Part shown: in pieces, positions 1 to 64,000 of the stretch
Layout: every line of letters starts with the position of its first letter
Position numbering within the stretch: the first letter of the stretch is position 1
Source of the DNA: Candidatus Celerinatantimonas neptuna
GTDB lineage: Bacteria > Pseudomonadota > Gammaproteobacteria > Enterobacterales > Celerinatantimonadaceae
NCBI GenBank assembly: GCA_911810475.1
Contig: OU461276.1
Coordinates: forward strand, 3,659,501 to 3,723,500
Length of the DNA stretch: 64,000 bases
Reading direction: 5' to 3'
Made by a program: the position numbers and the translations under genes
The notes under the pieces: generated by a model
What the model was told of the DNA's origin: nothing
Databases searched by the model: none
What the model saw: only the letters and a program-made list of their open reading frames with translations

Positions 1-745
1 GAAGAGATAAGTTCATCTCTGTTTCAAAACGTTCAGAGGAGCGGGGAGATAAATAACTCGTATGTGGGTCAATTGAACGAGAAAATGCATTCATGGCACT
101 TTGAAAAACATCTTCACTTTCAGTCTGAGTCAATCGCTTGAGCGCATAATTATATCGCTTGGATAAAAGTTTGACGATTTGAGGCCACTTTTTCCCGGAG
201 AGTTCAAGATTCAAAGCATCTGATTCTACCTTATGTTTCCAAAGGAGTTTCTGTTGTACTGTATCTTTAGGAAAAGGCGACTTTAGGCGATCAAATTGGT
301 AACGTGCATTCCCGGTGAATTTCATCGGAATTTTCGGATTAAGTAATTGAAGAGAGTATGAAAGTTGCTGGTAACGTCTTTCCATACTCAGATTAAAAAT
401 TTTATAAAAAGGAGAAAGCTGCCCACTTGCAATATCATCATCAAGTTGATTTCGATACACATCCAATGATTTCAAATCAGAGGCTAAAAAGAGATCATGA
501 TTATAATCGAGTTGATTAAGATAACGTTTAAAGATTTTTTGAGATAACGAATTATCTAAAACGACATCAACATAGTGAGAACGGGTATAGATTGCAGCAA
601 TTCTCTTAGCCTCTGTAGCATGCTGACTTTCCTGACTCAGCTGAGGTAAAGCCGAAGCTTTTACTGTAACTGGTTCAGCATGAACAAGGCTATTAACAGA
701 AATCGACAGCGTAAACGCCAGTAACAACGGGCGAATTAATCTCAT
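1..745 (-). CDS. prc: Carboxy-terminal processing (tail-specific) protease Prc, N-terminal part
   Basis: Periplasmic serine protease that degrades proteins from their C-terminal tails, including cell-wall enzymes. Only the first ~248 codons are inside the window; the gene runs off the left edge, so the PDZ and catalytic Ser/Lys regions are not seen. The ATG at 745 is followed by a signal peptide (MRLIRPLLLAF..., cleavage near VHA-EP). About residue 220-235 the family signature AFSRSIDPHTSYLSP is present. It lies 24 bp downstream of proQ on the same strand, the same order as in E. coli, so the two are probably co-transcribed. Identity is secure; the missing C-terminus means intactness cannot be judged. 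Confidence 0.93.
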   Translation of the reverse strand, partial: MRLIRPLLLAFTLSISVNSLVHAEPVTVKASALPQLSQESQHATEAKRIAAIYTRSHYVDVVLDNSLSQKIFKRYLNQLDYNHDLFLASDLKSLDVYRNQLDDDIASGQLSPFYKIFNLSMERRYQQLSYSLQLLNPKIPMKFTGNARYQFDRLKSPFPKDTVQQKLLWKHKVESDALNLELSGKKWPQIVKLLSKRYNYALKRLTQTESEDVFQSAMNAFSRSIDPHTSYLSPRSSERFETEMNLSL

Positions 746-769
746 AAATGGGCGCCTCTTAAAGAAGAT

Positions 770-1384
770 CTAAGCAACAATGTGCTCTTTTTTCACTTTG
801 ACTTGCATTCCGGAATTTAGCTGAACTGATATTTCGTTTTTTAAAATTTCAGTGATAACGCCAGGCATTGGCACTTTACCTACCAGTACCCGGATATGCT
901 TACCTGTGCATAGTTCATCACTGGGTATAACGCGTGCTTTTCGGGAAGAAGGCGCACCTGATTTTTTATTCGGATGACGATCAGAATCAGATTTCTTACG
1001 AGTATGAGTATTTTCTTTCTCATTTTTTATTGGCTTTTTCTGCTTTTGACCAAATACTTTTTCTTTACTTTCTTTAAGCTTCTGCTGTGCATGATCAGCA
1101 TGCTGCTGCTCTATGATTTCGACAGGGTTGCCATCTAAATCTATACGATTAGCTCCTACCTTTACACCATGCAAATAACGCCAGCTAGATGTATATTGCC
1201 TTAATGCACTTCGCAATAAGGTGTTGCTAATTTTCGAGTCTTCTTTAAGCCGTTCGGCTAAATCCTGAAAAATGCCAATCTTTAAAGGCTTTGCTTCCCC
1301 TTTTACCAAAAAGCATGCTGGGAATAACTCTGCCAAATAGGCAATCACTTCTTTACTATTTTTGAGTTTGTTAACGGTTTCCAT
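770..1384 (-). CDS. proQ: RNA chaperone ProQ
   Basis: FinO-family RNA-binding protein that binds structured small RNAs and mRNA 3' ends. The N-terminal ProQ/FinO domain (about residues 1-120) is well conserved (LKIGIFQDLAERL, LRSALRQYTSSWRYL, RIDLDGNPVE). A lysine-rich linker follows, then a Tudor-like C-terminal domain ending in VQLNSGMQVKVKKEHIV. I start at the ATG at 1384 (METVNKLKNSKEV), giving 204 aa against 232 in E. coli, because AAGG lies ~8 bases upstream and the E. coli protein begins at the same point. A longer reading to 1450 has no family support. The shorter length comes from a reduced linker. Confidence 0.95.
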   Translation of the reverse strand: METVNKLKNSKEVIAYLAELFPACFLVKGEAKPLKIGIFQDLAERLKEDSKISNTLLRSALRQYTSSWRYLHGVKVGANRIDLDGNPVEIIEQQHADHAQQKLKESKEKVFGQKQKKPIKNEKENTHTRKKSDSDRHPNKKSGAPSSRKARVIPSDELCTGKHIRVLVGKVPMPGVITEILKNEISVQLNSGMQVKVKKEHIVA

Positions 1385-1464
1385 GAACAACCTTAAATTA
1401 AACAACTTGCGGACACAGCATCTACATGCCTCGGTTATTATAGTGACCAAGTTGGGAAAAGCTA

Positions 1465-1935
1465 TTAAAAATCTATATCAGATAACGAGTTAGATAGACA
1501 TTTAACCAATATCACTAGTCCTGCTTCATCTTCACTATCAAAACGATTTGTAGCAGGGCTGTCAATATCTAATACACCAATCAAATGTCCCCTTGAATAT
1601 AAAGGTAACACAATTTCTGACTGGCTATTGCTATCACATGCAATATGTCCATCAAACTCATGGACATTAGCAATTCGCTGAATTGAATTTTCAGCAAATG
1701 ATATCCCACAAACCCCGCGGCCAATCTCAATATTAGTACAAGCTGGTTTTCCCTGAAATGGACCAAGAATTAAGCGATCCCGAGAAAGTAGATAAAAACC
1801 AACCCAATTTATTTCTTCAAGCTCCATCCATAACAAGGCTGAACTATTTGATAATATTGATAACCAGTGATCGTTTTCACTACACACAGTTTCTAATTGA
1901 CATCTGAGACGCTCATAGTACGAAGATTTATTCAT
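1465..1935 (-). CDS. msrC: Free methionine-(R)-sulfoxide reductase, GAF-domain type
   Basis: Reduces free Met-R-sulfoxide in the cytosol (fRMsr, E. coli MsrC/YebR). It is a single GAF domain, 156 aa. The three family cysteines are present: in KPAC, GVCG and HIACDS, about residues 66, 76 and 100 from this start; the last should be the nucleophile. The ATG at 1935 has an AAGG Shine-Dalgarno; a TTG at 1953 is possible but has none. The start overlaps the end of yebG by 8 bp, so it is very likely translated from the yebG transcript. proQ follows after ~80 bp. Confidence 0.92.
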   Translation of the reverse strand: MNKSSYYERLRCQLETVCSENDHWLSILSNSSALLWMELEEINWVGFYLLSRDRLILGPFQGKPACTNIEIGRGVCGISFAENSIQRIANVHEFDGHIACDSNSQSEIVLPLYSRGHLIGVLDIDSPATNRFDSEDEAGLVILVKCLSNSLSDIDF

Positions 1936-2197
1936 CTTTCGAATCGCCTTCAATATGACTTGGATCGAACTCTCGACCTTTCAGTAATTCATTCAAACAT
2001 GCACGATTATTTGCAATGAAAAAGCCAAGGTCTTCAGCTTGATTTTCATTTAACCCTATATCAGCAAATTTTAAAAATAAGGCAACCTGATCTGCCATAT
2101 CGAGCATTTTGTCATATGCATCGGCCTCTTTTTTAGAGGTAAAGATCATTTTTTCAACACCATCCCGTTCTACAACGTATTTGACAATAACTGCCAC
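1928..2197 (-). CDS. yebG: YebG, SOS-inducible small protein
   Basis: Small DNA-damage-inducible protein of unknown biochemical role, 89 aa from the GTG at 2197. The start MAVIVKYVV matches the E. coli N-terminus, and GGAG lies 8 bases upstream; a TTG at 2209 would add four residues. The family core FTSKKEADAYDKMLD is intact, followed by a mainly helical tail. A perfect CTGT-N8-ACAG LexA site with a strong -10 hexamer sits just upstream, which agrees with the known SOS control of yebG. msrC overlaps its 3' end. Confidence 0.95.
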   Translation of the reverse strand: MAVIVKYVVERDGVEKMIFTSKKEADAYDKMLDMADQVALFLKFADIGLNENQAEDLGFFIANNRACLNELLKGREFDPSHIEGDSKDE

Positions 2198-2212
2198 TGG
2201 TTTCTCCAAATA

Positions 2213-2228
2213 CTGTGTTTATGTACAG
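2213..2228 (-). promoter_or_regulatory. LexA (SOS) box upstream of yebG
   Basis: The 16-mer CTGTGTTTATGTACAG fits the LexA consensus CTGT-N8-ACAG exactly. It lies 16 bp upstream of the yebG GTG and overlaps the predicted transcription start, a typical repressing position. Confidence 0.93.
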
Positions 2229-2233
2229 TTCTT

Positions 2234-2262
2234 ATTATAACGGATTTTTACCTTCAGAGTAA
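2234..2262 (-). promoter_or_regulatory. Predicted sigma-70 promoter for yebG-msrC
   Basis: On the minus strand a perfect TATAAT (2239..2234) follows TTACTC (2262..2257) with a 17-bp spacer. The predicted start falls within the LexA box. The -35 is a weak match; the -10 and the operator position carry the call. Confidence 0.65.
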
Positions 2263-2702
2263 ATTCATCATAACTATATATGAACAATATCAAGTTTATC
2301 TATCCTTCACACTGTGAATTACTCCTTTTTCACCCTGATCCCGTATGTCCTCCATAGGCTACGGTTGGAAAAACTCAGTTAAACTTACCTGACAGATTTA
2401 TCGGATAAAAAGATTGATTCAATCAATAACGAAACATGCATTTAATGCGATATCCGATTTCATTCAAGTTGTTTTAACTAATTTTGTACATATTAAGAAA
2501 TCCTCAATACCCACGTTCACATATAATATACGGGCCTATTAAGGGGGAAAATACCTATACAGACACCGGTAACTACAACATATTTTGTTTACAGTTCATA
2601 TGAGCTTCATATCTGTTTATCGGAAATCATCAGAAATTCTTATTTCACTTCTGACTTAGCCAGTTACAATACCTATATGTCGTCTAACTTTAATTTTTCA
2701 CC
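2263..2702. other. Intergenic region between divergent yebG and rsmF
   Basis: About 440 bases of AT-rich DNA with no convincing ORF. A TATAAT at 2522-2527 may be an rsmF-side -10, but no good -35 is placed for it. No clear Shine-Dalgarno precedes rsmF. I see no RNA gene or repeat here. Confidence 0.5.
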
Positions 2703-4133
2703 GTGTCTAAAACCTTACCAGAAGAATTTATTCAATTAGTTCAAAAATCATTACCTAACGAAGAAAATTTCACAAAATTTATAGAGTATTGCCAGCGCCC
2801 CCTTCGCAAGAGCATCCGGGTTAATACGCTCAAAATTTCTGTTTCTGATTTTGTCCGGAGGATGTCTGCAAAAGGATGGGAATTAACTTCAATTCCCTGG
2901 TGTCCAGAAGGGTTCTGGCTGCAAAGAGATGATGAAACCCTCCCTCTTGGCAATACTCTGGAACATATAGGCGGTCTATTTTATATTCAGGAAGCAAGCT
3001 CAATGCTGCCAGTAACGGCCCTCTTCACTCACCTCAAAGAAAATTCTGATCTTTTAATTCTTGATGCAGCAGCAGCTCCAGGATCCAAAACGACGCAAAT
3101 TGCAGCACATCTACAACAACAAGGTGCAATTGTTGCAAATGAATTTTCAGCCAGTCGAATTAAAGGGTTATTTTCCAATTTACAGCGATGCGGTATTGCT
3201 AATGTTGCTCTAACTAATTATAACGCCGATGTATTTGGTAAATGGCTGCCCGAAACTTTTGATGGAATATTACTCGATGCGCCCTGTTCAGGTGAAGGAA
3301 CTCTTCGCAAAGATCCCCAGGCCTTAGATAACTGGAGTCTTAAACATGTTCAGGAGATCGCCACACTGCAAGGCACTCTACTCAACAGTGCACTGCGAGC
3401 ACTAAAACCGGGTGGAATATTAATCTATTCTACATGTACATTGAATAATTTTGAAAATCAGCAAGCGGTTTTAAATATTTGTAATCATTTTCATCAATCT
3501 TTAGAAGTACTAAATCTAAAAACTCTTTTCCCTTCAGCCGACAAAGCGTTAACCAAAGAAGGTTATCTACACATATGGCCTCACTTATATGATTGTGAGG
3601 GTTTTTTTGTTGCAGCATTAAGGAAAAAAACAGAAATCCCCATTGAACCCTGTGTTAAAAAAGTGAAGCCTCTTCCCTTTTATCCGGCCACTAAAAAACA
3701 AGCTGATTCAGTATTGCAGCATCTTCGAAAACAATTCGGCTTAGAGCTTGAGCCTTCTTATGGAAAACTCATGACTCGCGAGAATGAATTTTGGTTGTTT
3801 CCACAAAAAATTATATCTATGACTGATGAAATCAGATTTGATCGTATAGGACTCAAGCTAGCCGTTCAATTTCGTAAAGAATTCAGACTAACCCATGAAG
3901 CAGCTAGCCGGTTTGCACCACAAATGACTCAGAATATTCTTGAGTTGCCTATAGATCAGGCAGAAGCTTTTATTCAGGGGAAAGACATAAAATATGATCA
4001 GGGGGAACAAAAAAATGGGGAAGTTATTCTGGTGTGCCAACAAGTAACATTGGGTATAGGGAAATGGCTCAAAGGTAAAATTAAAAATAGATTACCAAGA
4101 GAACTGGTCCGGGACGTGATTGAGTTTAAATAA
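2703..4133 (+). CDS. rsmF: 16S rRNA m5C1407 methyltransferase RsmF
   Basis: SAM-dependent RNA methyltransferase (E. coli RsmF/YebU) that modifies C1407 of 16S rRNA; 476 aa, close to the E. coli length. The N-terminal RsmF domain (RPLRKSIRVNTLKIS) is followed by the Rossmann core with the SAM motif AAAAPGSKTT. The two catalytic cysteines are in the LDAPCSGEGT and YSTCTLN motifs. The C-terminal PUA-like region ends in PRELVRD as in E. coli. The start is GTG at 2703: an in-frame TAA lies 12 bp upstream and no better codon is available. The Shine-Dalgarno is poor. It is a single-gene unit ending in a terminator. The E. coli neighbours yebS/yebT are absent. Confidence 0.95.
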   Translation: MSKTLPEEFIQLVQKSLPNEENFTKFIEYCQRPLRKSIRVNTLKISVSDFVRRMSAKGWELTSIPWCPEGFWLQRDDETLPLGNTLEHIGGLFYIQEASSMLPVTALFTHLKENSDLLILDAAAAPGSKTTQIAAHLQQQGAIVANEFSASRIKGLFSNLQRCGIANVALTNYNADVFGKWLPETFDGILLDAPCSGEGTLRKDPQALDNWSLKHVQEIATLQGTLLNSALRALKPGGILIYSTCTLNNFENQQAVLNICNHFHQSLEVLNLKTLFPSADKALTKEGYLHIWPHLYDCEGFFVAALRKKTEIPIEPCVKKVKPLPFYPATKKQADSVLQHLRKQFGLELEPSYGKLMTRENEFWLFPQKIISMTDEIRFDRIGLKLAVQFRKEFRLTHEAASRFAPQMTQNILELPIDQAEAFIQGKDIKYDQGEQKNGEVILVCQQVTLGIGKWLKGKIKNRLPRELVRDVIEFK

Positions 4134-4189
4134 ACTGGCAAAACCGAATTGTATGTCTACACTTATTGTGTTGGTAATAATTAGCGCAA

Positions 4190-4246
4190 GGCCCTCGCGG
4201 GCCATTCCCCTAAGCCCGAAGCAAGGAATAGCATCGGGCTTTTTTT
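4190..4246 (+). terminator. Rho-independent terminator after rsmF, preceded by a second hairpin
   Basis: AAGCCCGA (4212-4219) pairs with TCGGGCTT (4234-4241), followed by a T-run. Just before it, GGCCC-TCGC-GGGCC (4190-4203) forms a second small hairpin. The rest of the gap to ycfH (4247-4480) holds nothing I recognise. Confidence 0.85.
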
Positions 4247-4480
4247 CTGCCTATATCAATACATTAAGAGTCCTACAAATAATTAATCAAAAGCAGATAA
4301 CGATATAAATTCTACTCGGAATCATAAAGCCTTTTCTGATAAAAATGGAGACAGGTATATTATTCAATTCATTCACTATAGAAAGCCGATGGTAGCCTTA
4401 AGTCCCACATCAAAAGCAAACCAGACAATCATAAATGGACTTCATCTAAGCTTAGGCAATTAATTGTCTCAGATCACAGC

Positions 4481-5257
4481 TTAACTTATTGCACCAAACA
4501 AGCGCTGAAAATTCTCTGTTGTGGCATCAGCTAATTTAACTAAACTTATCTTATGCAATTGTGCAAGACATTCTGCAACACGTCGTGTATACGCAGGTTG
4601 GTTCTCCTGTCCCCGATAAGGAGCCGGAGCAAGGTATGGTGAATCAGTCTCAACGAGTAGCCTATCCAGGGGCAGTTTAGCAAATGTTTGCTGAAGCGAT
4701 TTGGCTGATTTAAAGCTGATAATTCCACTGGCTGAAATATAAAATCCCATCTCTATGGCCTGCATGGCCATGTCATAATCCTCAGAGAAACAGTGCAGAA
4801 CACCACCAACATTTTGGTCACAATGAGCACGTAGCAATTGCAATGTATCATTTCTGGCTTCACGGGTATGTATGATAACCGGTTTTTTTAACAAGCGGCT
4901 CACCTTGAGGTGCTCGATGAAACTTGCTTGCTGTATCTCTTTTGTTTCAGGACTATAGTGATAATCAAGCCCGGTCTCTCCGATTGCCACCACACCATCA
5001 TCACATGCTAATTTTCCCAATCGCTGAGAGTCAATTTCACTTTCATGTGCATGCAATGGATGAACACCACATGAAAAAGATATACATTCGAGGCCAGACA
5101 ATTTTCGCCGCATATCTTCATATCCATCTAATGAAATGCTAACAGACAAAATATGACCAACATCTGCCACTTCAGCTTTCTTTAGAACTTCTTGAGGATC
5201 TTTATGTAACTCTGAATAATTAAGTCGGTCCAGGTGACAATGAGAATCAATTAGCAC
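4481..5257 (-). CDS. ycfH: TatD-family metal-dependent hydrolase YcfH
   Basis: TatD-family metal-dependent hydrolase/deoxyribonuclease; the substrate of YcfH is not settled. TIM-barrel features are visible: N-terminal DSHCHLD, GETGLDYHY, HTREA, LHCFSED and VETDSPYLAP, which supply the metal ligands. I start at GTG 5257 (MLIDSHCHLD, 258 aa) because GGAG lies six bases upstream and E. coli YcfH begins at this point; an ATG at 5269 gives 262 aa. It overlaps the end of holB, and holB-ycfH is a conserved pair at the end of the fab/tmk block. Confidence 0.92.
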   Translation of the reverse strand: MLIDSHCHLDRLNYSELHKDPQEVLKKAEVADVGHILSVSISLDGYEDMRRKLSGLECISFSCGVHPLHAHESEIDSQRLGKLACDDGVVAIGETGLDYHYSPETKEIQQASFIEHLKVSRLLKKPVIIHTREARNDTLQLLRAHCDQNVGGVLHCFSEDYDMAMQAIEMGFYISASGIISFKSAKSLQQTFAKLPLDRLLVETDSPYLAPAPYRGQENQPAYTRRVAECLAQLHKISLVKLADATTENFQRLFGAIS

Positions 5258-6203
5258 GAGAATCTCCATTTCTTGGGATTAATTTCGATAATAAAGGATA
5301 TAACTGCATCGAATAATTCAAAGACGGATTATCTTTTAGATTCCGACTCAATTGAATATATTGCTGATATGCCGTCATTAACTGCTGTTTAGATAAAGAT
5401 CGTAGTCTTTTTGATTGGCTATCAGATGAAAAAAGATACTTTTGTTGCATCGAATGTATCATTATCTTTCCTAGCCAATGCAACATGTAGTGATGTTCTT
5501 CAAGCGTTTTCTGTAATAGCTCTATCTGGCCAGCATTAACCGCATCAATTGCCTTTTTAAACAGCCTAAGCACTTCTAATCCATTTTTTGATAAAAAACT
5601 CTGAACTTCGATCGGATCATCACTAATCCAGTCCAACAATTCGAGTAAATCATGGCTGGTCATTTCATGAAAATTTCCCTTAAGCCATTGAACAGCTTCA
5701 TCTTGTGACGGTAACGGAATTACAAAACGCTGTGTACGGCTGACAATTGTCGGTAAAAGTGCGGATTGAAATGGCTTGATTAAAATAAAATAATTCTGAT
5801 AGTTCGGTTCTTCTAAAATCTTCAAAAGAGCATTAGCCGCAGAAACCGTCAATTTATCGGCTGGCATGATGAGTGCAACTTTTGCCTGTCCATAACGGGG
5901 CCGTTGTACTGACCAGTCAGTTAATTCTCTGATATCATCGACACCAATCGTATTTGTTTCTGTCGTTACTTCAAATCGATCTGGATGCGTTGCGGCCTCA
6001 ATCATATGACATGAGTGGCAATGCCCACATGGCTTTATTTGGCTCTCAGACTGACAGAGCAACCTTTTAACGAGCCAGTTGGATAAATCATACCCACTAA
6101 TAGATGAATCGCTTTCGAAAAGTAAAGTCTGACCGAGTCGACCTTGCGATATTCCTTGTTCCAGTATCTGCTTTAGAGACTCATGCCAGGGAACTACCAT
6201 CAT
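5247..6203 (-). CDS. holB: DNA polymerase III delta' subunit HolB
   Basis: Stator subunit of the DNA polymerase III clamp loader, 318 aa (E. coli 334). The AAA+-like N-terminal domain carries the zinc-binding cluster CGHCHSC at about residues 59-65 and the SRC-like motif (SRTQRF) near residue 156. The delta' P-loop region is degenerate, as is normal for this subunit. The start overlaps the tmk stop by 4 bp, so translation is probably coupled. Confidence 0.94.
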   Translation of the reverse strand: MMVVPWHESLKQILEQGISQGRLGQTLLFESDSSISGYDLSNWLVKRLLCQSESQIKPCGHCHSCHMIEAATHPDRFEVTTETNTIGVDDIRELTDWSVQRPRYGQAKVALIMPADKLTVSAANALLKILEEPNYQNYFILIKPFQSALLPTIVSRTQRFVIPLPSQDEAVQWLKGNFHEMTSHDLLELLDWISDDPIEVQSFLSKNGLEVLRLFKKAIDAVNAGQIELLQKTLEEHHYMLHWLGKIMIHSMQQKYLFSSDSQSKRLRSLSKQQLMTAYQQYIQLSRNLKDNPSLNYSMQLYPLLSKLIPRNGDSRAN

Positions 6204-6829
6204 ATTCTATTCTCTTGTAAGAATTTCTCTAATATCTGGTTAATATGATGGTTAATTTCCTCAATTGACTGACTAGCATCAACTTTGAAGATGGTAGAAT
6301 CACGTCGCTGCTCATCGAGATAAACCTCTCGAACCCTCTCAAAAAAGTCAATTTGCTGTTTCTCAATTCGATCTAAATCTCCCCGATGCCTGGCACGGCT
6401 AAGCCCAAGTACAGGATCAATATCTAAATATAACGTTAAAGATGGCCTAAAATTCCCAAGGACTAAGTTTCTAAGCTGATCAAGTTGCGACATAGGAAGC
6501 TGGCGACCTCCCCCCTGATACGCTCTTGAACTGAGATCATGACGATCACCAATCACCCACTTTCCTTCGTTTAAAGCTGGTCTTATCTTGTTGGCAATTA
6601 ACTGACTACGTGCCGCATACATCAATAGCAATTCAGTCTCTGAAGTAATAGATTCATCATGAAAATTTTTTACAAGGTCACGTAAACGTTCAGCTAACGG
6701 CGTACCACCAGGTTCCCGGGTAGTAATATATTCAATTCTCTTTTCCTCGAGCCATGACTGAATCGTCCTGACAGCCGTGCTTTTCCCAGCACCTTCAAGC
6801 CCTTCAATAACAATAAATTGACCATTCAT
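6200..6829 (-). CDS. tmk: Thymidylate kinase
   Basis: Phosphorylates dTMP to dTDP for dTTP synthesis; 209 aa, the usual size. The P-loop GLEGAGKST is at residues ~9-17 and the DRHDLSSRAYQGGGR motif near 95-109 forms the LID/nucleotide site. ATG start, overlapping mltG by 4 bp and holB by 4 bp. The mltG-tmk-holB order is the E. coli order. Confidence 0.97.
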   Translation of the reverse strand: MNGQFIVIEGLEGAGKSTAVRTIQSWLEEKRIEYITTREPGGTPLAERLRDLVKNFHDESITSETELLLMYAARSQLIANKIRPALNEGKWVIGDRHDLSSRAYQGGGRQLPMSQLDQLRNLVLGNFRPSLTLYLDIDPVLGLSRARHRGDLDRIEKQQIDFFERVREVYLDEQRRDSTIFKVDASQSIEEINHHINQILEKFLQENRI

Positions 6830-7821
6830 CGTTTTAAAATATACTTCCTTACTGCTAAGTTGTGTGCTTTGAGCGTTTTTGAAAAATGATGCCCACCTGT
6901 ACCATTTGCCACAAAATAGTAAAAACCCGTATCGGCAGGATGAGCCGCCGCCTCTAAAGCCAGTTTGCTTGGCATCGCAATCGGTGTAGGAGGCAACCCG
7001 CGAATCACATAAGTATTAAACTGCGTTTTGCTTTTTAAATCAGCCCAGGTTAAATCACCACTAAATTTTGCACCTAACCCATAAATGACAGTTGGATCAC
7101 TCTGTAAACGCATATGACGACGAAGGCGATTCATAAAAACAGATGATACAATTGGCATTTCATTTAACAAACCCGTTTCTTTCTCAATCATCGATGCCAA
7201 AACCAATAATTGATAAGGAGATTTTATCGGTAATCCTACTTTACGAGACTGCCATACCTGAGAGAGCTCATTTTGCATTGCCCGATAAGCCCTGCGGATA
7301 ATATCTTTCGGACGAGATCCAAAAGTATAATAATATGTGTCAGGTAATAGCAGACCTTCAAGACTACCAGATTCTATACCTAACTGTTTGGCAATTTGTA
7401 TAGGATTTGCATTAGAAGTTTTCATTCCTGGTGCATTCTTTAATTCTTGCCACCATTGAGCAAATGTCTCACCTTCCACCAATGTCAAATGATACTGATA
7501 AACATTTCCAGAATGAAGTTTCACCGCAATATCTGAAAAACTGTAACCTGAATCTAATTGGTAAGTACCTGCGCGGATCAAAGCCAGTTTGGGATGGATT
7601 TTAAGCCAGATTTTTATAACCAGACGTTGCTGCTTTGTCAGTTGAACCAGATGGCCAAAAGCATCACTCAAACGCTCTCCTCTGGGAAGAGTATATAATG
7701 TAGATTTTTCAAGAACAGGTTGAGTCCATACCTGACGACCGTATTGATATCCTTTATATCCGATCAATAATAATGCGAATATGAAAACTAAGGTCGTAAC
7801 AAAGATAGCCTTATTCTTCAC
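6826..7821 (-). CDS. mltG: Endolytic murein transglycosylase MltG
   Basis: Inner-membrane lytic transglycosylase that cuts nascent glycan strands and limits their length (YceG family). 331 aa. A single N-terminal membrane segment (residues ~5-22) anchors a periplasmic YceG domain. The catalytic motif MIEKETG is present, with Glu213 the likely catalytic residue, followed by LQSDPTVIYG and GLPPTPI signatures. It overlaps pabC and tmk by 4 bp each, so the block is translated as a coupled set. Confidence 0.96.
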   Translation of the reverse strand: MKNKAIFVTTLVFIFALLLIGYKGYQYGRQVWTQPVLEKSTLYTLPRGERLSDAFGHLVQLTKQQRLVIKIWLKIHPKLALIRAGTYQLDSGYSFSDIAVKLHSGNVYQYHLTLVEGETFAQWWQELKNAPGMKTSNANPIQIAKQLGIESGSLEGLLLPDTYYYTFGSRPKDIIRRAYRAMQNELSQVWQSRKVGLPIKSPYQLLVLASMIEKETGLLNEMPIVSSVFMNRLRRHMRLQSDPTVIYGLGAKFSGDLTWADLKSKTQFNTYVIRGLPPTPIAMPSKLALEAAAHPADTGFYYFVANGTGGHHFSKTLKAHNLAVRKYILKR

Positions 7822-8642
7822 GATAAAGGGTACCCTAAATACTCTAATAAATAGTGAGAGAATGAAAAGTCACTATACTTTTCCCTTTCAAATGAAGCGA
7901 TTGGAATAATCGGCATTAAACTGTTAGAAAGCCAAATTTCATCAGCTGATCTCAATTCAGATAGTCTATAACGACCTTTATGAAATGAAAATGCCTTAAA
8001 CTCTTCCTCATCGAAAAGTCGCAGAAGCCTTTCCCTCATGACACCGTGAATACCCGCAAGACTAAGTTCTGGTGTAAAAATATCGCGCCCTCTACGCCAA
8101 AAGATGTTAGCCGCACTCGCTTCAACGATATTCCCATTTATGTCTGAGACAACTAAGTCATCATACTGATGAACATCAATTTCACGTTTTATAGCGACCT
8201 GCTCTAATCGATTTAATGTCTTTAAATCACTATAAGAGCAACCTATACCAAGCTTGGTTGACGCGACTCCCAATCGAATCCCAACTTTTTGCCAATGTTT
8301 ATAGCGCTCTGGGAAAGAAAACGTTGTTACAATCCAAGACGGATGAACAGGGTCAGGTAACTGATATCCTTGTCCTCCCGAACCACGGGTAATAACAAGT
8401 TTGATACCACCATTCACCAAAGAGGTAGCTAATTTATTAACAAATAACCACACCGAAGAAGCACTAAAATCAATACCAAGCCGATAAAGACTGTTTTCAA
8501 CACGCTGTTGGTGATAATTAAGATTTTCTATATGCCTGCATCGAACAGCCATTGTCGTAAAGAAACCATCGCCAAACATTAACCCTCGATCTGTAGCATC
8601 GATTTGATTGCCAGGTTGACCATTTATCCAGAAATCTTGCAA
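7818..8642 (-). CDS. pabC: Aminodeoxychorismate lyase PabC
   Basis: PLP enzyme that releases pyruvate from 4-amino-4-deoxychorismate to give p-aminobenzoate for folate synthesis. Fold type IV signatures: WINGQ, DRGLMFGDGFFTTM and the catalytic lysine region LKTLNRLEQV. I place the start at TTG 8642 (MQDFWING, 274 aa; E. coli 269) with AAAGGA upstream. A longer reading back to 8717 would run through a strong terminator hairpin and has no family support. The sequence therefore separates pabC from fabF by a terminator, and pabC expression relies on readthrough or an unseen promoter. Confidence 0.92.
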   Translation of the reverse strand: MQDFWINGQPGNQIDATDRGLMFGDGFFTTMAVRCRHIENLNYHQQRVENSLYRLGIDFSASSVWLFVNKLATSLVNGGIKLVITRGSGGQGYQLPDPVHPSWIVTTFSFPERYKHWQKVGIRLGVASTKLGIGCSYSDLKTLNRLEQVAIKREIDVHQYDDLVVSDINGNIVEASAANIFWRRGRDIFTPELSLAGIHGVMRERLLRLFDEEEFKAFSFHKGRYRLSELRSADEIWLSNSLMPIIPIASFEREKYSDFSFSHYLLEYLGYPLS

Positions 8643-8661
8643 GGTTTTTCCTTTACAGATG

Positions 8662-8697
8662 AAAAAGCCCGAAGCCATGTTAACGGCATCGGGCTTT
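8662..8697 (-). terminator. Intrinsic terminator between fabF and pabC
   Basis: On the minus strand AAGCCCGATGCC and GGCTTCGGGCTT form a long stem followed by TTTTTC. The plus-strand reading also has a short T-run, but the minus orientation is better. It probably ends most fabF transcripts and attenuates pabC-mltG-tmk-holB-ycfH. Confidence 0.8.
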
Positions 8698-8717
8698 AAT
8701 CTCAACTCGCGTAGCAA

Positions 8718-9956
8718 TTAGATCTTTTTGAAAATCAAAGATCCATTCGTACCACCAAAGCCAAATGAATTGGACAACGTATATTCCAAATCAGCCTTGC
8801 GGGATTGCCCTGGCACATAATCCAGATTACAACCTTCGCCAGGATTATCGAGGTTAATTGTCGGTGGGACAATTTGATCTCGAAGTGCCAGAATAGAGAA
8901 AATAGCCTCTATCGCCCCAGCAGCTCCTAAAAGGTGGCCGGTCATTGATTTAGTTGAACTTACTAAAACCTTATTAGCATGCTCACCAAAAACTGTTTCA
9001 ACAGCCTGACTTTCAGCAATATCACCTGTCATGGTTGATGTACCATGTGCATTGATATACCCCACCTGAGATGGGTTGATATGTGCATCATTAAGTGCAT
9101 TTTTCATGGCCAGAGCGGCACCTGCACCATCTGCTGGTGGCGCAGTCATATGATATGAATCACCACTCATGCCAAACCCTGACAACTCAGCATAAATTTT
9201 TGCGCCGCGAGCTTTTGCGTGTTCGTACTCTTCGAGAATCAAAGCCCCTGCACCATCGCCTAAAACAAAACCATCTCGGTCTTTGTCCCATGGACGGCTT
9301 GCCGCTTGAGGGTCATCATTACGACTACTCAACGCTTTTGCTGCAGCGAATCCACCCATACCTAAACGGGTCGATGCTTTCTCTGCACCACCGGCAAACA
9401 TCACATCAGCATCGCCATATGCAATAATACGCGCCGCCATGCCGATCGAATGAGTACCAGTGGTACAAGCTGTTGCCATGGCAATATTCGGACCTTTTGC
9501 TCCTGTCATAATTGACAGATGTCCAGCAACCATATTAATAATGGTAGAAGGTACGAAAAACGGACTAATTTTACGAGGACCACCTGCGACTAAATTACCG
9601 TGGTTCTGCTCGATAAGTCCCAAGCCACCAATACCGGATCCAATTGAGATGCCAACGCGATCAGCGTTTCCATCTGTTATAGACAGATTCGCATCCTCTG
9701 CAGCCATTAAGCCTGCAGCAATCCCATATTGAATAAATAAATCCATTTTGCGCTGATTTTTCTTTGCAATGTATTTATCAGCTTCAAAATTTTTAACTAA
9801 ACCAGCGAAACGAGTCGGAAAACCTTCTGTATCAAAATGCTCAATCGGTACGATACCGCTCTGGCCTGCTAGAAGTGCTTTCCATGAATCTTCCGCCGTA
9901 TTTCCTACCGGCGATAACATGCCAATGCCGGTCACAACCACTCTGCGCTTTGCCAC
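8718..9956 (-). CDS. fabF: 3-oxoacyl-ACP synthase II (KASII) FabF
   Basis: Condensing enzyme for fatty-acid elongation, including palmitoleate to cis-vaccenate; 412 aa (E. coli 413). The Cys-His-His catalytic set is complete: [10 protein letters not shown] (Cys164), [11 protein letters not shown] (His near 304) and [10 protein letters not shown] (His near 341). The start is GTG 9956 with a strong GGAGG. It lies 73 bp downstream of acpP, with a hairpin in between. Confidence 0.97.
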
Positions 9957-9984
9957 AGATTAGCCTCCATAAACGGAAAAGAAA

Positions 9985-10023
9985 GAAGGTAAAGACAAAA
10001 CAGGCAGCAAAGCTACCTGTTTT
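9985..10023 (-). terminator. Attenuator-like hairpin between acpP and fabF
   Basis: On the minus strand AAAACAGGTAGC (10023-10012) pairs with GCTGCCTGTTTT (10008-9997), followed by a T-rich stretch. This would let acpP be made in excess over fabF, as is normal for this abundant carrier protein. Confidence 0.6.
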
Positions 10024-10029
10024 AGAAGA

Positions 10030-10266
10030 TTAATCTTGATTAGCAAGAATGTAATCAATCGCTGATTGAACGGTAGTGATTTTTTCTGCTTCTTCATCTG
10101 GAATTTCAGTATCGAATTCTTCTTCCAAAGCCATCACCAGCTCAACAGTATCCAAAGAATCAGCACCTAAATCATCAACAAATGATGCTTCAGATTTCAC
10201 TTCATCTTCACCAACACCAAGCTGTTCGATGATAATCTTCTTTACACGTTCTTCGATTGTGCTCAT
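10030..10266 (-). CDS. acpP: Acyl carrier protein
   Basis: Carries growing acyl chains on a 4'-phosphopantetheine attached to Ser37 of the GADSLD motif. 78 aa, strongly acidic, and almost the same as the E. coli protein ([18 protein letters not shown]). ATG start. Its own promoter is predicted in the 150-bp gap after fabG. Confidence 0.99.
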
Positions 10267-10311
10267 GACAATAATTTTCCTTTGTATAATACGCTTTTGC
10301 GTTGTTGCGAT

Positions 10312-10339
10312 AGTGTATTCAAACCGCGAAAAGTTTCAA
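10312..10339 (-). promoter_or_regulatory. Predicted promoter for acpP
   Basis: TTGAAA (10339-10334) and TACACT (10317-10312) on the minus strand, 16-bp spacer. The leader to the acpP ATG is about 40 bases. No experimental support. Confidence 0.55.
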
Positions 10340-10416
10340 CCCCTTATGGTGAATCTTAGCCACGATTTTTTACTATAAATAATGGCAAATACAAAATTTA
10401 ATTGTTTATTGAACAA

Positions 10417-11151
10417 TTAAGACATGTACATTCCACCATTAACGTGAATTGTTTCACCCGTAATATATGCAGCATCATCACTAGCCAAAAAAGCAACTAC
10501 TTTAGCTATTTCTTCCGCAGAACCGAGCCGATTCATAGGAACTTCACTCAAAATGCTCTGACGCTGTTCTTCATCCAATTCCCGGGTCATATCTGTTTCA
10601 ATAAAACCGGGAGCAACGGCATTAACAGTGATTCCTCGTGATGCGACTTCCTTCGCCATAGATCGGGTAAAGCCTAAAATACCAGCTTTTGCTGCTGCAT
10701 AATTTACTTGCCCGGCATTTCCCATTGAACCGACAACAGAGCCTATTGTAATAATTCGCCCTGCACGTTTTTTCATCATTCCACGTAAGACAGCTTTAGA
10801 TAATTTAAACACAGAAGTCAGATTTGTTGAGATCACATCATCCCAATCCAAATCTTTCATCCTCATCATCAAATTATCTCGAGTGATTCCAGCATTATTA
10901 ATCAATATATCGATGCTATCAAAATTTTCTTTTATTTTACTGAACAAATTATTGATCGAATCGACGTCAGTTACATCAAGTTGCATCCCCTGGCCTTTGC
11001 TACCAAGATATTGACCGATCTTATCAGCCCCGGATTCAGATGTTGCAGTTCCGATGACTGTAGCGCCACGGCTGATTAATTCAAGAGCAATAGCTTTACC
11101 AATACCCCTGCTAGCACCAGTGACTAACGCAACTTTACCCGTCAAAGACAT
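10417..11151 (-). CDS. fabG: 3-oxoacyl-ACP reductase FabG
   Basis: NADPH-dependent reductase of the fatty-acid elongation cycle, 244 aa, the E. coli length. Short-chain dehydrogenase fold: TGASRGIGKA nucleotide motif, NNAG, and the catalytic Ser138, Tyr151 and Lys155 (YAAAK). The C-terminus GETIHVNGGMYM is typical. It lies 12 bp after fabD. An AT-rich inverted repeat overlaps its stop codon (10399-10420) and may help end transcription. Confidence 0.98.
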   Translation of the reverse strand: MSLTGKVALVTGASRGIGKAIALELISRGATVIGTATSESGADKIGQYLGSKGQGMQLDVTDVDSINNLFSKIKENFDSIDILINNAGITRDNLMMRMKDLDWDDVISTNLTSVFKLSKAVLRGMMKKRAGRIITIGSVVGSMGNAGQVNYAAAKAGILGFTRSMAKEVASRGITVNAVAPGFIETDMTRELDEEQRQSILSEVPMNRLGSAEEIAKVVAFLASDDAAYITGETIHVNGGMYMS

Positions 11152-11163
11152 TAGACTTAATCC

Positions 11164-12102
11164 TTATTTTGAAATAGCTTCAATTGCGGCATCTAAAGAT
11201 GCACGATCATTTATTGATACAGAAGATAATTTTCGATTGATTCGCTTAGTTAAACCAGCAAGGACTTTACCCGGGCCACATTCAACTAGCACAGAAACGC
11301 CTTCTGAAGCCATAAATTCAACAGTTGATGCCCATTGTACTGGACTATATAACTGTTTCACCAGCGCATCTTTTATTGCTGAAATATCATGACAAATTGC
11401 TACATCAACATTGTTGACTACTTTTATTTCAGGCGTGTTCAGCTCAATCGATTCTAAATATTTAGATAATTTTTCTGCTGCCGGGCGCATTAATTCACAA
11501 TGAGAAGGGACACTCACAGGCAAAGGCAAAGCCCTTTTTGCTCCCGCTTCTTTACATAACGTATTAGCTCTTTCCACCGCTGTTTTGTTTCCGGCAATAA
11601 CAACCTGTCCCGGTGAATTGAAATTAACAGGAGATACAACCTCACCTTGAGCTGCATCCAAACAAGCAGCAATAATAGCGTCATTATCAAGCCCAATAAT
11701 GGCCGACATAGCCCCTACTCCAACAGGAACCGCCTGTTGCATCAGTTGTCCTCTTAATTCCACTAATTTTATTGCGTCTGAAAAATTAAAAACACCGGCA
11801 CACGTTAATGCAGAATATTCACCTAAACTATGCCCGGCTAAAAACTCAGGCATACCATCTGAATGATCTTGCCATAATCGCCACATAGCGATCGAACACG
11901 ATAAAAGCGCAGGCTGAGTGACTGATGTATCATTTAATTTTTCAGCAGGTCCTGCTGAAATAACATCAGCCAAATTATATCCAAGCGCATCAGAAGCTTC
12001 TTGAAAGGTTTGCTGAACTATTGTACTTGCCTCAGCCAGCTCAGATAACATTCCGACAAATTGGGAACCTTGACCGGGAAATACAAAAGCAAATTTTGAC
12101 AT
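11164..12102 (-). CDS. fabD: Malonyl-CoA:ACP transacylase FabD
   Basis: Loads malonyl groups on to ACP. 312 aa (E. coli 309). The nucleophile elbow GHSLGEYSAL has Ser92. FVFPGQGSQ at the N-terminus and the C-terminal VLVECGPGKVL are family signatures. ATG start. Upstream lies a 172-bp gap and then plsX; fabH, normally here, is absent. Confidence 0.97.
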   Translation of the reverse strand: MSKFAFVFPGQGSQFVGMLSELAEASTIVQQTFQEASDALGYNLADVISAGPAEKLNDTSVTQPALLSCSIAMWRLWQDHSDGMPEFLAGHSLGEYSALTCAGVFNFSDAIKLVELRGQLMQQAVPVGVGAMSAIIGLDNDAIIAACLDAAQGEVVSPVNFNSPGQVVIAGNKTAVERANTLCKEAGAKRALPLPVSVPSHCELMRPAAEKLSKYLESIELNTPEIKVVNNVDVAICHDISAIKDALVKQLYSPVQWASTVEFMASEGVSVLVECGPGKVLAGLTKRINRKLSSVSINDRASLDAAIEAISK

Positions 12103-12274
12103 GAAAGTTCCTACTTAATTCTAAATTCGGTTTAAACCCAAAGGGTTAATACCATTAAAACGGCAAATCAAATTCCAATGGGGGGAAAGTATAGCCGTTT
12201 CGGCGGTACTTCCCAAGTCCATCTTTGAAGAGATAGATCTATCCACGCATAAAAAAATGTAAATATTCACAGAA

Positions 12275-13303
12275 TCATGATGTTTTTTTAGGCATCCATT
12301 CCTGCAGTTGTTCTCCAATCATCCGCGGAATTTGATGTTGATATAATTCGACGGCTTCCTGGATTGCACGAAAGAAAGCTGACTGGTTAGCACCACCATG
12401 ACTTTTTACAACGATGCCATCCAACCCCAAAAGACAAGCGCCATTATATCGCTGTGGTGAAAGCTGTGTAATTTGTGTTGCAAGTTCAGGCATTAAAAAA
12501 CGCATGCATAATCGTTTTAGCATATTAGAAGACAGTTGTTGTTTTATTATTTTAAGTACATACTCAGCTGTTCCCTCAGCAGTTTTTAAAGCAACATTTC
12601 CGACAAATCCATCACAGACAATGACGTCGACATCTCCATTGAAAATTCTATTTCCTTCAATATTTCCACGAAAATCGACGAAATCACATTGCTTTAGCCG
12701 AACTGCTGTTTTTTTAATAGACTCACTTCCTTTTATTGACTCGCGCCCAATATTTAGGAGTGCAACCTTTGGTGTATCTATTCCCCACAGCTGACATACC
12801 AGAATACTTCCCATCATCGCAAATTGGAAAAGAAGCTGGTCTCCACTATTAATATTTGCTCCAAGGTCAAGCATGACTGTTTGAGTATTTTTATGCGTTG
12901 GGAAAATACTAATTAGTGCCGGTCTTGTTATACCAGGTAAAGGTTTTAAAACACTTCGGGCCAAAGCCATCAACGCCCCTGTATTTCCTGCACTAATACA
13001 AGCTTGGGCCTGACCAATAGCGACTTGCTCTAGAGCAAGTCGCATCGATGAATGACGGCCAGCCTTTAAGGCATTCGATGGTTTGTCTTCATCTGAAATA
13101 ATTTCTTGAGTATGTAAGATTGAAATGCGATGACTCTGGGTTAACTGATGACAAGCTAATTCAGAACCGATTTGAGCTCTATCACCAACTAGAAAAAAAT
13201 GGATATAAGGATAATGACTTATAGCTTGTTGGACAGCAGGAACAATAACAGAGGGGCCATAATCGCCCCCCATAGCATCTAACGCTAAGGTTAGATGTTG
13301 CAA
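12275..13303 (-). CDS. plsX: Phosphate acyltransferase PlsX
   Basis: Makes acyl-phosphate from acyl-ACP for phospholipid synthesis. 342 aa from TTG 13303 (MQHLTLALDAMGGDYGP), with TAAGG about 8 bases upstream and 10 bp after the rpmF stop. An ATG at 13357 would add 18 residues without family similarity and would overlap rpmF by 44 bp, so I reject it. The DAMGGD, ISAGNTGA and CDGFVGNV motifs identify the family. The rpmF-plsX pairing is conserved in many bacteria. Confidence 0.95.
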   Translation of the reverse strand: MQHLTLALDAMGGDYGPSVIVPAVQQAISHYPYIHFFLVGDRAQIGSELACHQLTQSHRISILHTQEIISDEDKPSNALKAGRHSSMRLALEQVAIGQAQACISAGNTGALMALARSVLKPLPGITRPALISIFPTHKNTQTVMLDLGANINSGDQLLFQFAMMGSILVCQLWGIDTPKVALLNIGRESIKGSESIKKTAVRLKQCDFVDFRGNIEGNRIFNGDVDVIVCDGFVGNVALKTAEGTAEYVLKIIKQQLSSNMLKRLCMRFLMPELATQITQLSPQRYNGACLLGLDGIVVKSHGGANQSAFFRAIQEAVELYQHQIPRMIGEQLQEWMPKKTS

Positions 13304-13313
13304 CGATGCGGCC

Positions 13314-13487
13314 TTACTTGTTAATAACTTTTTGGCCACGATAGTAGCCATCCGCACTTACATGATGGCGCAGGTGAGTTTCACCTGAAGTTTTATCAAC
13401 GCTAAGAGCTGCATTATTAGTGATCGCATCATGAGAACGACGCATGCCACGCTTAGATCGGGTTTTACGGTTTTGCTGAACGGCCAT
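13314..13487 (-). CDS. rpmF: 50S ribosomal protein L32
   Basis: 57-aa ribosomal protein, translated directly: begins [20 protein letters not shown] and ends [11 protein letters not shown]. Nearly identical in plan to E. coli L32. ATG 13487 with GAGAAAGG upstream. It follows yceD by 12 bp, and yceD-rpmF-plsX is a conserved operon. Confidence 0.98.
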
Positions 13488-13499
13488 TGACCCTTTCTC

Positions 13500-14030
13500 C
13501 TAATTATCTTTTTTCAAACTTCGTAAAATAGCAAATGGATTGGGCTGCTTCTCTTCTTCCTGAACTTTAATTTCACCAAATGTTTGAACTACTTGCTGAA
13601 TCCCACATGACTCTATTGAGTGCTTAGCAATCAAAGGTAAAGCCAATAAAAACTCATCTTCGATCAAACGATACAAGTGAAACTCATGGTTCTCATTAAG
13701 TTCAAGAGGCTCATAAGCCTCCGGCAATTCATCTGCCTGGTTATTCTGATCTACTGGAGAATACTGAAACTCAACAACCAACGGCTGAACTAATTCACCC
13801 CTACAGCGTTGACATTCCAATGTTACTTCAGTAACTGCCTTGCCTGTCATGACTACCAGCCCCTGAGGATCTATAGCAAATCGAATCCAGACTTCGGCAT
13901 CCTTATTTATAGCTAAGGTAGATTCCGCTAATCGAGGCATCTGCTCTTTGAGTAGAATTCCTTCATAATCCAATCGGCGTTTAGCCGCCCGGAACGGTTC
14001 GACCTCAACTGGTAATTTAACCTTCTGCAT
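13500..14030 (-). CDS. yceD: YceD (DUF177) protein, 23S rRNA accumulation factor
   Basis: Small DUF177 protein linked in the literature to 23S rRNA accumulation; biochemical role unclear. 176 aa (E. coli 173). It contains the conserved CQRC pair near residues 93-96, a glutamate-rich middle and the C-terminal NPFAILRSLK motif. ATG 14030. First gene of the leftward rpmF-plsX-fab block, divergent from maf/yceF. Confidence 0.93.
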   Translation of the reverse strand: MQKVKLPVEVEPFRAAKRRLDYEGILLKEQMPRLAESTLAINKDAEVWIRFAIDPQGLVVMTGKAVTEVTLECQRCRGELVQPLVVEFQYSPVDQNNQADELPEAYEPLELNENHEFHLYRLIEDEFLLALPLIAKHSIESCGIQQVVQTFGEIKVQEEEKQPNPFAILRSLKKDN

Positions 14031-14158
14031 AGGGCGCGCATGATATAGTTAGAGAGCTTGATAGTCAAAGGGTTTTAGCAAAAAACTATTTTTTCTCGTT
14101 CTCGCTTAACCATATAACAGAGTTTACAATCTAGTTTTTAGAATAGCGAGATTATTTT

Positions 14159-14746
14159 ATGGGGCAAGAAATCATCCTGGCATCAAGTTCTCCTTATCGT
14201 CGTCAATTATTATCAAAACTAGGTATTCGCTTCAACTACGATTCCCCGAATATAGATGAAACACCCTATCCAGATGAATCTGCAGAACATCTTGTTACAC
14301 GGTTATCAATTGCCAAAGCAAAAGCGCTCGCTGCAAAATATACCGACCACATCATTATCGGTAGTGATCAGGTATGCACTGTTAATGAGGTCATTATGGG
14401 CAAACCAGGAAATCATTTTACGGCCTGTCATCAACTACAGATGTTAAGTGGTCAGAGAGTTAAATTTTTAACGGGATTAGCTGTATTAAATACTTCAAAT
14501 CACAAATTACAACATTGCGTTGAACCTTTTGAAGTTGTATTTAGAGTATTATCCCCACAGTTAATCGAACGATATGTTAAAGCTGATCAACCTTTTGACT
14601 GTGCAGGCAGTTTTAAAAGTGAAGGGAAAGGAATTGTATTATTCAAATCAATGCGAGGAGAAGACCCAAACAGCTTAATTGGCCTGCCACTAATTCGATT
14701 GACCAGATTTCTTGATATGGAAGGGATAAAATTATTAACGCATTAA
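14159..14746 (+). CDS. yceF: Maf-family nucleotide pyrophosphatase YceF
   Basis: Cleaves modified nucleotides (E. coli YceF acts on 7-methyl-GTP), giving the monophosphate and pyrophosphate. 195 aa. Maf signatures: ILASSSPYRRQLL at the N-terminus, GSDQV, GKPG and FDCAGSFKSEGKG. The phenylalanine-cysteine variant in that last motif fits the YceF subgroup. ATG 14159. It is divergent from yceD and convergent with rluC. Confidence 0.94.
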   Translation: MGQEIILASSSPYRRQLLSKLGIRFNYDSPNIDETPYPDESAEHLVTRLSIAKAKALAAKYTDHIIIGSDQVCTVNEVIMGKPGNHFTACHQLQMLSGQRVKFLTGLAVLNTSNHKLQHCVEPFEVVFRVLSPQLIERYVKADQPFDCAGSFKSEGKGIVLFKSMRGEDPNSLIGLPLIRLTRFLDMEGIKLLTH

Positions 14747-14865
14747 ATAGTTATTTGAAACCTGTGGAATTTATTTTGAATACAGCGACATCACTTAACA
14801 TTAGAAGCAGAGACTGTAGTAACAATAAAAGACTACAGCTCACATTCTATAGGCTTATTTATATC

Positions 14866-15828
14866 TTAATACGGTAATTGTTTAGTTAAACAATCAATTA
14901 CCCGCTGTAATTGACCATCCATTGGAGCATCTAGCTGGATCAGTTCTTTTGTTCGGGGATGCTCAAACTGAATATGAGAAGCATGCAAAAATAACCGCTT
15001 TAAGCCTAATTCAATGACTTTTTGCTGTTCATCCGATGTTGAATATTTAGTGTCACCAGCTATGCTGCATCCGATATGCTGGCAATGCACCCGAATCTGA
15101 TGAGTTCGACCGGTTATAGGAGATGCTTTAACTAGTGTCATATCACCAAGAGCCCTTTCAACTTTATAACGTGTTACTGAGGCTTTTCCATTTAACTCAT
15201 CAACTTTTACGATCCGTTCTCCTGATCGCAAAAGGTTCTTAGCCAAAGGTGCTTGTACCTTTTTGACTCTACGGGGCCATTTCCCATGAACTAACGCAAT
15301 ATAATCTTTATGAACAGTTTTTTCTCTCAACTGACGATGTAAATCTCTTAATGCACTACGTCGCTTAGCAATTATAAGTACTCCAGATGTATCACGATCT
15401 AAACGATGGACTAATTCAAGATATTTTACATCATGGCGAAGCTCCCTTAGTGCCTCAATAACACCGAAATTTAACCCGCTTCCACCATGAACAGCGAAGC
15501 CACTTGGCTTGTTCAAAACTAATAGATAATCATCTTCATACAAAATACATTGTCTAAGTTCCCCTATTTTCTTCATATTGATATTCAGATGGGAAGACTG
15601 TTTTTCTTCAACATGAACAGGCGGGATACGAACTTGATCACCAATTTGCAGTTTATAATCGGGTTTTATTCGTTTTTTGTTAACTCGGACTTCTCCTTTG
15701 CGCAAAATCCGATAAATCAAACTCTTGGGGACACCTTTTAGCAAACGTTTCAAAAAATTGTCTACTCTTTGGCCGGCCTCGTCATCACTGACGGTTACTA
15801 TTCGAACTGCGTTATTTTTCATATTCAT
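14866..15828 (-). CDS. rluC: 23S rRNA pseudouridine synthase RluC
   Basis: Isomerises uridines 955, 2504 and 2580 of 23S rRNA in E. coli. 320 aa. An N-terminal S4 RNA-binding domain (RVDNFLKRLL to EVRVNKKRIKP) precedes the RluA-type catalytic domain with HRLDRDTSG, catalytic Asp144. The C-terminal motif FLHASHIQFEHP is conserved. Divergent from rne, as in E. coli. Confidence 0.96.
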   Translation of the reverse strand: MNMKNNAVRIVTVSDDEAGQRVDNFLKRLLKGVPKSLIYRILRKGEVRVNKKRIKPDYKLQIGDQVRIPPVHVEEKQSSHLNINMKKIGELRQCILYEDDYLLVLNKPSGFAVHGGSGLNFGVIEALRELRHDVKYLELVHRLDRDTSGVLIIAKRRSALRDLHRQLREKTVHKDYIALVHGKWPRRVKKVQAPLAKNLLRSGERIVKVDELNGKASVTRYKVERALGDMTLVKASPITGRTHQIRVHCQHIGCSIAGDTKYSTSDEQQKVIELGLKRLFLHASHIQFEHPRTKELIQLDAPMDGQLQRVIDCLTKQLPY

Positions 15829-15859
15829 GGGTGATATAATATCATAGGTATTAAATTGA

Positions 15860-15888
15860 TTGCTGTAAAAATGTAGCTTTGCTATATT
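15860..15888 (+). promoter_or_regulatory. Predicted rne promoter
   Basis: TTGCTG (15860-15865), 17-bp spacer, TATATT (15883-15888). The transcript would start near 15895, giving a leader of about 330 bases; E. coli rne has a 361-base leader. Confidence 0.6.
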
Positions 15889-15894
15889 TAAGCC

Positions 15895-16224
15895 ACTTAA
15901 CGTACTGGTTTTTTAATTTTTCTAAGTACGAACTCAGGTTGCCGAAAGCCCCTTAGAATAGCGGTTTCGACACTTAAGTAATATGTAGTGAACAATTTAT
16001 TAAACAATCAAGCAGGCAAGCAATGCCGCTTTAAAACGCAAAAGCGAAAGATTTAACATCAAGTTGAACAGTCAAAGAAGATTCAGCTTGAGAGAAACGC
16101 AAATTAATGCGCCCTTAAGGACAAAGTTGCAACCGAGAGGTTCCTTACACTTTAAAAAAACACAGGGCCTGGCTGTTATAAGGCAAGTAGAGCTGTCTGT
16201 TTGGTTCATACCAAGGCAGAATGA
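15895..16224 (+). promoter_or_regulatory. rne 5' leader with hp2-like autoregulatory stem-loop
   Basis: RNase E limits its own synthesis by cutting its mRNA after sensing leader hairpins, chiefly hp2 (Rfam rne5). Here TAAGTACGAA (15923-15932) pairs with TTCGACACTTA (15966-15976) around an inner part containing GGTTGCCGAAAGCC. This fits the hp2 architecture. Long leader, no ORF of its own. Family assignment is from memory of the E. coli element and not from a covariance search. Confidence 0.65.
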
Positions 16225-19179
16225 ATGAAAAGAATGTTGATCAATGCCATGCAACTTGAAGAAATGCGTGTGGCACTTGTTGATGGCCAGAAACTATATG
16301 ATTTAGATATAGAAAGCCCAGGCCATGAACAAAAAAAAGCAAATATTTATAAGGGTAAAATTACTCGTGTTGAACCTAGCTTAGAAGCTGCATTTGTCGA
16401 TTATGGTGCTGAACGTCACGGTTTCCTACCAATAAAAGAGATAGCTCGGGGATATTTCCCAGAAGGATATATCTATAAAGGCCGCCCGTCCATTAAGGAT
16501 GCGGTCAAAGAAGGCCAGGAAGTTATCATTCAAATAGATAAGGAAGAACGAGGCAATAAAGGGGCCGCTCTCACCACATTTATCAGTCTTGCTGGTAGTT
16601 ATCTGGTTTTGATGCCAAATAATCCCCGCGCCGGGGGTATTTCCAGACGAATTGAAGGCGATGACAGAACTCAGCTCAAAGAAGCACTTAATTCCTTACA
16701 GCTCCCCAAAGGCATGGGATTAATTGTCCGTACTGCAGGCGTCGGTAAATCAGCTGAAGAACTCGAATGGGACTTAAAAGTTCTCTTAAATCATTGGGAC
16801 GCAATTAAAACGGCCGCGCAATCACAACCAGCACCGGTGCTTATCCATCAGGAAAGCAATGTTATTGTTCGTGCGATTCGTGACTATTTACGTCGTGATG
16901 TTGGTGAGATTCTCATTGACAATAAAGCTATTTATGAAGAAGCCAAACAGCATATTGCATTAGTCCGGCCTGATTTCATCAGTCGTGTAAAACGATATGA
17001 AGGTGAAGTTCCTTTATTCAATCATTACCAAATTGAATCTCAGATTGAATCAGCATTTCAGCGGGAGGTTAGTCTGCCATCAGGTGGTAGTATCGTCATC
17101 GATCCGACCGAAGCACTAACATCTATCGATATTAACTCAGCTCGAGCAACCAAAGGCGGGGATATCGAAGAAACTGCGTTACAGACAAACCTGGAAGCAG
17201 CTGATGAAATAGCAAGGCAACTCAGACTACGAGATTTAGGTGGATTAGTTGTTATCGATTTCATCGATATGACACCCGTAAAAAATCAACGTGAAGTCGA
17301 AAACCGTTTCAGAGAAGCTGTGCGACAAGATCGCGCCCGTGTTCAGATCGGTAGAATTTCCCGCTTTGGATTACTTGAAATGTCCCGCCAACGACTACGA
17401 CCTTCTCTTGGTGAATCATCGACTCACATTTGTCCTCGTTGTAATGGCCAGGGAACCATACGTGATACCGAATCTCTTGCGCTTTCTATCTTAAGACTCC
17501 TTGAAGAAGAAGCTCTTAAAGAAAATACTCATGAAGTTCGGGCAGAAGTTCCGGTATCAGTTGCAGCTTATTTATTAAATGAAAAACGGATTGCAATTAA
17601 TAAGCTCGAAAAAAGGCATTCGGTGCGGTTAATTGTTGTACCAAACCAACATATGGATACACCTCATTATGAAGTGATTCGTGTTCGCCCTAATGATCAA
17701 GCAGATGAAGCAAGCTATGAACAAATAACTGCTCAGCCTAGCCCGGTTTATCAACCCAAGGTTAATGAACAAAAACGGCCAGCAGAAGAACCTTTACTTA
17801 AAGGTTATTCTGCTATTGAACCTGCTCCGGTTATCGAATCCAGTAAAGCTCAGAAAGGCTCATCATGGTTTTCACGACTACTTCAGAAGCTCTTTAACGC
17901 TTCCGGAGAAGATAAACAACAAGATAGTCTTGCCTCTCAAAGCCCTAGCACTGTTGACTCAAGCCATTCATCAAATATAGAACGGACGCGCAAAACCAGA
18001 GAACAACGGAATAATCGTCGGCAGAATCGCACAAAACGGCGTACTGTAGAAGATAAAAATAAATCTTCTACAGCTTCTGATGACAGCAAACAACAGCCAA
18101 CAAAAGTACAAGGGAAGCAACAATCTCCGAATAAACCAAAACAAGACAAGGCTTCAGCTAAATCTAAAAAGGTTGATAACACTAAAAATCAGGCTAAAGA
18201 GAATAAAGAAAATAAATCTCAGAAAACTGAAGTGCCTGCAAAACCCCGACGTCAACAACGTCATCTGAACCGTAAGATACGGATGCAAGATCTTGTCGTT
18301 GTGCAAGAACCAGAAGTAATACCGGTCGAAAGCAATTCTCAAGATACATCAGACGTTCCAGAGATTCAGCAAAATCAAAGGGAGCTCAAACAAGTTACAC
18401 CAGCAGCCATACCAACAAATGAATCACCTGTTGAGCTAAAAGAAAAAGAGGTAAACAATAATGAATCGGGTTCTGATATATCTCTAAAACCTACAGAGGA
18501 ACCTGTTAAAGAAGAGCAAGATCAGGATAATCCATCCAAATCAACTCGACGACGTCGTCGCTCTCAACAATCACCTTATGCTGGCGAACGTAAACGCTTT
18601 AATGATTTACCTAAAGCTGATATTGAACAAAAAAATGAAAACGCAACTTCTGATGAAGAAACACTACTGGTTATTCCATTTAAAGAAGAATCCGTCAGTG
18701 ATAATAAGCCATCTATACTGGTACAGCCTTCATCTGCTTCTATCAACGATTTGCCTGCTAAATCTGATGTACTACAGACTAGTTCAGATACTGTTTTAAA
18801 AGCTTCAATATCCGAAAACAGTCAAGCTCAGGCAGAAGAACCAAGTCAACTTCCTCTAGAAATGGAGGTCAATGAACCATCACCAAAAGTAGAAAATCAG
18901 CCACAAAAAATACTAACTGATGAATCTGGAGATTATGCCCCAAGACAAGAAATCATCGAATCACAGCCCATTGATTTGTCATCTCATGTAACAAATGGCA
19001 TGTTCGGTAGTGGCCGACAGGCTTCTGCACCGATGACCAAACCAACGCATGTTGAATCAAGTACTAAAGAGATTGATATTTTGCCTTATGAGCGCTCAGA
19101 GCTTCATAAAAGTGGCCGACAAGCTGGCTTTAACGGTGCTTTGAAAAAAGCCAACGCACCAATGCAGAAGACAAACTGA
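16225..19179 (+). CDS. rne: Ribonuclease E
   Basis: Main mRNA-decay and rRNA/tRNA-processing endonuclease and scaffold of the RNA degradosome. 984 aa (E. coli 1061). The N-terminal half is very similar to E. coli: S1 domain (~35-125), DNase-I-like catalytic core with [10 protein letters not shown] (Asp ~303) and VIDFIDMTP (Asp ~346), and the Zn-link CPRCNG (~403-406). The C-terminal half is diverged and charged, but retains a membrane-binding amphipathic helix ([12 protein letters not shown], ~546-558) and an arginine-rich site like the E. coli AR2 ([13 protein letters not shown], ~675). The tail carries two copies of an SGRQA...APM pattern (~928 and ~962). ATG 16225. Terminator follows. Confidence 0.98.
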
Positions 19180-19214
19180 TCTAATTTGGTGCATTTTTAA
19201 CATGTATTGAAGTT

Positions 19215-19252
19215 AAATAAAGGCCAGTACTCATAACTGGTCTTTATTTTAA
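19215..19252 (+). terminator. Rho-independent terminator after rne
   Basis: AAATAAAGGCCAGT (19215-19228) pairs with ACTGGTCTTTATTT (19236-19249), one G-T type mismatch, then T-rich DNA. Confidence 0.85.
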
Positions 19253-19697
19253 TATCTAAATTTTTCAAATACTTTTCATCTCATTTTCTGCAAATTTCAT
19301 TTCATAACTCATTTCAATATATTTCTGTGTTAAATCTTGAATTTAAGTTGCAAGATAGTGCAATTTATTAAACATCTTTATCCTTTTCTCAATATTTATA
19401 TTGATTTTTTTTAAATCGGTATGAAAGATGCTCAAAATAATATCAAGTGAACCAGTGAAAAGGCATTGACAAATCCCCCAACTAACCAAAAACTAAAATT
19501 AATGGAAAGAGTTTATAAGGACTCTTATTTGCACATTGGTAGCCGAAATCAAGATCAGAAATAAGCAGAATCACCTATTTTCTTTTAATTTTTATTGGGT
19601 TATTCGATTAATAGTCTAATCTTAAAGAAACCAACATGACAATTTTCGTTCGCCAATCTATCTAATTTCTGATAGAGACGATGTCAGGGAGAATGCT
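19253..19697 (+). other. Upstream region of the yeaG cluster
   Basis: About 445 bases, very AT-rich, no credible ORF. A TTGACA at 19466-19471 has no well-spaced -10. I looked for a sigma-54 GG-N10-GC element, since yeaGH is NtrC/sigma-54 and sigma-S controlled in E. coli, and did not find a clear one. yeaG has a GGGAG Shine-Dalgarno at the end of the region. Confidence 0.4.
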
Positions 19698-21620
19698 ATG
19701 AGCATATTCAATCATTATCTGCAGCGCTACGAACAAGCTCGTTATGAAGAGCTATCTCTAGAACAATATCTGCAACTTTGTAAAGACGATCCCAGTGTTT
19801 ATGCATCTGCTTCGGAACGACTATTGATGGCAATAGGAGAACCTGAATATATTGACACTTCGAAAGATTCCCGCCTCAGTCGAATTTTTTCTAACCGTGT
19901 TATTGCGCGCTATCCTGCCTTTGAAGATTTCTATGGCATGGAAGAAAGTATCGAACAAATAGTGTCCTATTTGAAACATTCATCACAAGGGCTTGAAGAG
20001 CAAAAACAAATTCTTTATTTACTTGGCCCCGTAGGCGGCGGGAAATCTTCTCTTGCAGAAAAATTAAAAAGCTTGATGCAAAAATGTCCTATTTATATAT
20101 TGAAAGGGTCTCCTGTCAATGATCATCCATTTGCCTTATTTGATCCTGAAGAAGATGCCGATATTTTGCAAAAAGAGTACGGAATTGCGAAACGCTATTT
20201 AAGAACAATTATGTCTCCCTGGGCTGCCAAACGGCTACATGAATTTGGTGGAGATATTACTAAGTTTAAAGTTATAAAAGTTTATCCTTCGATCCTTGAT
20301 CAAATTGCAATCGCTAAAACCGAACCGGGCGATGAAAACAATCAAGACATTTCGTCATTGGTTGGTAAAGTTGATATTCGACAATTAGAACATTTTGCTC
20401 AAAATGATGCAGATGCATACAGCTATTCCGGTGCATTATGCCTTGCGAACCAAGGGCTGATGGAATTTGTGGAAATGTTTAAAGCCCCAATCAAAGTGCT
20501 TCATCCTTTATTGACTGCAACTCAGGAAGGAAACTATAACGGGACTGAAGGATTATCAGCTCTTCCATTCTCAGGAATTATTCTTGCTCACTCCAATGAA
20601 TCAGAATGGCAGGCATTTCGGAACAATAAAAACAATGAAGCTTTTCTTGACCGTGTGTATATCGTCAAAGTGCCCTATTGCTTGAGAATTTCAGAAGAAA
20701 TTAAAATTTATCAAAAATTACTCGATAACAGTGAATTGAACAGAGCCAGTTGTGCGCCGAGTACTTTGAAATTACTGGCAGAATTTTCTGTACTTTCAAG
20801 GCTACAGGATCCAGAAAACTCTTCCGTCTATTCGAAAATGCGAGTTTATGATGGAGAGAGCCTAAAAGACACGGATCCAAAAGCAAAATCTTATCAGGAG
20901 TACCGAGATTATGCAGGCGTAGATGAAGGTATGTCAGGGCTATCAACCCGGTTTTCATTCAAAATTCTCTCCCGGGTATTTAACTTTGACACAACTGAAG
21001 TAGCCGCGAACCCTGTCCATCTATTTTATGTACTAGAAAAACGAATCGAACGAGAGCAATTTCCACAAGAAATTGCAGACCGCTACCTTGAACATCTGAA
21101 AGGTTATTTGATTCCAACCTACATTGAATTTATCGGGAAAGAGATCCAGACAGCATATTTGGAATCTTATTCGGAATACGGCCAAAATATTTTTGACCGT
21201 TATGTTACTTATGCCGATTTCTGGATACAAGATCAGGAATTCCGTGATCCAGATACAGGTCAGCTATTTGACCGGTCAGCACTTAATGCTGAATTAGAAA
21301 AAATTGAAAAACCAGCAGGAATTAGTAATCCAAAAGATTTTCGTAATGAAATAGTTAACTTTGTACTAAGAACTCGGGCAAACCATGAAGGTAAAAATCC
21401 GAATTGGACAAGTTACGAGAAACTACGCACAGTAATTGAGAAAAAAATGTTCTCTAATACTGAAGATCTATTGCCGGTGATTTCGTTTAACACGAAAACT
21501 TCAGCAGACGATCAACGCAAACATGATGATTTTGTGAACCGTATGATGGAAAAAGGCTATACCCGTAAACAAGTTAGACTTCTTTCCGAATGGTATTTAC
21601 GTGTTCGCAAATCTTCTTAG
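19698..21620 (+). CDS. yeaG: Serine protein kinase YeaG (PrkA family)
   Basis: AAA+ ATPase-linked serine kinase of the PrkA family, involved in stress and nitrogen-starvation responses in E. coli; main targets are poorly known. 640 aa (E. coli 644) and highly similar throughout. The AAA+ domain (~1-370) has the Walker A LLGPVGGGKSS near residue 112, and the PrkA kinase-like C-terminal domain follows. ATG 19698 with GGGAG. First of three co-directional genes yeaG-yeaH-ycgB, 15 bp before yeaH. Confidence 0.97.
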   Translation: MSIFNHYLQRYEQARYEELSLEQYLQLCKDDPSVYASASERLLMAIGEPEYIDTSKDSRLSRIFSNRVIARYPAFEDFYGMEESIEQIVSYLKHSSQGLEEQKQILYLLGPVGGGKSSLAEKLKSLMQKCPIYILKGSPVNDHPFALFDPEEDADILQKEYGIAKRYLRTIMSPWAAKRLHEFGGDITKFKVIKVYPSILDQIAIAKTEPGDENNQDISSLVGKVDIRQLEHFAQNDADAYSYSGALCLANQGLMEFVEMFKAPIKVLHPLLTATQEGNYNGTEGLSALPFSGIILAHSNESEWQAFRNNKNNEAFLDRVYIVKVPYCLRISEEIKIYQKLLDNSELNRASCAPSTLKLLAEFSVLSRLQDPENSSVYSKMRVYDGESLKDTDPKAKSYQEYRDYAGVDEGMSGLSTRFSFKILSRVFNFDTTEVAANPVHLFYVLEKRIEREQFPQEIADRYLEHLKGYLIPTYIEFIGKEIQTAYLESYSEYGQNIFDRYVTYADFWIQDQEFRDPDTGQLFDRSALNAELEKIEKPAGISNPKDFRNEIVNFVLRTRANHEGKNPNWTSYEKLRTVIEKKMFSNTEDLLPVISFNTKTSADDQRKHDDFVNRMMEKGYTRKQVRLLSEWYLRVRKSS

Positions 21621-21635
21621 CCATGGGGGTTGTAT

Positions 21636-22904
21636 ATGGCTCATTTTATAGACCGACGACTAAATGGCAAAAATAAAAGTGCTGTCAACAGACAGCGCTT
21701 TCTCCGCCGTTATAAACAGCAAATAAAAAAAGCTGTTACTGAGGCTGTCAATAACCGTAGTATCCAGGATTTAGATTCGGGTGAAAAGATCACCATTCCA
21801 TCAAGGGATATTACCGAGCCATTTTTCCATCAAGACGAAGGCGGAGATCGAACTCGAGTTTTACCCGGAAACGATCAATTTTCAACCGGAGATAAAATAG
21901 AACGCCCTCAAGGCGGTTCAGGAGGCGGTGCTGGAGAAGGTAATGCTAGCGATTCAGGTGAAGGAACTGATAATTTCCGGTTTGAAATATCTAAAGATGA
22001 ATATCTGGATATACTATTCAATGACCTCGAATTACCAAATCTGCAGCAAAATAGCATGGACAAAATGGTTGATTTTAAAACTGTCAGAGCAGGATTTACA
22101 AGTGAAGGAGTCCCCTCAAATATCAACATTGTACGTTCACTACAGAATTCATTGTTGCGCCGCACAGCTATGACTGCCGGGAAGAAACGACAACTAAACG
22201 AATTACAGGAAAGATACCAACAATTATTAAAAACACCAGACCTTCATCAAAAAGAACTACGGTTATTAGAAACAGAAATCAACGAACTCAAAAAACGAAT
22301 TAGCAAAGTTCCGTTTATTGATACTTTTGACTTAAAATACAATGCGTTTCAAAAACAACCCATCCCCAACTCTCAGGCTGTAATGTTTTGCCTGATGGAT
22401 GTTTCTGGTTCAATGGATCAGGCAACTAAAGATATGGCAAAAAGATTTTATCTACTGCTCTATCTATTCTTAACCCGCAATTATGAACGAATTGAAATCG
22501 TATTCATTCGACATCATACCCAAGCTAAAGAAGTTGATGAACAAGAGTTTTTTTACTCACAGGAAACAGGAGGAACAATCGTATCAAGTGCATTAAAATT
22601 AACTCAGGAAATTATTGCGGACCGCTACCCTTCTGATCAATGGAATATATATGCTGCTCAAGCATCTGATGGAGATAACTGGGCTGATGACTCCCCTATT
22701 TGCAAAAAACTACTTGATCAATCCCTACTCCCTTTAATCCGCAGTTTTTTCTATATTGAAATTACGGCTAGAGCCCACCAGACCCTCTGGAGAGAATATG
22801 AAGAATTAGCTCAAGTTCATGATAACTTTGCACTTCAACATATTCGAAAACCAGAAGATATTTATCCTGTATTTAGAGAATTTTTCAAAAAGCAAGCTGC
22901 TTGA
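21636..22904 (+). CDS. yeaH: YeaH (DUF444), vWA-domain partner of YeaG
   Basis: DUF444 protein with a von Willebrand factor A-like fold; works with YeaG in an unknown way. 422 aa from ATG 21636 ([15 protein letters not shown]), which has GGGGG upstream; a TTG at 21630 adds two residues. The MIDAS-like DVSGSM is near residue 253. A glycine-rich low-complexity segment ([12 protein letters not shown]) lies near residue 93, before the folded part. Sits between yeaG and ycgB with 15- and 10-bp gaps. Confidence 0.96.
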
Positions 22905-22914
22905 GGAGGTGAGA

Positions 22915-24426
22915 ATGATCACGACCAAACGCCTTGATGATGGACCAGATTGGACCTTTGACCTCATTGAAAAATACCATGAGGTTATTGCTGCAACAGC
23001 CGAAAAATTCAAGCTAAAAACATATCCTAATCAAATTGAAATTATTACGGCTGAACAGATGATGGATGCCTATTCCAGTGTAGGAATGCCGATAGGATAT
23101 AATCACTGGTCTTTCGGGAAAAAATTCATTCAAACCAGCCAAAATTATAAACGGGGGCAAATGGGTCTTGCCTATGAAATAGTCATTAATTCAAATCCAT
23201 GTATCGCTTATCTTATGGAAGAAAATACTATGCCCATGCAGGCATTAGTCATGGCCCATGCCAGCTATGGTCATAACTCTTTTTTTAGGAATAATTATTT
23301 ATTTAAAGCATGGACAGACGCAAGTTCTATCATCGATTACTTACTATTTGCGAAAAACTATATTGCAAAATGTGAAAATCGCTATGGCATTGATGCCGTT
23401 GAAGATATCTTAGATTCATGCCATGCGTTAATGAACCATGGAGTTGATCGTTATAAACGACCTGCCCCGCTTTCACTAGCCGAAGAAGAGGCTCGTCAAA
23501 AATCACGACAGGAATATATGCAAGCTCAGGTTAATGAGCTATGGCAAACGATACCGACAACATCAACAGAAAAAGAAAAGCAGGAAAAACACTTTCCTGA
23601 AGAGCCTCAGGAAAACATTCTCTATTTCCTTGAAAAAAATGCGCCTTTACTTGAAAACTGGCAAAGGGAAATCATCCGAATCGTTCGAAAAATCAGCCAA
23701 TATTTCTATCCACAACGTCAGACACAAGTGATGAATGAAGGGTGGGCAACATTTTGGCATTATACTATTTTAAACGACATGCACGAACAAGGTTATTTAT
23801 CTGACCGTTTTATGATGGAGTTTCTACATAGTCATACTAATGTCGTCGCACAACCTGCTTATAATAGCCCTTATTTTAATGGAATTAATCCATATGCACT
23901 TGGATTTACCATGATGAGGGATATAAGGAGAATATGTGAAGAACCAACTGAAGAGGATCGTTTTTGGTTCCCTGATATCGCAGGAAAAGATTGGTTAGAA
24001 ACCATACATTTCGCCATGGAAAATTTCAAAGATGAAAGTTTCATTAGCCAGTTTCTATCACCCAAGGTCATCCGGGATTTTAAATTTTTCAATCTGACTG
24101 ACCATCAAAATCAACCTTATCTTGAAGTCACCTCAATCCACAACGAATCAGGCTATCAGGCAATTCGCCAGGCCCTTTCAAATCAATATAACCTATCGAA
24201 TATCGACCCAAACATTCAGATTTATAATGTGAATATTCGAGGGGATCGTGCGATGACACTCAGATACACGCCTCACAATAATATTCCTTTAGCCAAAGGA
24301 CTCGAAGAAGTTTTAAAACATTTGCATCGATTATGGGGATTCGAGGTTAAACTTGAACAGCAAATCGCATCTGGACATGTAGAACAACTGGCTAAATGCC
24401 CAACAGAACCTGAAGCAGTCCACTAA
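22915..24426 (+). CDS. ycgB: SpoVR-family protein YcgB
   Basis: Homologue of Bacillus SpoVR (cortex-related); in Gram-negatives it is part of a stress-linked set with YeaG/YeaH, activity unknown. 503 aa (E. coli 510). Starts MITTKRLDDGPDWTFDL at ATG 22915 behind a near-perfect GAGGAGGT. An upstream reading from 22819 only overlaps yeaH. Conserved blocks: YGHNSFFRNN, NEGWATFWHY and NPYALGFTMMRDI; the histidine and glutamate residues suggest metal binding (inference). Unlike E. coli, it is directly joined to yeaGH. fadR, the E. coli downstream neighbour, is missing. Confidence 0.96.
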   Translation: MITTKRLDDGPDWTFDLIEKYHEVIAATAEKFKLKTYPNQIEIITAEQMMDAYSSVGMPIGYNHWSFGKKFIQTSQNYKRGQMGLAYEIVINSNPCIAYLMEENTMPMQALVMAHASYGHNSFFRNNYLFKAWTDASSIIDYLLFAKNYIAKCENRYGIDAVEDILDSCHALMNHGVDRYKRPAPLSLAEEEARQKSRQEYMQAQVNELWQTIPTTSTEKEKQEKHFPEEPQENILYFLEKNAPLLENWQREIIRIVRKISQYFYPQRQTQVMNEGWATFWHYTILNDMHEQGYLSDRFMMEFLHSHTNVVAQPAYNSPYFNGINPYALGFTMMRDIRRICEEPTEEDRFWFPDIAGKDWLETIHFAMENFKDESFISQFLSPKVIRDFKFFNLTDHQNQPYLEVTSIHNESGYQAIRQALSNQYNLSNIDPNIQIYNVNIRGDRAMTLRYTPHNNIPLAKGLEEVLKHLHRLWGFEVKLEQQIASGHVEQLAKCPTEPEAVH

Positions 24427-24480
24427 CAATTTGTAAAATCAACATGATAGATATCATGTAATCTGTTTTAATACAGATAA

Positions 24481-24523
24481 GGGTCTTAAAGTCTGCCTTT
24501 GGCATATATTTTAAGGCCTTTTT
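24481..24523 (+). terminator. Rho-independent terminator after ycgB
   Basis: GGTCTTAAA (24482-24490) pairs with TTTAAGGCC (24510-24518), followed by TTTTT. It ends the yeaG-yeaH-ycgB unit. Confidence 0.8.
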
Positions 24524-24612
24524 CTCTTTAAGCTAATTTTTTGAACAACTATTTCATTTAAATTAGAATATAACCTGTTGATATTTTATGGATATACTCA
24601 CTCTTGTAAGGA

Positions 24613-26217
24613 ATGCTCAAAATCATGATAAAAAATAGTACCATATCAGCTCTGACCAGGAACTTTTTAGGAACCGCTCCCAGATGGTACAAACAGGCTA
24701 TCTTAACCTTCCTAATCATTAATCCCATATTGTTCACAATTAACCCATTCGTCTCAGGATGGATATTAGTTGTTGAGTTTATTTTCACTTTATCCATGGC
24801 TCTAAAGTGCTACCCTCTGCAACCTGGAGGGTTATTAGCAATTGAAGCCATTGCAATCGGAATGACCTCACCTGCGACAGTCAAGCATGAATTAATTGCT
24901 AATTTTGAAGTGATTTTATTATTAGTTTTCATGGTCGCTGGCATCTTCTTTATGAAGCAATTACTGTTGTTCGTTTTTACAAAAATGCTTACAAGAATCA
25001 AAAGTAAAGTTGCACTTTCACTTGCATTTTGTATTGCAGCAGCTTTTTTATCTGCTTTTCTTGATGCTTTAACGGTCATTGCCGTCATCATCAGTGTTGC
25101 TGTTGGATTTTACGCTATTTATCATAAGGTTGCTTCAGGTAAGGATTTTTATGTTGAGCATGACTATACAGAAGACTCTGAGCTAAGCGACGAGTTAACA
25201 CACCAGGATCTTGAAGGCTTTCGGGCTTTTCTGCGTAGTTTGATGATGCATGCCGCAATAGGTACAGCACTCGGTGGCGTATGTACAATGGTTGGAGAAC
25301 CTCAGAACCTAATTATTGCTGAACAGGCACACTGGCATTTTGGTGAATTTTTTCTAAGAATGGCACCTGTTTCTATCCCTGTATTTTTCTGTGGATTACT
25401 CACATGTATCTTACTGGAGAAAACTGGTTGGTTTGGATATGGCGCTATTCTCCCTGAGCGCGTTCGTGTGATCATAAAAAATTATGAATCCTATGAAGAT
25501 CAACGCCGAACCAAACGAGAAAAAGTGAAGTTATTTGTTCAGGGAATCATCGCTGTTTGGCTGATTATTGGTTTGGCCTTGCACCTGGCAGCTGTTGGAC
25601 TCATTGGATTATCAGTTATCATTTTGGCAACAGCTTTTACAGGCATTATTGAAGAACACCAATTGGGACACGCTTTCGAAGAAGCTCTCCCTTTCACGGC
25701 CCTACTTGCTGTATTCTTCTCAGTCGTTGCAGTTATCATCGATTTAAACCTGTTTAAACCTGTCATTCATTGGGTCCTTGCTCAGGAGGGCCATACCCAG
25801 CTTCTTTCGTTTTATCTAGCCAATGGTATTTTATCGATGGTATCGGACAATGTCTTTGTAGGGACGGTTTACATTAATGAAGTTCGTTCTGCATTAATGG
25901 ATGCACAAATCACCAGAGATCAATTTGATATGCTGGCTGTAGCTATTAATACCGGAACAAACTTACCATCGGTCGCAACACCAAATGGGCAGGCTGCTTT
26001 TCTATTCTTGCTAACGTCCTCACTCGCCCCACTTTTGAGACTATCATACGGACGAATGGTATGGATGGCGCTACCGTACACAGTTGTCTTAATTTTTGTC
26101 GGATTAGGTTGTGTAGATTATCTATTAATGCCGTTAACTGATTTCTTCTATCATAATGGCATGCTGATTCATCATTCAGTGAAAATGGCTACTGAGGCTG
26201 CTGCACTGGTCCACTAA
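24613..26217 (+). CDS. nhaB: Na+/H+ antiporter NhaB
   Basis: Inner-membrane sodium/proton antiporter for sodium and pH homeostasis. 534 aa with about ten or more hydrophobic segments. Signatures shared with E. coli Nha[51 protein letters not shown] and [18 protein letters not shown]. Two ATGs are possible: 24613 (AAGGA very close) and 24625 (wider spacing); I keep the first. Monocistronic or with dsbB, separated from it by a terminator. Confidence 0.96.
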
Positions 26218-26226
26218 ATCTGATAT

Positions 26227-26250
26227 AAAGGGGACTATCGTCCCCTTTTT
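26227..26250 (+). terminator. Rho-independent terminator between nhaB and dsbB
   Basis: AAAGGGGAC (26227-26235), loop TATC, GTCCCCTTT (26240-26248), then TT. Compact and strong. Confidence 0.88.
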
Positions 26251-26264
26251 CCCGGAGTATCATT

Positions 26265-26774
26265 TTGATCTTTAAGCTTTTTAAAAAGTGGTCTTTTTAT
26301 CGATTACCATGGTTTATATTAGCTTTAAGCGCACTCTCATTTGAGCTGGCGGCACTATATTTCCAATATGTTAAATTACTTGAACCATGTGTCATGTGTG
26401 TGTACGAACGTACAGCGATACTTGGAATACTTATTAGTGCGCTTATCGCAATAACAGGCCCAAGAGTTCTTATCTTACGATTTATTGGAGCCATTGGCTT
26501 TTTAGCGTCAAGTAGTTGGGGGTTTGCTCTTGCCTGGCATCATACACAGTTACAATTACATCCATCGCCTTTTGCAACTTGCAGTCCATATCCTAATTTT
26601 CCGGAATGGTTAAAACTAAATCAGTGGTTTCCATTTATGTTTCAGCCACATGGTGATTGTTCAGCTGTCGTATGGAAAATGCTAAATTGGAGTATGCCAC
26701 AATGGCTAATCTTATCATTTGCTATTTACATGGTGATTGCTATCGTAATTTTAGCGGGCCAATTTAGAAAATAA
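26265..26774 (+). CDS. dsbB: Disulfide bond formation protein DsbB
   Basis: Inner-membrane quinone reductase that reoxidises DsbA. 169 aa with four transmembrane helices. Both redox pairs are present: Cys42-Val-Met-Cys45 after the first helix, and Cys106/Cys132 in the second periplasmic loop. The start is TTG 26265 with CGGAG eight bases before. nhaB-dsbB is a conserved pair. Confidence 0.96.
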   Translation: MIFKLFKKWSFYRLPWFILALSALSFELAALYFQYVKLLEPCVMCVYERTAILGILISALIAITGPRVLILRFIGAIGFLASSSWGFALAWHHTQLQLHPSPFATCSPYPNFPEWLKLNQWFPFMFQPHGDCSAVVWKMLNWSMPQWLILSFAIYMVIAIVILAGQFRK

Positions 26775-26813
26775 ACACCCCTACCCCAATAGAATTAAAG
26801 CTTTTATTTATAA

Positions 26814-26840
26814 AATCGACAGAAATATTTTCTGTCGATT
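26814..26840. terminator. Bidirectional hairpin between dsbB and ycgN
   Basis: A perfect 12-bp stem, AATCGACAGAAA (26814-26825) with TTTCTGTCGATT (26829-26840), lies between the convergent genes. Flanks are AT-rich and not a clean T-run on either side, so its efficiency is uncertain. Confidence 0.65.
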
Positions 26841-26852
26841 CAATGTCTATAT

Positions 26853-27311
26853 TTATTCACATTCATCCAATGGCCACCATGCGATGAAGTCCTGTAATTC
26901 CCCCTGAACAAATAATTCATTGATTGTTTTGCCCCGAATGGATGCACCGACTTTATGCATCATTGATTTTTTACCTTGATTAAGAAGAGGATGCCAAACA
27001 GGCAGTCGTTTTCCTTCCTTCAAACGCCGGTAGGCACAACTAGGAGGTAACCACTGAAACGATTCCAGATGACGCAGACTAATTTTCACACAATCGCTTA
27101 CTTTCTTAAATCGATTTGAATAATCATTACACTGACACGTTTTCTGATTGAGCAACTGACAACTAATATCTGTAAAATAGAGCTCATCGGTATCATCATC
27201 AATAACTTTAGCCAGACAACATTTACCGCAACCATCACATAAAGATTCCCATTCACCCTCACTCATTTCATGTAATGATTTATGTTGCCAGAATAATGGA
27301 TCGTCAGACAC
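26853..27311 (-). CDS. ycgN: YcgN family (UPF0260), cysteine-cluster protein
   Basis: Conserved protein of unknown function, 152 aa. Starts at GTG 27311 (MSDDPLFWQHKSLHEM), matching the E. coli YcgN start. A TTG at 27332 is possible. It has the cysteine cluster CDGCGKCC (~30-37) and further Cys in CQLL and CQCND, suggesting a metal or Fe-S site, and the motif WLPPSCAYR. It overlaps ycgM by 8 bp. Confidence 0.92.
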   Translation of the reverse strand: MSDDPLFWQHKSLHEMSEGEWESLCDGCGKCCLAKVIDDDTDELYFTDISCQLLNQKTCQCNDYSNRFKKVSDCVKISLRHLESFQWLPPSCAYRRLKEGKRLPVWHPLLNQGKKSMMHKVGASIRGKTINELFVQGELQDFIAWWPLDECE

Positions 27312-27972
27312 TCGCTTTAACCTCGCTCTCAATTACTAATGCGTCGTTCAAACCCAGAACTAAATGATCCCCCACGTGTAATGGGCCAACGCCTGAAGGT
27401 GTACCTGTCAGCAAAATATCACCAGGCTCTAATGTAAAACAGTGGCTGGCCTGAGATAATAATTCAACACACCCACGTAGCATATGAGTTGTTGATCCAC
27501 TTTGAACCAATTTACCATTAATACTGAGCTGTAAATTAAGATCCTGAAGGTTTTCACCCTGATAATTAAGCCATGGTCCAATCGGTGCTGAACCATCAAA
27601 TCCTTTTGCTCTTTCCCATGGGTGCCCTTTGCTCTTTAACTGAGCTTGCAAATTGCGCAACGTTAAATCTAACGCTAATGTTGTAGCAATGATGGCATTT
27701 TGGGCTTGTTCAACACTCGCATTTTTTAAACGTTCTCCAATTAACACAGCCAATTCCAATTCATGATGGCATTCACCCTGATGGGTAGGAATCGAAAATA
27801 CCGGAGAAAGAGAACAGGCAGCAGTAGAAGGCTTAATAAAAAATACAGCTTGATCAGATGACGGGCTATTCATCTCTTTTATATGGTCTGCATAATTTTG
27901 CCCGACACAAACTATCTTACCCAAAGAATAATCTAATACATTACCTAATACATCCCGATGTTGATATGTCAT
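27304..27972 (-). CDS. ycgM: Fumarylacetoacetate hydrolase-family protein YcgM
   Basis: FAH-superfamily enzyme acting on a beta-diketo/2-oxo-acid type substrate; the exact reaction of YcgM is not certain to me. 222 aa (E. coli 219). Motifs: KIVCVGQNYADHIKEM, the metal-ligand block HHELELAVLIG (~68-78), KGFDGSAPIGPW and LLTGTPSGVGPL. ATG 27972, overlapping the mltB-like gene by 4 bp. The ycgL-ycgM-ycgN order near min is as in E. coli, except for the inserted transglycosylase. Confidence 0.92.
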   Translation of the reverse strand: MTYQHRDVLGNVLDYSLGKIVCVGQNYADHIKEMNSPSSDQAVFFIKPSTAACSLSPVFSIPTHQGECHHELELAVLIGERLKNASVEQAQNAIIATTLALDLTLRNLQAQLKSKGHPWERAKGFDGSAPIGPWLNYQGENLQDLNLQLSINGKLVQSGSTTHMLRGCVELLSQASHCFTLEPGDILLTGTPSGVGPLHVGDHLVLGLNDALVIESEVKASV

Positions 27973-28979
27973 TTTTCAATAATCCTCGGATATCCAATGC
28001 GATCAGCTAATGTGCCGACAGTCACTGCAAAATAATTAGAACGGTTCCATTTTAACAAGGCTTGATAGTTTGTATAAACCAAATAAATTCTTCCATTCTT
28101 ATCATCTGGAACAACAAGTCTTGCCTTTATATCCCGGTGCGGCAAATCACTTCCGTCATATCTTCGAACCCCGAGCTTTTGCCACTTGGAAAGCAATCTA
28201 GGCGACTGGAAAGATTGATTTTTATAATTAAAATTCACTGGTATATGTACCTGACGCCCCCACGTCATATCAGAACGCCATTGCAAATGATGTAAATAAT
28301 TAGCAGCTGCCCCTAACGCATCCGGAATACTATTCCAAATATCACGTTGACCATTCCCATCTTCATCCACTGCATATTGTAAAAATGTTCCAGGCATAAA
28401 TTGCACCTGTCCCATAGCCCCTGCCCATGATCCCTTTAACATTGCCCGGGAAACATGGTCAACTTTCATCATCTTCAAAGCAGCATTAATTTGACGCCTA
28501 AAAAAATCTTCACGACGGCCTTCATAGGCAAGAGAAACCAATGATGACATAACATCATACTTTCCGGTAAATTGCCCAAAATTTGACTCGATTCCCCATA
28601 AAGCCACAATAAACCGTGGCTGAACATCGTACTTTTTTTCAAGTTTTTGCAATAACGGTAGATATTCTCTATACAAAGCTCTTGCTTTTGCAACTTTCCA
28701 CTTTGGTAAAGCCCGAGGGATATATGTATCCAGAGTCAACCGAAATTCAGGTTGATTCTTATCACTATGAACGACCTTTTTCTGAAATTTGACGTCATTA
28801 AACGCCTGCTCAACCAGTTGTTGTGAATATCCATCCTGCAATGCCTGAGTACGCAATTGCTGAACATAATGTTGGAAATCTCCGGCATGGGCTAACGAAA
28901 AGATTCCTAAAACGCTCAAACTAAAACAAAGCTTACTTTGAAGAACTATTTTTCCCTTTAAGTGCTCTATAAGCTTCAA
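27969..28979 (-). CDS. mltB: MltB-type lytic murein transglycosylase
   Basis: Cleaves peptidoglycan glycan strands to 1,6-anhydro ends (GH103/SLT_2 family). 336 aa. It has a signal sequence (FSLSVLGIFSLAHA-GD) without a lipobox, so it looks secreted into the periplasm and not lipid-anchored as E. coli MltB is. The catalytic glutamate is in LWGIESNFG near residue 128. KGSWAGAMGQVQFMPGTF is the substrate groove motif. The start is TTG 28979 with AGGAG seven bases upstream, inside the ycgL 3' end (47-bp overlap). Not at this place in E. coli; the gene symbol is by family only. Confidence 0.88.
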   Translation of the reverse strand: MKLIEHLKGKIVLQSKLCFSLSVLGIFSLAHAGDFQHYVQQLRTQALQDGYSQQLVEQAFNDVKFQKKVVHSDKNQPEFRLTLDTYIPRALPKWKVAKARALYREYLPLLQKLEKKYDVQPRFIVALWGIESNFGQFTGKYDVMSSLVSLAYEGRREDFFRRQINAALKMMKVDHVSRAMLKGSWAGAMGQVQFMPGTFLQYAVDEDGNGQRDIWNSIPDALGAAANYLHHLQWRSDMTWGRQVHIPVNFNYKNQSFQSPRLLSKWQKLGVRRYDGSDLPHRDIKARLVVPDDKNGRIYLVYTNYQALLKWNRSNYFAVTVGTLADRIGYPRIIEK

Positions 28980-29220
28980 GCTGATTCTCCTGTGAAGGGG
29001 GTAACTGTAAATAAAATCCTTGATGAATAAGTTGCTCTTTTAGATGACCTGCATCAACCATGGCCAATTTAGAATTCTCATCTAAATTTAATGACATCAC
29101 GAGTTGTCTTTCCCCGAACATCAATAATAGTTGTTCTGGAACACGACTAAAATCTCCTCGTTTTGTTATATAAAGGTAGGATTGTTCTTTTTTTAAACTT
29201 TTATAAACATAGCACAGCAT
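28933..29220 (-). CDS. ycgL: YcgL-domain protein
   Basis: Small conserved protein of unknown function, 95 aa. Family motifs: LCYVYKSLKKEQSYLYI, FSRVPEQLL and GFYLQLPP. ATG 29220. Divergent from minC (115 bp between), the same arrangement as in E. coli. Confidence 0.94.
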   Translation of the reverse strand: MLCYVYKSLKKEQSYLYITKRGDFSRVPEQLLLMFGERQLVMSLNLDENSKLAMVDAGHLKEQLIHQGFYLQLPPSQENQLEAYRALKGKNSSSK

Positions 29221-29335
29221 GATTTTATGTTCTTCCCGTTGTTTCGTCGCGCATAAATAGGCAAACTATAACAAAATTAATTTCACACCCACAATGTGTG
29301 AATGATATGACTAGAATAATAGGGTAAGTTACTCC

Positions 29336-30013
29336 ATGGCGAGTCCGGAAATAGAAATAAAAGGAACTACATTTACCATTTCAGTTGTCCATCTAACCGA
29401 TGCTGATTTACAGCATATTAAAACGGTTCTTGAGAAAAAAATGGCCCAGGCCCCTAATTTTTTTGAATCAGCTCCGGTTATTGTGAATATCAGTCAAGTG
29501 AATGAGTCTATTGATTTTGCTAAACTTAATGAAACAATAAAAGCGACAGGATTCATCATGGTTGGAATAACAGGTTGCAAAAGTAGTGAGCAGAAGATCC
29601 TGTTACATGAGCTTCGAATACCCGTATTAGTTACAGGCCATGATGTCCATACAAAAACAGATGCGTCAAAAGCACCTGTACCCGTTCCACCTAAGATTGT
29701 GCGCGGACAAGTTCGCTCCGGACAACAAGTCTATGCGAAAAATTGCGATTTAATTATTATCGGAAGCGTAAGTAACGGAGCAGAAATTATTGCCGATGGC
29801 AGTATTCATGTTTATGGTGCCCTCAGAGGTCGAGCAATCGCAGGTGCCAACGGGCAAACCGATTGCGCCATATTTTGTCAGAACTTACAGGCTGAGTTAA
29901 TCTCTGTTGCAGGACATTATCAATTATCAGAAAGCCTACAACCTATGTGGAAGCAGGCATGTTATATCGAACTCGATGCGCAACAACTTAAATTTGCCAC
30001 ATTAAATCAGTAG
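29336..30013 (+). CDS. minC: Septum-site inhibitor MinC
   Basis: Inhibits FtsZ ring assembly away from mid-cell. 225 aa. N-terminal FtsZ-inhibiting domain (~1-105), then a proline-rich linker (KAPVPVPPK) and the beta-helical C-terminal dimer domain with glycine-rich turns (IIIGSVSNGAEIIADGSIHV, GALRGRAIAGANG) that binds MinD. ATG 29336; 17 bp before minD. Confidence 0.96.
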   Translation: MASPEIEIKGTTFTISVVHLTDADLQHIKTVLEKKMAQAPNFFESAPVIVNISQVNESIDFAKLNETIKATGFIMVGITGCKSSEQKILLHELRIPVLVTGHDVHTKTDASKAPVPVPPKIVRGQVRSGQQVYAKNCDLIIIGSVSNGAEIIADGSIHVYGALRGRAIAGANGQTDCAIFCQNLQAELISVAGHYQLSESLQPMWKQACYIELDAQQLKFATLNQ

Positions 30014-30030
30014 AGAGTTGAAGGAATCAT

Positions 30031-30843
30031 ATGACCAAAGTTATCGTTGTGACCTCAGGTAAAGGCGGTGTAGGAAAAACCACTTCAAGCGCCGCTATCG
30101 GTACCGGTCTTGCCATGAAGGGATTTAAAACTGTTATAATCGACTTTGATATAGGTTTGCGAAATCTAGATCTCATTATGGGGTGTGAGCGCCGAGTTGT
30201 TTATGACTTCGTAAATGTCATAAATAATGAAGCGACATTAAATCAGGCAATTATCAAAGATAAACGCATTGAATCGCTTTATGTTCTGCCCGCGTCTCAG
30301 ACCCGGGATAAAGATGCACTGACCAAAGAAGGAGTTGGCCGTGTTATTGAAGAACTCACCGAAAAAGAATTTGATTATATCGTCTGTGATTCTCCAGCAG
30401 GCATCGAAGCCGGAGCCATTTTAGCACTCTATTATGCCGATGAAGCCATTGTAACAACGAATCCTGAGGTCTCCTCTGTTCGAGATTCTGACCGTATTTT
30501 AGGTATGCTTGCAAGTAAATCAAAACGAGCCGAAGAAGGCCTTGATCCAGTAAAAGAACACCTTCTTCTAACCCGATACAGTTCTTCCCGGGTAAATCGT
30601 GGCGATATGTTAAGTGTTGATGACGTCAATGAAATTTTAGCAATCCCACTTCTGGGCGTCATTCCTGAATCCCAATCAGTACTTAAAGCCTCTAATTCAG
30701 GGGAACCTGTTATTTTTGATTCAGAAAGTGACGCAGGGCAGGCATATAAAGATGCTGTAGAACGTTTAATTGGAAATACTGTTGAATTACGCTTCTTGGA
30801 TGAACAAAAAAAAGGCCTGTTTAGCCGGCTTTTCAGAGGGTAA
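30031..30843 (+). CDS. minD: Septum-site ATPase MinD
   Basis: Membrane-cycling ATPase that recruits MinC and drives pole-to-pole oscillation. 270 aa, the E. coli size. Deviant Walker A SGKGGVGKTT with Lys11 and Lys16; the C-terminal amphipathic helix KGLFSRLFRG is the membrane-targeting sequence. ATG 30031 with GAAGGA. Confidence 0.98.
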   Translation: MTKVIVVTSGKGGVGKTTSSAAIGTGLAMKGFKTVIIDFDIGLRNLDLIMGCERRVVYDFVNVINNEATLNQAIIKDKRIESLYVLPASQTRDKDALTKEGVGRVIEELTEKEFDYIVCDSPAGIEAGAILALYYADEAIVTTNPEVSSVRDSDRILGMLASKSKRAEEGLDPVKEHLLLTRYSSSRVNRGDMLSVDDVNEILAIPLLGVIPESQSVLKASNSGEPVIFDSESDAGQAYKDAVERLIGNTVELRFLDEQKKGLFSRLFRG

Positions 30844-30849
30844 CTTACT

Positions 30850-31119
30850 ATGTCATTAATTGATTATTTTCGTAGTAGCCCGAAAAAAGGTTCAGCTAAA
30901 TTAGCTAAAGAAAGGCTACAAATTATTGTCGCCCATGAACGAAATGAACGCTCAGGCCCTGATTATCTGCCTGCATTAAAGCAAGATATTCTTCAGGTTA
31001 TTCAACGCTATGTAAATATAGACCCTGAACAAATTCAAGTTTCTTTAGACAATAAAGAAAAAGATTTATCGGTACTGGAGCTTAATATTACTCTTCCTGA
31101 AGAGACAAAAGACAAATAA
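30850..31119 (+). CDS. minE: MinE topological specificity factor
   Basis: Stimulates MinD ATPase and confines the inhibitor to the poles. 89 aa. N-terminal membrane/anti-MinCD part (MSLIDYFRSS, AKERLQIIVAHERN) and C-terminal dimer domain (LKQDILQVIQRYV). Six bases after minD; terminator follows. Confidence 0.97.
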   Translation: MSLIDYFRSSPKKGSAKLAKERLQIIVAHERNERSGPDYLPALKQDILQVIQRYVNIDPEQIQVSLDNKEKDLSVLELNITLPEETKDK

Positions 31120-31123
31120 TATG

Positions 31124-31172
31124 AAAAAGTCATCACTCCATAGTTTTTGCATCGGAGCTGATGACTTTTTTA
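31124..31172. terminator. Bidirectional terminator between minE and rnd
   Basis: AAAAAGTCATCA (31124-31135) pairs with TGATGACTTTTTT (31159-31171). A-run on one side and T-run on the other, so it can serve both convergent units. Confidence 0.85.
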
Positions 31173-31186
31173 TGCAATAAAGCCAA

Positions 31187-32308
31187 TTAACATGCTGGCA
31201 AGTAATGAGGTAGTACTTCTGCTCGCCAACCGCTAAGTAACACGGGCTTATTCATATGAGATTCATGTTCTTTGTTATCCTGCCACAACCAGGATAGCCA
31301 TTCATGAATAAGACGTTTGGGCGCCAATACTTCCGCAGGAATCGTAGTTTCAGCTTCAGCAATAGCCAATGACTCACGAACCAATTTTAAAGACGATTTA
31401 TAATTTGGATAATCAATCATACGCTTGATTTTTAAAGGCCATGATGATTCATCCAGATCGCTGCCCTGTTTAACGAGTTCTAGTAATTTACAGCCATGAA
31501 TTCTCAGAGCCTGTGGTGTAATGCCTGTATTTTTCAATGCAGTTTTTTGGGTAGGTTGATATTTTGCAATATTCCATAATACATCTGCTTTAACGACATT
31601 ATTGACCGGCATGTCCTTTTCAATCGCTGTGTTGACCCTCCAGGCAGATAAAAGTTGTAAAATAGCGAGCTGTTGTCGATTTAACCGCCAAGCATTTTTA
31701 ACATCCAGATAGGCCCGTTCGGGCAAGACATCTTTACATCGACTTTGTGCTAATCGGGTACATTCATCCAATGCATATTGATACAATTGCCGCGATTCTA
31801 ATTGTGAAATAACAGCTTCATAAGCAGTCTTTAGGTAGATCACATCTTTCGATGCATAATCAAGCTGTTTCTCTGTTAATGGACGAGCTAACCAGTCTGT
31901 ACGGGATTCGCCTTTATCTAACAAAATCCCCGTGGTTTGTTCAATCAATGCCTGATATCCCAGACTGACACCATGACCTAAAAAAGCCGCACCGATTTGC
32001 GTATCAAATACCGATAAACCAAAGGTGTCGACATGATGATTCAAAATCTCTAAATCTTCACCGAAAGCATGTAATACCCAGTGGTGTCTCTGTAACAATG
32101 ACCAAAATTCACTATTTTTGAGGGACAATAAAACCGGGTCAACCAAAAAACATTCATTCCCATCAAAGAGTTGCAATAAACCCAGTTTTGCATAGTAAGT
32201 TCGAGTTCTGACGAACTCGGTATCGAGCATAAGTGTTGTAGTTGGTTGACGAAGAAACTGACAGACAGAATCAAGCTGAGAGGATGATTGGATAATTTGG
32301 TAACTCAT
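31187..32308 (-). CDS. rnd: Ribonuclease D
   Basis: 3'-5' exoribonuclease in tRNA 3' maturation. 373 aa. DEDD exonuclease domain with LDTEFVRTRTYY (first acidic pair), AFGEDLEIL and LDYASKDVIYL (last Asp and Tyr), then HRDC domains (~210-290). ATG 32308. Convergent with minE as in E. coli. fadD, next in E. coli, is absent; an Slp-family gene lies 150 bp upstream. Confidence 0.96.
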   Translation of the reverse strand: MSYQIIQSSSQLDSVCQFLRQPTTTLMLDTEFVRTRTYYAKLGLLQLFDGNECFLVDPVLLSLKNSEFWSLLQRHHWVLHAFGEDLEILNHHVDTFGLSVFDTQIGAAFLGHGVSLGYQALIEQTTGILLDKGESRTDWLARPLTEKQLDYASKDVIYLKTAYEAVISQLESRQLYQYALDECTRLAQSRCKDVLPERAYLDVKNAWRLNRQQLAILQLLSAWRVNTAIEKDMPVNNVVKADVLWNIAKYQPTQKTALKNTGITPQALRIHGCKLLELVKQGSDLDESSWPLKIKRMIDYPNYKSSLKLVRESLAIAEAETTIPAEVLAPKRLIHEWLSWLWQDNKEHESHMNKPVLLSGWRAEVLPHYLPAC

Positions 32309-32458
32309 AAATAGCCTGTAACATAAGACAAATCCCTGTATTTTAGAATCTTAAAACTTAGCGGTTGAAAAACATCAAAAAGATATAATAAACCGTTCAA
32401 AGCCATCGATCGAATACAATGAGTGCCCTATTTTACATGAAATTCGAATGGTCGTCAG

Positions 32459-32938
32459 TTACGGCCAAAACGGGCCACAAAACACTGGCGGATTATTAAC
32501 CGACTTAACCTTTGGCCACAAATAAAACGCTTTCACATCAATTACAGGGGCTTGCAGGTGTGCTTGACCAACCAAAATCCCTATTGAATGTCGAATAATC
32601 CCTTTCACTGCGATAGTCCGGCCAGGTTTATAAACCATAGGATCAAGGAATTGATTAACTACGGCGACAAATCGTCCTGGACTGCTATCATTCTGGGGCT
32701 GACCCTGCTCATCTAAATTCTGATAAACAATATCCAGACGAGTCTCTGCTTTTTCATTAGTTACTTTTGCAATTTGACCCTGCCAGGAAACCCAATGACC
32801 TGTCATTGCCGGTGAAATCGCATTTTGATAAGTTGTATTTTTATGATGGCTATCTAATCTCACTGATTCAGGAAGAGAACTACAGGCGACTAAAAACAAA
32901 GAAGATATCACAACCCATACAAGCGTAAATTTACGCAT
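32459..32938 (-). CDS. yeaY: Slp-family outer-membrane lipoprotein
   Basis: Starvation-type lipoprotein family (E. coli Slp/YeaY), role unknown. 159 aa from ATG 32938. The signal peptide ends in a lipobox SLFLVAC-SS, so Cys would be lipidated. Body motifs: WQGQIAKVTN, TRLDIVYQNLDEQGQPQ, GRFVA, GRTIAVKGI. The locus position (rnd ... this gene ... tsaB-yoaA) matches yeaY. An upstream ATG at 32944 and one at 32974 are possible. It overlaps the small ORF before it by 8 bp. Confidence 0.88.
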   Translation of the reverse strand: MRKFTLVWVVISSLFLVACSSLPESVRLDSHHKNTTYQNAISPAMTGHWVSWQGQIAKVTNEKAETRLDIVYQNLDEQGQPQNDSSPGRFVAVVNQFLDPMVYKPGRTIAVKGIIRHSIGILVGQAHLQAPVIDVKAFYLWPKVKSVNNPPVFCGPFWP

Positions 32939-33197
32939 ATACATCAACGCCAAATAAAAAATTAACCTGTTCACGGCGACTTAAGGCGCTTATAGAATTA
33001 TACATTGCTATAGCACCACGACGTTGATCTGCGGGTAGATCATAAATAACTGAATCCAAAACAGATTCATCATCAATACATTGCAGACGTTGTTTGTGCT
33101 TTTTAGAAGCTTTCTTTTTCTTTCCTCGAACCTTCGCCCCTTTGCGCGAGGGTCGTATCGGATACGGTGCTGAGCTAATACCGCTGACATTGACCAA
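32931..33197 (-). CDS. Small uncharacterised protein in the tsaB operon
   Basis: Unrecognised 88-aa protein. Start TTG 33197 with GGGAG seven bases upstream, immediately after the tsaB stop; its stop overlaps the Slp-family start by 8 bp. The tight fit and Shine-Dalgarno make it a likely real gene. An N-terminal basic lysine/arginine-rich half (RKGAKVRGKKKKASKKHKQR) is followed by an acidic helix (DDESVLDSVIYDLP) and a C-terminal helical part ending LFGVDVYA. No signal peptide or membrane segment. Basic stretch suggests RNA or DNA contact, but that is only inference. Confidence 0.72.
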   Translation of the reverse strand: MVNVSGISSAPYPIRPSRKGAKVRGKKKKASKKHKQRLQCIDDESVLDSVIYDLPADQRRGAIAMYNSISALSRREQVNFLFGVDVYA

Positions 33198-33908
33198 TTA
33201 TTCTCTCCCGGGAAGTTTTTTCCAGGTCACTTTATCACGCAGATAAACAGGCGTTGCCTGCTCTGCACGAAGTATATTTTTACTATCGTATAAATTTTGG
33301 GCTATATCAAGCATATCATAAGCATGTGGAAGCTTTATCTCAACAGTATTTAAAACATGAGGATATTTACCAGATAAAATTTCATGGTAGGTCAGCCACC
33401 CCGTTCCCACAGCAGCCCCCTTCAACGAATTATCTTCATCTAACAGCGCTGCATCAATCACCTTCTCTTCATCAACGAGAACTGGTAGTCCATCTTTTTG
33501 TTGATAGATAGCGTGATAGATCTCACCCATTCGTGCATCAATAGCAGCAACAGCCACGGGAACCAGCTGATCTCGCATTACGCGATTGGCCATAGCGGCC
33601 AAAGTCGATACACCAATCAAAGGTAAATCAGCACCAAACGCCAGCCCCTGCGCAGCCGCAACACCAATTCTCACCCCTGTAAAACTACCAGGCCCCTGTC
33701 CGTATGCAATCGCATCTAAGGCTTCAAGTTTTACATTGGCCTTTTTTAGAATACTTTCAACCATCGGAAGGATCTTTTTCGTATGCTCCCGGGGACATTC
33801 TTCAAAACATTCAAATTGTTGTCCTTTCCATTGAAGAGCTACAGAGCAAGCCTCGGTCGCTGTATCAATTGCGAGAATATTAACCATTTGTTTTTTTTGT
33901 TCGCTCAT
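33198..33908 (-). CDS. tsaB: tRNA t6A biosynthesis protein TsaB
   Basis: Scaffold subunit of the TsaBDE complex that makes N6-threonylcarbamoyl-adenosine on ANN-decoding tRNAs. 236 aa. ASKHA-type fold without the metal-binding histidines: ILAIDTATEACSVAL, GQGPGSFTGVRIG. ATG 33908; an internal ATG at 33887 (MVNILAIDT) matches the E. coli start and is an alternative. 23 bp after yoaA. Confidence 0.95.
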   Translation of the reverse strand: MSEQKKQMVNILAIDTATEACSVALQWKGQQFECFEECPREHTKKILPMVESILKKANVKLEALDAIAYGQGPGSFTGVRIGVAAAQGLAFGADLPLIGVSTLAAMANRVMRDQLVPVAVAAIDARMGEIYHAIYQQKDGLPVLVDEEKVIDAALLDEDNSLKGAAVGTGWLTYHEILSGKYPHVLNTVEIKLPHAYDMLDIAQNLYDSKNILRAEQATPVYLRDKVTWKKLPGRE

Positions 33909-33931
33909 AAATCTAAATACTTAATATGAAA

Positions 33932-35848
33932 TCACTCATGTTGATTGATTTGTTGAATAAAATGATGAACTTCGGATAAGTCACGACTACGCCTCATCGG
34001 CGGCAAACTGGCCAAGAATAATTGCCCATATTGACGGTTCACTAAACGATTATCACAAATAATAACAACGCCCCTATCAGAGACATCCCTAATAAGGCGA
34101 CCGACACCCTGTTTAAGCGCAATAGCCGCTTGCGGTAAATAAACTTGCTGAAATGGATCTTTTCCCCTCAGCCGGCAATCTTCACTTTTAGCTCGCATCA
34201 ATGGATCATCAGGTGAGGTAAATGGAAGTTTGTCGATAATAACACATGATAGTGTTTGTCCCCTAACATCCACGCCTTCCCAAAACGAACTGGTTGCAAC
34301 CAAAATGGCATCTCCAGCCTGTACAAATTGCTCAAGCAATACACCTTTCGCTGCATCGCCTTGAGTTAAAACCGGTAGTGATGTTTTCTGTTTCAATAGC
34401 GCAGAAATCCGTGCTGTCATGGAATGACTGGTACAAAGAAAAAAACATCGACCATGATTTGATTCGATAACTGGGAGTAATCGCTTAACCAGAATATTTT
34501 CACTATGAGGCTGGCCCGGTTCAGGTAAGTACCTTGGGACACATAATAAAGCCTGATGAGCAAAATCAAACGGACTATCAAGCATCAGTTCACGAGCCCC
34601 CTCAACACCAAGCTGGCTGATAAAGTGTTCAAATCCATGATTGACGGCAAGTGTTGCACTGGTAAAAACCCAACTGGCATCCCGCTCATCGAGTTCCTTG
34701 CGAAAACGCTCTGCAATATTCAGTGGTGTGATATTTAACGAAAAATGAAGCCTTGTTGTGTCATACCAGTAACTAAAACCGACAGCATCCGTTTCAAGCA
34801 TTTTATTAAGTAGCAGTTGCAACTGTGTCACTCGTTCAAATAAATGGTCACCTAATTCACTACGAGACAATGCGAGTTTTAATAACTCATAAACAAACTG
34901 AAGATCTTGTTTTAATCGCTTGAGCTGTTGGGCCATTTTAGGTCTGCGAGTTAATGGCCGCCAATCCCCTTTTTCCTTTTCCCCTTCAAAAGCTAGCCGG
35001 GTATCTTGATTTGACAATTTTAATTTATCTGCAGCTTTAGACAGTTGTGCCATATCTTTCAATTCAGTCCGATATAACAGCTCAAGATCTTTACATAGCT
35101 CCCCAACCATCCGGCTTGAAAATGTCTGACCGAAGTATTGAGTTGCAATATCAGGTAATTGATGTGCTTCATCAAAAATATAAGCATCAGCTTGAGGGAG
35201 AAGCTCTCCAAATCCAGTATCTTTTACCGCCATATCAGCGAAAAAAAGGTGGTGGTTAATCACAACAATTTGTGCTTCTAGCGCCTTATTACGGGCCTTA
35301 ACAAGATGGCAATCCTTATAGCTTGGGCAATCACGTCCTAGGCAATTATCATTTGTGCTGGTAATAAAAGGAAGTATATCAGCTTTTTCAGCTAAAGCCC
35401 CCAGCTCTGAAATATCCCCACTATCACTCCCCACAGCCCACTGCTTTACCGCAACCAGGTCAGCTAAAAACTGTGAATTACTACGCCCTGTTTCCTGCAT
35501 GAATCCAGCCAGGCGTTCAACGCATAAATAATTATTGCGCCCTTTGAGCAAAGCAACAGGACGAGCATAATTCAACGCTCTTATCATCGTAGGTAAATCT
35601 TTTTGAAAGAGCTGATCCTGAAGTGCTTTGGACCCAGTACTAATCACAACCTGTTTTCCGGAATTCAAAGCCGGTACAAGATATGCGAATGTTTTACCAG
35701 TGCCGGTTCCCGCCTCTGCCAACAAAATACCTTGTTGTTCTAATACGTCATCAACAGCTTCAGCCATATGCTTCTGTGCTTGTCGGGGAGCGAATCCTGA
35801 TATTGCCCTCGCCAACACGCCATCTTGAGCAAAGTAATCCTGTTTCAA
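33932..35848 (-). CDS. yoaA: DinG-family helicase YoaA
   Basis: XPD/DinG-type Fe-S DNA helicase; in E. coli YoaA works with the HolC (chi) clamp-loader subunit in DNA repair. 638 aa (E. coli 636). Walker A AEAGTGTGKTF near residue 42, FeS cysteines in NYLCVERL, NDNCLGRDC and SYKDC, DEAH box (IFDEAHQLPD) and motif VI QGVGRLIRD. TTG start 35848, weak Shine-Dalgarno. First gene of yoaA-tsaB-small ORF-yeaY. Confidence 0.95.
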   Translation of the reverse strand: MKQDYFAQDGVLARAISGFAPRQAQKHMAEAVDDVLEQQGILLAEAGTGTGKTFAYLVPALNSGKQVVISTGSKALQDQLFQKDLPTMIRALNYARPVALLKGRNNYLCVERLAGFMQETGRSNSQFLADLVAVKQWAVGSDSGDISELGALAEKADILPFITSTNDNCLGRDCPSYKDCHLVKARNKALEAQIVVINHHLFFADMAVKDTGFGELLPQADAYIFDEAHQLPDIATQYFGQTFSSRMVGELCKDLELLYRTELKDMAQLSKAADKLKLSNQDTRLAFEGEKEKGDWRPLTRRPKMAQQLKRLKQDLQFVYELLKLALSRSELGDHLFERVTQLQLLLNKMLETDAVGFSYWYDTTRLHFSLNITPLNIAERFRKELDERDASWVFTSATLAVNHGFEHFISQLGVEGARELMLDSPFDFAHQALLCVPRYLPEPGQPHSENILVKRLLPVIESNHGRCFFLCTSHSMTARISALLKQKTSLPVLTQGDAAKGVLLEQFVQAGDAILVATSSFWEGVDVRGQTLSCVIIDKLPFTSPDDPLMRAKSEDCRLRGKDPFQQVYLPQAAIALKQGVGRLIRDVSDRGVVIICDNRLVNRQYGQLFLASLPPMRRSRDLSEVHHFIQQINQHE

Positions 35849-36257
35849 TGAATCGACCCGTTAAGAAGAGATGATGGGATTATCTCAAAAACGGCATAAA
35901 CCAGCCAGAGTATGCGAAGCATTCATGATAATTAATAGAATTAGCTGGTGAGATGATCAGGTTGTAAGACAAATAAAATAATCTTAAATCTGAATTTTAT
36001 GCATAAGCAAACTGGCCCTTCATACAATGATTATTTTACGTAAAGCTCAGGCAAACAATCTCTTCTCGACTTGACTCCGACTCACAATAAACAAAAAATT
36101 AAGCCTGATTTCGTTGTTAAATCCATTGACCACAAATAACGATAACTATGCAGAACTCACCTTGAAATCAGCCTTAAATTCCATATTAAAATGCCTATGG
36201 AATAGCAATTCAATCATGATTGCTTATCCCAATTTAGGTTTTTATACGTTTTAGCAA
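35849..36257. other. Intergenic region upstream of yoaA
   Basis: About 410 AT-rich bases. No ORF, RNA or repeat that I can support; no LexA box although yoaA is damage-linked in E. coli. A loose inverted pair TGATTTC / GAAATCA (near 36105 and 36163) is too weak to interpret. Confidence 0.4.
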
Positions 36258-36482
36258 CTAAACAAATAAATCAATCTCATGATCGGTTAGCTTTTCTACT
36301 GGCGATCGTTTATCCGAATCAATTTGTTCCTGATTAGAATCTGATCTCGATTTTTTCTGTTCTTGCTGCCGTTTGTGTTGTGAATCAGGTTGCTCGCTGA
36401 TTTTAGTGTCACGTTTATAAGGGCCCACTGGTGGTCCAGTCGGTCTTTGAGTGACAGGAGAAATCAAGTCATTCGGCGTCAT
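36258..36482 (-). CDS. Small hydrophilic protein of unknown function
   Basis: Unrecognised 74-aa protein from ATG 36482 (MTPNDLISPVTQRPTGPPV) with an AAGGAG Shine-Dalgarno, which decides this start over an upstream in-frame one at 36542. Proline-rich N-terminus, then a Gln/Lys/Ser-rich, probably disordered middle and a short acidic hydrophobic end (HEIDLFV). No signal peptide or membrane segment. It is divergent from hisL. A real gene is likely from the start region, but function is unknown. Confidence 0.65.
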   Translation of the reverse strand: MTPNDLISPVTQRPTGPPVGPYKRDTKISEQPDSQHKRQQEQKKSRSDSNQEQIDSDKRSPVEKLTDHEIDLFV

Positions 36483-36580
36483 AAACCTCTCCTTCATTCG
36501 GATTATCAACCCTTCATATTTCATATCGGCTAAAAAACACACTACTTTAAGAAATATAAAAAAACAGTTGCAATTTATTT

Positions 36581-36608
36581 TTGACTTGATAAGTTATCTA
36601 CATATCAA
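36581..36608 (+). promoter_or_regulatory. Predicted his operon promoter
   Basis: TTGACT (36581-36586), 16-bp spacer, TATCAA (36603-36608), with the his leader peptide ATG ~22 bp later. Confidence 0.55.
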
Positions 36609-36618
36609 CGAATTAACT

Positions 36619-36780
36619 GAAAGACCAAAAATGAATAATTTTGTTATCAACCACCATCATCACCATCATTTTCCCGAATAGGTCTTTCAGGAGAGTATAT
36701 GCTGGGAGACTCGATGAGCTTCCAGTGGTTGAGACAAATTAAAAAACCCCGGAAGGTCATCCTTCCGGGGTTTTTTAATT
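36619..36780 (+). promoter_or_regulatory. his operon transcription attenuator
   Basis: GAAAGACC (36619-36626) can pair with GGTCTTTC (36681-36688) across the leader peptide. A second hairpin (CTGGGAG...CTTCCAG, 36702-36727) follows. The terminator is a perfect 16-bp stem, 36741-36756 with 36761-36776 (core CCCCGGAAGG), ending in a T-run 24 bp before hisG. Together with hisL this is the classic His attenuation layout. Confidence 0.93.
36631..36681 (+). CDS. hisL: his operon leader peptide
   Basis: 16-codon peptide, MNNFVINHHHHHHFPE, with six consecutive histidine codons. Ribosome stalling at these codons when charged tRNA-His is low should prevent the terminator from forming. E. coli HisL has seven histidines and the same length. 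No strong Shine-Dalgarno is seen upstream. Confidence 0.95.
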   Translation: MNNFVINHHHHHHFPE

Positions 36781-36799
36781 TAATAAAGGATTAAAGTCC

Positions 36800-37699
36800 A
36801 TGCCAGAACAACAAAGGTTACGAATCGCCATTCAAAAATCAGGTCGTCTCAGCAGCGATTCACAACTTTTATTCAAAAAATGCGGAATGAAAGTCAATTT
36901 GAGAGAACAACGGCTCATTGCTCACTGTGAAGATATGCCAATTGATATTTTGCGAGTACGAGATGATGACATTCCTGGATTAGTCATGGATGGTGTTGTC
37001 GATGTTGGCATCGTTGGCGAAAATGTTTTAGAAGAAGAAACGCTTTTGAGACAAACACAAGAAGAACCAACTGACTTTAAAACACTGACTCGCTTAGATT
37101 TCGGTACATGTCGTCTGTCATTAGCCGTCCCTGATGAATTCGATTATCAGGGGCCACGTTCCCTGGCTAATCTTAGGATTGCGACCACCTATCCAGGCCT
37201 TTTAAAAAGTTACATGGACCGACAAGGGATTGATTACACCAGTATTATGCTTACGGGTTCCGTTGAAGTAGCGCCAAGAGCAGGCCTTGCCGATGCAATT
37301 TGCGATCTGGTTTCGACTGGTGCAACTCTTGAAGCAAATGGATTAAGAGAAGTTGATGTCATTTACCGTTCGAAAGCAACTTTAATTCAGTCATGCAATC
37401 GCTTATCTGATGAAAATCAGGCTCTTCTTAATAAAATCTTACTTCGTATGCAAGGTGTCATGCAGGCAAAAGAAAGCAAATACATCATGCTACACGCTCC
37501 TAGAGCACGTCTGAATGATGTGATTAAATTAATGCCTGGTAGTGAAAACCCAACTTTATTACCTTTAGCTGGTCGGGAAGACCTCGTAGCTGTACATATG
37601 GTCAGCACCGAAAATCTTTTCTGGGAAACGATGGAAGCACTAAAAGAACTCGGTGCCAGCTCAATTCTCGTCATGCCTATTGAAAAAATGATGGAGTAA
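36800..37699 (+). CDS. hisG: ATP phosphoribosyltransferase
   Basis: First step of histidine synthesis: ATP plus PRPP to PR-ATP, feedback-inhibited by histidine. 299 aa, long form with the C-terminal regulatory ACT-like domain (~225-299). [10 protein letters not shown] at the N-terminus and [14 protein letters not shown] are typical PRPP/active-site motifs. ATG 36800; 4 bp before hisD. Confidence 0.98.
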
Positions 37700-37703
37700 T
37701 CTC

Positions 37704-38990
37704 ATGCAAACCATCATCTGGAATCAACTGAACGAACAACAAAAAGAACGAGTTTTAGAACGCCCGGCCATCACTAATGGAGCCCAAATCAGTTCAACAG
37801 TTCAAGACATCATCGAGAAAGTAAAAAAAGATGGCGATACAGCATTAAAAGAACTCTGCGCCCGGTTTGATAAAATCAATAATGTTCAACTTGCCATTAC
37901 TCAAGAGCAAATCGAACAAAGTAGTGAGCGCTTAAGCGATGATTTTAAACAAGCAATTAAAACAGCCAGTCGTAATATCCGCCAATTTCATGAGGCACAA
38001 AGACCTACTCCGGTAATGATTGAAACAAGTCCACAAGTTCGTTGTGAACTACGTTATAGTGCAATCGAACGAGTGGGTTTGTATGTCCCCGGGGGCACTG
38101 CGCCTTTACCATCAACGGTCATGATGTTAGCCATTCCTGCGCTCATTGCGGGTTGTAAAACCATCATTTTATGCTCACCGCCTCCAATCAGTGATGCCAT
38201 CTTATATACCGCCAGCGTTTGTGGTGTTGAAAACATATATGCTGTAGGTGGCGCGCAGGCAGTCGCAGCAATGGCTTACGGAACCCAAACCATTCCCAAA
38301 GTCGATAAAATCTTCGGCCCGGGTAATTCTTATGTCACAGAAGCCAAACGGCAGGTTTCAGATGATTTCAGAGGTGCTGCGATGGATATTCCCGCCGGCC
38401 CATCTGAAGTACTGGTGATTGCTGATGAAAACGCTAATGCCGATTTTATTGCCGCTGATTTACTATCTCAGGCTGAACACGGACCTGACTCTCAGGTTGT
38501 TTTAGTCACAAATAGTAAAAAACAAGCTAAATCCGTTGAATTATCAATTCAACGACAATGTCAGCAACTATCCCGAAGCCAGATTGCAGAAAAAGCTTTA
38601 GAAAATAGCCGACTCATCGTTGTCGAAGATCTTCAACAAGCCATCGGGTTATCTAATCTTTATGGTCCTGAGCATTTGATCATCCAGACAGAACAACCAA
38701 GAGCCCTACTTCCTGACGTTCACAATGCAGGCAGTGTCTTTCTTGGTGCATGGACTCCAGAATCAGTCGGCGACTATGCAAGCGGCACAAACCATACGCT
38801 ACCAACTTATGGTTATACACGAACTTATTCAAGCCTTGGAACAGCCGACTTCATGAAACGCTACACTGTTCAGGAACTGAGTGAATCTGGTTTAAGACAG
38901 TTAGCTCCAACTGTCATCGAAATAGCCAATGCTGAAGGATTAAGTGCCCACCGCCGGGCCGTTACCCTTCGCACCGGGGAGGAATCATAA
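37704..38990 (+). CDS. hisD: Histidinol dehydrogenase
   Basis: Last two steps, histidinol to histidine using NAD and zinc. 428 aa. GLYVPGGTAPLPSTV, FGPGNSYVTEAKR, AGPSEVLVIAD, LLSQAEHGPDS and SYNHTLPT-like (GTNHTLPTYG) motifs present, including zinc ligands. Its stop overlaps the hisC ATG by one base. Confidence 0.98.
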   Translation: MQTIIWNQLNEQQKERVLERPAITNGAQISSTVQDIIEKVKKDGDTALKELCARFDKINNVQLAITQEQIEQSSERLSDDFKQAIKTASRNIRQFHEAQRPTPVMIETSPQVRCELRYSAIERVGLYVPGGTAPLPSTVMMLAIPALIAGCKTIILCSPPPISDAILYTASVCGVENIYAVGGAQAVAAMAYGTQTIPKVDKIFGPGNSYVTEAKRQVSDDFRGAAMDIPAGPSEVLVIADENANADFIAADLLSQAEHGPDSQVVLVTNSKKQAKSVELSIQRQCQQLSRSQIAEKALENSRLIVVEDLQQAIGLSNLYGPEHLIIQTEQPRALLPDVHNAGSVFLGAWTPESVGDYASGTNHTLPTYGYTRTYSSLGTADFMKRYTVQELSESGLRQLAPTVIEIANAEGLSAHRRAVTLRTGEES

Positions 38991-40063
38991 TGGCTACTCA
39001 ACAACTCGCACGTAAAACAATCATTGAACTGACTCCATACCAATCTGCCAGGCGTATTGGCGGACATGGAAATATCTGGCTTAATGCAAATGAAAGCCCT
39101 GATAGTGCAGATTACCCACAACCACAATTACGGCTCAATCGCTATCCCGAATTTCAGCCCCCGGAACTTATTCAGGCATATGCAGACTATTCTGGCGTTT
39201 CAACTGATCAAATCATCGCCGGTCGTGGCGCCGATGAAGCCATTGACCTTCTGATTCGGACCTATTGCGAGCCAGGAATTGATCGCATTGTGATTAATCC
39301 GCCAACCTACGGCATGTATGGCATTTGTGCAAAAACCTGGGGAGTAGATATCCTTGAACAACCGGTTGATGAAGAATTTAATCCTGATTATTCAGCATTA
39401 GAAAAAATCGATGCCAAATTATTTTTTATTTGTTCTCCGAATAACCCGACCGGATCACTTGTCGACCTGGATAAGCTCGCAAAATTAGCGAAATCAAAAC
39501 AAGACAAAGCCTTGGTTATCGTCGATGAAGCCTATATTGAATTTTCAGCCGATAAAAGCGCAAAAGAACTGCTTAGTCAATGTGATAATTTAGTCATTTT
39601 GAGAACATTATCAAAAGCCTTTGCTCTGGCTGGTATTCGTTGTGGTTTTACCCTCGCCCACCCGGACGTAATTCAAATGCTGTTTAAAACCAGCGCTCCG
39701 TATCCAATTTCGACCCCGATTGCTGATATTGCGACCGAAGTCTTAACCAATCGTCTCGGTGAGATGAAACAAAGAGTTCAGACCTTAAATCAGATTCGTA
39801 ATGAATTCTGCGAAAAGCTGCTCTCTCTTGAAGGCGTAGAGCACGTATTTCCTGCAACAGGCAATTTTGTCCTCGTGCGTTTTTCTGATCCAGAGCTATT
39901 TAAAGAAATGGGTGAACAAGAAATCGTACTCCGGGATTTTGACGATAAACCACGTCTGAAACGAAGCATCCGTATTAGTATTGGCAATGAAGTCGAAATG
40001 GCAAAAACACTAGCGACGATTCAGAAGATCATCGAAAAACCAATCAAGGAATATGCTTCATGA
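38990..40063 (+). CDS. hisC: Histidinol-phosphate aminotransferase
   Basis: PLP transaminase, imidazole-acetol phosphate to histidinol phosphate. 357 aa. Class I/II signatures: [27 protein letters not shown] and [16 protein letters not shown] with the PLP lysine. ATG 38990; overlaps hisB by 4 bp. Confidence 0.98.
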
Positions 40064-41130
40064 GTGCGCAAAAGATTCTTTTTATTGACAGGGATGGAAC
40101 ATTAATCGATGAACCGGTTACAGATAAACAAGTCGACTCGCTGGAAAAATTAAAATTCGAACCATTCGTGATCCCATCTTTACTTGAACTACAAAAAGCA
40201 GGATATCGACTAGTTATGGTATCAAATCAAGACGGTTTAGGAACAGACAGCTATCCAAGCGATGATTTTGAGAAACCACACCAAGCCATGATGGCTCTGT
40301 TTGAATCTCAGGGCGTAACATTTAACAATGTACTTATCTGTCCCCACTTCCCCGAAGATCAGTGCAGTTGCCGTAAACCAAACCTGGGATTAGTGAAAGA
40401 CTACCTGCAACAAGGGCGAATTGACTTTAAACAATCCGCGGTAATCGGGGATCGTGAAAGTGATATGCAACTGGCTGAAAATATGGGAATTCAGGGTATC
40501 TTATATCATCAGCAAAACAATAACTGGCAAACCATTACGACCGAGTTAACCACAAGGCCACGTGTCGCAACCGTACTCCGTGAAACCAGTGAAACCCGTA
40601 TTGAAGTTCAAGTGAATCTGGATAGCCCAGAAAAAGGAACCATCAATACTGGCATCGGCTTTTTCGACCATATGCTCGATCAGATTGCAACGCACGGAGG
40701 TTTTTATCTCCAATGTCTGGTTAAGGGTGATTTACACATTGATGACCACCATACCATCGAAGATACAGCTTTAGCTCTTGGAGAAGCACTCGAAAAAGCA
40801 CTGGGCGATAAACGAGGAATCAATCGATTTGGGTTCACCTTACCAATGGATGAAGTATTGGCACAATGTGCCTTAGATCTATCCGGACGAGCCTATCTGA
40901 AATTTGACGCACCACTGACTCAGCCTCAGGTCGGTCAAATGACAACCGAAATGGTGCCTCATTTCTTTCGTTCAATCGCTGATTCACTACACTGTACACT
41001 TCACTTGAGTGCGACACAGGGAAATACCCATCATGTAGTTGAATCCCTTTTTAAATGTTTTGGCCGAACGCTTGGCCAGGCGATTACAAAAACCAGTGAT
41101 GTTTTGCCGAGTAGCAAAGGAGTCCTCTGA
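40060..41130 (+). CDS. hisB: Bifunctional histidinol-phosphatase / IGP dehydratase
   Basis: Fused HAD phosphatase (~1-165; [12 protein letters not shown] nucleophile motif, zinc site [14 protein letters not shown]) and imidazoleglycerol-phosphate dehydratase (~167-356; [22 protein letters not shown]). 356 aa, the enterobacterial fusion type. Stop overlaps the hisH ATG by one base. Confidence 0.98.
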
Positions 41131-41735
41131 TGAACGTAATTGTAGATACAGGGTGCGCTAACCTGTCATCGGTACGCTTCGCAGTTGAACGGTTAGGTTA
41201 TAAAGTAACAATCAGTGCAAATCCGTCTTTGATTTTATCGGCAGAGAAAGTCTTTCTTCCAGGGGTTGGAACCGTACGTGAAGCCATGAAAAACCTGGCA
41301 CAGAATCAGCTGGTTGACGTAATCAAATCAGTCGAAGCCCCTTTACTTGGAATATGCTTGGGAATGCAGATATTAACAGAATATTCCTACGAAGACGGAA
41401 TTGCCGAAAATCAACAGGGAACTAAATGCCTTGGGGTCATCCCAGGACATATCCGAAAAATACAACCCAAAGGCCATGAACCTTTACCCCATATGGGATG
41501 GAATCAGATTCAACCCGCAGATCATCCCTTATTTAAAGGTATTGATAACAAAAGCTTTTTCTATTTTGTCCATAGTTATGCCTTACCCGTTAGTCAATAC
41601 ACGCTGGCACAATGTGACTACGGCGAACCATTTTCAGCCGTCATCGGTCACAAAAATTTCTTTGGTGTGCAATTCCACCCTGAACGAAGCAGCGCGGCCG
41701 GAGCTCAACTGCTACAAAATTTCATGGAGATGTAG
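41130..41735 (+). CDS. hisH: Imidazole glycerol phosphate synthase, glutaminase subunit
   Basis: Class I amidotransferase that supplies ammonia to HisF. 201 aa (E. coli 196). Nucleophile Cys76 in LGICLGMQ; the His-Glu pair is in VQFHPERS near the C-terminus. ATG 41130; immediately followed by hisA. Confidence 0.97.
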   Translation: MNVIVDTGCANLSSVRFAVERLGYKVTISANPSLILSAEKVFLPGVGTVREAMKNLAQNQLVDVIKSVEAPLLGICLGMQILTEYSYEDGIAENQQGTKCLGVIPGHIRKIQPKGHEPLPHMGWNQIQPADHPLFKGIDNKSFFYFVHSYALPVSQYTLAQCDYGEPFSAVIGHKNFFGVQFHPERSSAAGAQLLQNFMEM

Positions 41736-43224
<1,489 letters not shown>

Positions 43225-43228
<4 letters not shown>

Positions 43229-43836
43229 ATGAATCATTACAGCAACAAATCGATTGGGATAAAGTCAACGGACTAATCCCGGCCATCATTCAAGATAGTC
43301 ACAGTGCCCAGGTACTCATGCTTGGATACATGAATCAAGAAGCTCTCGAAAAAACACTTTCTACCCAAAAAGTGACTTTTTTTAGCCGGACAAAACAACG
43401 GTTATGGACCAAAGGAGAGACATCGGGCAACGTACTCCATTTAAATGATATGCGTCTCGATTGTGATCAAGACACACTATTAGTCTTTGTTGAGCCTGTT
43501 GGCCCAACCTGCCATACCGGAACAGTTAGTTGCTTTGGGGATAATAGTGGAACTGATTTTGGCTTTTTAGCCGAACTTGAAAAAGTCATCAATAGCCGCC
43601 ACACCGCTGATCCCGAAGAAAGCTATACCGCACACCTTTTTGAACGGGGAACAAAACGGATGGCTCAAAAAGTGGGAGAAGAAGGTGTTGAAGTCGCACT
43701 AGCCGCAACCATTAAAGATCGTTTTGAACTAACGAATGAAAGTGCAGATCTTCTTTTCCATCTTCTGGTACTCTTAGAAGATGCAAAATTACCAATAAGT
43801 GAAGTGATTGCCTGTCTGAAAGCCCGTCATCAATAA
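43225..43836 (+). CDS. hisI: Bifunctional PR-AMP cyclohydrolase / PR-ATP pyrophosphatase
   Basis: Fused HisI (~1-115; [38 protein letters not shown] zinc motif) and HisE (~120-203; [10 protein letters not shown]) domains. 203 aa. ATG 43225. Last gene of an operon with the E. coli gene order hisGDCBHAFI. Confidence 0.98.
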
Positions 43837-43843
43837 ATCGATC

Positions 43844-43867
43844 GATAGCCAGTTGATACTGGCTATC
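43844..43867 (+). terminator. Hairpin after hisI
   Basis: Perfect 10-bp stem GATAGCCAGT-TGAT-ACTGGCTATC. No T-run follows, so it may be a Rho-linked end or an mRNA 3' stabilising hairpin. Confidence 0.55.
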
Positions 43868-44230
43868 AGTCCTTATATCAACGAGGCTATAAAAAGTAAT
43901 TTATTTATAACTGAAGGCAATAAGCCCAGACTCATCAGGATGACAATAGCTCTTCGACAATCGATACAATCTGACCATAATTCTAGAAACAATGAATCGT
44001 TGATGGTTGAATTTTACCCAAATCAAATGCACTTTGGGCATATCGCGAATAGCCGCCACCATAGCCTTTATATAGCAAGCGGATCAATACCGAACTCGAG
44101 CTTAAGAGCTTGCCAACAAAGTTCCCTTATTCCGCATCGAGATTATTTATATTTTTCCATTTCATCTAATAGTAGTTTATCGATTCTTTGACAGGTAAAA
44201 TTCATACAGGTCAAAATACTAAGGACAGTT
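43868..44230. other. Gap between hisI and mdlA, possibly a gene relic
   Basis: No intact gene. On the minus strand from 44205, peptide-like stretches appear in one frame interrupted by stops (MNFTCQRIDKLLLDE..., then RELCWQALKLEFGIDPLAI, then, shifted, YKGYGGGYSRYAQSAFDLGK). These could be a decayed gene but I cannot assign a family, and chance is not excluded. The mdlA promoter must also lie here. Confidence 0.3.
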
Positions 44231-45973
44231 ATGCTGTTGTTTCGCCATCTTAATTGGTTCTTTCGTCGTTACTGGCACACATATTTTATTGCACTAGTCA
44301 TGTTAGTGACAGTTGGTCTGATCAACATGGCGGTTCCATGGATGGTAGGTCGTTCAGTCGATTTATTACTTTCAACACGTTCATTAGCCAAAAGTTATCA
44401 TTATCTCATCTGGCTTGTTCTTGCTGCCATTATTGTTTATGGATTGCGCTATGGTTGGCGACGCATGCTTTTTGGGACGTCTTATAAGCTGGGTAATATT
44501 TTACGTCAACGCTTTTATCACCGGCTGACTCATCAGGGACAAGCTTTTTATAACACCCACAGTACCGGGGATCTGATGGCAAGAGCGACGAACGATATCG
44601 ATGCAATCGAAATGGCTGCCGGAGAAGGTTTTTTATCCGCTTTCGATGGCTTTTTGACCTTCGTTATGGTCCTGGTCATGATGTTTGTCTTTATTGACTG
44701 GCGACTTGCAGCTGTCGCCTTAATTCCATTCCCTATCATGGGATATTGCTTCTACCGACTTTCAAATTTGTTGCATGGGCAATTTAAAGATTCGCTGGAA
44801 AAATTTTCATCGCTTAATGAACAAACACAACAAGCGATGATAGGGATCCGCATGATCAAAGCGATGGGGCGAGAAAAAATCGAAGCGCAACAATTTGATC
44901 AAATAGCCGAACATGCAGCTCAAAGTACGTATCAGGTTGAACGCACCGATGCCAAATATGGGCCTGTTGTTATTTTAAGCCTTGGCTCAGCATTACTCAT
45001 CACACTCTTAGCAGGTGGTTGGCAAATTCATAATCATCATATGACTGTCGGACAGTTAACCAGTTTCACGATGTATTTATCTGAGCTCATTTGGCCAATG
45101 TGGGCATTTGGATGGTTGATGAATATCCTTCAGCGGGGAAATGCAGCCATGGGACGACTTCAACAGCTTCTGAACCTTGAAGATAGCATTGCTGATGAAG
45201 GGACCCTCGTTGCAAAAGGTTACTCAATTAAAATCAAAGGATTAACATTTAATTACCCAGAAACTAAGCTTGCCAGTTTGTACCAAGTCAGTATAGACCT
45301 TCCCGAGCAACGTGTTCTGGGAATAGCCGGGCCAACCGGAGCCGGAAAATCAACCCTGTTACAATTAATCATGCGGTATTGGCAAACAGAACCGGGCAGA
45401 ATATTAATTGATCATGTATCCATTGAACAATACCAACTAAGTGAGTTAAGACGCTATTTTGCTTATGTTCCTCAGGATCCATTTCTATTCAGCACAAGCA
45501 TTGCTGAAAATATAAGAATGGGCAGACCGGATGCCACAAATGAAGAAATCTATGAAGCTGCTCATATTGCATCAATTGACCAGGACATTCAGCAATTCCC
45601 AGATGGCTATGAAACACTTGTTGGAGAACGCGGTGTTACATTGTCGGGGGGCCAGAGACAACGCCTGGCAATTGCCAGGGCATTAATCAGTCGCTCCCCA
45701 ATATTAATTCTTGATGATGCACTATCAGCTGTCGATGTCCACACTGAACAGCAAATTCTTTCTCATCTCAGAGAAAGACGATTACAGAGTGTGATTATTA
45801 TCAGCCACAGGCTGTCAGCACTAGAACATGCTGACGAAATTATCGTTCTGACACATGGTGAAATCATTGAACGGGGAACACATCAGGAACTGACACAAAA
45901 AGATGGATGGTACGCCCGTATGTCAACTTATCAACAAATGGAGAACCAGATAGGAGTTCATCAACATGTCTAA
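44231..45973 (+). CDS. mdlA: ABC exporter half-transporter MdlA
   Basis: Inner-membrane exporter subunit, multidrug-resistance-like; substrate unknown. 580 aa: six transmembrane helices (~1-310), then an ATPase domain with Walker A GPTGAGKST (~374), signature LSGGQRQRLAIARAL and Walker B LILDDALSAVD. The catalytic glutamate after Walker B is Asp, as in degenerate-site subunits of heterodimeric exporters. ATG 44231; overlaps mdlB by 8 bp. Confidence 0.93.
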   Translation: MLLFRHLNWFFRRYWHTYFIALVMLVTVGLINMAVPWMVGRSVDLLLSTRSLAKSYHYLIWLVLAAIIVYGLRYGWRRMLFGTSYKLGNILRQRFYHRLTHQGQAFYNTHSTGDLMARATNDIDAIEMAAGEGFLSAFDGFLTFVMVLVMMFVFIDWRLAAVALIPFPIMGYCFYRLSNLLHGQFKDSLEKFSSLNEQTQQAMIGIRMIKAMGREKIEAQQFDQIAEHAAQSTYQVERTDAKYGPVVILSLGSALLITLLAGGWQIHNHHMTVGQLTSFTMYLSELIWPMWAFGWLMNILQRGNAAMGRLQQLLNLEDSIADEGTLVAKGYSIKIKGLTFNYPETKLASLYQVSIDLPEQRVLGIAGPTGAGKSTLLQLIMRYWQTEPGRILIDHVSIEQYQLSELRRYFAYVPQDPFLFSTSIAENIRMGRPDATNEEIYEAAHIASIDQDIQQFPDGYETLVGERGVTLSGGQRQRLAIARALISRSPILILDDALSAVDVHTEQQILSHLRERRLQSVIIISHRLSALEHADEIIVLTHGEIIERGTHQELTQKDGWYARMSTYQQMENQIGVHQHV

Positions 45974-47753
45974 ACCATCTGAACACCGTTCAGGAACTTT
46001 CCGGCTGCTGATGGGGTATGTGATTGCTGACCGGGGCCTACTCGCAAAAGCAATATTTTTACTCGTATTAGCAACCGGACTCGATGTCTTAGGACCGATA
46101 TTAGCAAAAATATTTATCGATGATTTTATTGTACCTGACCGCTACCCTATCTGGCCTATCGCCGCCATTATTATTGCTTTTATTGCAACCAAAATCATTG
46201 GAACTATTCTGCGCTATCAACAAACATTAAAATTTACAGACATTGCACTGGCTGCTGTGCTCGATATCCGCAAACGCGTTTTCCACCATGTATTAAAATT
46301 GCCAATGGCGTATTTTGATCATGCCCGAACAGGTCAGCTGGTTAGCCGGATTACCAACGATACAGAGTCCATTAAAGATCTTTATGTTCAGTTCTTATCC
46401 ATTGTATTGACCAATGTGATTCTCTTAGTTGGTATTTTAATTTCAATGGCTATTTTAGATTTTCATTTGATGTTGGTTGCCTTGGCCTTAATTCCAACGG
46501 TCATCGGGCTTATCTATATATATCAAAAGTTAAGTGGTGCGGCCGTTGCGAAAAGTCGGCAACTGCGTTCTGACATTAATGCAGTCGTAAGCGAATCCAT
46601 CGGCGGAATGGCTGTCATACAGGCGACCAATCAGCAACAAAATAAACTGGCCCAATTTGATGACACCAATTCTGGCTATTATTGGGCCCGTTTAAGAACG
46701 GTGCAAATTGGTTCTTTTTTGCTCCGACCGGCGATTAGTCTGTTAAGTATTCTTGTTTTGGTTGGCGTCATCTGGATCTTCGGTATCCAAGTTGTTCAGG
46801 GAGTTGCTGAAATCGGTGTCCTGTATGCGTTTTTAAATTATCTGGGACGATTTACTGAACCTTTGGCTGATATTACTCAACGTTTTAACCTCTACCAACA
46901 GGCTATGGTAGCCGGAGACCGGGTCTATTCACTACTCAATGAACCCTCCATCGTGGATCATTCTGAACACCAATCAGCAGACATGACACAGGGTGCACTA
47001 AGCATTCAAAATCTACAATTTGCCTATCTAAAAGGTAAACCGATACTCAAAAATATCAATATTGAAATCCCGGCTGGGCGCTTTTACGCAATCGTTGGTC
47101 ATACAGGGAGCGGCAAGAGTACACTCCTTAGCCTGTTACTAAATTTCTATCAGCCCCAACAGGGAAAAATTTGTATTGATGGCTACCCTTTAGATCAATT
47201 TGATCATGATACACTTCGTAATGGTGTCGGGTTAATTCCTCAAGAACCATTTATTCTCGCCTCAACTATCTTTGATAATATTGATATGGGCAGAAAGCTG
47301 ACTCCGCAACAGATAGAACAGGCCGCCAGACAAGCTCATTTACATCAAGTGATTGAGCAAATGAGCGACGGCTACCGAACCCATCTCGGAGAAGGTGGCC
47401 TGCGCTTATCAACCGGGCAACGTCAACAATTGATTATCGCACGCGCTCTGGCAGGCTCACCGCGGATCTTGCTGCTTGATGAGGCAACAGCCAGTGTCGA
47501 TAGTGAAACTGAGCAAGTGGTACAAAGAGCCTTAGATGATCTCCGGGGAAAAGTTACGATGATAGTTGTGGCTCATCGACTCTCAACAATCAACCATGCC
47601 GATCAAATTCTGGTACTCAGTCATGGTGAAATCGCGGAACAAGGGTCTCATAATCAATTGATGCGAAAAACAAATGGTCTGTATCAATCGATGTACCAAC
47701 TCCAACAGCAGGCTCAAAAAATTACGCAACTAGAAGAATCAGTCGTTCTTTAA
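45966..47753 (+). CDS. mdlB: ABC exporter half-transporter MdlB
   Basis: Partner of MdlA. 595 aa: six transmembrane helices, ATPase domain with Walker A GHTGSGKST, signature LSTGQ (degenerate) and Walker B LLLDEATASVD with the catalytic Glu. The asymmetry complements MdlA: one canonical and one degenerate ATP site in the heterodimer. ATG 45966. Its end overlaps the convergent lyase-like gene by 15 bp. Confidence 0.93.
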   Translation: MSKPSEHRSGTFRLLMGYVIADRGLLAKAIFLLVLATGLDVLGPILAKIFIDDFIVPDRYPIWPIAAIIIAFIATKIIGTILRYQQTLKFTDIALAAVLDIRKRVFHHVLKLPMAYFDHARTGQLVSRITNDTESIKDLYVQFLSIVLTNVILLVGILISMAILDFHLMLVALALIPTVIGLIYIYQKLSGAAVAKSRQLRSDINAVVSESIGGMAVIQATNQQQNKLAQFDDTNSGYYWARLRTVQIGSFLLRPAISLLSILVLVGVIWIFGIQVVQGVAEIGVLYAFLNYLGRFTEPLADITQRFNLYQQAMVAGDRVYSLLNEPSIVDHSEHQSADMTQGALSIQNLQFAYLKGKPILKNINIEIPAGRFYAIVGHTGSGKSTLLSLLLNFYQPQQGKICIDGYPLDQFDHDTLRNGVGLIPQEPFILASTIFDNIDMGRKLTPQQIEQAARQAHLHQVIEQMSDGYRTHLGEGGLRLSTGQRQQLIIARALAGSPRILLLDEATASVDSETEQVVQRALDDLRGKVTMIVVAHRLSTINHADQILVLSHGEIAEQGSHNQLMRKTNGLYQSMYQLQQQAQKITQLEESVVL

Positions 47754-48494
47754 GCAATTTTTTACCCACACATTGGCATAGTAGAGCCACTGTGTGGGTA
47801 ATCTTTGATGATATTTTTGCTGATAACGAGAAATGAACGCCCGATAAAGTCCGTATTTAAAATACACTTTATGGGCACTCATAGTCGGGCCATAATAATT
47901 AACCAGAAGATGATGATTCACTCATACTTTTAAACGCCCCTGGTGATTACGCTGCCATATGACCCATACCAGAATATCTTGCCAGTGCCCTTTCAACTGC
48001 TCAGAAGAAATTAACTTCTTCGTCAATTTGTGCCTGCTATGAAGATGCTCCTCAAGCCAATATCCATGGTGATTTAATTCAAACATCCAGGCCGGATGCG
48101 AATGAAGCTGATGAAATTGGCCTAACGTTACTTTAGTCGGATAGATATCCATAAAAGATTCAGGTAAATAAAATTGCCAGTGATACCAACGTTGATCCCC
48201 GGATTGAGTTGTCTTATTTTTCTCAGATAATTCACTTCGTTCCCTGTCTTCAGGACAGTCATTCCATGAACGATTCGCAAAGCAATCACCAGAACGGACT
48301 TCAAAGCGCTCAATATAACGTGCAGGTGAATTTTTATCACCTTTAATAATCTGGTATCCCCACGTTGTATGATTCAGTGAGCGCATCATTGGATCTAACA
48401 TTCCATGATCAATTTTTTCCATACTAAAAGCAGCAGGACTCCAGGGCCCCCATAACAAAATAATCCCCACAATGGGCATCATTAATTTCAACAT
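47739..48494 (-). pseudogene. Polysaccharide-lyase (heparin-lyase-like) protein interrupted by an in-frame TGA
   Basis: One reading frame of 252 codons from ATG 48494, interrupted at 47924-47922 by TGA. Upstream: 190 aa with a signal peptide (LMMPIVGIILLWGPWSPAAFS) and motifs WYHWQFYLPESF, LGQFHQL and WVIWQRNHQGRLKV. Downstream in the same frame: VNHHLLVNYYGPT and FKYGLYRAF, which continue the lyase fold. In this family the sequence after RLKV is usually WxNG-like, so TGA most likely replaced a Trp TGG. Family call (PF14099-like) is from memory of motifs. It could be a recent nonsense mutation, an assembly error, or readthrough. Convergent with mdlB. Confidence 0.7.
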
Positions 48495-48641
48495 GACTTA
48501 ATCTTCATTTCGTGAACTGTTTGAAAATCGACAACACACTGTTGACGGATTCAGAGCAGAATAATTTCTGGTTTTTCATCATATTAAACAGCAAAGAAAA
48601 AGCTTTGTTGGACTGCATATTTTTTAGATATGGAATTAACG

Positions 48642-49844
48642 ATGAACGAAAAACCTACATTCTGTTTTACCTTATTAATTATTCTACTTTCAATAGGAGG
48701 ACTGATTTCAACCGATATATTTTTACCGATGCTTCCGGCAATGAGCCAAAATTTATCGGTTTCCAGCAGTGATATTCAAAGTGCAATCGGTATTTTTCTG
48801 TTTGGACTATCCATTAGCCAACTTATCTATGGGCCTGTGAGTGACAGCCTCGGACGCAAGAACGTTTTACTCAGTGGCTTATTCATCTGGCTATTTGCGA
48901 CAATCATCATTTCAGTAACACATCACTTCCAGTTATTACTCATTATGCGATTTATACAAGGTGTTGGCGCCTGCTCTGGAATTACGGTAAGCCGTGCGAT
49001 TATCAACGACTGCATGGATAAAAAAACAGCTGGCGGTTTTTATCTGACTATTTTTCCATTCGTCGGTCTGTCACCTGCAATAGCCCCTGTCATAGGCGGT
49101 TTCTTCGGACTACATTTTGGTTGGCGCAGTTGTTTTGTATTACTCACAGCCATTATCATCCTGACAATACTCTTATGTCAGTTTACCCTTAAAGAAACAC
49201 TATCTGAGACAAAACGTAGCCATCTACACGTTCAATCTTTCATCGGCCACATCAATCCAATACGACATAATCGACAGTTCTGGCATTATGCACTCATCCC
49301 CTGCTTTGCTTATGCCGCCTATTTTTCATATTTGGTTGAATCCCCATTTATTTTAGAAAAATTAGGGCTTAACAAAAGCTGGTTAAGCTACAGTTACATC
49401 ACTTTATCGATGACCTATCTGATAGGAAACCTGACAGCTAAACGACTCATCCGGCGTTTATCCAGTGATCAGGCTTTAACGATGGGCTATATTATTTTTC
49501 TGACTGCCGGTATCGCTTTTGCGGGGCAGATTGCTTTTAGTCCTTACCCCATATTAACAACTGTCATAATGATATCAATTCTGACATTTGCGAATGGATT
49601 TCTACTGCCTCTGGGCACTGCCGGAGCGATTGCATCAGCACCGGAACAAGCCGGATCCGCATCAGGTATTATGGGTTTTATCCAGTTGGCAAGTGCAGGT
49701 CTGGCTTCATCTATTATCGGGAAACTCAGCCATCATAACCCGCTCATCAGTGCAGCAATCATCGCTCTGATAACTTGCAGTGGTGCCTTATATTACTGGT
49801 CTGGACAACGTCATTTTAAACTAGCTATATCCAGCCAGCCATAA
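48642..49844 (+). CDS. Bcr/CflA-family multidrug efflux MFS transporter
   Basis: Proton-driven 12-helix drug exporter of the DHA1 type; substrate not predictable. 400 aa from ATG 48642 (MNEKPTFCFTLLIILLSIGGL); an ATG at 48630 is an alternative. Signatures: STDIFLPMLP at the first helix end, the motif A loop GPVSDSLGRKNVLL, and RFIQGVGACSG (motif B). Upstream gene is divergent; the LysR gene downstream is convergent. Confidence 0.9.
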   Translation: MNEKPTFCFTLLIILLSIGGLISTDIFLPMLPAMSQNLSVSSSDIQSAIGIFLFGLSISQLIYGPVSDSLGRKNVLLSGLFIWLFATIIISVTHHFQLLLIMRFIQGVGACSGITVSRAIINDCMDKKTAGGFYLTIFPFVGLSPAIAPVIGGFFGLHFGWRSCFVLLTAIIILTILLCQFTLKETLSETKRSHLHVQSFIGHINPIRHNRQFWHYALIPCFAYAAYFSYLVESPFILEKLGLNKSWLSYSYITLSMTYLIGNLTAKRLIRRLSSDQALTMGYIIFLTAGIAFAGQIAFSPYPILTTVIMISILTFANGFLLPLGTAGAIASAPEQAGSASGIMGFIQLASAGLASSIIGKLSHHNPLISAAIIALITCSGALYYWSGQRHFKLAISSQP

Positions 49845-49873
49845 TCACGATGATTCTTAATGGGTCAGTCTTG

Positions 49874-49923
49874 TTTTCTGATGGGATTTAACGCCGAAAT
49901 CAACTTTAATCCCTATCAGAAAA
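49874..49923. terminator. Hairpin between the MFS gene and the LysR gene
   Basis: TTTTCTGATGGGATT pairs with AATCCCTATCAGAAAA with one bulge (arms 49874-49888 and 49908-49923), flanked by T/A-rich DNA. Likely terminator for one or both convergent genes. Confidence 0.55.
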
Positions 49924-50009
49924 GGCTTTCTTATCCCGAGTTGAGGTTATATAAATAGAAAAGTCAGCGGTTTTTCCAAAGACTTCTTTAGTACAGACAA
50001 AATAATCAA

Positions 50010-50885
50010 CTACAGACCCATATTTAAACTGCGTAAAAATTCGATAAAAACAAATTCGTTTCGGGTTGGTTTTGCATTCACATGCACCACATACATAGGC
50101 AATTCGCAGGGCATAAACTCATCTAAAAGTGTAACCAATAGCCCTTGTGACACAGATTCTCTGACAACAAATTCAGGAAGATAACAAATCCCCAAACCTT
50201 GTAATGTTGCATCTAACAACGCCATACTGCTATTGAGCCTTAAATGAGCCGTTAAAGGCTGTTCTATAATATGGCCTGTCGACATATAATTCCAGGATTG
50301 CCGATAATTATCCAGATGCATAAGACAGCGATGCTGAAGAAGATTCGACGGAATCGCCGGGCTTCCAAAACGCTCTAAATAATCAGGTGATGCCACCGTA
50401 CATTTTCGCCACTGGCCAAGCGATGTGAAGTACAAATTACTATCAGGTAGAACGCCACAATGTATCGCCAGATCATATCCATGCGTAAACAATTCAACAC
50501 TATGATTTCCAACCGCTATATCAAGTTTTAACTGTGGATAATATTTTATAAAATCAGCCAAAGCAGGCAGAACATACAAATGATTAAGCGAATGAGGAAT
50601 ACCTATCTTCAAACGGCCCGCAGCCTGGACTTCAAGGTTCTGCAGCTCATTCACACAACTTACAAACTGATCGGTCATCGAAACACACGTACGATAAAAC
50701 TGCTGGCCAGCTTCCGTTAACGAAAATCCACGAGTATTGCGCTGTAATAGTTTGACTTTTAGATAGTGTTCTAATCGGTCAATCCGGCGACTTACCACTG
50801 CCGCAGAAATACCCAATTGTGTTGCCGCACTGCGAAATCCTTGCGCTTCAACAACCATTCGAAATGTTTTCATATTATCAATCAA
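50010..50885 (-). CDS. LysR-family transcriptional regulator
   Basis: 291 aa. N-terminal winged helix-turn-helix (~1-60: FRSAATQLGISAAVVSRRIDRLE) and a C-terminal effector domain. Ends of the E. coli-type motif set are present, for example LLQRNTRGFSLTEAG. Target unknown; the closest gene, the convergent MFS exporter, is not obviously its target. ATG 50885. Similar to the DNA-binding regulators that often control their own divergent neighbour, but ompW lies behind it in the same direction. Confidence 0.9.
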   Translation of the reverse strand: MIDNMKTFRMVVEAQGFRSAATQLGISAAVVSRRIDRLEHYLKVKLLQRNTRGFSLTEAGQQFYRTCVSMTDQFVSCVNELQNLEVQAAGRLKIGIPHSLNHLYVLPALADFIKYYPQLKLDIAVGNHSVELFTHGYDLAIHCGVLPDSNLYFTSLGQWRKCTVASPDYLERFGSPAIPSNLLQHRCLMHLDNYRQSWNYMSTGHIIEQPLTAHLRLNSSMALLDATLQGLGICYLPEFVVRESVSQGLLVTLLDEFMPCELPMYVVHVNAKPTRNEFVFIEFLRSLNMGL

Positions 50886-50996
50886 TGGTTATTCCTATAT
50901 AAAACCCTCAATAATTACAGAGAAATATATTACCGGATGAACAGAAACTTTTTGCATTTCTGGTAAAGATTTTTGTTCTATTTTTTAATCAGACAT

Positions 50997-51027
50997 ATAA
51001 AAAAACCACCAGCTCACACTGGTGGTT
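50997..51027 (-). terminator. Rho-independent terminator after ompW
   Basis: Minus strand AACCACCAG (51027-51019), loop, CTGGTGGTT (51012-51004) then a run of T. Confidence 0.88.
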
Positions 51028-51057
51028 AAATAAAACTAAAAATTATGTGTTTATTGA

Positions 51058-51717
51058 TTAGAATCGATAACCAACACCGACACCCACTAACCATGGATTA
51101 ATATGGCCACTAGCATGGACATTCGCACCACCAACAGTTGTATCAGCATCAGCTTTCAGGAATAGTTTCTTAACATCAAGGTTAACTGACCAATTACCGG
51201 CAATAGCATAATCAAAACCGGCTTGAAGTGCATAACCCCATTTATCGTGGTAATCAATGGAGCTATTTGCAGTACCTGCTTTTTCATCATAGAAATGAGT
51301 GTAATTAACACCGGCACCGACATATGGGCTAAACCGTTTTTTAGGCATGAAATGATATTGAACAGTCAATGTTGGTGGTAAAAGACGAACAGAGCCGAAG
51401 TTCAGTTTTTGGCCATCTAAATTCCATTTCAAATTATGTTTAGATGTTCCTGCAATTAATTCGAATGCAACATGATCGGTCAGAAAATAAGAAAAATCTA
51501 ATTCAGGAATTACATCATTATTCAAATCACCGCTACCACCCACGGTACTGTTCAGATTTTCATCCGGTAGGACATCAACGATGCGAGCTCTGACTAAAAA
51601 ATCACCAGCAGATTTAGGTTTGAATGAAGCGGCAGCATTTGCAGCGGTCGTTGCAGCAAGAAGAGAAGCAGACATCATAGTCAGTGCAAATATTTTCTTA
51701 TAACTATTTTTTTGCAT
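51058..51717 (-). CDS. ompW: Outer-membrane protein OmpW
   Basis: Eight-stranded outer-membrane beta-barrel with a hydrophobic channel; in E. coli and Vibrio expression changes with oxygen, salt and iron. 219 aa from ATG 51717 (MQKNSYKKIFAL) with GGGG upstream; a TTG at 51738 is rejected. Signal peptide ends ATTAANA-A. PPTLTVQYHFMP, SPYVGAGVNYT and the C-terminal GVGVGYRF, ending in Phe, are OMP hallmarks. Has its own terminator and an FNR-like site upstream. Confidence 0.94.
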   Translation of the reverse strand: MQKNSYKKIFALTMMSASLLAATTAANAAASFKPKSAGDFLVRARIVDVLPDENLNSTVGGSGDLNNDVIPELDFSYFLTDHVAFELIAGTSKHNLKWNLDGQKLNFGSVRLLPPTLTVQYHFMPKKRFSPYVGAGVNYTHFYDEKAGTANSSIDYHDKWGYALQAGFDYAIAGNWSVNLDVKKLFLKADADTTVGGANVHASGHINPWLVGVGVGYRF

Positions 51718-51785
51718 ATTTATAACCCCAAGTAACAAACATCTTATTGTGGTGTTTAAAATGCTCCTTTAGACATTATTTTTTA

Positions 51786-51799
51786 TTGATCGAAGTCAA
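51786..51799. promoter_or_regulatory. FNR-like site upstream of ompW
   Basis: TTGATCGAAGTCAA fits TTGAT-N4-ATCAA with one mismatch. It lies ~69-82 bp upstream of the ompW ATG. E. coli ompW is FNR-activated. No convincing -10 is placed relative to it, so the activation geometry is unproven. Confidence 0.5.
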
Positions 51800-52278
51800 T
51801 CGAAGAGATATTGCTCTATTTTTTATATCCTAAAAATTGATTTATATGCAACTTATCACACTTCTGATTAACAATCGGACAGTCGTAATAAAATATGTAA
51901 CGAGAATATTTGTTAGTTCAAAGACCCGCATTCAGTATATATTGAACCCAATATATATAGTTATATTAAGAATATACTTATATGGCTATAAACAATTTCA
52001 TTCAGAATTCTTTATAAAAACGAGAGCTTCCACTAGTGATAGCGCAACAATATTCTAATATATTTTACTAAATCTTAATGATATGCCGTGTTATGTTCTA
52101 TTGTAATACATAGTCATTAAAATTAGTTACGCACTAGAGATATGAATTCGATCTTGCGAAGCCAAAAATTAAAGCAATAGGTATAGATTGTATGGAATGG
52201 GGATTAGCTATGCACAGCATCTCCAATAATACCGTGCAAAAGTTTACGTCTGAGTTAAAGGTGTAGTATGTTCATATC
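51800..52278. other. Gene-free region between ompW and yciT
   Basis: About 480 very AT-rich bases. No ORF with a credible start and no hairpin that I can support. Contains ordinary low-complexity AT tracts only. Confidence 0.4.
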
Positions 52279-53064
52279 TTAAACAAGAATGACATCTAAA
52301 GCCGGATAATTTTCTTTTAGGAAATGAATATCATCTTCCGGAGCATCTTGGCCAGTAACTAACATTTGATAATCTCGCATCGTTTCGCCAATAGTTGTTG
52401 GGAAAATTGAACCAAATTTACTGGAATCAGTTAAAATAATATTCCGTTTTTGCTTTGCTAAAATTGCTTCAACAATATCGGCTCTCATCATATCTCTGCA
52501 AGTAAACCCGGTATCTTGATGAAACCCATCAATCCCAATAAAAGCCGTACTAAAATGAACTTGATCGATACAAAAACGGGTTAACTGACCGACCAAGCTT
52601 TCTCCCTGATGCTGGTAAACGCCCCCAAGTAAAATAACATGTGCATTGGTATGGCGTAATAAATAAGCAATATAAGCACTTGGAGTAACAATCGTCAAAT
52701 CAGTCCGTTCAGCAAGAATTCGGGCCAGCAAAGCATTACTCCCCCCACCCTCGATAAGGACTGTTTCTCCCGGCTCGACCAATGTCGCTGCACGTTGAGC
52801 CAATTTTTGTTTTGTTCCGAAACGAACTTCCATCTGCTCAGCAATATCATTATTATCAATGGCTACAGCCGCACCATGAATCCGCTTAATATGCCCCAAA
52901 TGCTCAAGATAGTTTAAATCTTGTCGAATCGTCACCTCAGACACACCGGTATACTCAGACAGCTCGGTTACAGTGATTCGATTACGCCGATTCACCAATT
53001 GAATAATTTCACTACGTCTGACATTCATCGAAGAATCTTGTCCTGATGTTTCTGAATATTTCAT
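52279..53064 (-). CDS. yciT: DeoR-family regulator, YciT-like
   Basis: DeoR/GlpR-type repressor; E. coli YciT is linked to osmotic regulation but its effector is not known. 261 aa. N-terminal HTH (ELSEYTGVSEVTIRQDLNYLE, ~25-60) and a sugar-phosphate-binding C-terminal domain (LIEGGGSNALLARIL, VHFSTAFIGIDG, LTDSSKFG). Close to the E. coli protein throughout. ATG 53064; an internal ATG at 53028 (MNVRRSEII) fits the E. coli start better and is an alternative. Confidence 0.88.
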   Translation of the reverse strand: MKYSETSGQDSSMNVRRSEIIQLVNRRNRITVTELSEYTGVSEVTIRQDLNYLEHLGHIKRIHGAAVAIDNNDIAEQMEVRFGTKQKLAQRAATLVEPGETVLIEGGGSNALLARILAERTDLTIVTPSAYIAYLLRHTNAHVILLGGVYQHQGESLVGQLTRFCIDQVHFSTAFIGIDGFHQDTGFTCRDMMRADIVEAILAKQKRNIILTDSSKFGSIFPTTIGETMRDYQMLVTGQDAPEDDIHFLKENYPALDVILV

Positions 53065-53095
53065 TTAGCTTTTGACTAAAGTTAGTTCGAAAGTC

Positions 53096-53108
53096 GAATT
53101 TTATCTAA
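53096..53108. promoter_or_regulatory. Possible autoregulatory operator of the yciT-like gene
   Basis: TTCGA-AAG-TCGAA inverted repeat 32 bp before the start codon, inside a larger GACT...AGTC arrangement. DeoR-family repressors often bind such TTCG repeats near their own promoter. Weak evidence. Confidence 0.3.
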
Positions 53109-53318
53109 AATACGCGACATAAATCAATTACATTTCTATAACCTTTTACGATGACAACCTCAATTTAAAATAAAAATAGCGTCCACAGAACAATTGCATT
53201 CAACTTTATATCCGAACAGACATAGATTGAAAATCTTTCAAAAGAATTAAGTGAAAATCAAACAATAAACAGGAAGTGATGAACCAGAAAAGACAATAGA
53301 GGAATAAAAAATCAAATA

Positions 53319-53585
53319 TCAATGTGTTGTGAAACCGCGACCATTCCACTCAAAATCAGATTCAATGACGACACCACTGACTTTCGCCATCGGTGACCCC
53401 TGGTGCAGCCAAGCCATTAACTGGTCTACAGACTCAGCATCCCCTTTCGCAACGACCTCGACACGCCCGTCCCATAAATTACGGGCATAACCTGAAATCT
53501 TCAGTGACTTTGCTTCAAGCATCGTAAAATAACGAAACGCAACCCCCTGAACGAAGCCTGAAACGAAAGCTCTTTTACAAACCAT
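53319..53585 (-). CDS. yccX: Acylphosphatase
   Basis: Hydrolyses acyl phosphates; 88 aa. The active-site loop VQGVAFRYFT carries the catalytic Arg (R18), and GYARNLWDGRVEV the Asn. Standard small-enzyme size. ATG 53585. 11 bp before the GNAT gene ends, so the two may be co-transcribed. Confidence 0.93.
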   Translation of the reverse strand: MVCKRAFVSGFVQGVAFRYFTMLEAKSLKISGYARNLWDGRVEVVAKGDAESVDQLMAWLHQGSPMAKVSGVVIESDFEWNGRGFTTH

Positions 53586-53596
53586 AGGCTAACCGT

Positions 53597-54175
53597 TTAT
53601 GCTTCAACTTGAGAATAAGAAGATGAACCAAGTTGCTTTGATACAACTGGTTCGCCCCAATCCAACTGCCTAACATAATAATGGCACATTTTGCCATCAT
53701 CATTGTTCATTTCAACTTCACTAAAGCCATATGTCTGCCACAAGCGTCTCAATTTAAGTTGATGGCAATTACACATCAGCATCAATTGACTATACCCTTG
53801 CTGAAATCCCTGCTGGCATGCCCAATTAAGCATCATGGCCGAATATTCCATCCCCGACGCTTTTCGACTAATCGCTAATTTATGAATAAACAAACTATCC
53901 CGTCGATCCTGTACTGAAATCTGAGGCCAGTAACAATGGTTATTAAAGATCATCGCACCTATCGGCTTATTGTCGACATAAGCAAGATAAAGTTCATCAA
54001 TACGGTAATGTGCCAAAATTGTATGTGGAACTATCTGTTGCCGATCCCACAAGACTTCACCATGATCTTCAAACCAACGGGCAGCTTCCATCAGTATTTC
54101 ACAGAACTTATAAAGATCGATAGCCTTAATCGGGCGGACCTCAAACAACGGTGACAGGTTCACTACTTTATCCAT
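53597..54175 (-). CDS. GNAT-family acetyltransferase
   Basis: 192-aa N-acetyltransferase-like protein, substrate unknown. GNAT core: FIHKLAISRKASGMEYSAMML (motif A, acetyl-CoA pyrophosphate loop region) and LRRLWQTYGFSEV at the end. ATG 54175. Followed by the acylphosphatase gene. The C-terminal 25 residues look disordered. Confidence 0.82.
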   Translation of the reverse strand: MDKVVNLSPLFEVRPIKAIDLYKFCEILMEAARWFEDHGEVLWDRQQIVPHTILAHYRIDELYLAYVDNKPIGAMIFNNHCYWPQISVQDRRDSLFIHKLAISRKASGMEYSAMMLNWACQQGFQQGYSQLMLMCNCHQLKLRRLWQTYGFSEVEMNNDDGKMCHYYVRQLDWGEPVVSKQLGSSSYSQVEA

Positions 54176-54297
54176 CTAAGCGATAACTCCATTAGAAATC
54201 CAGCAACACTATGTCTACCGGATTCTACTTTACATTACTCTGATTGCTGCCCATTATGCGATACCAATCACATTAATTCCATCTTTATGCTCAGAAC

Positions 54298-54954
54298 TTA
54301 CAGTTCGTGTAAGAATTCTTGCCGAGTGGCTAAGTTGGTTTTAAATATGCCACCCAGAGCCGTTGTGGTCGTATCACTTGACGCATCAGCTACGCCTCTT
54401 GATTTAACACAATAGTGAACCGCATTGATTCGAACGGCAACATCATCCGTTTTTAATAACGTCTGTAATGCTAATAAAATTTGCTGCGTTAAGCGTTCCT
54501 GAACCTGGGGCCTTTGCGCAAAAAAACGGACAATTCGATTTATCTTCGATAAACCAATGACTTTATCCTTCGGAAGATATGCAACATGCGCAAAACCATC
54601 AATTGCTGCAAAATGATGCTCACATGTACTGATCATCCCGATATTTTTAACGGTTACCATCTCATCGACCTGCATTTTGTTGTCGATCAGAGTTATTTTC
54701 GGAAAATTACGATAATCTAAACCTTGGAAAATTTCATGGATATACATCTTTGCAATTCGATGGGGTGTTTCCATTAAACTGTCATCACACAAATCCATTC
54801 CCATCAAAGTGAGAATTTCACGAAAATGTTGACTAATTTGTTCTACTTTATCATCACTATTGTGTACATCGATACCAACGCAAGGTGTTTCAATTCCCGC
54901 TGAAATCAAAGCATCACGCACTTTTAACGCATCGATGGATATTTCTCTCATCAT
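54298..54954 (-). CDS. folE: GTP cyclohydrolase I
   Basis: Converts GTP to dihydroneopterin triphosphate for folate synthesis. 218 aa (E. coli 222). Zinc ligands: Cys111 and His114 in the [10 protein letters not shown] motif, Cys in [19 protein letters not shown] and ALGGIF also conserved. ATG 54954. Divergent from moeA; both start pterin-related pathways. Confidence 0.97.
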
Positions 54955-55070
54955 TCAATAATTCCTATACAGGTCATTTAGCTGGCTTAAAAATTCTGGT
55001 TAAAAGCCAGTGCGAATAAAAACGGAATACTGGTATTATTTACCAATTCCATTGCTATACGAGGATCAAT

Positions 55071-56306
55071 ATGGCCCCTTGCTATCATCCTAAGCTTATG
55101 CCTCTTGAAGAAGCTTTATCCTATCTTATCAACCAGCTCCCGGTTCATGCTCCGTGCGGGCTGTTATCTGTTGAAGAATCACAAGGCCACTACTTATCTG
55201 AAGCAGTTTTAGCGAAAACCCCTATCCCAGAATTTGCCAATTCAGCGATGGACGGATATGCCTTTGCGTTTAATACGTCATCGCCTCAACAAACATTCCT
55301 TGTCACCCATAAAATTCTAGCTGGTGATACACAACCACATCACATAAATCCTGGTGAATGTGCCCAAATTATGACAGGTGCACCTATGCCTGAAGGCGCA
55401 GATACAGTCGTGATGCAAGAAAATACCCAGCCAGACGGTGACAATATTCATATCGTCAAAATGCCAAAGCAGGGAGCGAACGTCAGACAACCCGGCGATG
55501 CTATTACCCAAGGCCAACAAATCACGTCAAAAGGTGAGCGTATCACATCAGCCCATATTGGTTTATTTGCTAGTATGGGAATAACTCATCTTCCTTGCTT
55601 TAAGCCATTGACTATTGGTCTATTCTCCACCGGAGATGAATTAAAACAGCCCGGAACTTCACTCTCATTTGGCCAAATATACGACTCAAACAGAGCGATG
55701 CTAAAAGCCATGCTCAAGCAGCTTCCCGTTAGAATCATTGACTATGGTATCATCAGTGATGACTTAAATACCATTATCAATACACTAAATCAGGCAAATA
55801 ACGAATGTGATGCCATTATTACCAGCGCCGGTGTTTCTGTTGGTGTAGCCGATTTTATTAAAACTGCCCTGGAAACACTGGGGAAAATTGAGTTCTGGAA
55901 GGTAGCCATAAAACCTGGAAAACCTTTTGCTTTTGGCAAATTAAAAGATAGTTTCTTTTTTGGTCTACCCGGTAATCCTGTTTCAGCAGCAATCACATTT
56001 TTGAAATTGGCATTACCTGCATTGGCAAAAATGGGTGGAGGTCAAATGCCAATCACACAAACCTGGCCGGCCATAGCCACTGAAGACTTCCACAAAAAAC
56101 CTGGACGCATCGATTTTCAAAGAGCAATAGCTCATATAGATTCAGATGGTCAATGGAAAGTACGCCCAACAGGAAAGCAAGGCAGTGCAACACTGGCTTC
56201 AATAACCTCAGCCAACTGCTTTGCAGTGCTAGAACAAGAACGAGGCGCCGTTCATGCCGGGGAAATGATTCAGATCGAGTTAATGCCTGATATCATTAGA
56301 AATTAA
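55071..56306 (+). CDS. moeA: Molybdopterin molybdenumtransferase MoeA
   Basis: Inserts molybdate into adenylated molybdopterin. 411 aa (E. coli 411). NSAMDGYAF and IMTGAPMPEGADTVVMQE at the N-terminal domains, the MoCF_biosynth GLPGNPVSA motif, and the C-terminal MoeA domain. ATG 55071 with GAGGA. In E. coli moeA is with moeB; here it faces the moa genes across a terminator. Confidence 0.96.
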   Translation: MAPCYHPKLMPLEEALSYLINQLPVHAPCGLLSVEESQGHYLSEAVLAKTPIPEFANSAMDGYAFAFNTSSPQQTFLVTHKILAGDTQPHHINPGECAQIMTGAPMPEGADTVVMQENTQPDGDNIHIVKMPKQGANVRQPGDAITQGQQITSKGERITSAHIGLFASMGITHLPCFKPLTIGLFSTGDELKQPGTSLSFGQIYDSNRAMLKAMLKQLPVRIIDYGIISDDLNTIINTLNQANNECDAIITSAGVSVGVADFIKTALETLGKIEFWKVAIKPGKPFAFGKLKDSFFFGLPGNPVSAAITFLKLALPALAKMGGGQMPITQTWPAIATEDFHKKPGRIDFQRAIAHIDSDGQWKVRPTGKQGSATLASITSANCFAVLEQERGAVHAGEMIQIELMPDIIRN

Positions 56307-56337
56307 TCAACTAAGAGGTTTCGACCTCGATCCGATT

Positions 56338-56370
56338 AAGCCTTTTCGAAAGATTAGAAAAGGCTTTCTT
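56338..56370. terminator. Terminator between moeA and moaE
   Basis: AAGCCTTTTC (56338-56347) pairs with GAAAAGGCTT (56357-56366), then TCTT. Located between the convergent moeA and the moa operon; serves at least moeA. Confidence 0.75.
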
Positions 56371-56381
56371 AAACTAAAAAA

Positions 56382-56831
56382 TTAATGGCTCCAACGTTTT
56401 ACAGCATTCTGATCGCAGTCCCGTTGATCGAGCCAGTGAGATTGGCCAAGCCTTGTCTCTTTTTTCCAAAACGGTGCTTTCGTTTTTAATTGATCCATTA
56501 AAAACTCCGCAGCTTCAAATGCATCACGGCGATGATGGGCCCCTACACCGACAAATACAATTTGCTCATTAACTTTGAGTAATCCAATACGATGAATAAT
56601 ACGTATATCCACTAAAGACCAACGTTTATATGCTTCTTTAACCAACCCCTGAAGAACCTGATCCGTCATTTTAGGATAATGTTCCAAAAATAATTCGCTG
56701 ACAGGCTGATGCTCGTTCATATCCCGCACTGACCCAACAAAGAATACAATTGCTCCGGCCTGAGGATGCTGAGCTAACTGCTGGTATTGCTCATCGACAT
56801 TAAAATTTTCTGTTTGAATATGGATCATCAC
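56382..56831 (-). CDS. moaE: Molybdopterin synthase catalytic subunit MoaE
   Basis: With MoaD makes molybdopterin from cyclic pyranopterin monophosphate. 149 aa (E. coli 150). GAIVFFVGSVRDMN, VFVGVGAHHRRDAF and PFWKKE with the active-site lysines. ATG 56831, 3 bp after moaD. Confidence 0.96.
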   Translation of the reverse strand: MMIHIQTENFNVDEQYQQLAQHPQAGAIVFFVGSVRDMNEHQPVSELFLEHYPKMTDQVLQGLVKEAYKRWSLVDIRIIHRIGLLKVNEQIVFVGVGAHHRRDAFEAAEFLMDQLKTKAPFWKKETRLGQSHWLDQRDCDQNAVKRWSH

Positions 56832-56834
56832 TTA

Positions 56835-57080
56835 CTACCCCCCTGTAACGGGAGGGAAGAAAGCGACCTCATCCCCCGGACAAACCTGAGCACTTAAAGA
56901 AACCTGCTGATGATTTATCGCACAGAGTAATTCAGATAATCCAATCTTTCCCCATCGTTCATTTGACTGAATAAGGAGCTTTAACAATTCATTGATGGTT
57001 ATAGGGCTCTCCAGTGGATATTTACATTCAGATTCACCGATCTGTTCTCTTAATCTTGCAAATAACCGGATACAGATCAT
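56835..57080 (-). CDS. moaD: Molybdopterin synthase sulfur carrier MoaD
   Basis: Ubiquitin-like sulfur carrier, 81 aa, ending in the required FFPPVTGG Gly-Gly tail. Start ATG 57080; overlaps moaC by 4 bp. Activated by MoeB, which is not in this window. Confidence 0.95.
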
Positions 57081-57562
57081 AATGACTCCTTATGCTGGTA
57101 ATGGCCACTACGCCCACCCTGCTTTTCTAAAAGACATATGCCTTCAATACACATATCCTTTTGCACAGCTTTACACATATCATACAGAGTTAAAGCAGCT
57201 ACACTGACTGCTGTCAGAGCTTCCATCTCAACACCGGTCTGGCCTGTCAACTTAACCATTGACTCGATACGAACCCGATGATGCTCAGGTTCGGCAAAAA
57301 GCTCCACGCTAACTTTGCTCAGGAGTAAAGGATGACAAAGTGGAATCAGTGAACTCGTCTGTTTTGCTGCCTGAATTCCAGCAATCCGGGCTGTTGCGAA
57401 AACATCACCTTTATGATGATGCCCGTTGATAATGGCACTTAACGTGTCGGAATTCATCAAAACAAATCCCTGAGCTTTGGCAATTCGAACAGTTGCAGCT
57501 TTTTCAGATACATCGACCATATTAGCTTCGCCACGATGATCAATATGGCTAAACTCTTTCAT
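57077..57562 (-). CDS. moaC: Cyclic pyranopterin monophosphate synthase MoaC
   Basis: Second step of molybdopterin synthesis. 161 aa, exactly the E. coli length. [12 protein letters not shown] at the N-terminus, IPLCHPLLL and [20 protein letters not shown] motifs. The start is the ATG at 57562 ([17 protein letters not shown]) after GGGGG, overlapping the moaB stop by one base (TAATG). Confidence 0.96.
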
Positions 57563-58074
57563 TAAACCCCCAGATGCATCACAAAATTGCACGGTTTATG
57601 GCAACTGTTGAGCTGATCAATAAGTAATTGTGACCATCCGGTCCGACATGCACCTGTTGAACCTGGTAAACAAAAAATAGCTGTATGATTAGCCAAACCA
57701 CCAACAGCCCGGCTCTGTATGGTTGACGATCCAATTTCCTGATAAGAAACAGACCGAAACAATTCACCAAAGCCTTCAACCTGCTTATCTAATAAAGGTT
57801 CAATAGCCTCAGGTGTATTATCACGATCACTAAAACCAGTTCCACCGGTAGAGATGATTACATTAACATTTGCATCCGCAATCCATTGACTGACAACGGC
57901 TCTGATCTGATAAAGGTCATCAATCACAATTTGACGTTCATGTAATTTATGGCCCGCTTTAACCAGCTCATCAGAGAGATACTTTCCTGACGTATCGTTC
58001 TCTTCGGTACGGGTATCCGATACAGTCAACACCGCAATAGTTAAAGGTTTAAATTGGGTTGAACTATGACCCAT
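57562..58074 (-). CDS. moaB: Molybdopterin biosynthesis protein MoaB
   Basis: MogA/MoaB-type protein, taken as molybdopterin adenylyltransferase by similarity. 170 aa (E. coli 170). [39 protein letters not shown] motifs. ATG 58074, overlapping mobA by 11 bp. Confidence 0.94.
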
Positions 58075-58633
58075 GAGTAGATCCTCCTTGCAACCGACAA
58101 ATAGCTTGCTGCCATTGTTCGGGAGTGTTTGTATTCATAAAAGGACTGCATTGAGGCATTTCCAGTGGTTTAGCATCCATTTGGTGTAACCAGGGGATCA
58201 ACGCATAATTATCACTATTCTCAGCCAGTTCTGTACAATGGATAACGCTCTGTGTTAACGGTAACCAAATAGGGAAAATAGCCTGATTAACATAAAAAGC
58301 ACCATCTGCAGTCACTTGTGATTTAAAATTTTTTAATGTTTCAACATCCAGCAAAGGCATATCCACAGCAATGATTAATAATGCCTCTACCTGGTCTTTA
58401 AGAAACCTAACAGCACTCGCAATTCCGGCTAATGGCCCTTTTGCGAAACTTTTATCTTCAATAGACGGAAAACCCGGATAAGATCCACTTACCCAAACTT
58501 GTCCACCTAATTGCCCTAACCGTTCAAATTGTCTTGCCAGTAAGGTCTTTCCTGCAATTTTTAAAAGGGCCTTATCCTGCCCCATTCTTCGGGACTGGCC
58601 ACCACTCAAAATAACACCGGCATACGAATCCAT
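58064..58633 (-). CDS. mobA: Molybdenum cofactor guanylyltransferase MobA
   Basis: Attaches GMP to Mo-molybdopterin for the bis-MGD cofactor. 189 aa. GVILSGGQSRRMGQDKALL nucleotide motif and the DMPLL metal-binding motif near residue 99. In E. coli it is with mobB elsewhere; here it is inside the moa operon. Its 5' end abuts the moaA stop. Confidence 0.95.
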   Translation of the reverse strand: MDSYAGVILSGGQSRRMGQDKALLKIAGKTLLARQFERLGQLGGQVWVSGSYPGFPSIEDKSFAKGPLAGIASAVRFLKDQVEALLIIAVDMPLLDVETLKNFKSQVTADGAFYVNQAIFPIWLPLTQSVIHCTELAENSDNYALIPWLHQMDAKPLEMPQCSPFMNTNTPEQWQQAICRLQGGSTHGS

Positions 58634-59637
58634 TATCCACCTACCGATGCAAGATGAATGGTTTGACCCGGATTATGTTGATGTAGATAATGCTTAGGAC
58701 GTTTATGACTTAATGCTTCAAAAATTGTGTCGCGCAGTATAACAGGATCTTCACAGGCCAAAGCTGAACGCAGATCAAACCCATCTTCACCAAAAAGACA
58801 CAAATGGAGTTTTCCTACAGCGGAGATACGTAATCGGTTACAACTATCACAAAAATTCTGTTCATAGGGTAAAATCAATCCAATCTTAATCCGATAATCC
58901 GGATGAACAAAAACTTCTGCCGGACCTGCATTTTGCACTTTTTCCAATAAGGTCCAACCGCGCTGAACTAACAGGGTTTTAAGTTCCTGACCACTCACAT
59001 GTTCTTTCTCAAATAGCACCCTCTGCTCGAGGGTTTCCATCAGTTCAATATAACGAAGCTCAACTGGCCAATCTTTCAATCGTTCAAGTGTTTGCAGAAA
59101 ATCATTAAAATTAAATGAACGCATTAAGACTGTATTGAGTTTTACATCCAGCCCACAAACGATTGCCGTATCAATACCATCCAGAACTTTATGGAAACTA
59201 TGTGTCCCTGTAACCTGATTGAATAATTGCTCATCAAAACTATCGATACTGATATTCACCCTTGATAATCCCGCGCATTTCCAGTTGCGAGCATTTTGAG
59301 CTAATCTGAATCCATTGGTTGTCATTGCAACGGTCTCAACCCCCGGGGTCCTTGCACACAGCTCAATAATGGTATCAATATCTTTTCTTAGTGTCGGCTC
59401 TCCGCCTGTAAGACGGATTTTGGTGGTGCCTGCACTGGCAAAGACATCAACGAGTTGTTTGATTTCAAACAAAGATAAAAATTGAGGACGAGTCTGAGGT
59501 CGCTGATACCCATTGGGGAGGCAATAGCGGCACTTAAAATTACAAACGTCCGTAACCGATAAGCGGAGATAGCTAAATCGGCGATTAAAATGATCGGTAA
59601 ACATCGAAACCTTTCCAAAGTCGGGAGGCATAGTCAT
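58633..59637 (-). CDS. moaA: GTP 3',8-cyclase MoaA
   Basis: Radical SAM enzyme for the first step of molybdopterin synthesis. 334 aa. N-terminal [4Fe-4S] cluster motif with Cys32, Cys36 and Cys39 (CNFKCRYC), C-terminal cluster CDSCNRLRISAVGKLHLC, and the GG-containing C-terminus. ATG 59637, GGA upstream. Starts the moaA-mobA-moaB-moaC-moaD-moaE unit. I looked for the Moco riboswitch in the 215-bp upstream gap and did not see one. Confidence 0.96.
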   Translation of the reverse strand: MTMPPDFGKVSMFTDHFNRRFSYLRLSVTDVCNFKCRYCLPNGYQRPQTRPQFLSLFEIKQLVDVFASAGTTKIRLTGGEPTLRKDIDTIIELCARTPGVETVAMTTNGFRLAQNARNWKCAGLSRVNISIDSFDEQLFNQVTGTHSFHKVLDGIDTAIVCGLDVKLNTVLMRSFNFNDFLQTLERLKDWPVELRYIELMETLEQRVLFEKEHVSGQELKTLLVQRGWTLLEKVQNAGPAEVFVHPDYRIKIGLILPYEQNFCDSCNRLRISAVGKLHLCLFGEDGFDLRSALACEDPVILRDTIFEALSHKRPKHYLHQHNPGQTIHLASVGG

Positions 59638-59852
59638 TTCTTCCTATACCTTGTCTGCTTTTTAGCAGAGGTACATTGTCCATATCACTTGTTCGTGATG
59701 AAGGCTCAAAATACTCGGTTTGCCTTAAAATCTGAGAATATGCTACTTTTATTAATAGGCTATCAAATTCAGAATAATTCTGTTCTAAATGCATATAAAT
59801 GAGTTTTCGATATGATACTCAAATCTGATGGCTCTGTCTAAGGAGGTTAACG

Positions 59853-60422
59853 GTGCACCTGCAACTACCGCTCTTCCCTCTTCCGGCACAAGTTATGCCG
59901 GGCGGAAAAATTCCGCTCCGCATTATTGAACCTCGCCATGTCACACTGATTCGTGATTGTATTCTCAGTCAGAACAGCTTTGGTATGGTCATGATTAATC
60001 CCGATGAAAAACTAGGAATAACGCAATTTTCCCCAGTAGGAACCGCTGTAAAAGTTATTGATTTTAATCCGCTGGAGTATGGATTACTCGGTGTTACAGT
60101 TCTCGGGTATAAACGATTTAAAATTAATACGATAAAAGAGCAAACAACCGGATTACTCGAAGCCACAATAGAATTTCTCCCTACATGGCCTGTACGTACA
60201 CTTCCGGATCATGAGTTGTATATCGCACAAAGATTATGCGACGTCTACAGCCAATACCCTGAATTAGGTGAATTATATCAAGAAAGAGATTTACAAAATT
60301 TAACGTGGTTATGTCAACGCTGGTTAGAAATTCTACCTATATCCATTGCCCACAAACAAGAGCTCATGGCAACGAACTCTTGCGAGCGAACACATCAACT
60401 TTTAACCCAAATACTTCACTGA
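59853..60422 (+). CDS. LON substrate-binding-domain protein
   Basis: 189-aa stand-alone homologue of the N-terminal domain of Lon protease (PF02190-type), no ATPase or protease domain. LFPLPAQVMPGGKIPLRIIEPRH and YGLLGVTVLGYKRFKI are typical. GTG 59853 with a strong AGGAGG. Function unknown; may bind unfolded protein or regulate proteolysis. Confidence 0.85.
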   Translation: MHLQLPLFPLPAQVMPGGKIPLRIIEPRHVTLIRDCILSQNSFGMVMINPDEKLGITQFSPVGTAVKVIDFNPLEYGLLGVTVLGYKRFKINTIKEQTTGLLEATIEFLPTWPVRTLPDHELYIAQRLCDVYSQYPELGELYQERDLQNLTWLCQRWLEILPISIAHKQELMATNSCERTHQLLTQILH

Positions 60423-60552
60423 CAACTAAGAACTATTTACTTTTGAAGGTAATTTTACAGCAATGTGTCACTTATTTAGCGTTATGTCCTGATTTATATA
60501 GATAAATACACATACATCTTCTACTACCGAATATCATCACACTCACATAAAA

Positions 60553-60664
60553 TACAAAAAAGCCCGGCCACAAGCCGGGCTGCCATTGGCAATAACTACA
60601 GGAGTCTATGTCAAGGGAGTGACATACAACACAATAAGTATTAGCACAGAATAATCCGAGTAAC
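60553..60664 (-). ncRNA. Candidate small RNA (~110 nt) with a C-rich loop
   Basis: Predicted transcript on the minus strand. Promoter: TTAACA (60699-60694), 18-bp spacer, TACAAT (60675-60670). It ends in a strong terminator, AGCCCGGC / GCCGGGCT then T. Within it TATGTCA-CTCCCT-TGACATA (60626-60607) forms a perfect 7-bp stem with a CUCCCU loop, the kind of exposed seed that binds Shine-Dalgarno sequences. No known sRNA family recognised. Inference only; not tested. Confidence 0.42.
60555..60581 (-). terminator. Strong minus-strand terminator with no gene immediately upstream
   Basis: AGCCCGGC (60581-60574), loop, GCCGGGCT (60568-60561), then TTTTTT on the minus strand. The nearest minus-strand gene ends 254 bp away with a MITE between. 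Confidence 0.85.
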
Positions 60665-60688
60665 GAACTATTGTAGGTGTTACTCCTA

Positions 60689-60822
60689 GGGCGTGTTAAC
60701 GTTTGACGATAGTTTTGCAACTTTTTGCTGTTTATTTAGACAAAGCTGGTTCTGTGCCGTGTAGCCTTGATCAAGAGGCGATTTATTTGAACAAAATTCA
60801 ATGACCAAACGTCAATACACCC
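60689..60822. mobile_element. MITE-like element with imperfect terminal inverted repeats and TA flanks
   Basis: 134 bp. Left end GGGCGTGTTAACGTTTGACG and the reverse complement of the right end GGGTGTATTGACGTTTGGTC match at ~16 of 20 positions. TA dinucleotides lie on both sides (60687-60688 and 60823-60824), consistent with TA target duplication. Inside there is no ORF. Looks like an internally deleted, non-autonomous IS; the parent family is not identified. Confidence 0.6.
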
Positions 60823-60834
60823 TAAGATAAAGAA

Positions 60835-61203
60835 TTAATAAAACTTCGCCGAATCTTGCTTAATTTGATAATAACGTACAATAATGTTCTGATATGAACA
60901 CTGGCGATTCGAACGATGACAAACGTCAAATATAGCCTGATTCATGATTTTCTGATTATGCAGATGAATCGCTTTATTAAAAGCCTGACGTTCAAGAAAT
61001 TCATATCGCTTCATCTCTTCATGGTTACAGTGCAGCTGGGTATCTGATGAATGACAATAACGCGCAACTGTATTTTTATGAATATATTGATTCAGCTCTT
61101 GATTCATTTGTGCTGAACCATCAAAAACAGATGGATTAACAAATGCTGACCACACTGGAAACGCAGCACATAACAATATAAGCCACATGATCTGTCGCAT
61201 CAT
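60835..61203 (-). CDS. Small secreted protein of unknown function
   Basis: 122 aa with a signal peptide (MWLILLCAAFPVWSA-F) and a mature part with cysteines in pairs (RYCHSS, LHCNHEE, DVCHRS, RQCSYQ), suggesting a disulfide-bonded periplasmic protein. Not recognised. ATG 61203; alternative ATG 61200. Its stop is 12 bp from the right end of the MITE. No obvious operon partner. Confidence 0.72.
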   Translation of the reverse strand: MMRQIMWLILLCAAFPVWSAFVNPSVFDGSAQMNQELNQYIHKNTVARYCHSSDTQLHCNHEEMKRYEFLERQAFNKAIHLHNQKIMNQAIFDVCHRSNRQCSYQNIIVRYYQIKQDSAKFY

Positions 61204-61372
61204 CTACATCACCAAGCATCAAGATACTCACTATCTATAAATAATAGATACTGACTAAAAATACAACAATCAAACAATCGTTTTGAGACAAATCTCAAAA
61301 AATAAAACAATGTTTTATAATTATGAATATGTTGTGTTATTTTATTCAATTATACATGTAGGAGTATGCTAG

Positions 61373-61693
61373 ATGTTTGTCTTTAATAAAGAGGTTGCAT
61401 TTCAAGATTTAGATGGTGGGGTCAAACGGAAAATTCTGGCTCATGACGGAAAAATGATGGGGGTAGAAGTCCATTTTGAAAAGGACGCTATCGGTGCAAT
61501 GCATCATCATCCTCACGAACAGCTCACTTATGTACTTAGTGGCAAATTTCGATTCACCATTGATGGTGAAACTCACGATGTATGCGCAGGTGACACACTC
61601 TATAAATCACCCGGTATTGAACATGGTTGCGTATGTCTTGAGAAAGGTGTGTTACTTGATACTTTTACACCGATGCGAGACGATTTTCTTTAA
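61373..61693 (+). CDS. kdgF: KdgF-like cupin
   Basis: 106-aa single cupin domain close to KdgF, which opens unsaturated uronates (from pectin or alginate) to the linear ketonised form. Metal ligands HHHPHEQ (~44-50) and His near 83 (IEHGC). KRKILAHDGKMMGVEVHF and the C-terminal FTPMRDDFL match KdgF as I recall it. ATG 61373, ~AGGAG upstream. No other uronate-catabolism gene is nearby, so the role here is inferred from sequence alone. Confidence 0.78.
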   Translation: MFVFNKEVAFQDLDGGVKRKILAHDGKMMGVEVHFEKDAIGAMHHHPHEQLTYVLSGKFRFTIDGETHDVCAGDTLYKSPGIEHGCVCLEKGVLLDTFTPMRDDFL

Positions 61694-61746
61694 TAAAACA
61701 ACAAAATAACAGTTTAATTCCACCTTTTCAGGTTTCCCGAACTGAT

Positions 61747-61776
61747 AAAGCCATCTTCACAAGATGGCTTTGTTTT
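61747..61776 (+). terminator. Terminator after the cupin gene
   Basis: AAAGCCATCTT (61747-61757), loop CAC, AAGATGGCTTT (61761-61771), then GTTTT. Confidence 0.85.
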
Positions 61777-61847
61777 ACGCAAAAAAGACGAATATATGGA
61801 ACGCTAAAAAATCGTAGAATTCACGGCGCCTTTCTTATTAAGATTAA

Positions 61848-63038
61848 TTAAAGAACCTTAACAATTGCCTGACAGAGCGCGTCCATATTAGCTCTTGTCA
61901 TTCCTGCCACATTAATTCGGCCGGAACCTACAATAAAGACCCCAAATTCTTCGCGCAAACGTTTCACTTGCTTAGGGTTCAACCCTGAAAATGAAAACAT
62001 TCCATTCTGCTGTTCAATAAAGCTAAAGTCAGCGTCAGCGCCATGATTTTTTAACTCTGTCACAAACAGCCCACGCATTTGATGAATGCGTTCTCTCATT
62101 TGTGCAACTTCTTCTTGCCATTGCGATGCTAACTGAGGATCTCTTAAGATCGTTGCAACTGTCGCAGCACCATGCGCAGGTGGATTAGAATAATTGACAC
62201 GAATATCGGTTTTCATCTGGCTAAAAGCCGCTTGTGCTATTTTTTCATCAGAAGCAAGGATCGTTGCCGCACCGACACGCTCATTATACAAGCCAAAGTT
62301 TTTCGAGAATGAGCTGGCGATCAGCATTTCCTGATGCTGAGCTGCAAAGAGTCGTAAGCCTGCAGCATCTTCATCAAAACCATGACCAAAACCTTGATAA
62401 GCAAAGTCAAATAAAGGCAGCCATCCTTTTTTCAAGGACACTTCACATAATTTTCCCCACTGCTCCAAAGTTGGATCAATACCTGTTGGATTATGACAGC
62501 ACCCATGTAACAACACCATATCGTCGGCAGGGATCTGTTCTAATGACGCCAACATTCCATCGAAATCCAACCCATGTGTAGTCGCATCATAATACCGATA
62601 TGTTTTTACCTCTAAACCTGCCGCCTTAAAAACTTTCGAATGATTAGCCCAGGTTGGATCACTCACCCAAATTGTACGCACACCAACATGCCTGAAAGCA
62701 AATTCAGCCAAAATTCTAAGCGCACCAGTGCCACCTGGTGTTTGCGCTGTTGCTGCACGTTTATCTTTAATAATGGCACTATCTTTTCCAAACAGCAGAG
62801 GCTGAACAACTCTGCCGTAATCTGCTATTCCGGCAATCCCTAAATAGGACTTAGTCTGTTCCGATTCAAGCAATAACTCTTCAGCTTTTTTAACCGTTTT
62901 TAAAATTGGAGTCTGGCCATTTTCATCCTTGTAAACCCCTACCCCTAAATTAATTTTATTCGGTCTGGGATCCGCTCTAAACGCTTCAGTCAATCCGAGA
63001 ATCGGATCGGCAGGAGCCGCATCGACATGCTCAAACAT
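61848..63038 (-). CDS. aspC: Aspartate aminotransferase
   Basis: PLP enzyme exchanging amino groups between aspartate/glutamate and their keto acids; class I. 396 aa (E. coli AspC 396). Start ATG 63038 ([16 protein letters not shown]) with GAGG; an upstream reading to 63071 lacks support. PLP lysine Lys246 in [26 protein letters not shown] binds cofactor. TyrB is the close paralogue; the [13 protein letters not shown] start favours AspC. Confidence 0.95.
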
Positions 63039-63330
63039 ATTGGTCCTCGTTGCTATCAGTGACACATGCAAAACAAATTTTAAGATTACCGCAAAATATT
63101 ACCTGAGTCTTGATCTGAACAAGTTTTTAAACTTAAGTTCAGCCAAAAAAATAACGGCCGATAAGAATAAGCCATGATTTATAAAGACCACATGATAATA
63201 TTTATTATGAACAATGATATAATGCCTATAATTCAGAGTGATAGGATCATATAGTTAAGGTATCCATATAAATCTTGCTCCACAGGCAAATTGTAACTTC
63301 AATACCCCTTAGATTAAATGAGGAAAGCTA
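63039..63330. other. Intergenic region between divergent aspC and elyC
   Basis: About 290 AT-rich bases with divergent promoters expected. Nothing else recognised. Confidence 0.35.
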
Positions 63331-64000
63331 TTGATAAATTTAGGCTGGGCATTTATCGCTAAAAAATGGCTGGGTGGATTACTAATGCCTTTGGATATTA
63401 GTATCTTATTAATGCTTCTGGCATTTTATCTGTGTCTGAAAAAACGTCCTTTAACAGCCTGCCTGCCTTTAGGTAGTGCACTTATCATTATTTTATTCAC
63501 GAGTAACTTCCCTTGGGTTAATCAACACCTATACCAATTAGAGAGTCGTTATCAGCCACCGATTCAGATAGCCAATCGGTTTGACTATATTGTTGTCTTA
63601 GGTGGAGGGCATATTTCCGACCCCCGTCTGTCCCCCATGGAGCAGCTCAGTCGGGCCTCCTTATTACGCATTCTTAAGGGCATACAAATTGCCAAAGCTA
63701 ACCCTGGCGCCAGGTTAATTGTATCGGGATATAGTGGAAGTGATCCCAAGACAAATGCAGAATTAATGAAACTGGTCGCTACACGAGCTGATATTTTACC
63801 TGCCAGCATCATCACCGTTCCCAAAGCCAAAGACACAGCTGAAGAAGCTCATTTAATTTCCATCTATATCGGCCAACGACCAACCGCATTAATCACCAGT
63901 GCTGTTCATATGGCCCGGGCCATGAAATACTTTCAAAAATTTAGTAATCAAATTACACCCATTCCAACAGACTATCTGGCCAAACTACCCCAGGCACCTC
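63331..64000 (+). CDS. elyC: ElyC-like DUF218 protein, N-terminal part
   Basis: Inner-membrane DUF218 (YdcF-like) protein linked in E. coli to peptidoglycan-precursor/envelope biogenesis. Starts TTG 63331 with AGGA six bases upstream; 223 codons lie in the window and the gene runs off the right edge. Two N-terminal membrane helices (~20-65), then the DUF218 core: YIVVLGGGH, LIVSGYSGSDPKT, KDTAEEAHL, LITSAVHMARAM. Family call firm; end not seen. Confidence 0.85.
   Translation, partial: MINLGWAFIAKKWLGGLLMPLDISILLMLLAFYLCLKKRPLTACLPLGSALIIILFTSNFPWVNQHLYQLESRYQPPIQIANRFDYIVVLGGGHISDPRLSPMEQLSRASLLRILKGIQIAKANPGARLIVSGYSGSDPKTNAELMKLVATRADILPASIITVPKAKDTAEEAHLISIYIGQRPTALITSAVHMARAMKYFQKFSNQITPIPTDYLAKLPQAP

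Follow-up and report, generated by a model that had tools for sequence, protein, structure and literature searches.

Introduction

Hfq-dependent trans-acting small RNAs (sRNAs) of Gammaproteobacteria are about 100 nt long, lie between genes, end at their own terminator with a U-tract, and carry a conserved segment complementary to ribosome-binding sites. Gram-positive bacteria also carry sRNAs with C-rich (UCCC) segments, LhrC of Listeria reportedly being one of them. In Staphylococcus aureus, the Rsa RNAs and RNAIII are described in the cited account as having accessible C-rich (UCCC) segments, with predicted or shown pairing with translation start regions (PMC3861533). MITEs can take part in sRNA promoters: for CbsR16 of Coxiella burnetii, the -10 element is apparently derived from QMITE2, with the -35 element directly upstream (PMC5896051). 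Correia elements of Neisseria are MITEs with promoter activity (PMC5039591) and are reported near non-coding RNAs (PMC10969869). Celerinatantimonas, the genus of interest here, has nitrogen-fixing, plant-root members, and transcriptomes have been described for Ca. C. neptuna (PMC8636270).

The window analysed here is a stretch of 64,000 nucleotides from the marine bacterium Candidatus Celerinatantimonas neptuna. An initial annotation had proposed a minus-strand sRNA near one of its ends, with a CUCCCU hairpin loop complementary to Shine-Dalgarno sequence, a -35 element supplied by the end of a MITE-like element, and a promoter possibly created or changed by that insertion. The probable explanation of the locus as a whole is a genus-restricted, trans-acting sRNA that would pair with Shine-Dalgarno sequences through ACUCCUGU and would use a hybrid promoter in the window species. 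A real sRNA gene is very likely to be present on the sequence evidence, a view supported by its conservation at the same locus in Celerinatantimonas diazotrophica.

Position, parts and predicted fold of the RNA

The minus-strand terminator, the TACAAT and the TTAACA of the initial annotation are all found in the sequence where they had been placed, and the perfect 7-bp stem with loop CUCCCU is present at 60626-60607. The features of the locus are listed below, in positions of the window.

60556..60663, minus strand: predicted sRNA of about 108 nt, its start placed from TACAAT and its end being the last T of the tract
60648-60556, minus strand: conserved RNA body, with its counterpart at L013:1382-1480 in C. 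diazotrophica
60634..60648, minus strand: 5' block UGUGCUAAnnCUUAU, the same at 13 of 15 positions in both species
60607..60626, minus strand: hairpin UAUGUCA-CUCCCU-UGACAUA, with a 7-pair stem of which 6 pairs occur in both species
60597..60616, minus strand: segment CCUUGACAU(A/U)GACUCCUGUA, the most conserved part, 19 of 20 positions identical
60561..60581, minus strand: stem of the Rho-independent terminator, 9 pairs, 7 of them G-C, with the T run at 60561-60556
60670..60675, minus strand: candidate -10 element TACAAT, outside the MITE
60694..60699, minus strand: candidate -35 element TTAACA, inside the MITE terminal repeat
60689..60822, no strand assigned: internally deleted MITE-like element of 134 bp, with TA at 60687-60688 and 60823-60824

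In both species the T run consists of six T, the first of which closes the terminator stem, leaving five unpaired T. The fold of 60665-60553 has an energy of -33.8 kcal/mol (z -2.8), a value equalled by 5 of 200 shuffles and supplied in large part by the terminator. Terminator-like sites in the surrounding 4 kb number 4, against a shuffle mean of 2.7. A role as a leader is unlikely, since the minus-strand ORFs between the RNA and moaA are all mechanical entries of the ORF list, of at most 82 aa.

Other RNA elements were seen in the same window. An SdsR/RyeB sRNA lies at 4149-4247 (plus strand) with SraC/RyeA on the other strand (4132-4251, minus), and a histidine operon leader at 36657-36779 (plus). 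A molybdenum-cofactor riboswitch stands before moaA in both Celerinatantimonas species, at 59592-59732 (minus strand) in the window and at L013:2195-2338 in C. diazotrophica.

Conservation at the sister locus

In C. diazotrophica DSM 18577 the RNA lies between a LON-domain gene and a cupin gene, with gene order and strand matching those of the window. Neither the MITE nor the 122-aa gene of the window occurs at that locus. The sister RNA has the sequence UGUGCUAAACCUUAUAAUGUAUGUCAUCAUUACCUUGACAUUGACUCCUGUA, followed by the terminator, and adjoins the LON-domain gene. Comparison of the locus with and without the MITE, which had been put forward as a check, thus finds RNA and terminator kept where the element is missing. 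The genus sample comprises two Celerinatantimonas genomes, and positional conservation rests on this one relative. The adjoining protein genes led to the sister copy; searching the two genomes with the nucleotide sequence returned matches in the window species' own genome alone and missed it. The protein-neighbour route can therefore find an RNA homologue that escapes both Rfam and nucleotide searching of that genome.

When the two intervals, of 950 and 377 bases, are aligned locally, the RNA is the piece selected, with a score of 34.5 against a maximum of 24.0 in 1000 dinucleotide shuffles; with the terminators removed, the score is 29.0 against a maximum of 25.5, again in 1000 shuffles. In a hand alignment of the two species, 48 of 67 ungapped positions 5' of the terminator are identical. 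Outside the RNA, the interval yielded no clear similarity between the species beyond a weak match in front of the cupin gene (equalled by 9 of 500 shuffles). Between the RNA body and the MITE border, the window has 40 bases that do not resemble the sister upstream region (155 of 500 shuffles equal); the wider stretch 60649-61203 does not resemble it either (144 of 500).

All 15 named pairs, six in the hairpin and nine in the terminator, form in both species. Both partners have changed in two of them and a single partner in a third; all three belong to the terminator, the six hairpin pairs being unchanged. Paired cells amount to 100%, and to 14-43% once the partners are slid. These paired changes are suggestive, not strong, pointers to a structure kept in the terminator: the covariation consists of two pairs in two sequences, and one shuffle control does not discriminate, 130 of 500 shuffles reaching the observed values.

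The hairpin loop differs between the species in both length and sequence, being CUCCCU in the window and UCAUUACCU in the sister. Of the earlier proposal, the sRNA gene is supported by conservation at the sister locus, and the Shine-Dalgarno-complementary loop is not conserved. The conserved C-rich piece is UUGACAU(A/U)GACUCCUGUA; it contains ACUCCUGU, the C-rich segment 3' of the hairpin that the initial annotation had named only in second place.

Range of the RNA family

A sequence model was run against a sample of 394 genomes of the order, a structure model against 12 genomes of the family; both recover one copy per Celerinatantimonas genome. As both models were built from these two copies, the E values of 1e-14 to 1e-22 describe their own source sequences, and the 394-genome run used stricter filters. 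Among the 392 other genomes of the order, the sequence model gave no convincing relative; it yielded 11 weak matches (E 0.016-0.093). Nine of these were dismissed as they span open frames of at least 280 codons, while the remaining two (L059 and L062), which have short frames only (at most 49 codons), were judged by eye and set aside. A structure-model match in another genome (G004, E 0.4) was dismissed for want of a T run.

The 18-mer TTGACATNGACTCCTGTA occurs with zero mismatches once in each Celerinatantimonas genome and is absent from the others among the 12 family genomes. Three matches with two mismatches in the family all lie in coding frames: two share a frame, presumably DnaE, and the third falls in a 265-aa, apparently regulator-like ORF. 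In public genomes the exact 18-mer occurs in 8 contigs, one being C. diazotrophica; in the 7 others it sits inside open frames of at least 165 codons, without flanking block or terminator. No match was found in plasmids (by DNA search), phages or E. coli.

The Rfam search, likewise put forward as a check, placed neither copy at the gathering cut-off of any family. The best weak match, anti-hemB, reached 21.4 bits against a cut-off of 49.5 (E 0.0044) and was taken as chance; in our judgement the weak Rfam matches are all of this kind, with the terminator as their main driver. A full-text literature search for small RNAs in the genus returned no paper. If expressed, the RNA appears to form a new sRNA family, so far confined to Celerinatantimonas. 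The kind to which it would belong, an sRNA with half of its promoter in a MITE, is already known, and it is the RNA family itself that appears new.

The MITE-like element and the candidate promoter

The element upstream of the RNA has terminal inverted repeats and TA flanks, is short, and is repeated, as is usual for MITEs. Targets of TA or CTAG type link such elements to IS630, the class in question being the IS630/Tc1-type MITE. Its ends are imperfect inverted repeats, and the window copy lacks the middle present in longer relatives of about 270 bp. Within its own genome, 48 further partial matches are among those listed (40 of 83 candidates scored), a count in which the two ends of one copy may figure twice. 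The matches listed involve query columns from 123 on (window 60675 and up), and none of them touches the RNA part, 60553-60674. A left-end pattern finds 14 copies in this genome at up to 3 mismatches. C. diazotrophica holds at least 40 long matches and one short match to the family (40 of 112 candidates scored), and two genomes from other genera of the bacterial family gave no match. The long C. diazotrophica matches listed are all 71-73% identical to one window-species copy; such near-equal distances suggest that the MITE may have expanded separately in the two species. Farther upstream, the 122-aa protein (60835-61203, minus strand) has an apparent signal peptide, judged by eye, and cysteines, with no Pfam or NCBIfam match; besides itself, it has one match, at 27% identity, among the 99 genomes searched.

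TTAACA and TACAAT, separated by 18 bp, match 10 of 12 consensus bases. The surrounding 4 kb holds 7 promoter-like sites against a shuffle mean of 11.5, hence no enrichment, and with fewer such sites than chance the match alone means little. The promoter scores that follow come from approximate matrices. In the near upstream segment of 65 bases, 15 of 2000 shuffles score as high as the window promoter; over a wider region of 200 bases, 25 of 300 are as good, and the window promoter is not exceptional. The location of TTAACA in the end of the MITE-like element is borne out, the element being TA-flanked and repeated and the best -35 candidate lying there. Across 14 scored MITE ends (the window and 13 more), the outward promoter score is best in the window, at 9.5 against 6.7 for the next. 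The -35 position reads TCAACA in 10 of these 14 ends and TTAACA in 2 (the window and L136).

C. diazotrophica has no comparable promoter in the 70 nt nearest the RNA, where 1593 of 2000 shuffles do equally well. Farther upstream, its best sites stop 95-138 nt short of the RNA and do not surpass shuffled sequence, 153 of 300 shuffles matching them. A 9-bp inverted repeat, GGATTCTGT/ACAGAATCC, occurs upstream of the C. diazotrophica RNA at L013:1309-1341 and is a possible regulator site.

A MITE-supplied -35 element is plausible and unproven, and on the sequence we hold only tentatively, at somewhat less than even chances, that the -35 element of the window RNA lies in the MITE end. In the window species the RNA would then be transcribed from a hybrid sigma-70 promoter with a local -10 element and a -35 element from the MITE end. 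Because the RNA also occurs in the sister, whose locus has no MITE, the element is probably not the creator of the gene and has at most changed its promoter. Of the two options in the earlier proposal, creation is therefore unlikely and change remains plausible. The gene would predate the insertion, which would have replaced an older promoter; the difference between window and sister fits such a replacement without proving it. A possible but doubtful sequence of events is that the MITE and the 122-aa gene, which has no sister counterpart, displaced the old upstream region and that a change from TCAACA to TTAACA gave a new -35 element, leaving the same RNA under different control in the sister species. 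If the RNA is expressed, the MITE-bearing locus and its MITE-free counterpart lend themselves to studying the rewiring of sRNA promoters by mobile elements.

Possible mechanism and target search

The preferred explanation envisages a regulatory RNA of about 100 nt, common to both genomes, that would be made from the minus strand, ended by its own Rho-independent terminator, and would act in trans by base pairing. ACUCCUGU is complementary to the Shine-Dalgarno-like ACAGGAGU. In the predicted folds of both species, the UCCU core is mostly unpaired (probability 0.68-0.96), and most of the conserved segment on either side of it is paired. For a segment that complements the ribosome-binding region and has a mostly unpaired UCCU core, the mechanism that suggests itself is pairing that represses translation: UUGACAU(A/U)GACUCCUGUA would cover Shine-Dalgarno sequences, with ACUCCUGU pairing with ACAGGAGU, and translation would be blocked. 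Hfq would probably bind at the 3' U-tract, the sole feature compatible with it. Judged from sequence, the chances of this pairing mechanism are about even.

The perfect 10-mer TACAGGAGTC has one other site per genome, within a coding ORF and, in one genome, on its antisense strand. CAGGAGT followed by ATG 2-10 bases on occurs 54 times per genome, counting the RNA locus; the reversed control gives 13 and 19. The excess reflects ordinary Shine-Dalgarno sites. The target search covered 50 loci out of these 108 places, and 20 of the 50 had been selected by eye, in part because their spacers agree between the species; the two RNA loci belong to the other 58. None of the 50 provides a convincing target. 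A frame of at least 35 codons is present at 26 of the 50. The single orthologous target pair seen, which we take to be ribosomal protein L10, pairs weakly (-13.6/-15.9 kcal/mol), and the strongest pairing in a single species reaches -28.8 kcal/mol with the window RNA and -20.9 kcal/mol with the sister RNA, at a gene that we take to be glucose-1-phosphate cytidylyltransferase (L101).

Alternative explanations

Another origin of the RNA, which we consider unlikely, would be the 3' UTR of the 122-aa secreted-protein gene: transcription would continue across the MITE, the RNA would be cut from the resulting mRNA, and the hybrid promoter would be accidental. The gene lies on the same strand (60835-61203, minus), its stop precedes the proposed start by about 170 bp, and from 60834 to 60582 the scan shows no terminator on the minus strand. 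Against this, it is unmatched in C. diazotrophica, where the RNA exists, and the window offers a separate promoter candidate. Such processing conflicts with the promoter part alone of the best explanation, so the odds of the two overlap. The hairpin, standing just past the stop codon of the plus-strand LON-domain gene in both species, might also be that gene's plain terminator with nothing else functional; yet both species carry the T run solely on the minus-strand side, and the 67 aligned minus-strand positions before the hairpin are conserved too, which leaves this account very unlikely. Read on the plus strand, TACAGGAGTC(A/T)ATGTCAAGG could combine a ribosome site with the start codon of a mini-ORF 3 or 4 codons long, AGGAG-TCN-ATG TCA AGG and then a stop occurring in both species. 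We regard this as extremely improbable, since the ORF is very short, the spacing is 3 nt, the plus strand has no T run, and such a complement is expected anyway of an antisense RNA aimed at start sites.

The conserved stretch could instead be a remnant or short gene, a piece of cysteine-rich coding sequence rather than an RNA gene. Translated in one particular frame, the two species yield similar peptides, CANTYCVVCHSLDIDSC.. and CAKPYNVCHHYLDIDSC.., with gaps that fit codon borders; 5 of the 17 changed codons in this frame are synonymous, a number reached by 738 of 5000 permutations, and its substitution score is reached by 167 of 5000, the other five frames scoring lower. These permutation values are, however, uncorrected for the six frames and for an alignment fitted to codons, and the changes are spread evenly over the codon positions (10, 9 and 12) rather than concentrated at the third. 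The C. diazotrophica frame has no ATG, GTG or TTG before the conserved part, the sole such start in the window sits inside the MITE, and the frame extends across the terminator. Pfam gave no match to the 82-aa window ORF, and plasmids gave none to the 31-residue peptide at E up to 1. A coding origin is accordingly very improbable, and a trans-acting sRNA gene remains our preferred reading.

Comparison with known systems

In size, intergenic site, terminator and conserved segment, the predicted RNA resembles Hfq-dependent sRNAs, with a putative role for Hfq here; it differs from the known ones in belonging to no Rfam family at the gathering score. Its likeness to the Gram-positive C-rich sRNAs carries no claim of homology. 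In those RNAs, as far as the source describes them, UCCC lies in conserved hairpin regions or loops, whereas here the loop drifts and the conserved C-rich piece is 3' of the hairpin. Correia, presumably an element unrelated to the MITE of the window, carries its promoters on the element itself in the accounts cited above, unlike the hybrid promoter proposed here. The closest parallel in arrangement is CbsR16, where, as in the candidate promoter of the window, a MITE gives one half of an sRNA promoter. Compared with CbsR16 as its source presents it, the halves are exchanged, the -35 element lying in the MITE and the -10 element outside it, and the RNA body, present in the sister without the MITE, is not MITE-derived.
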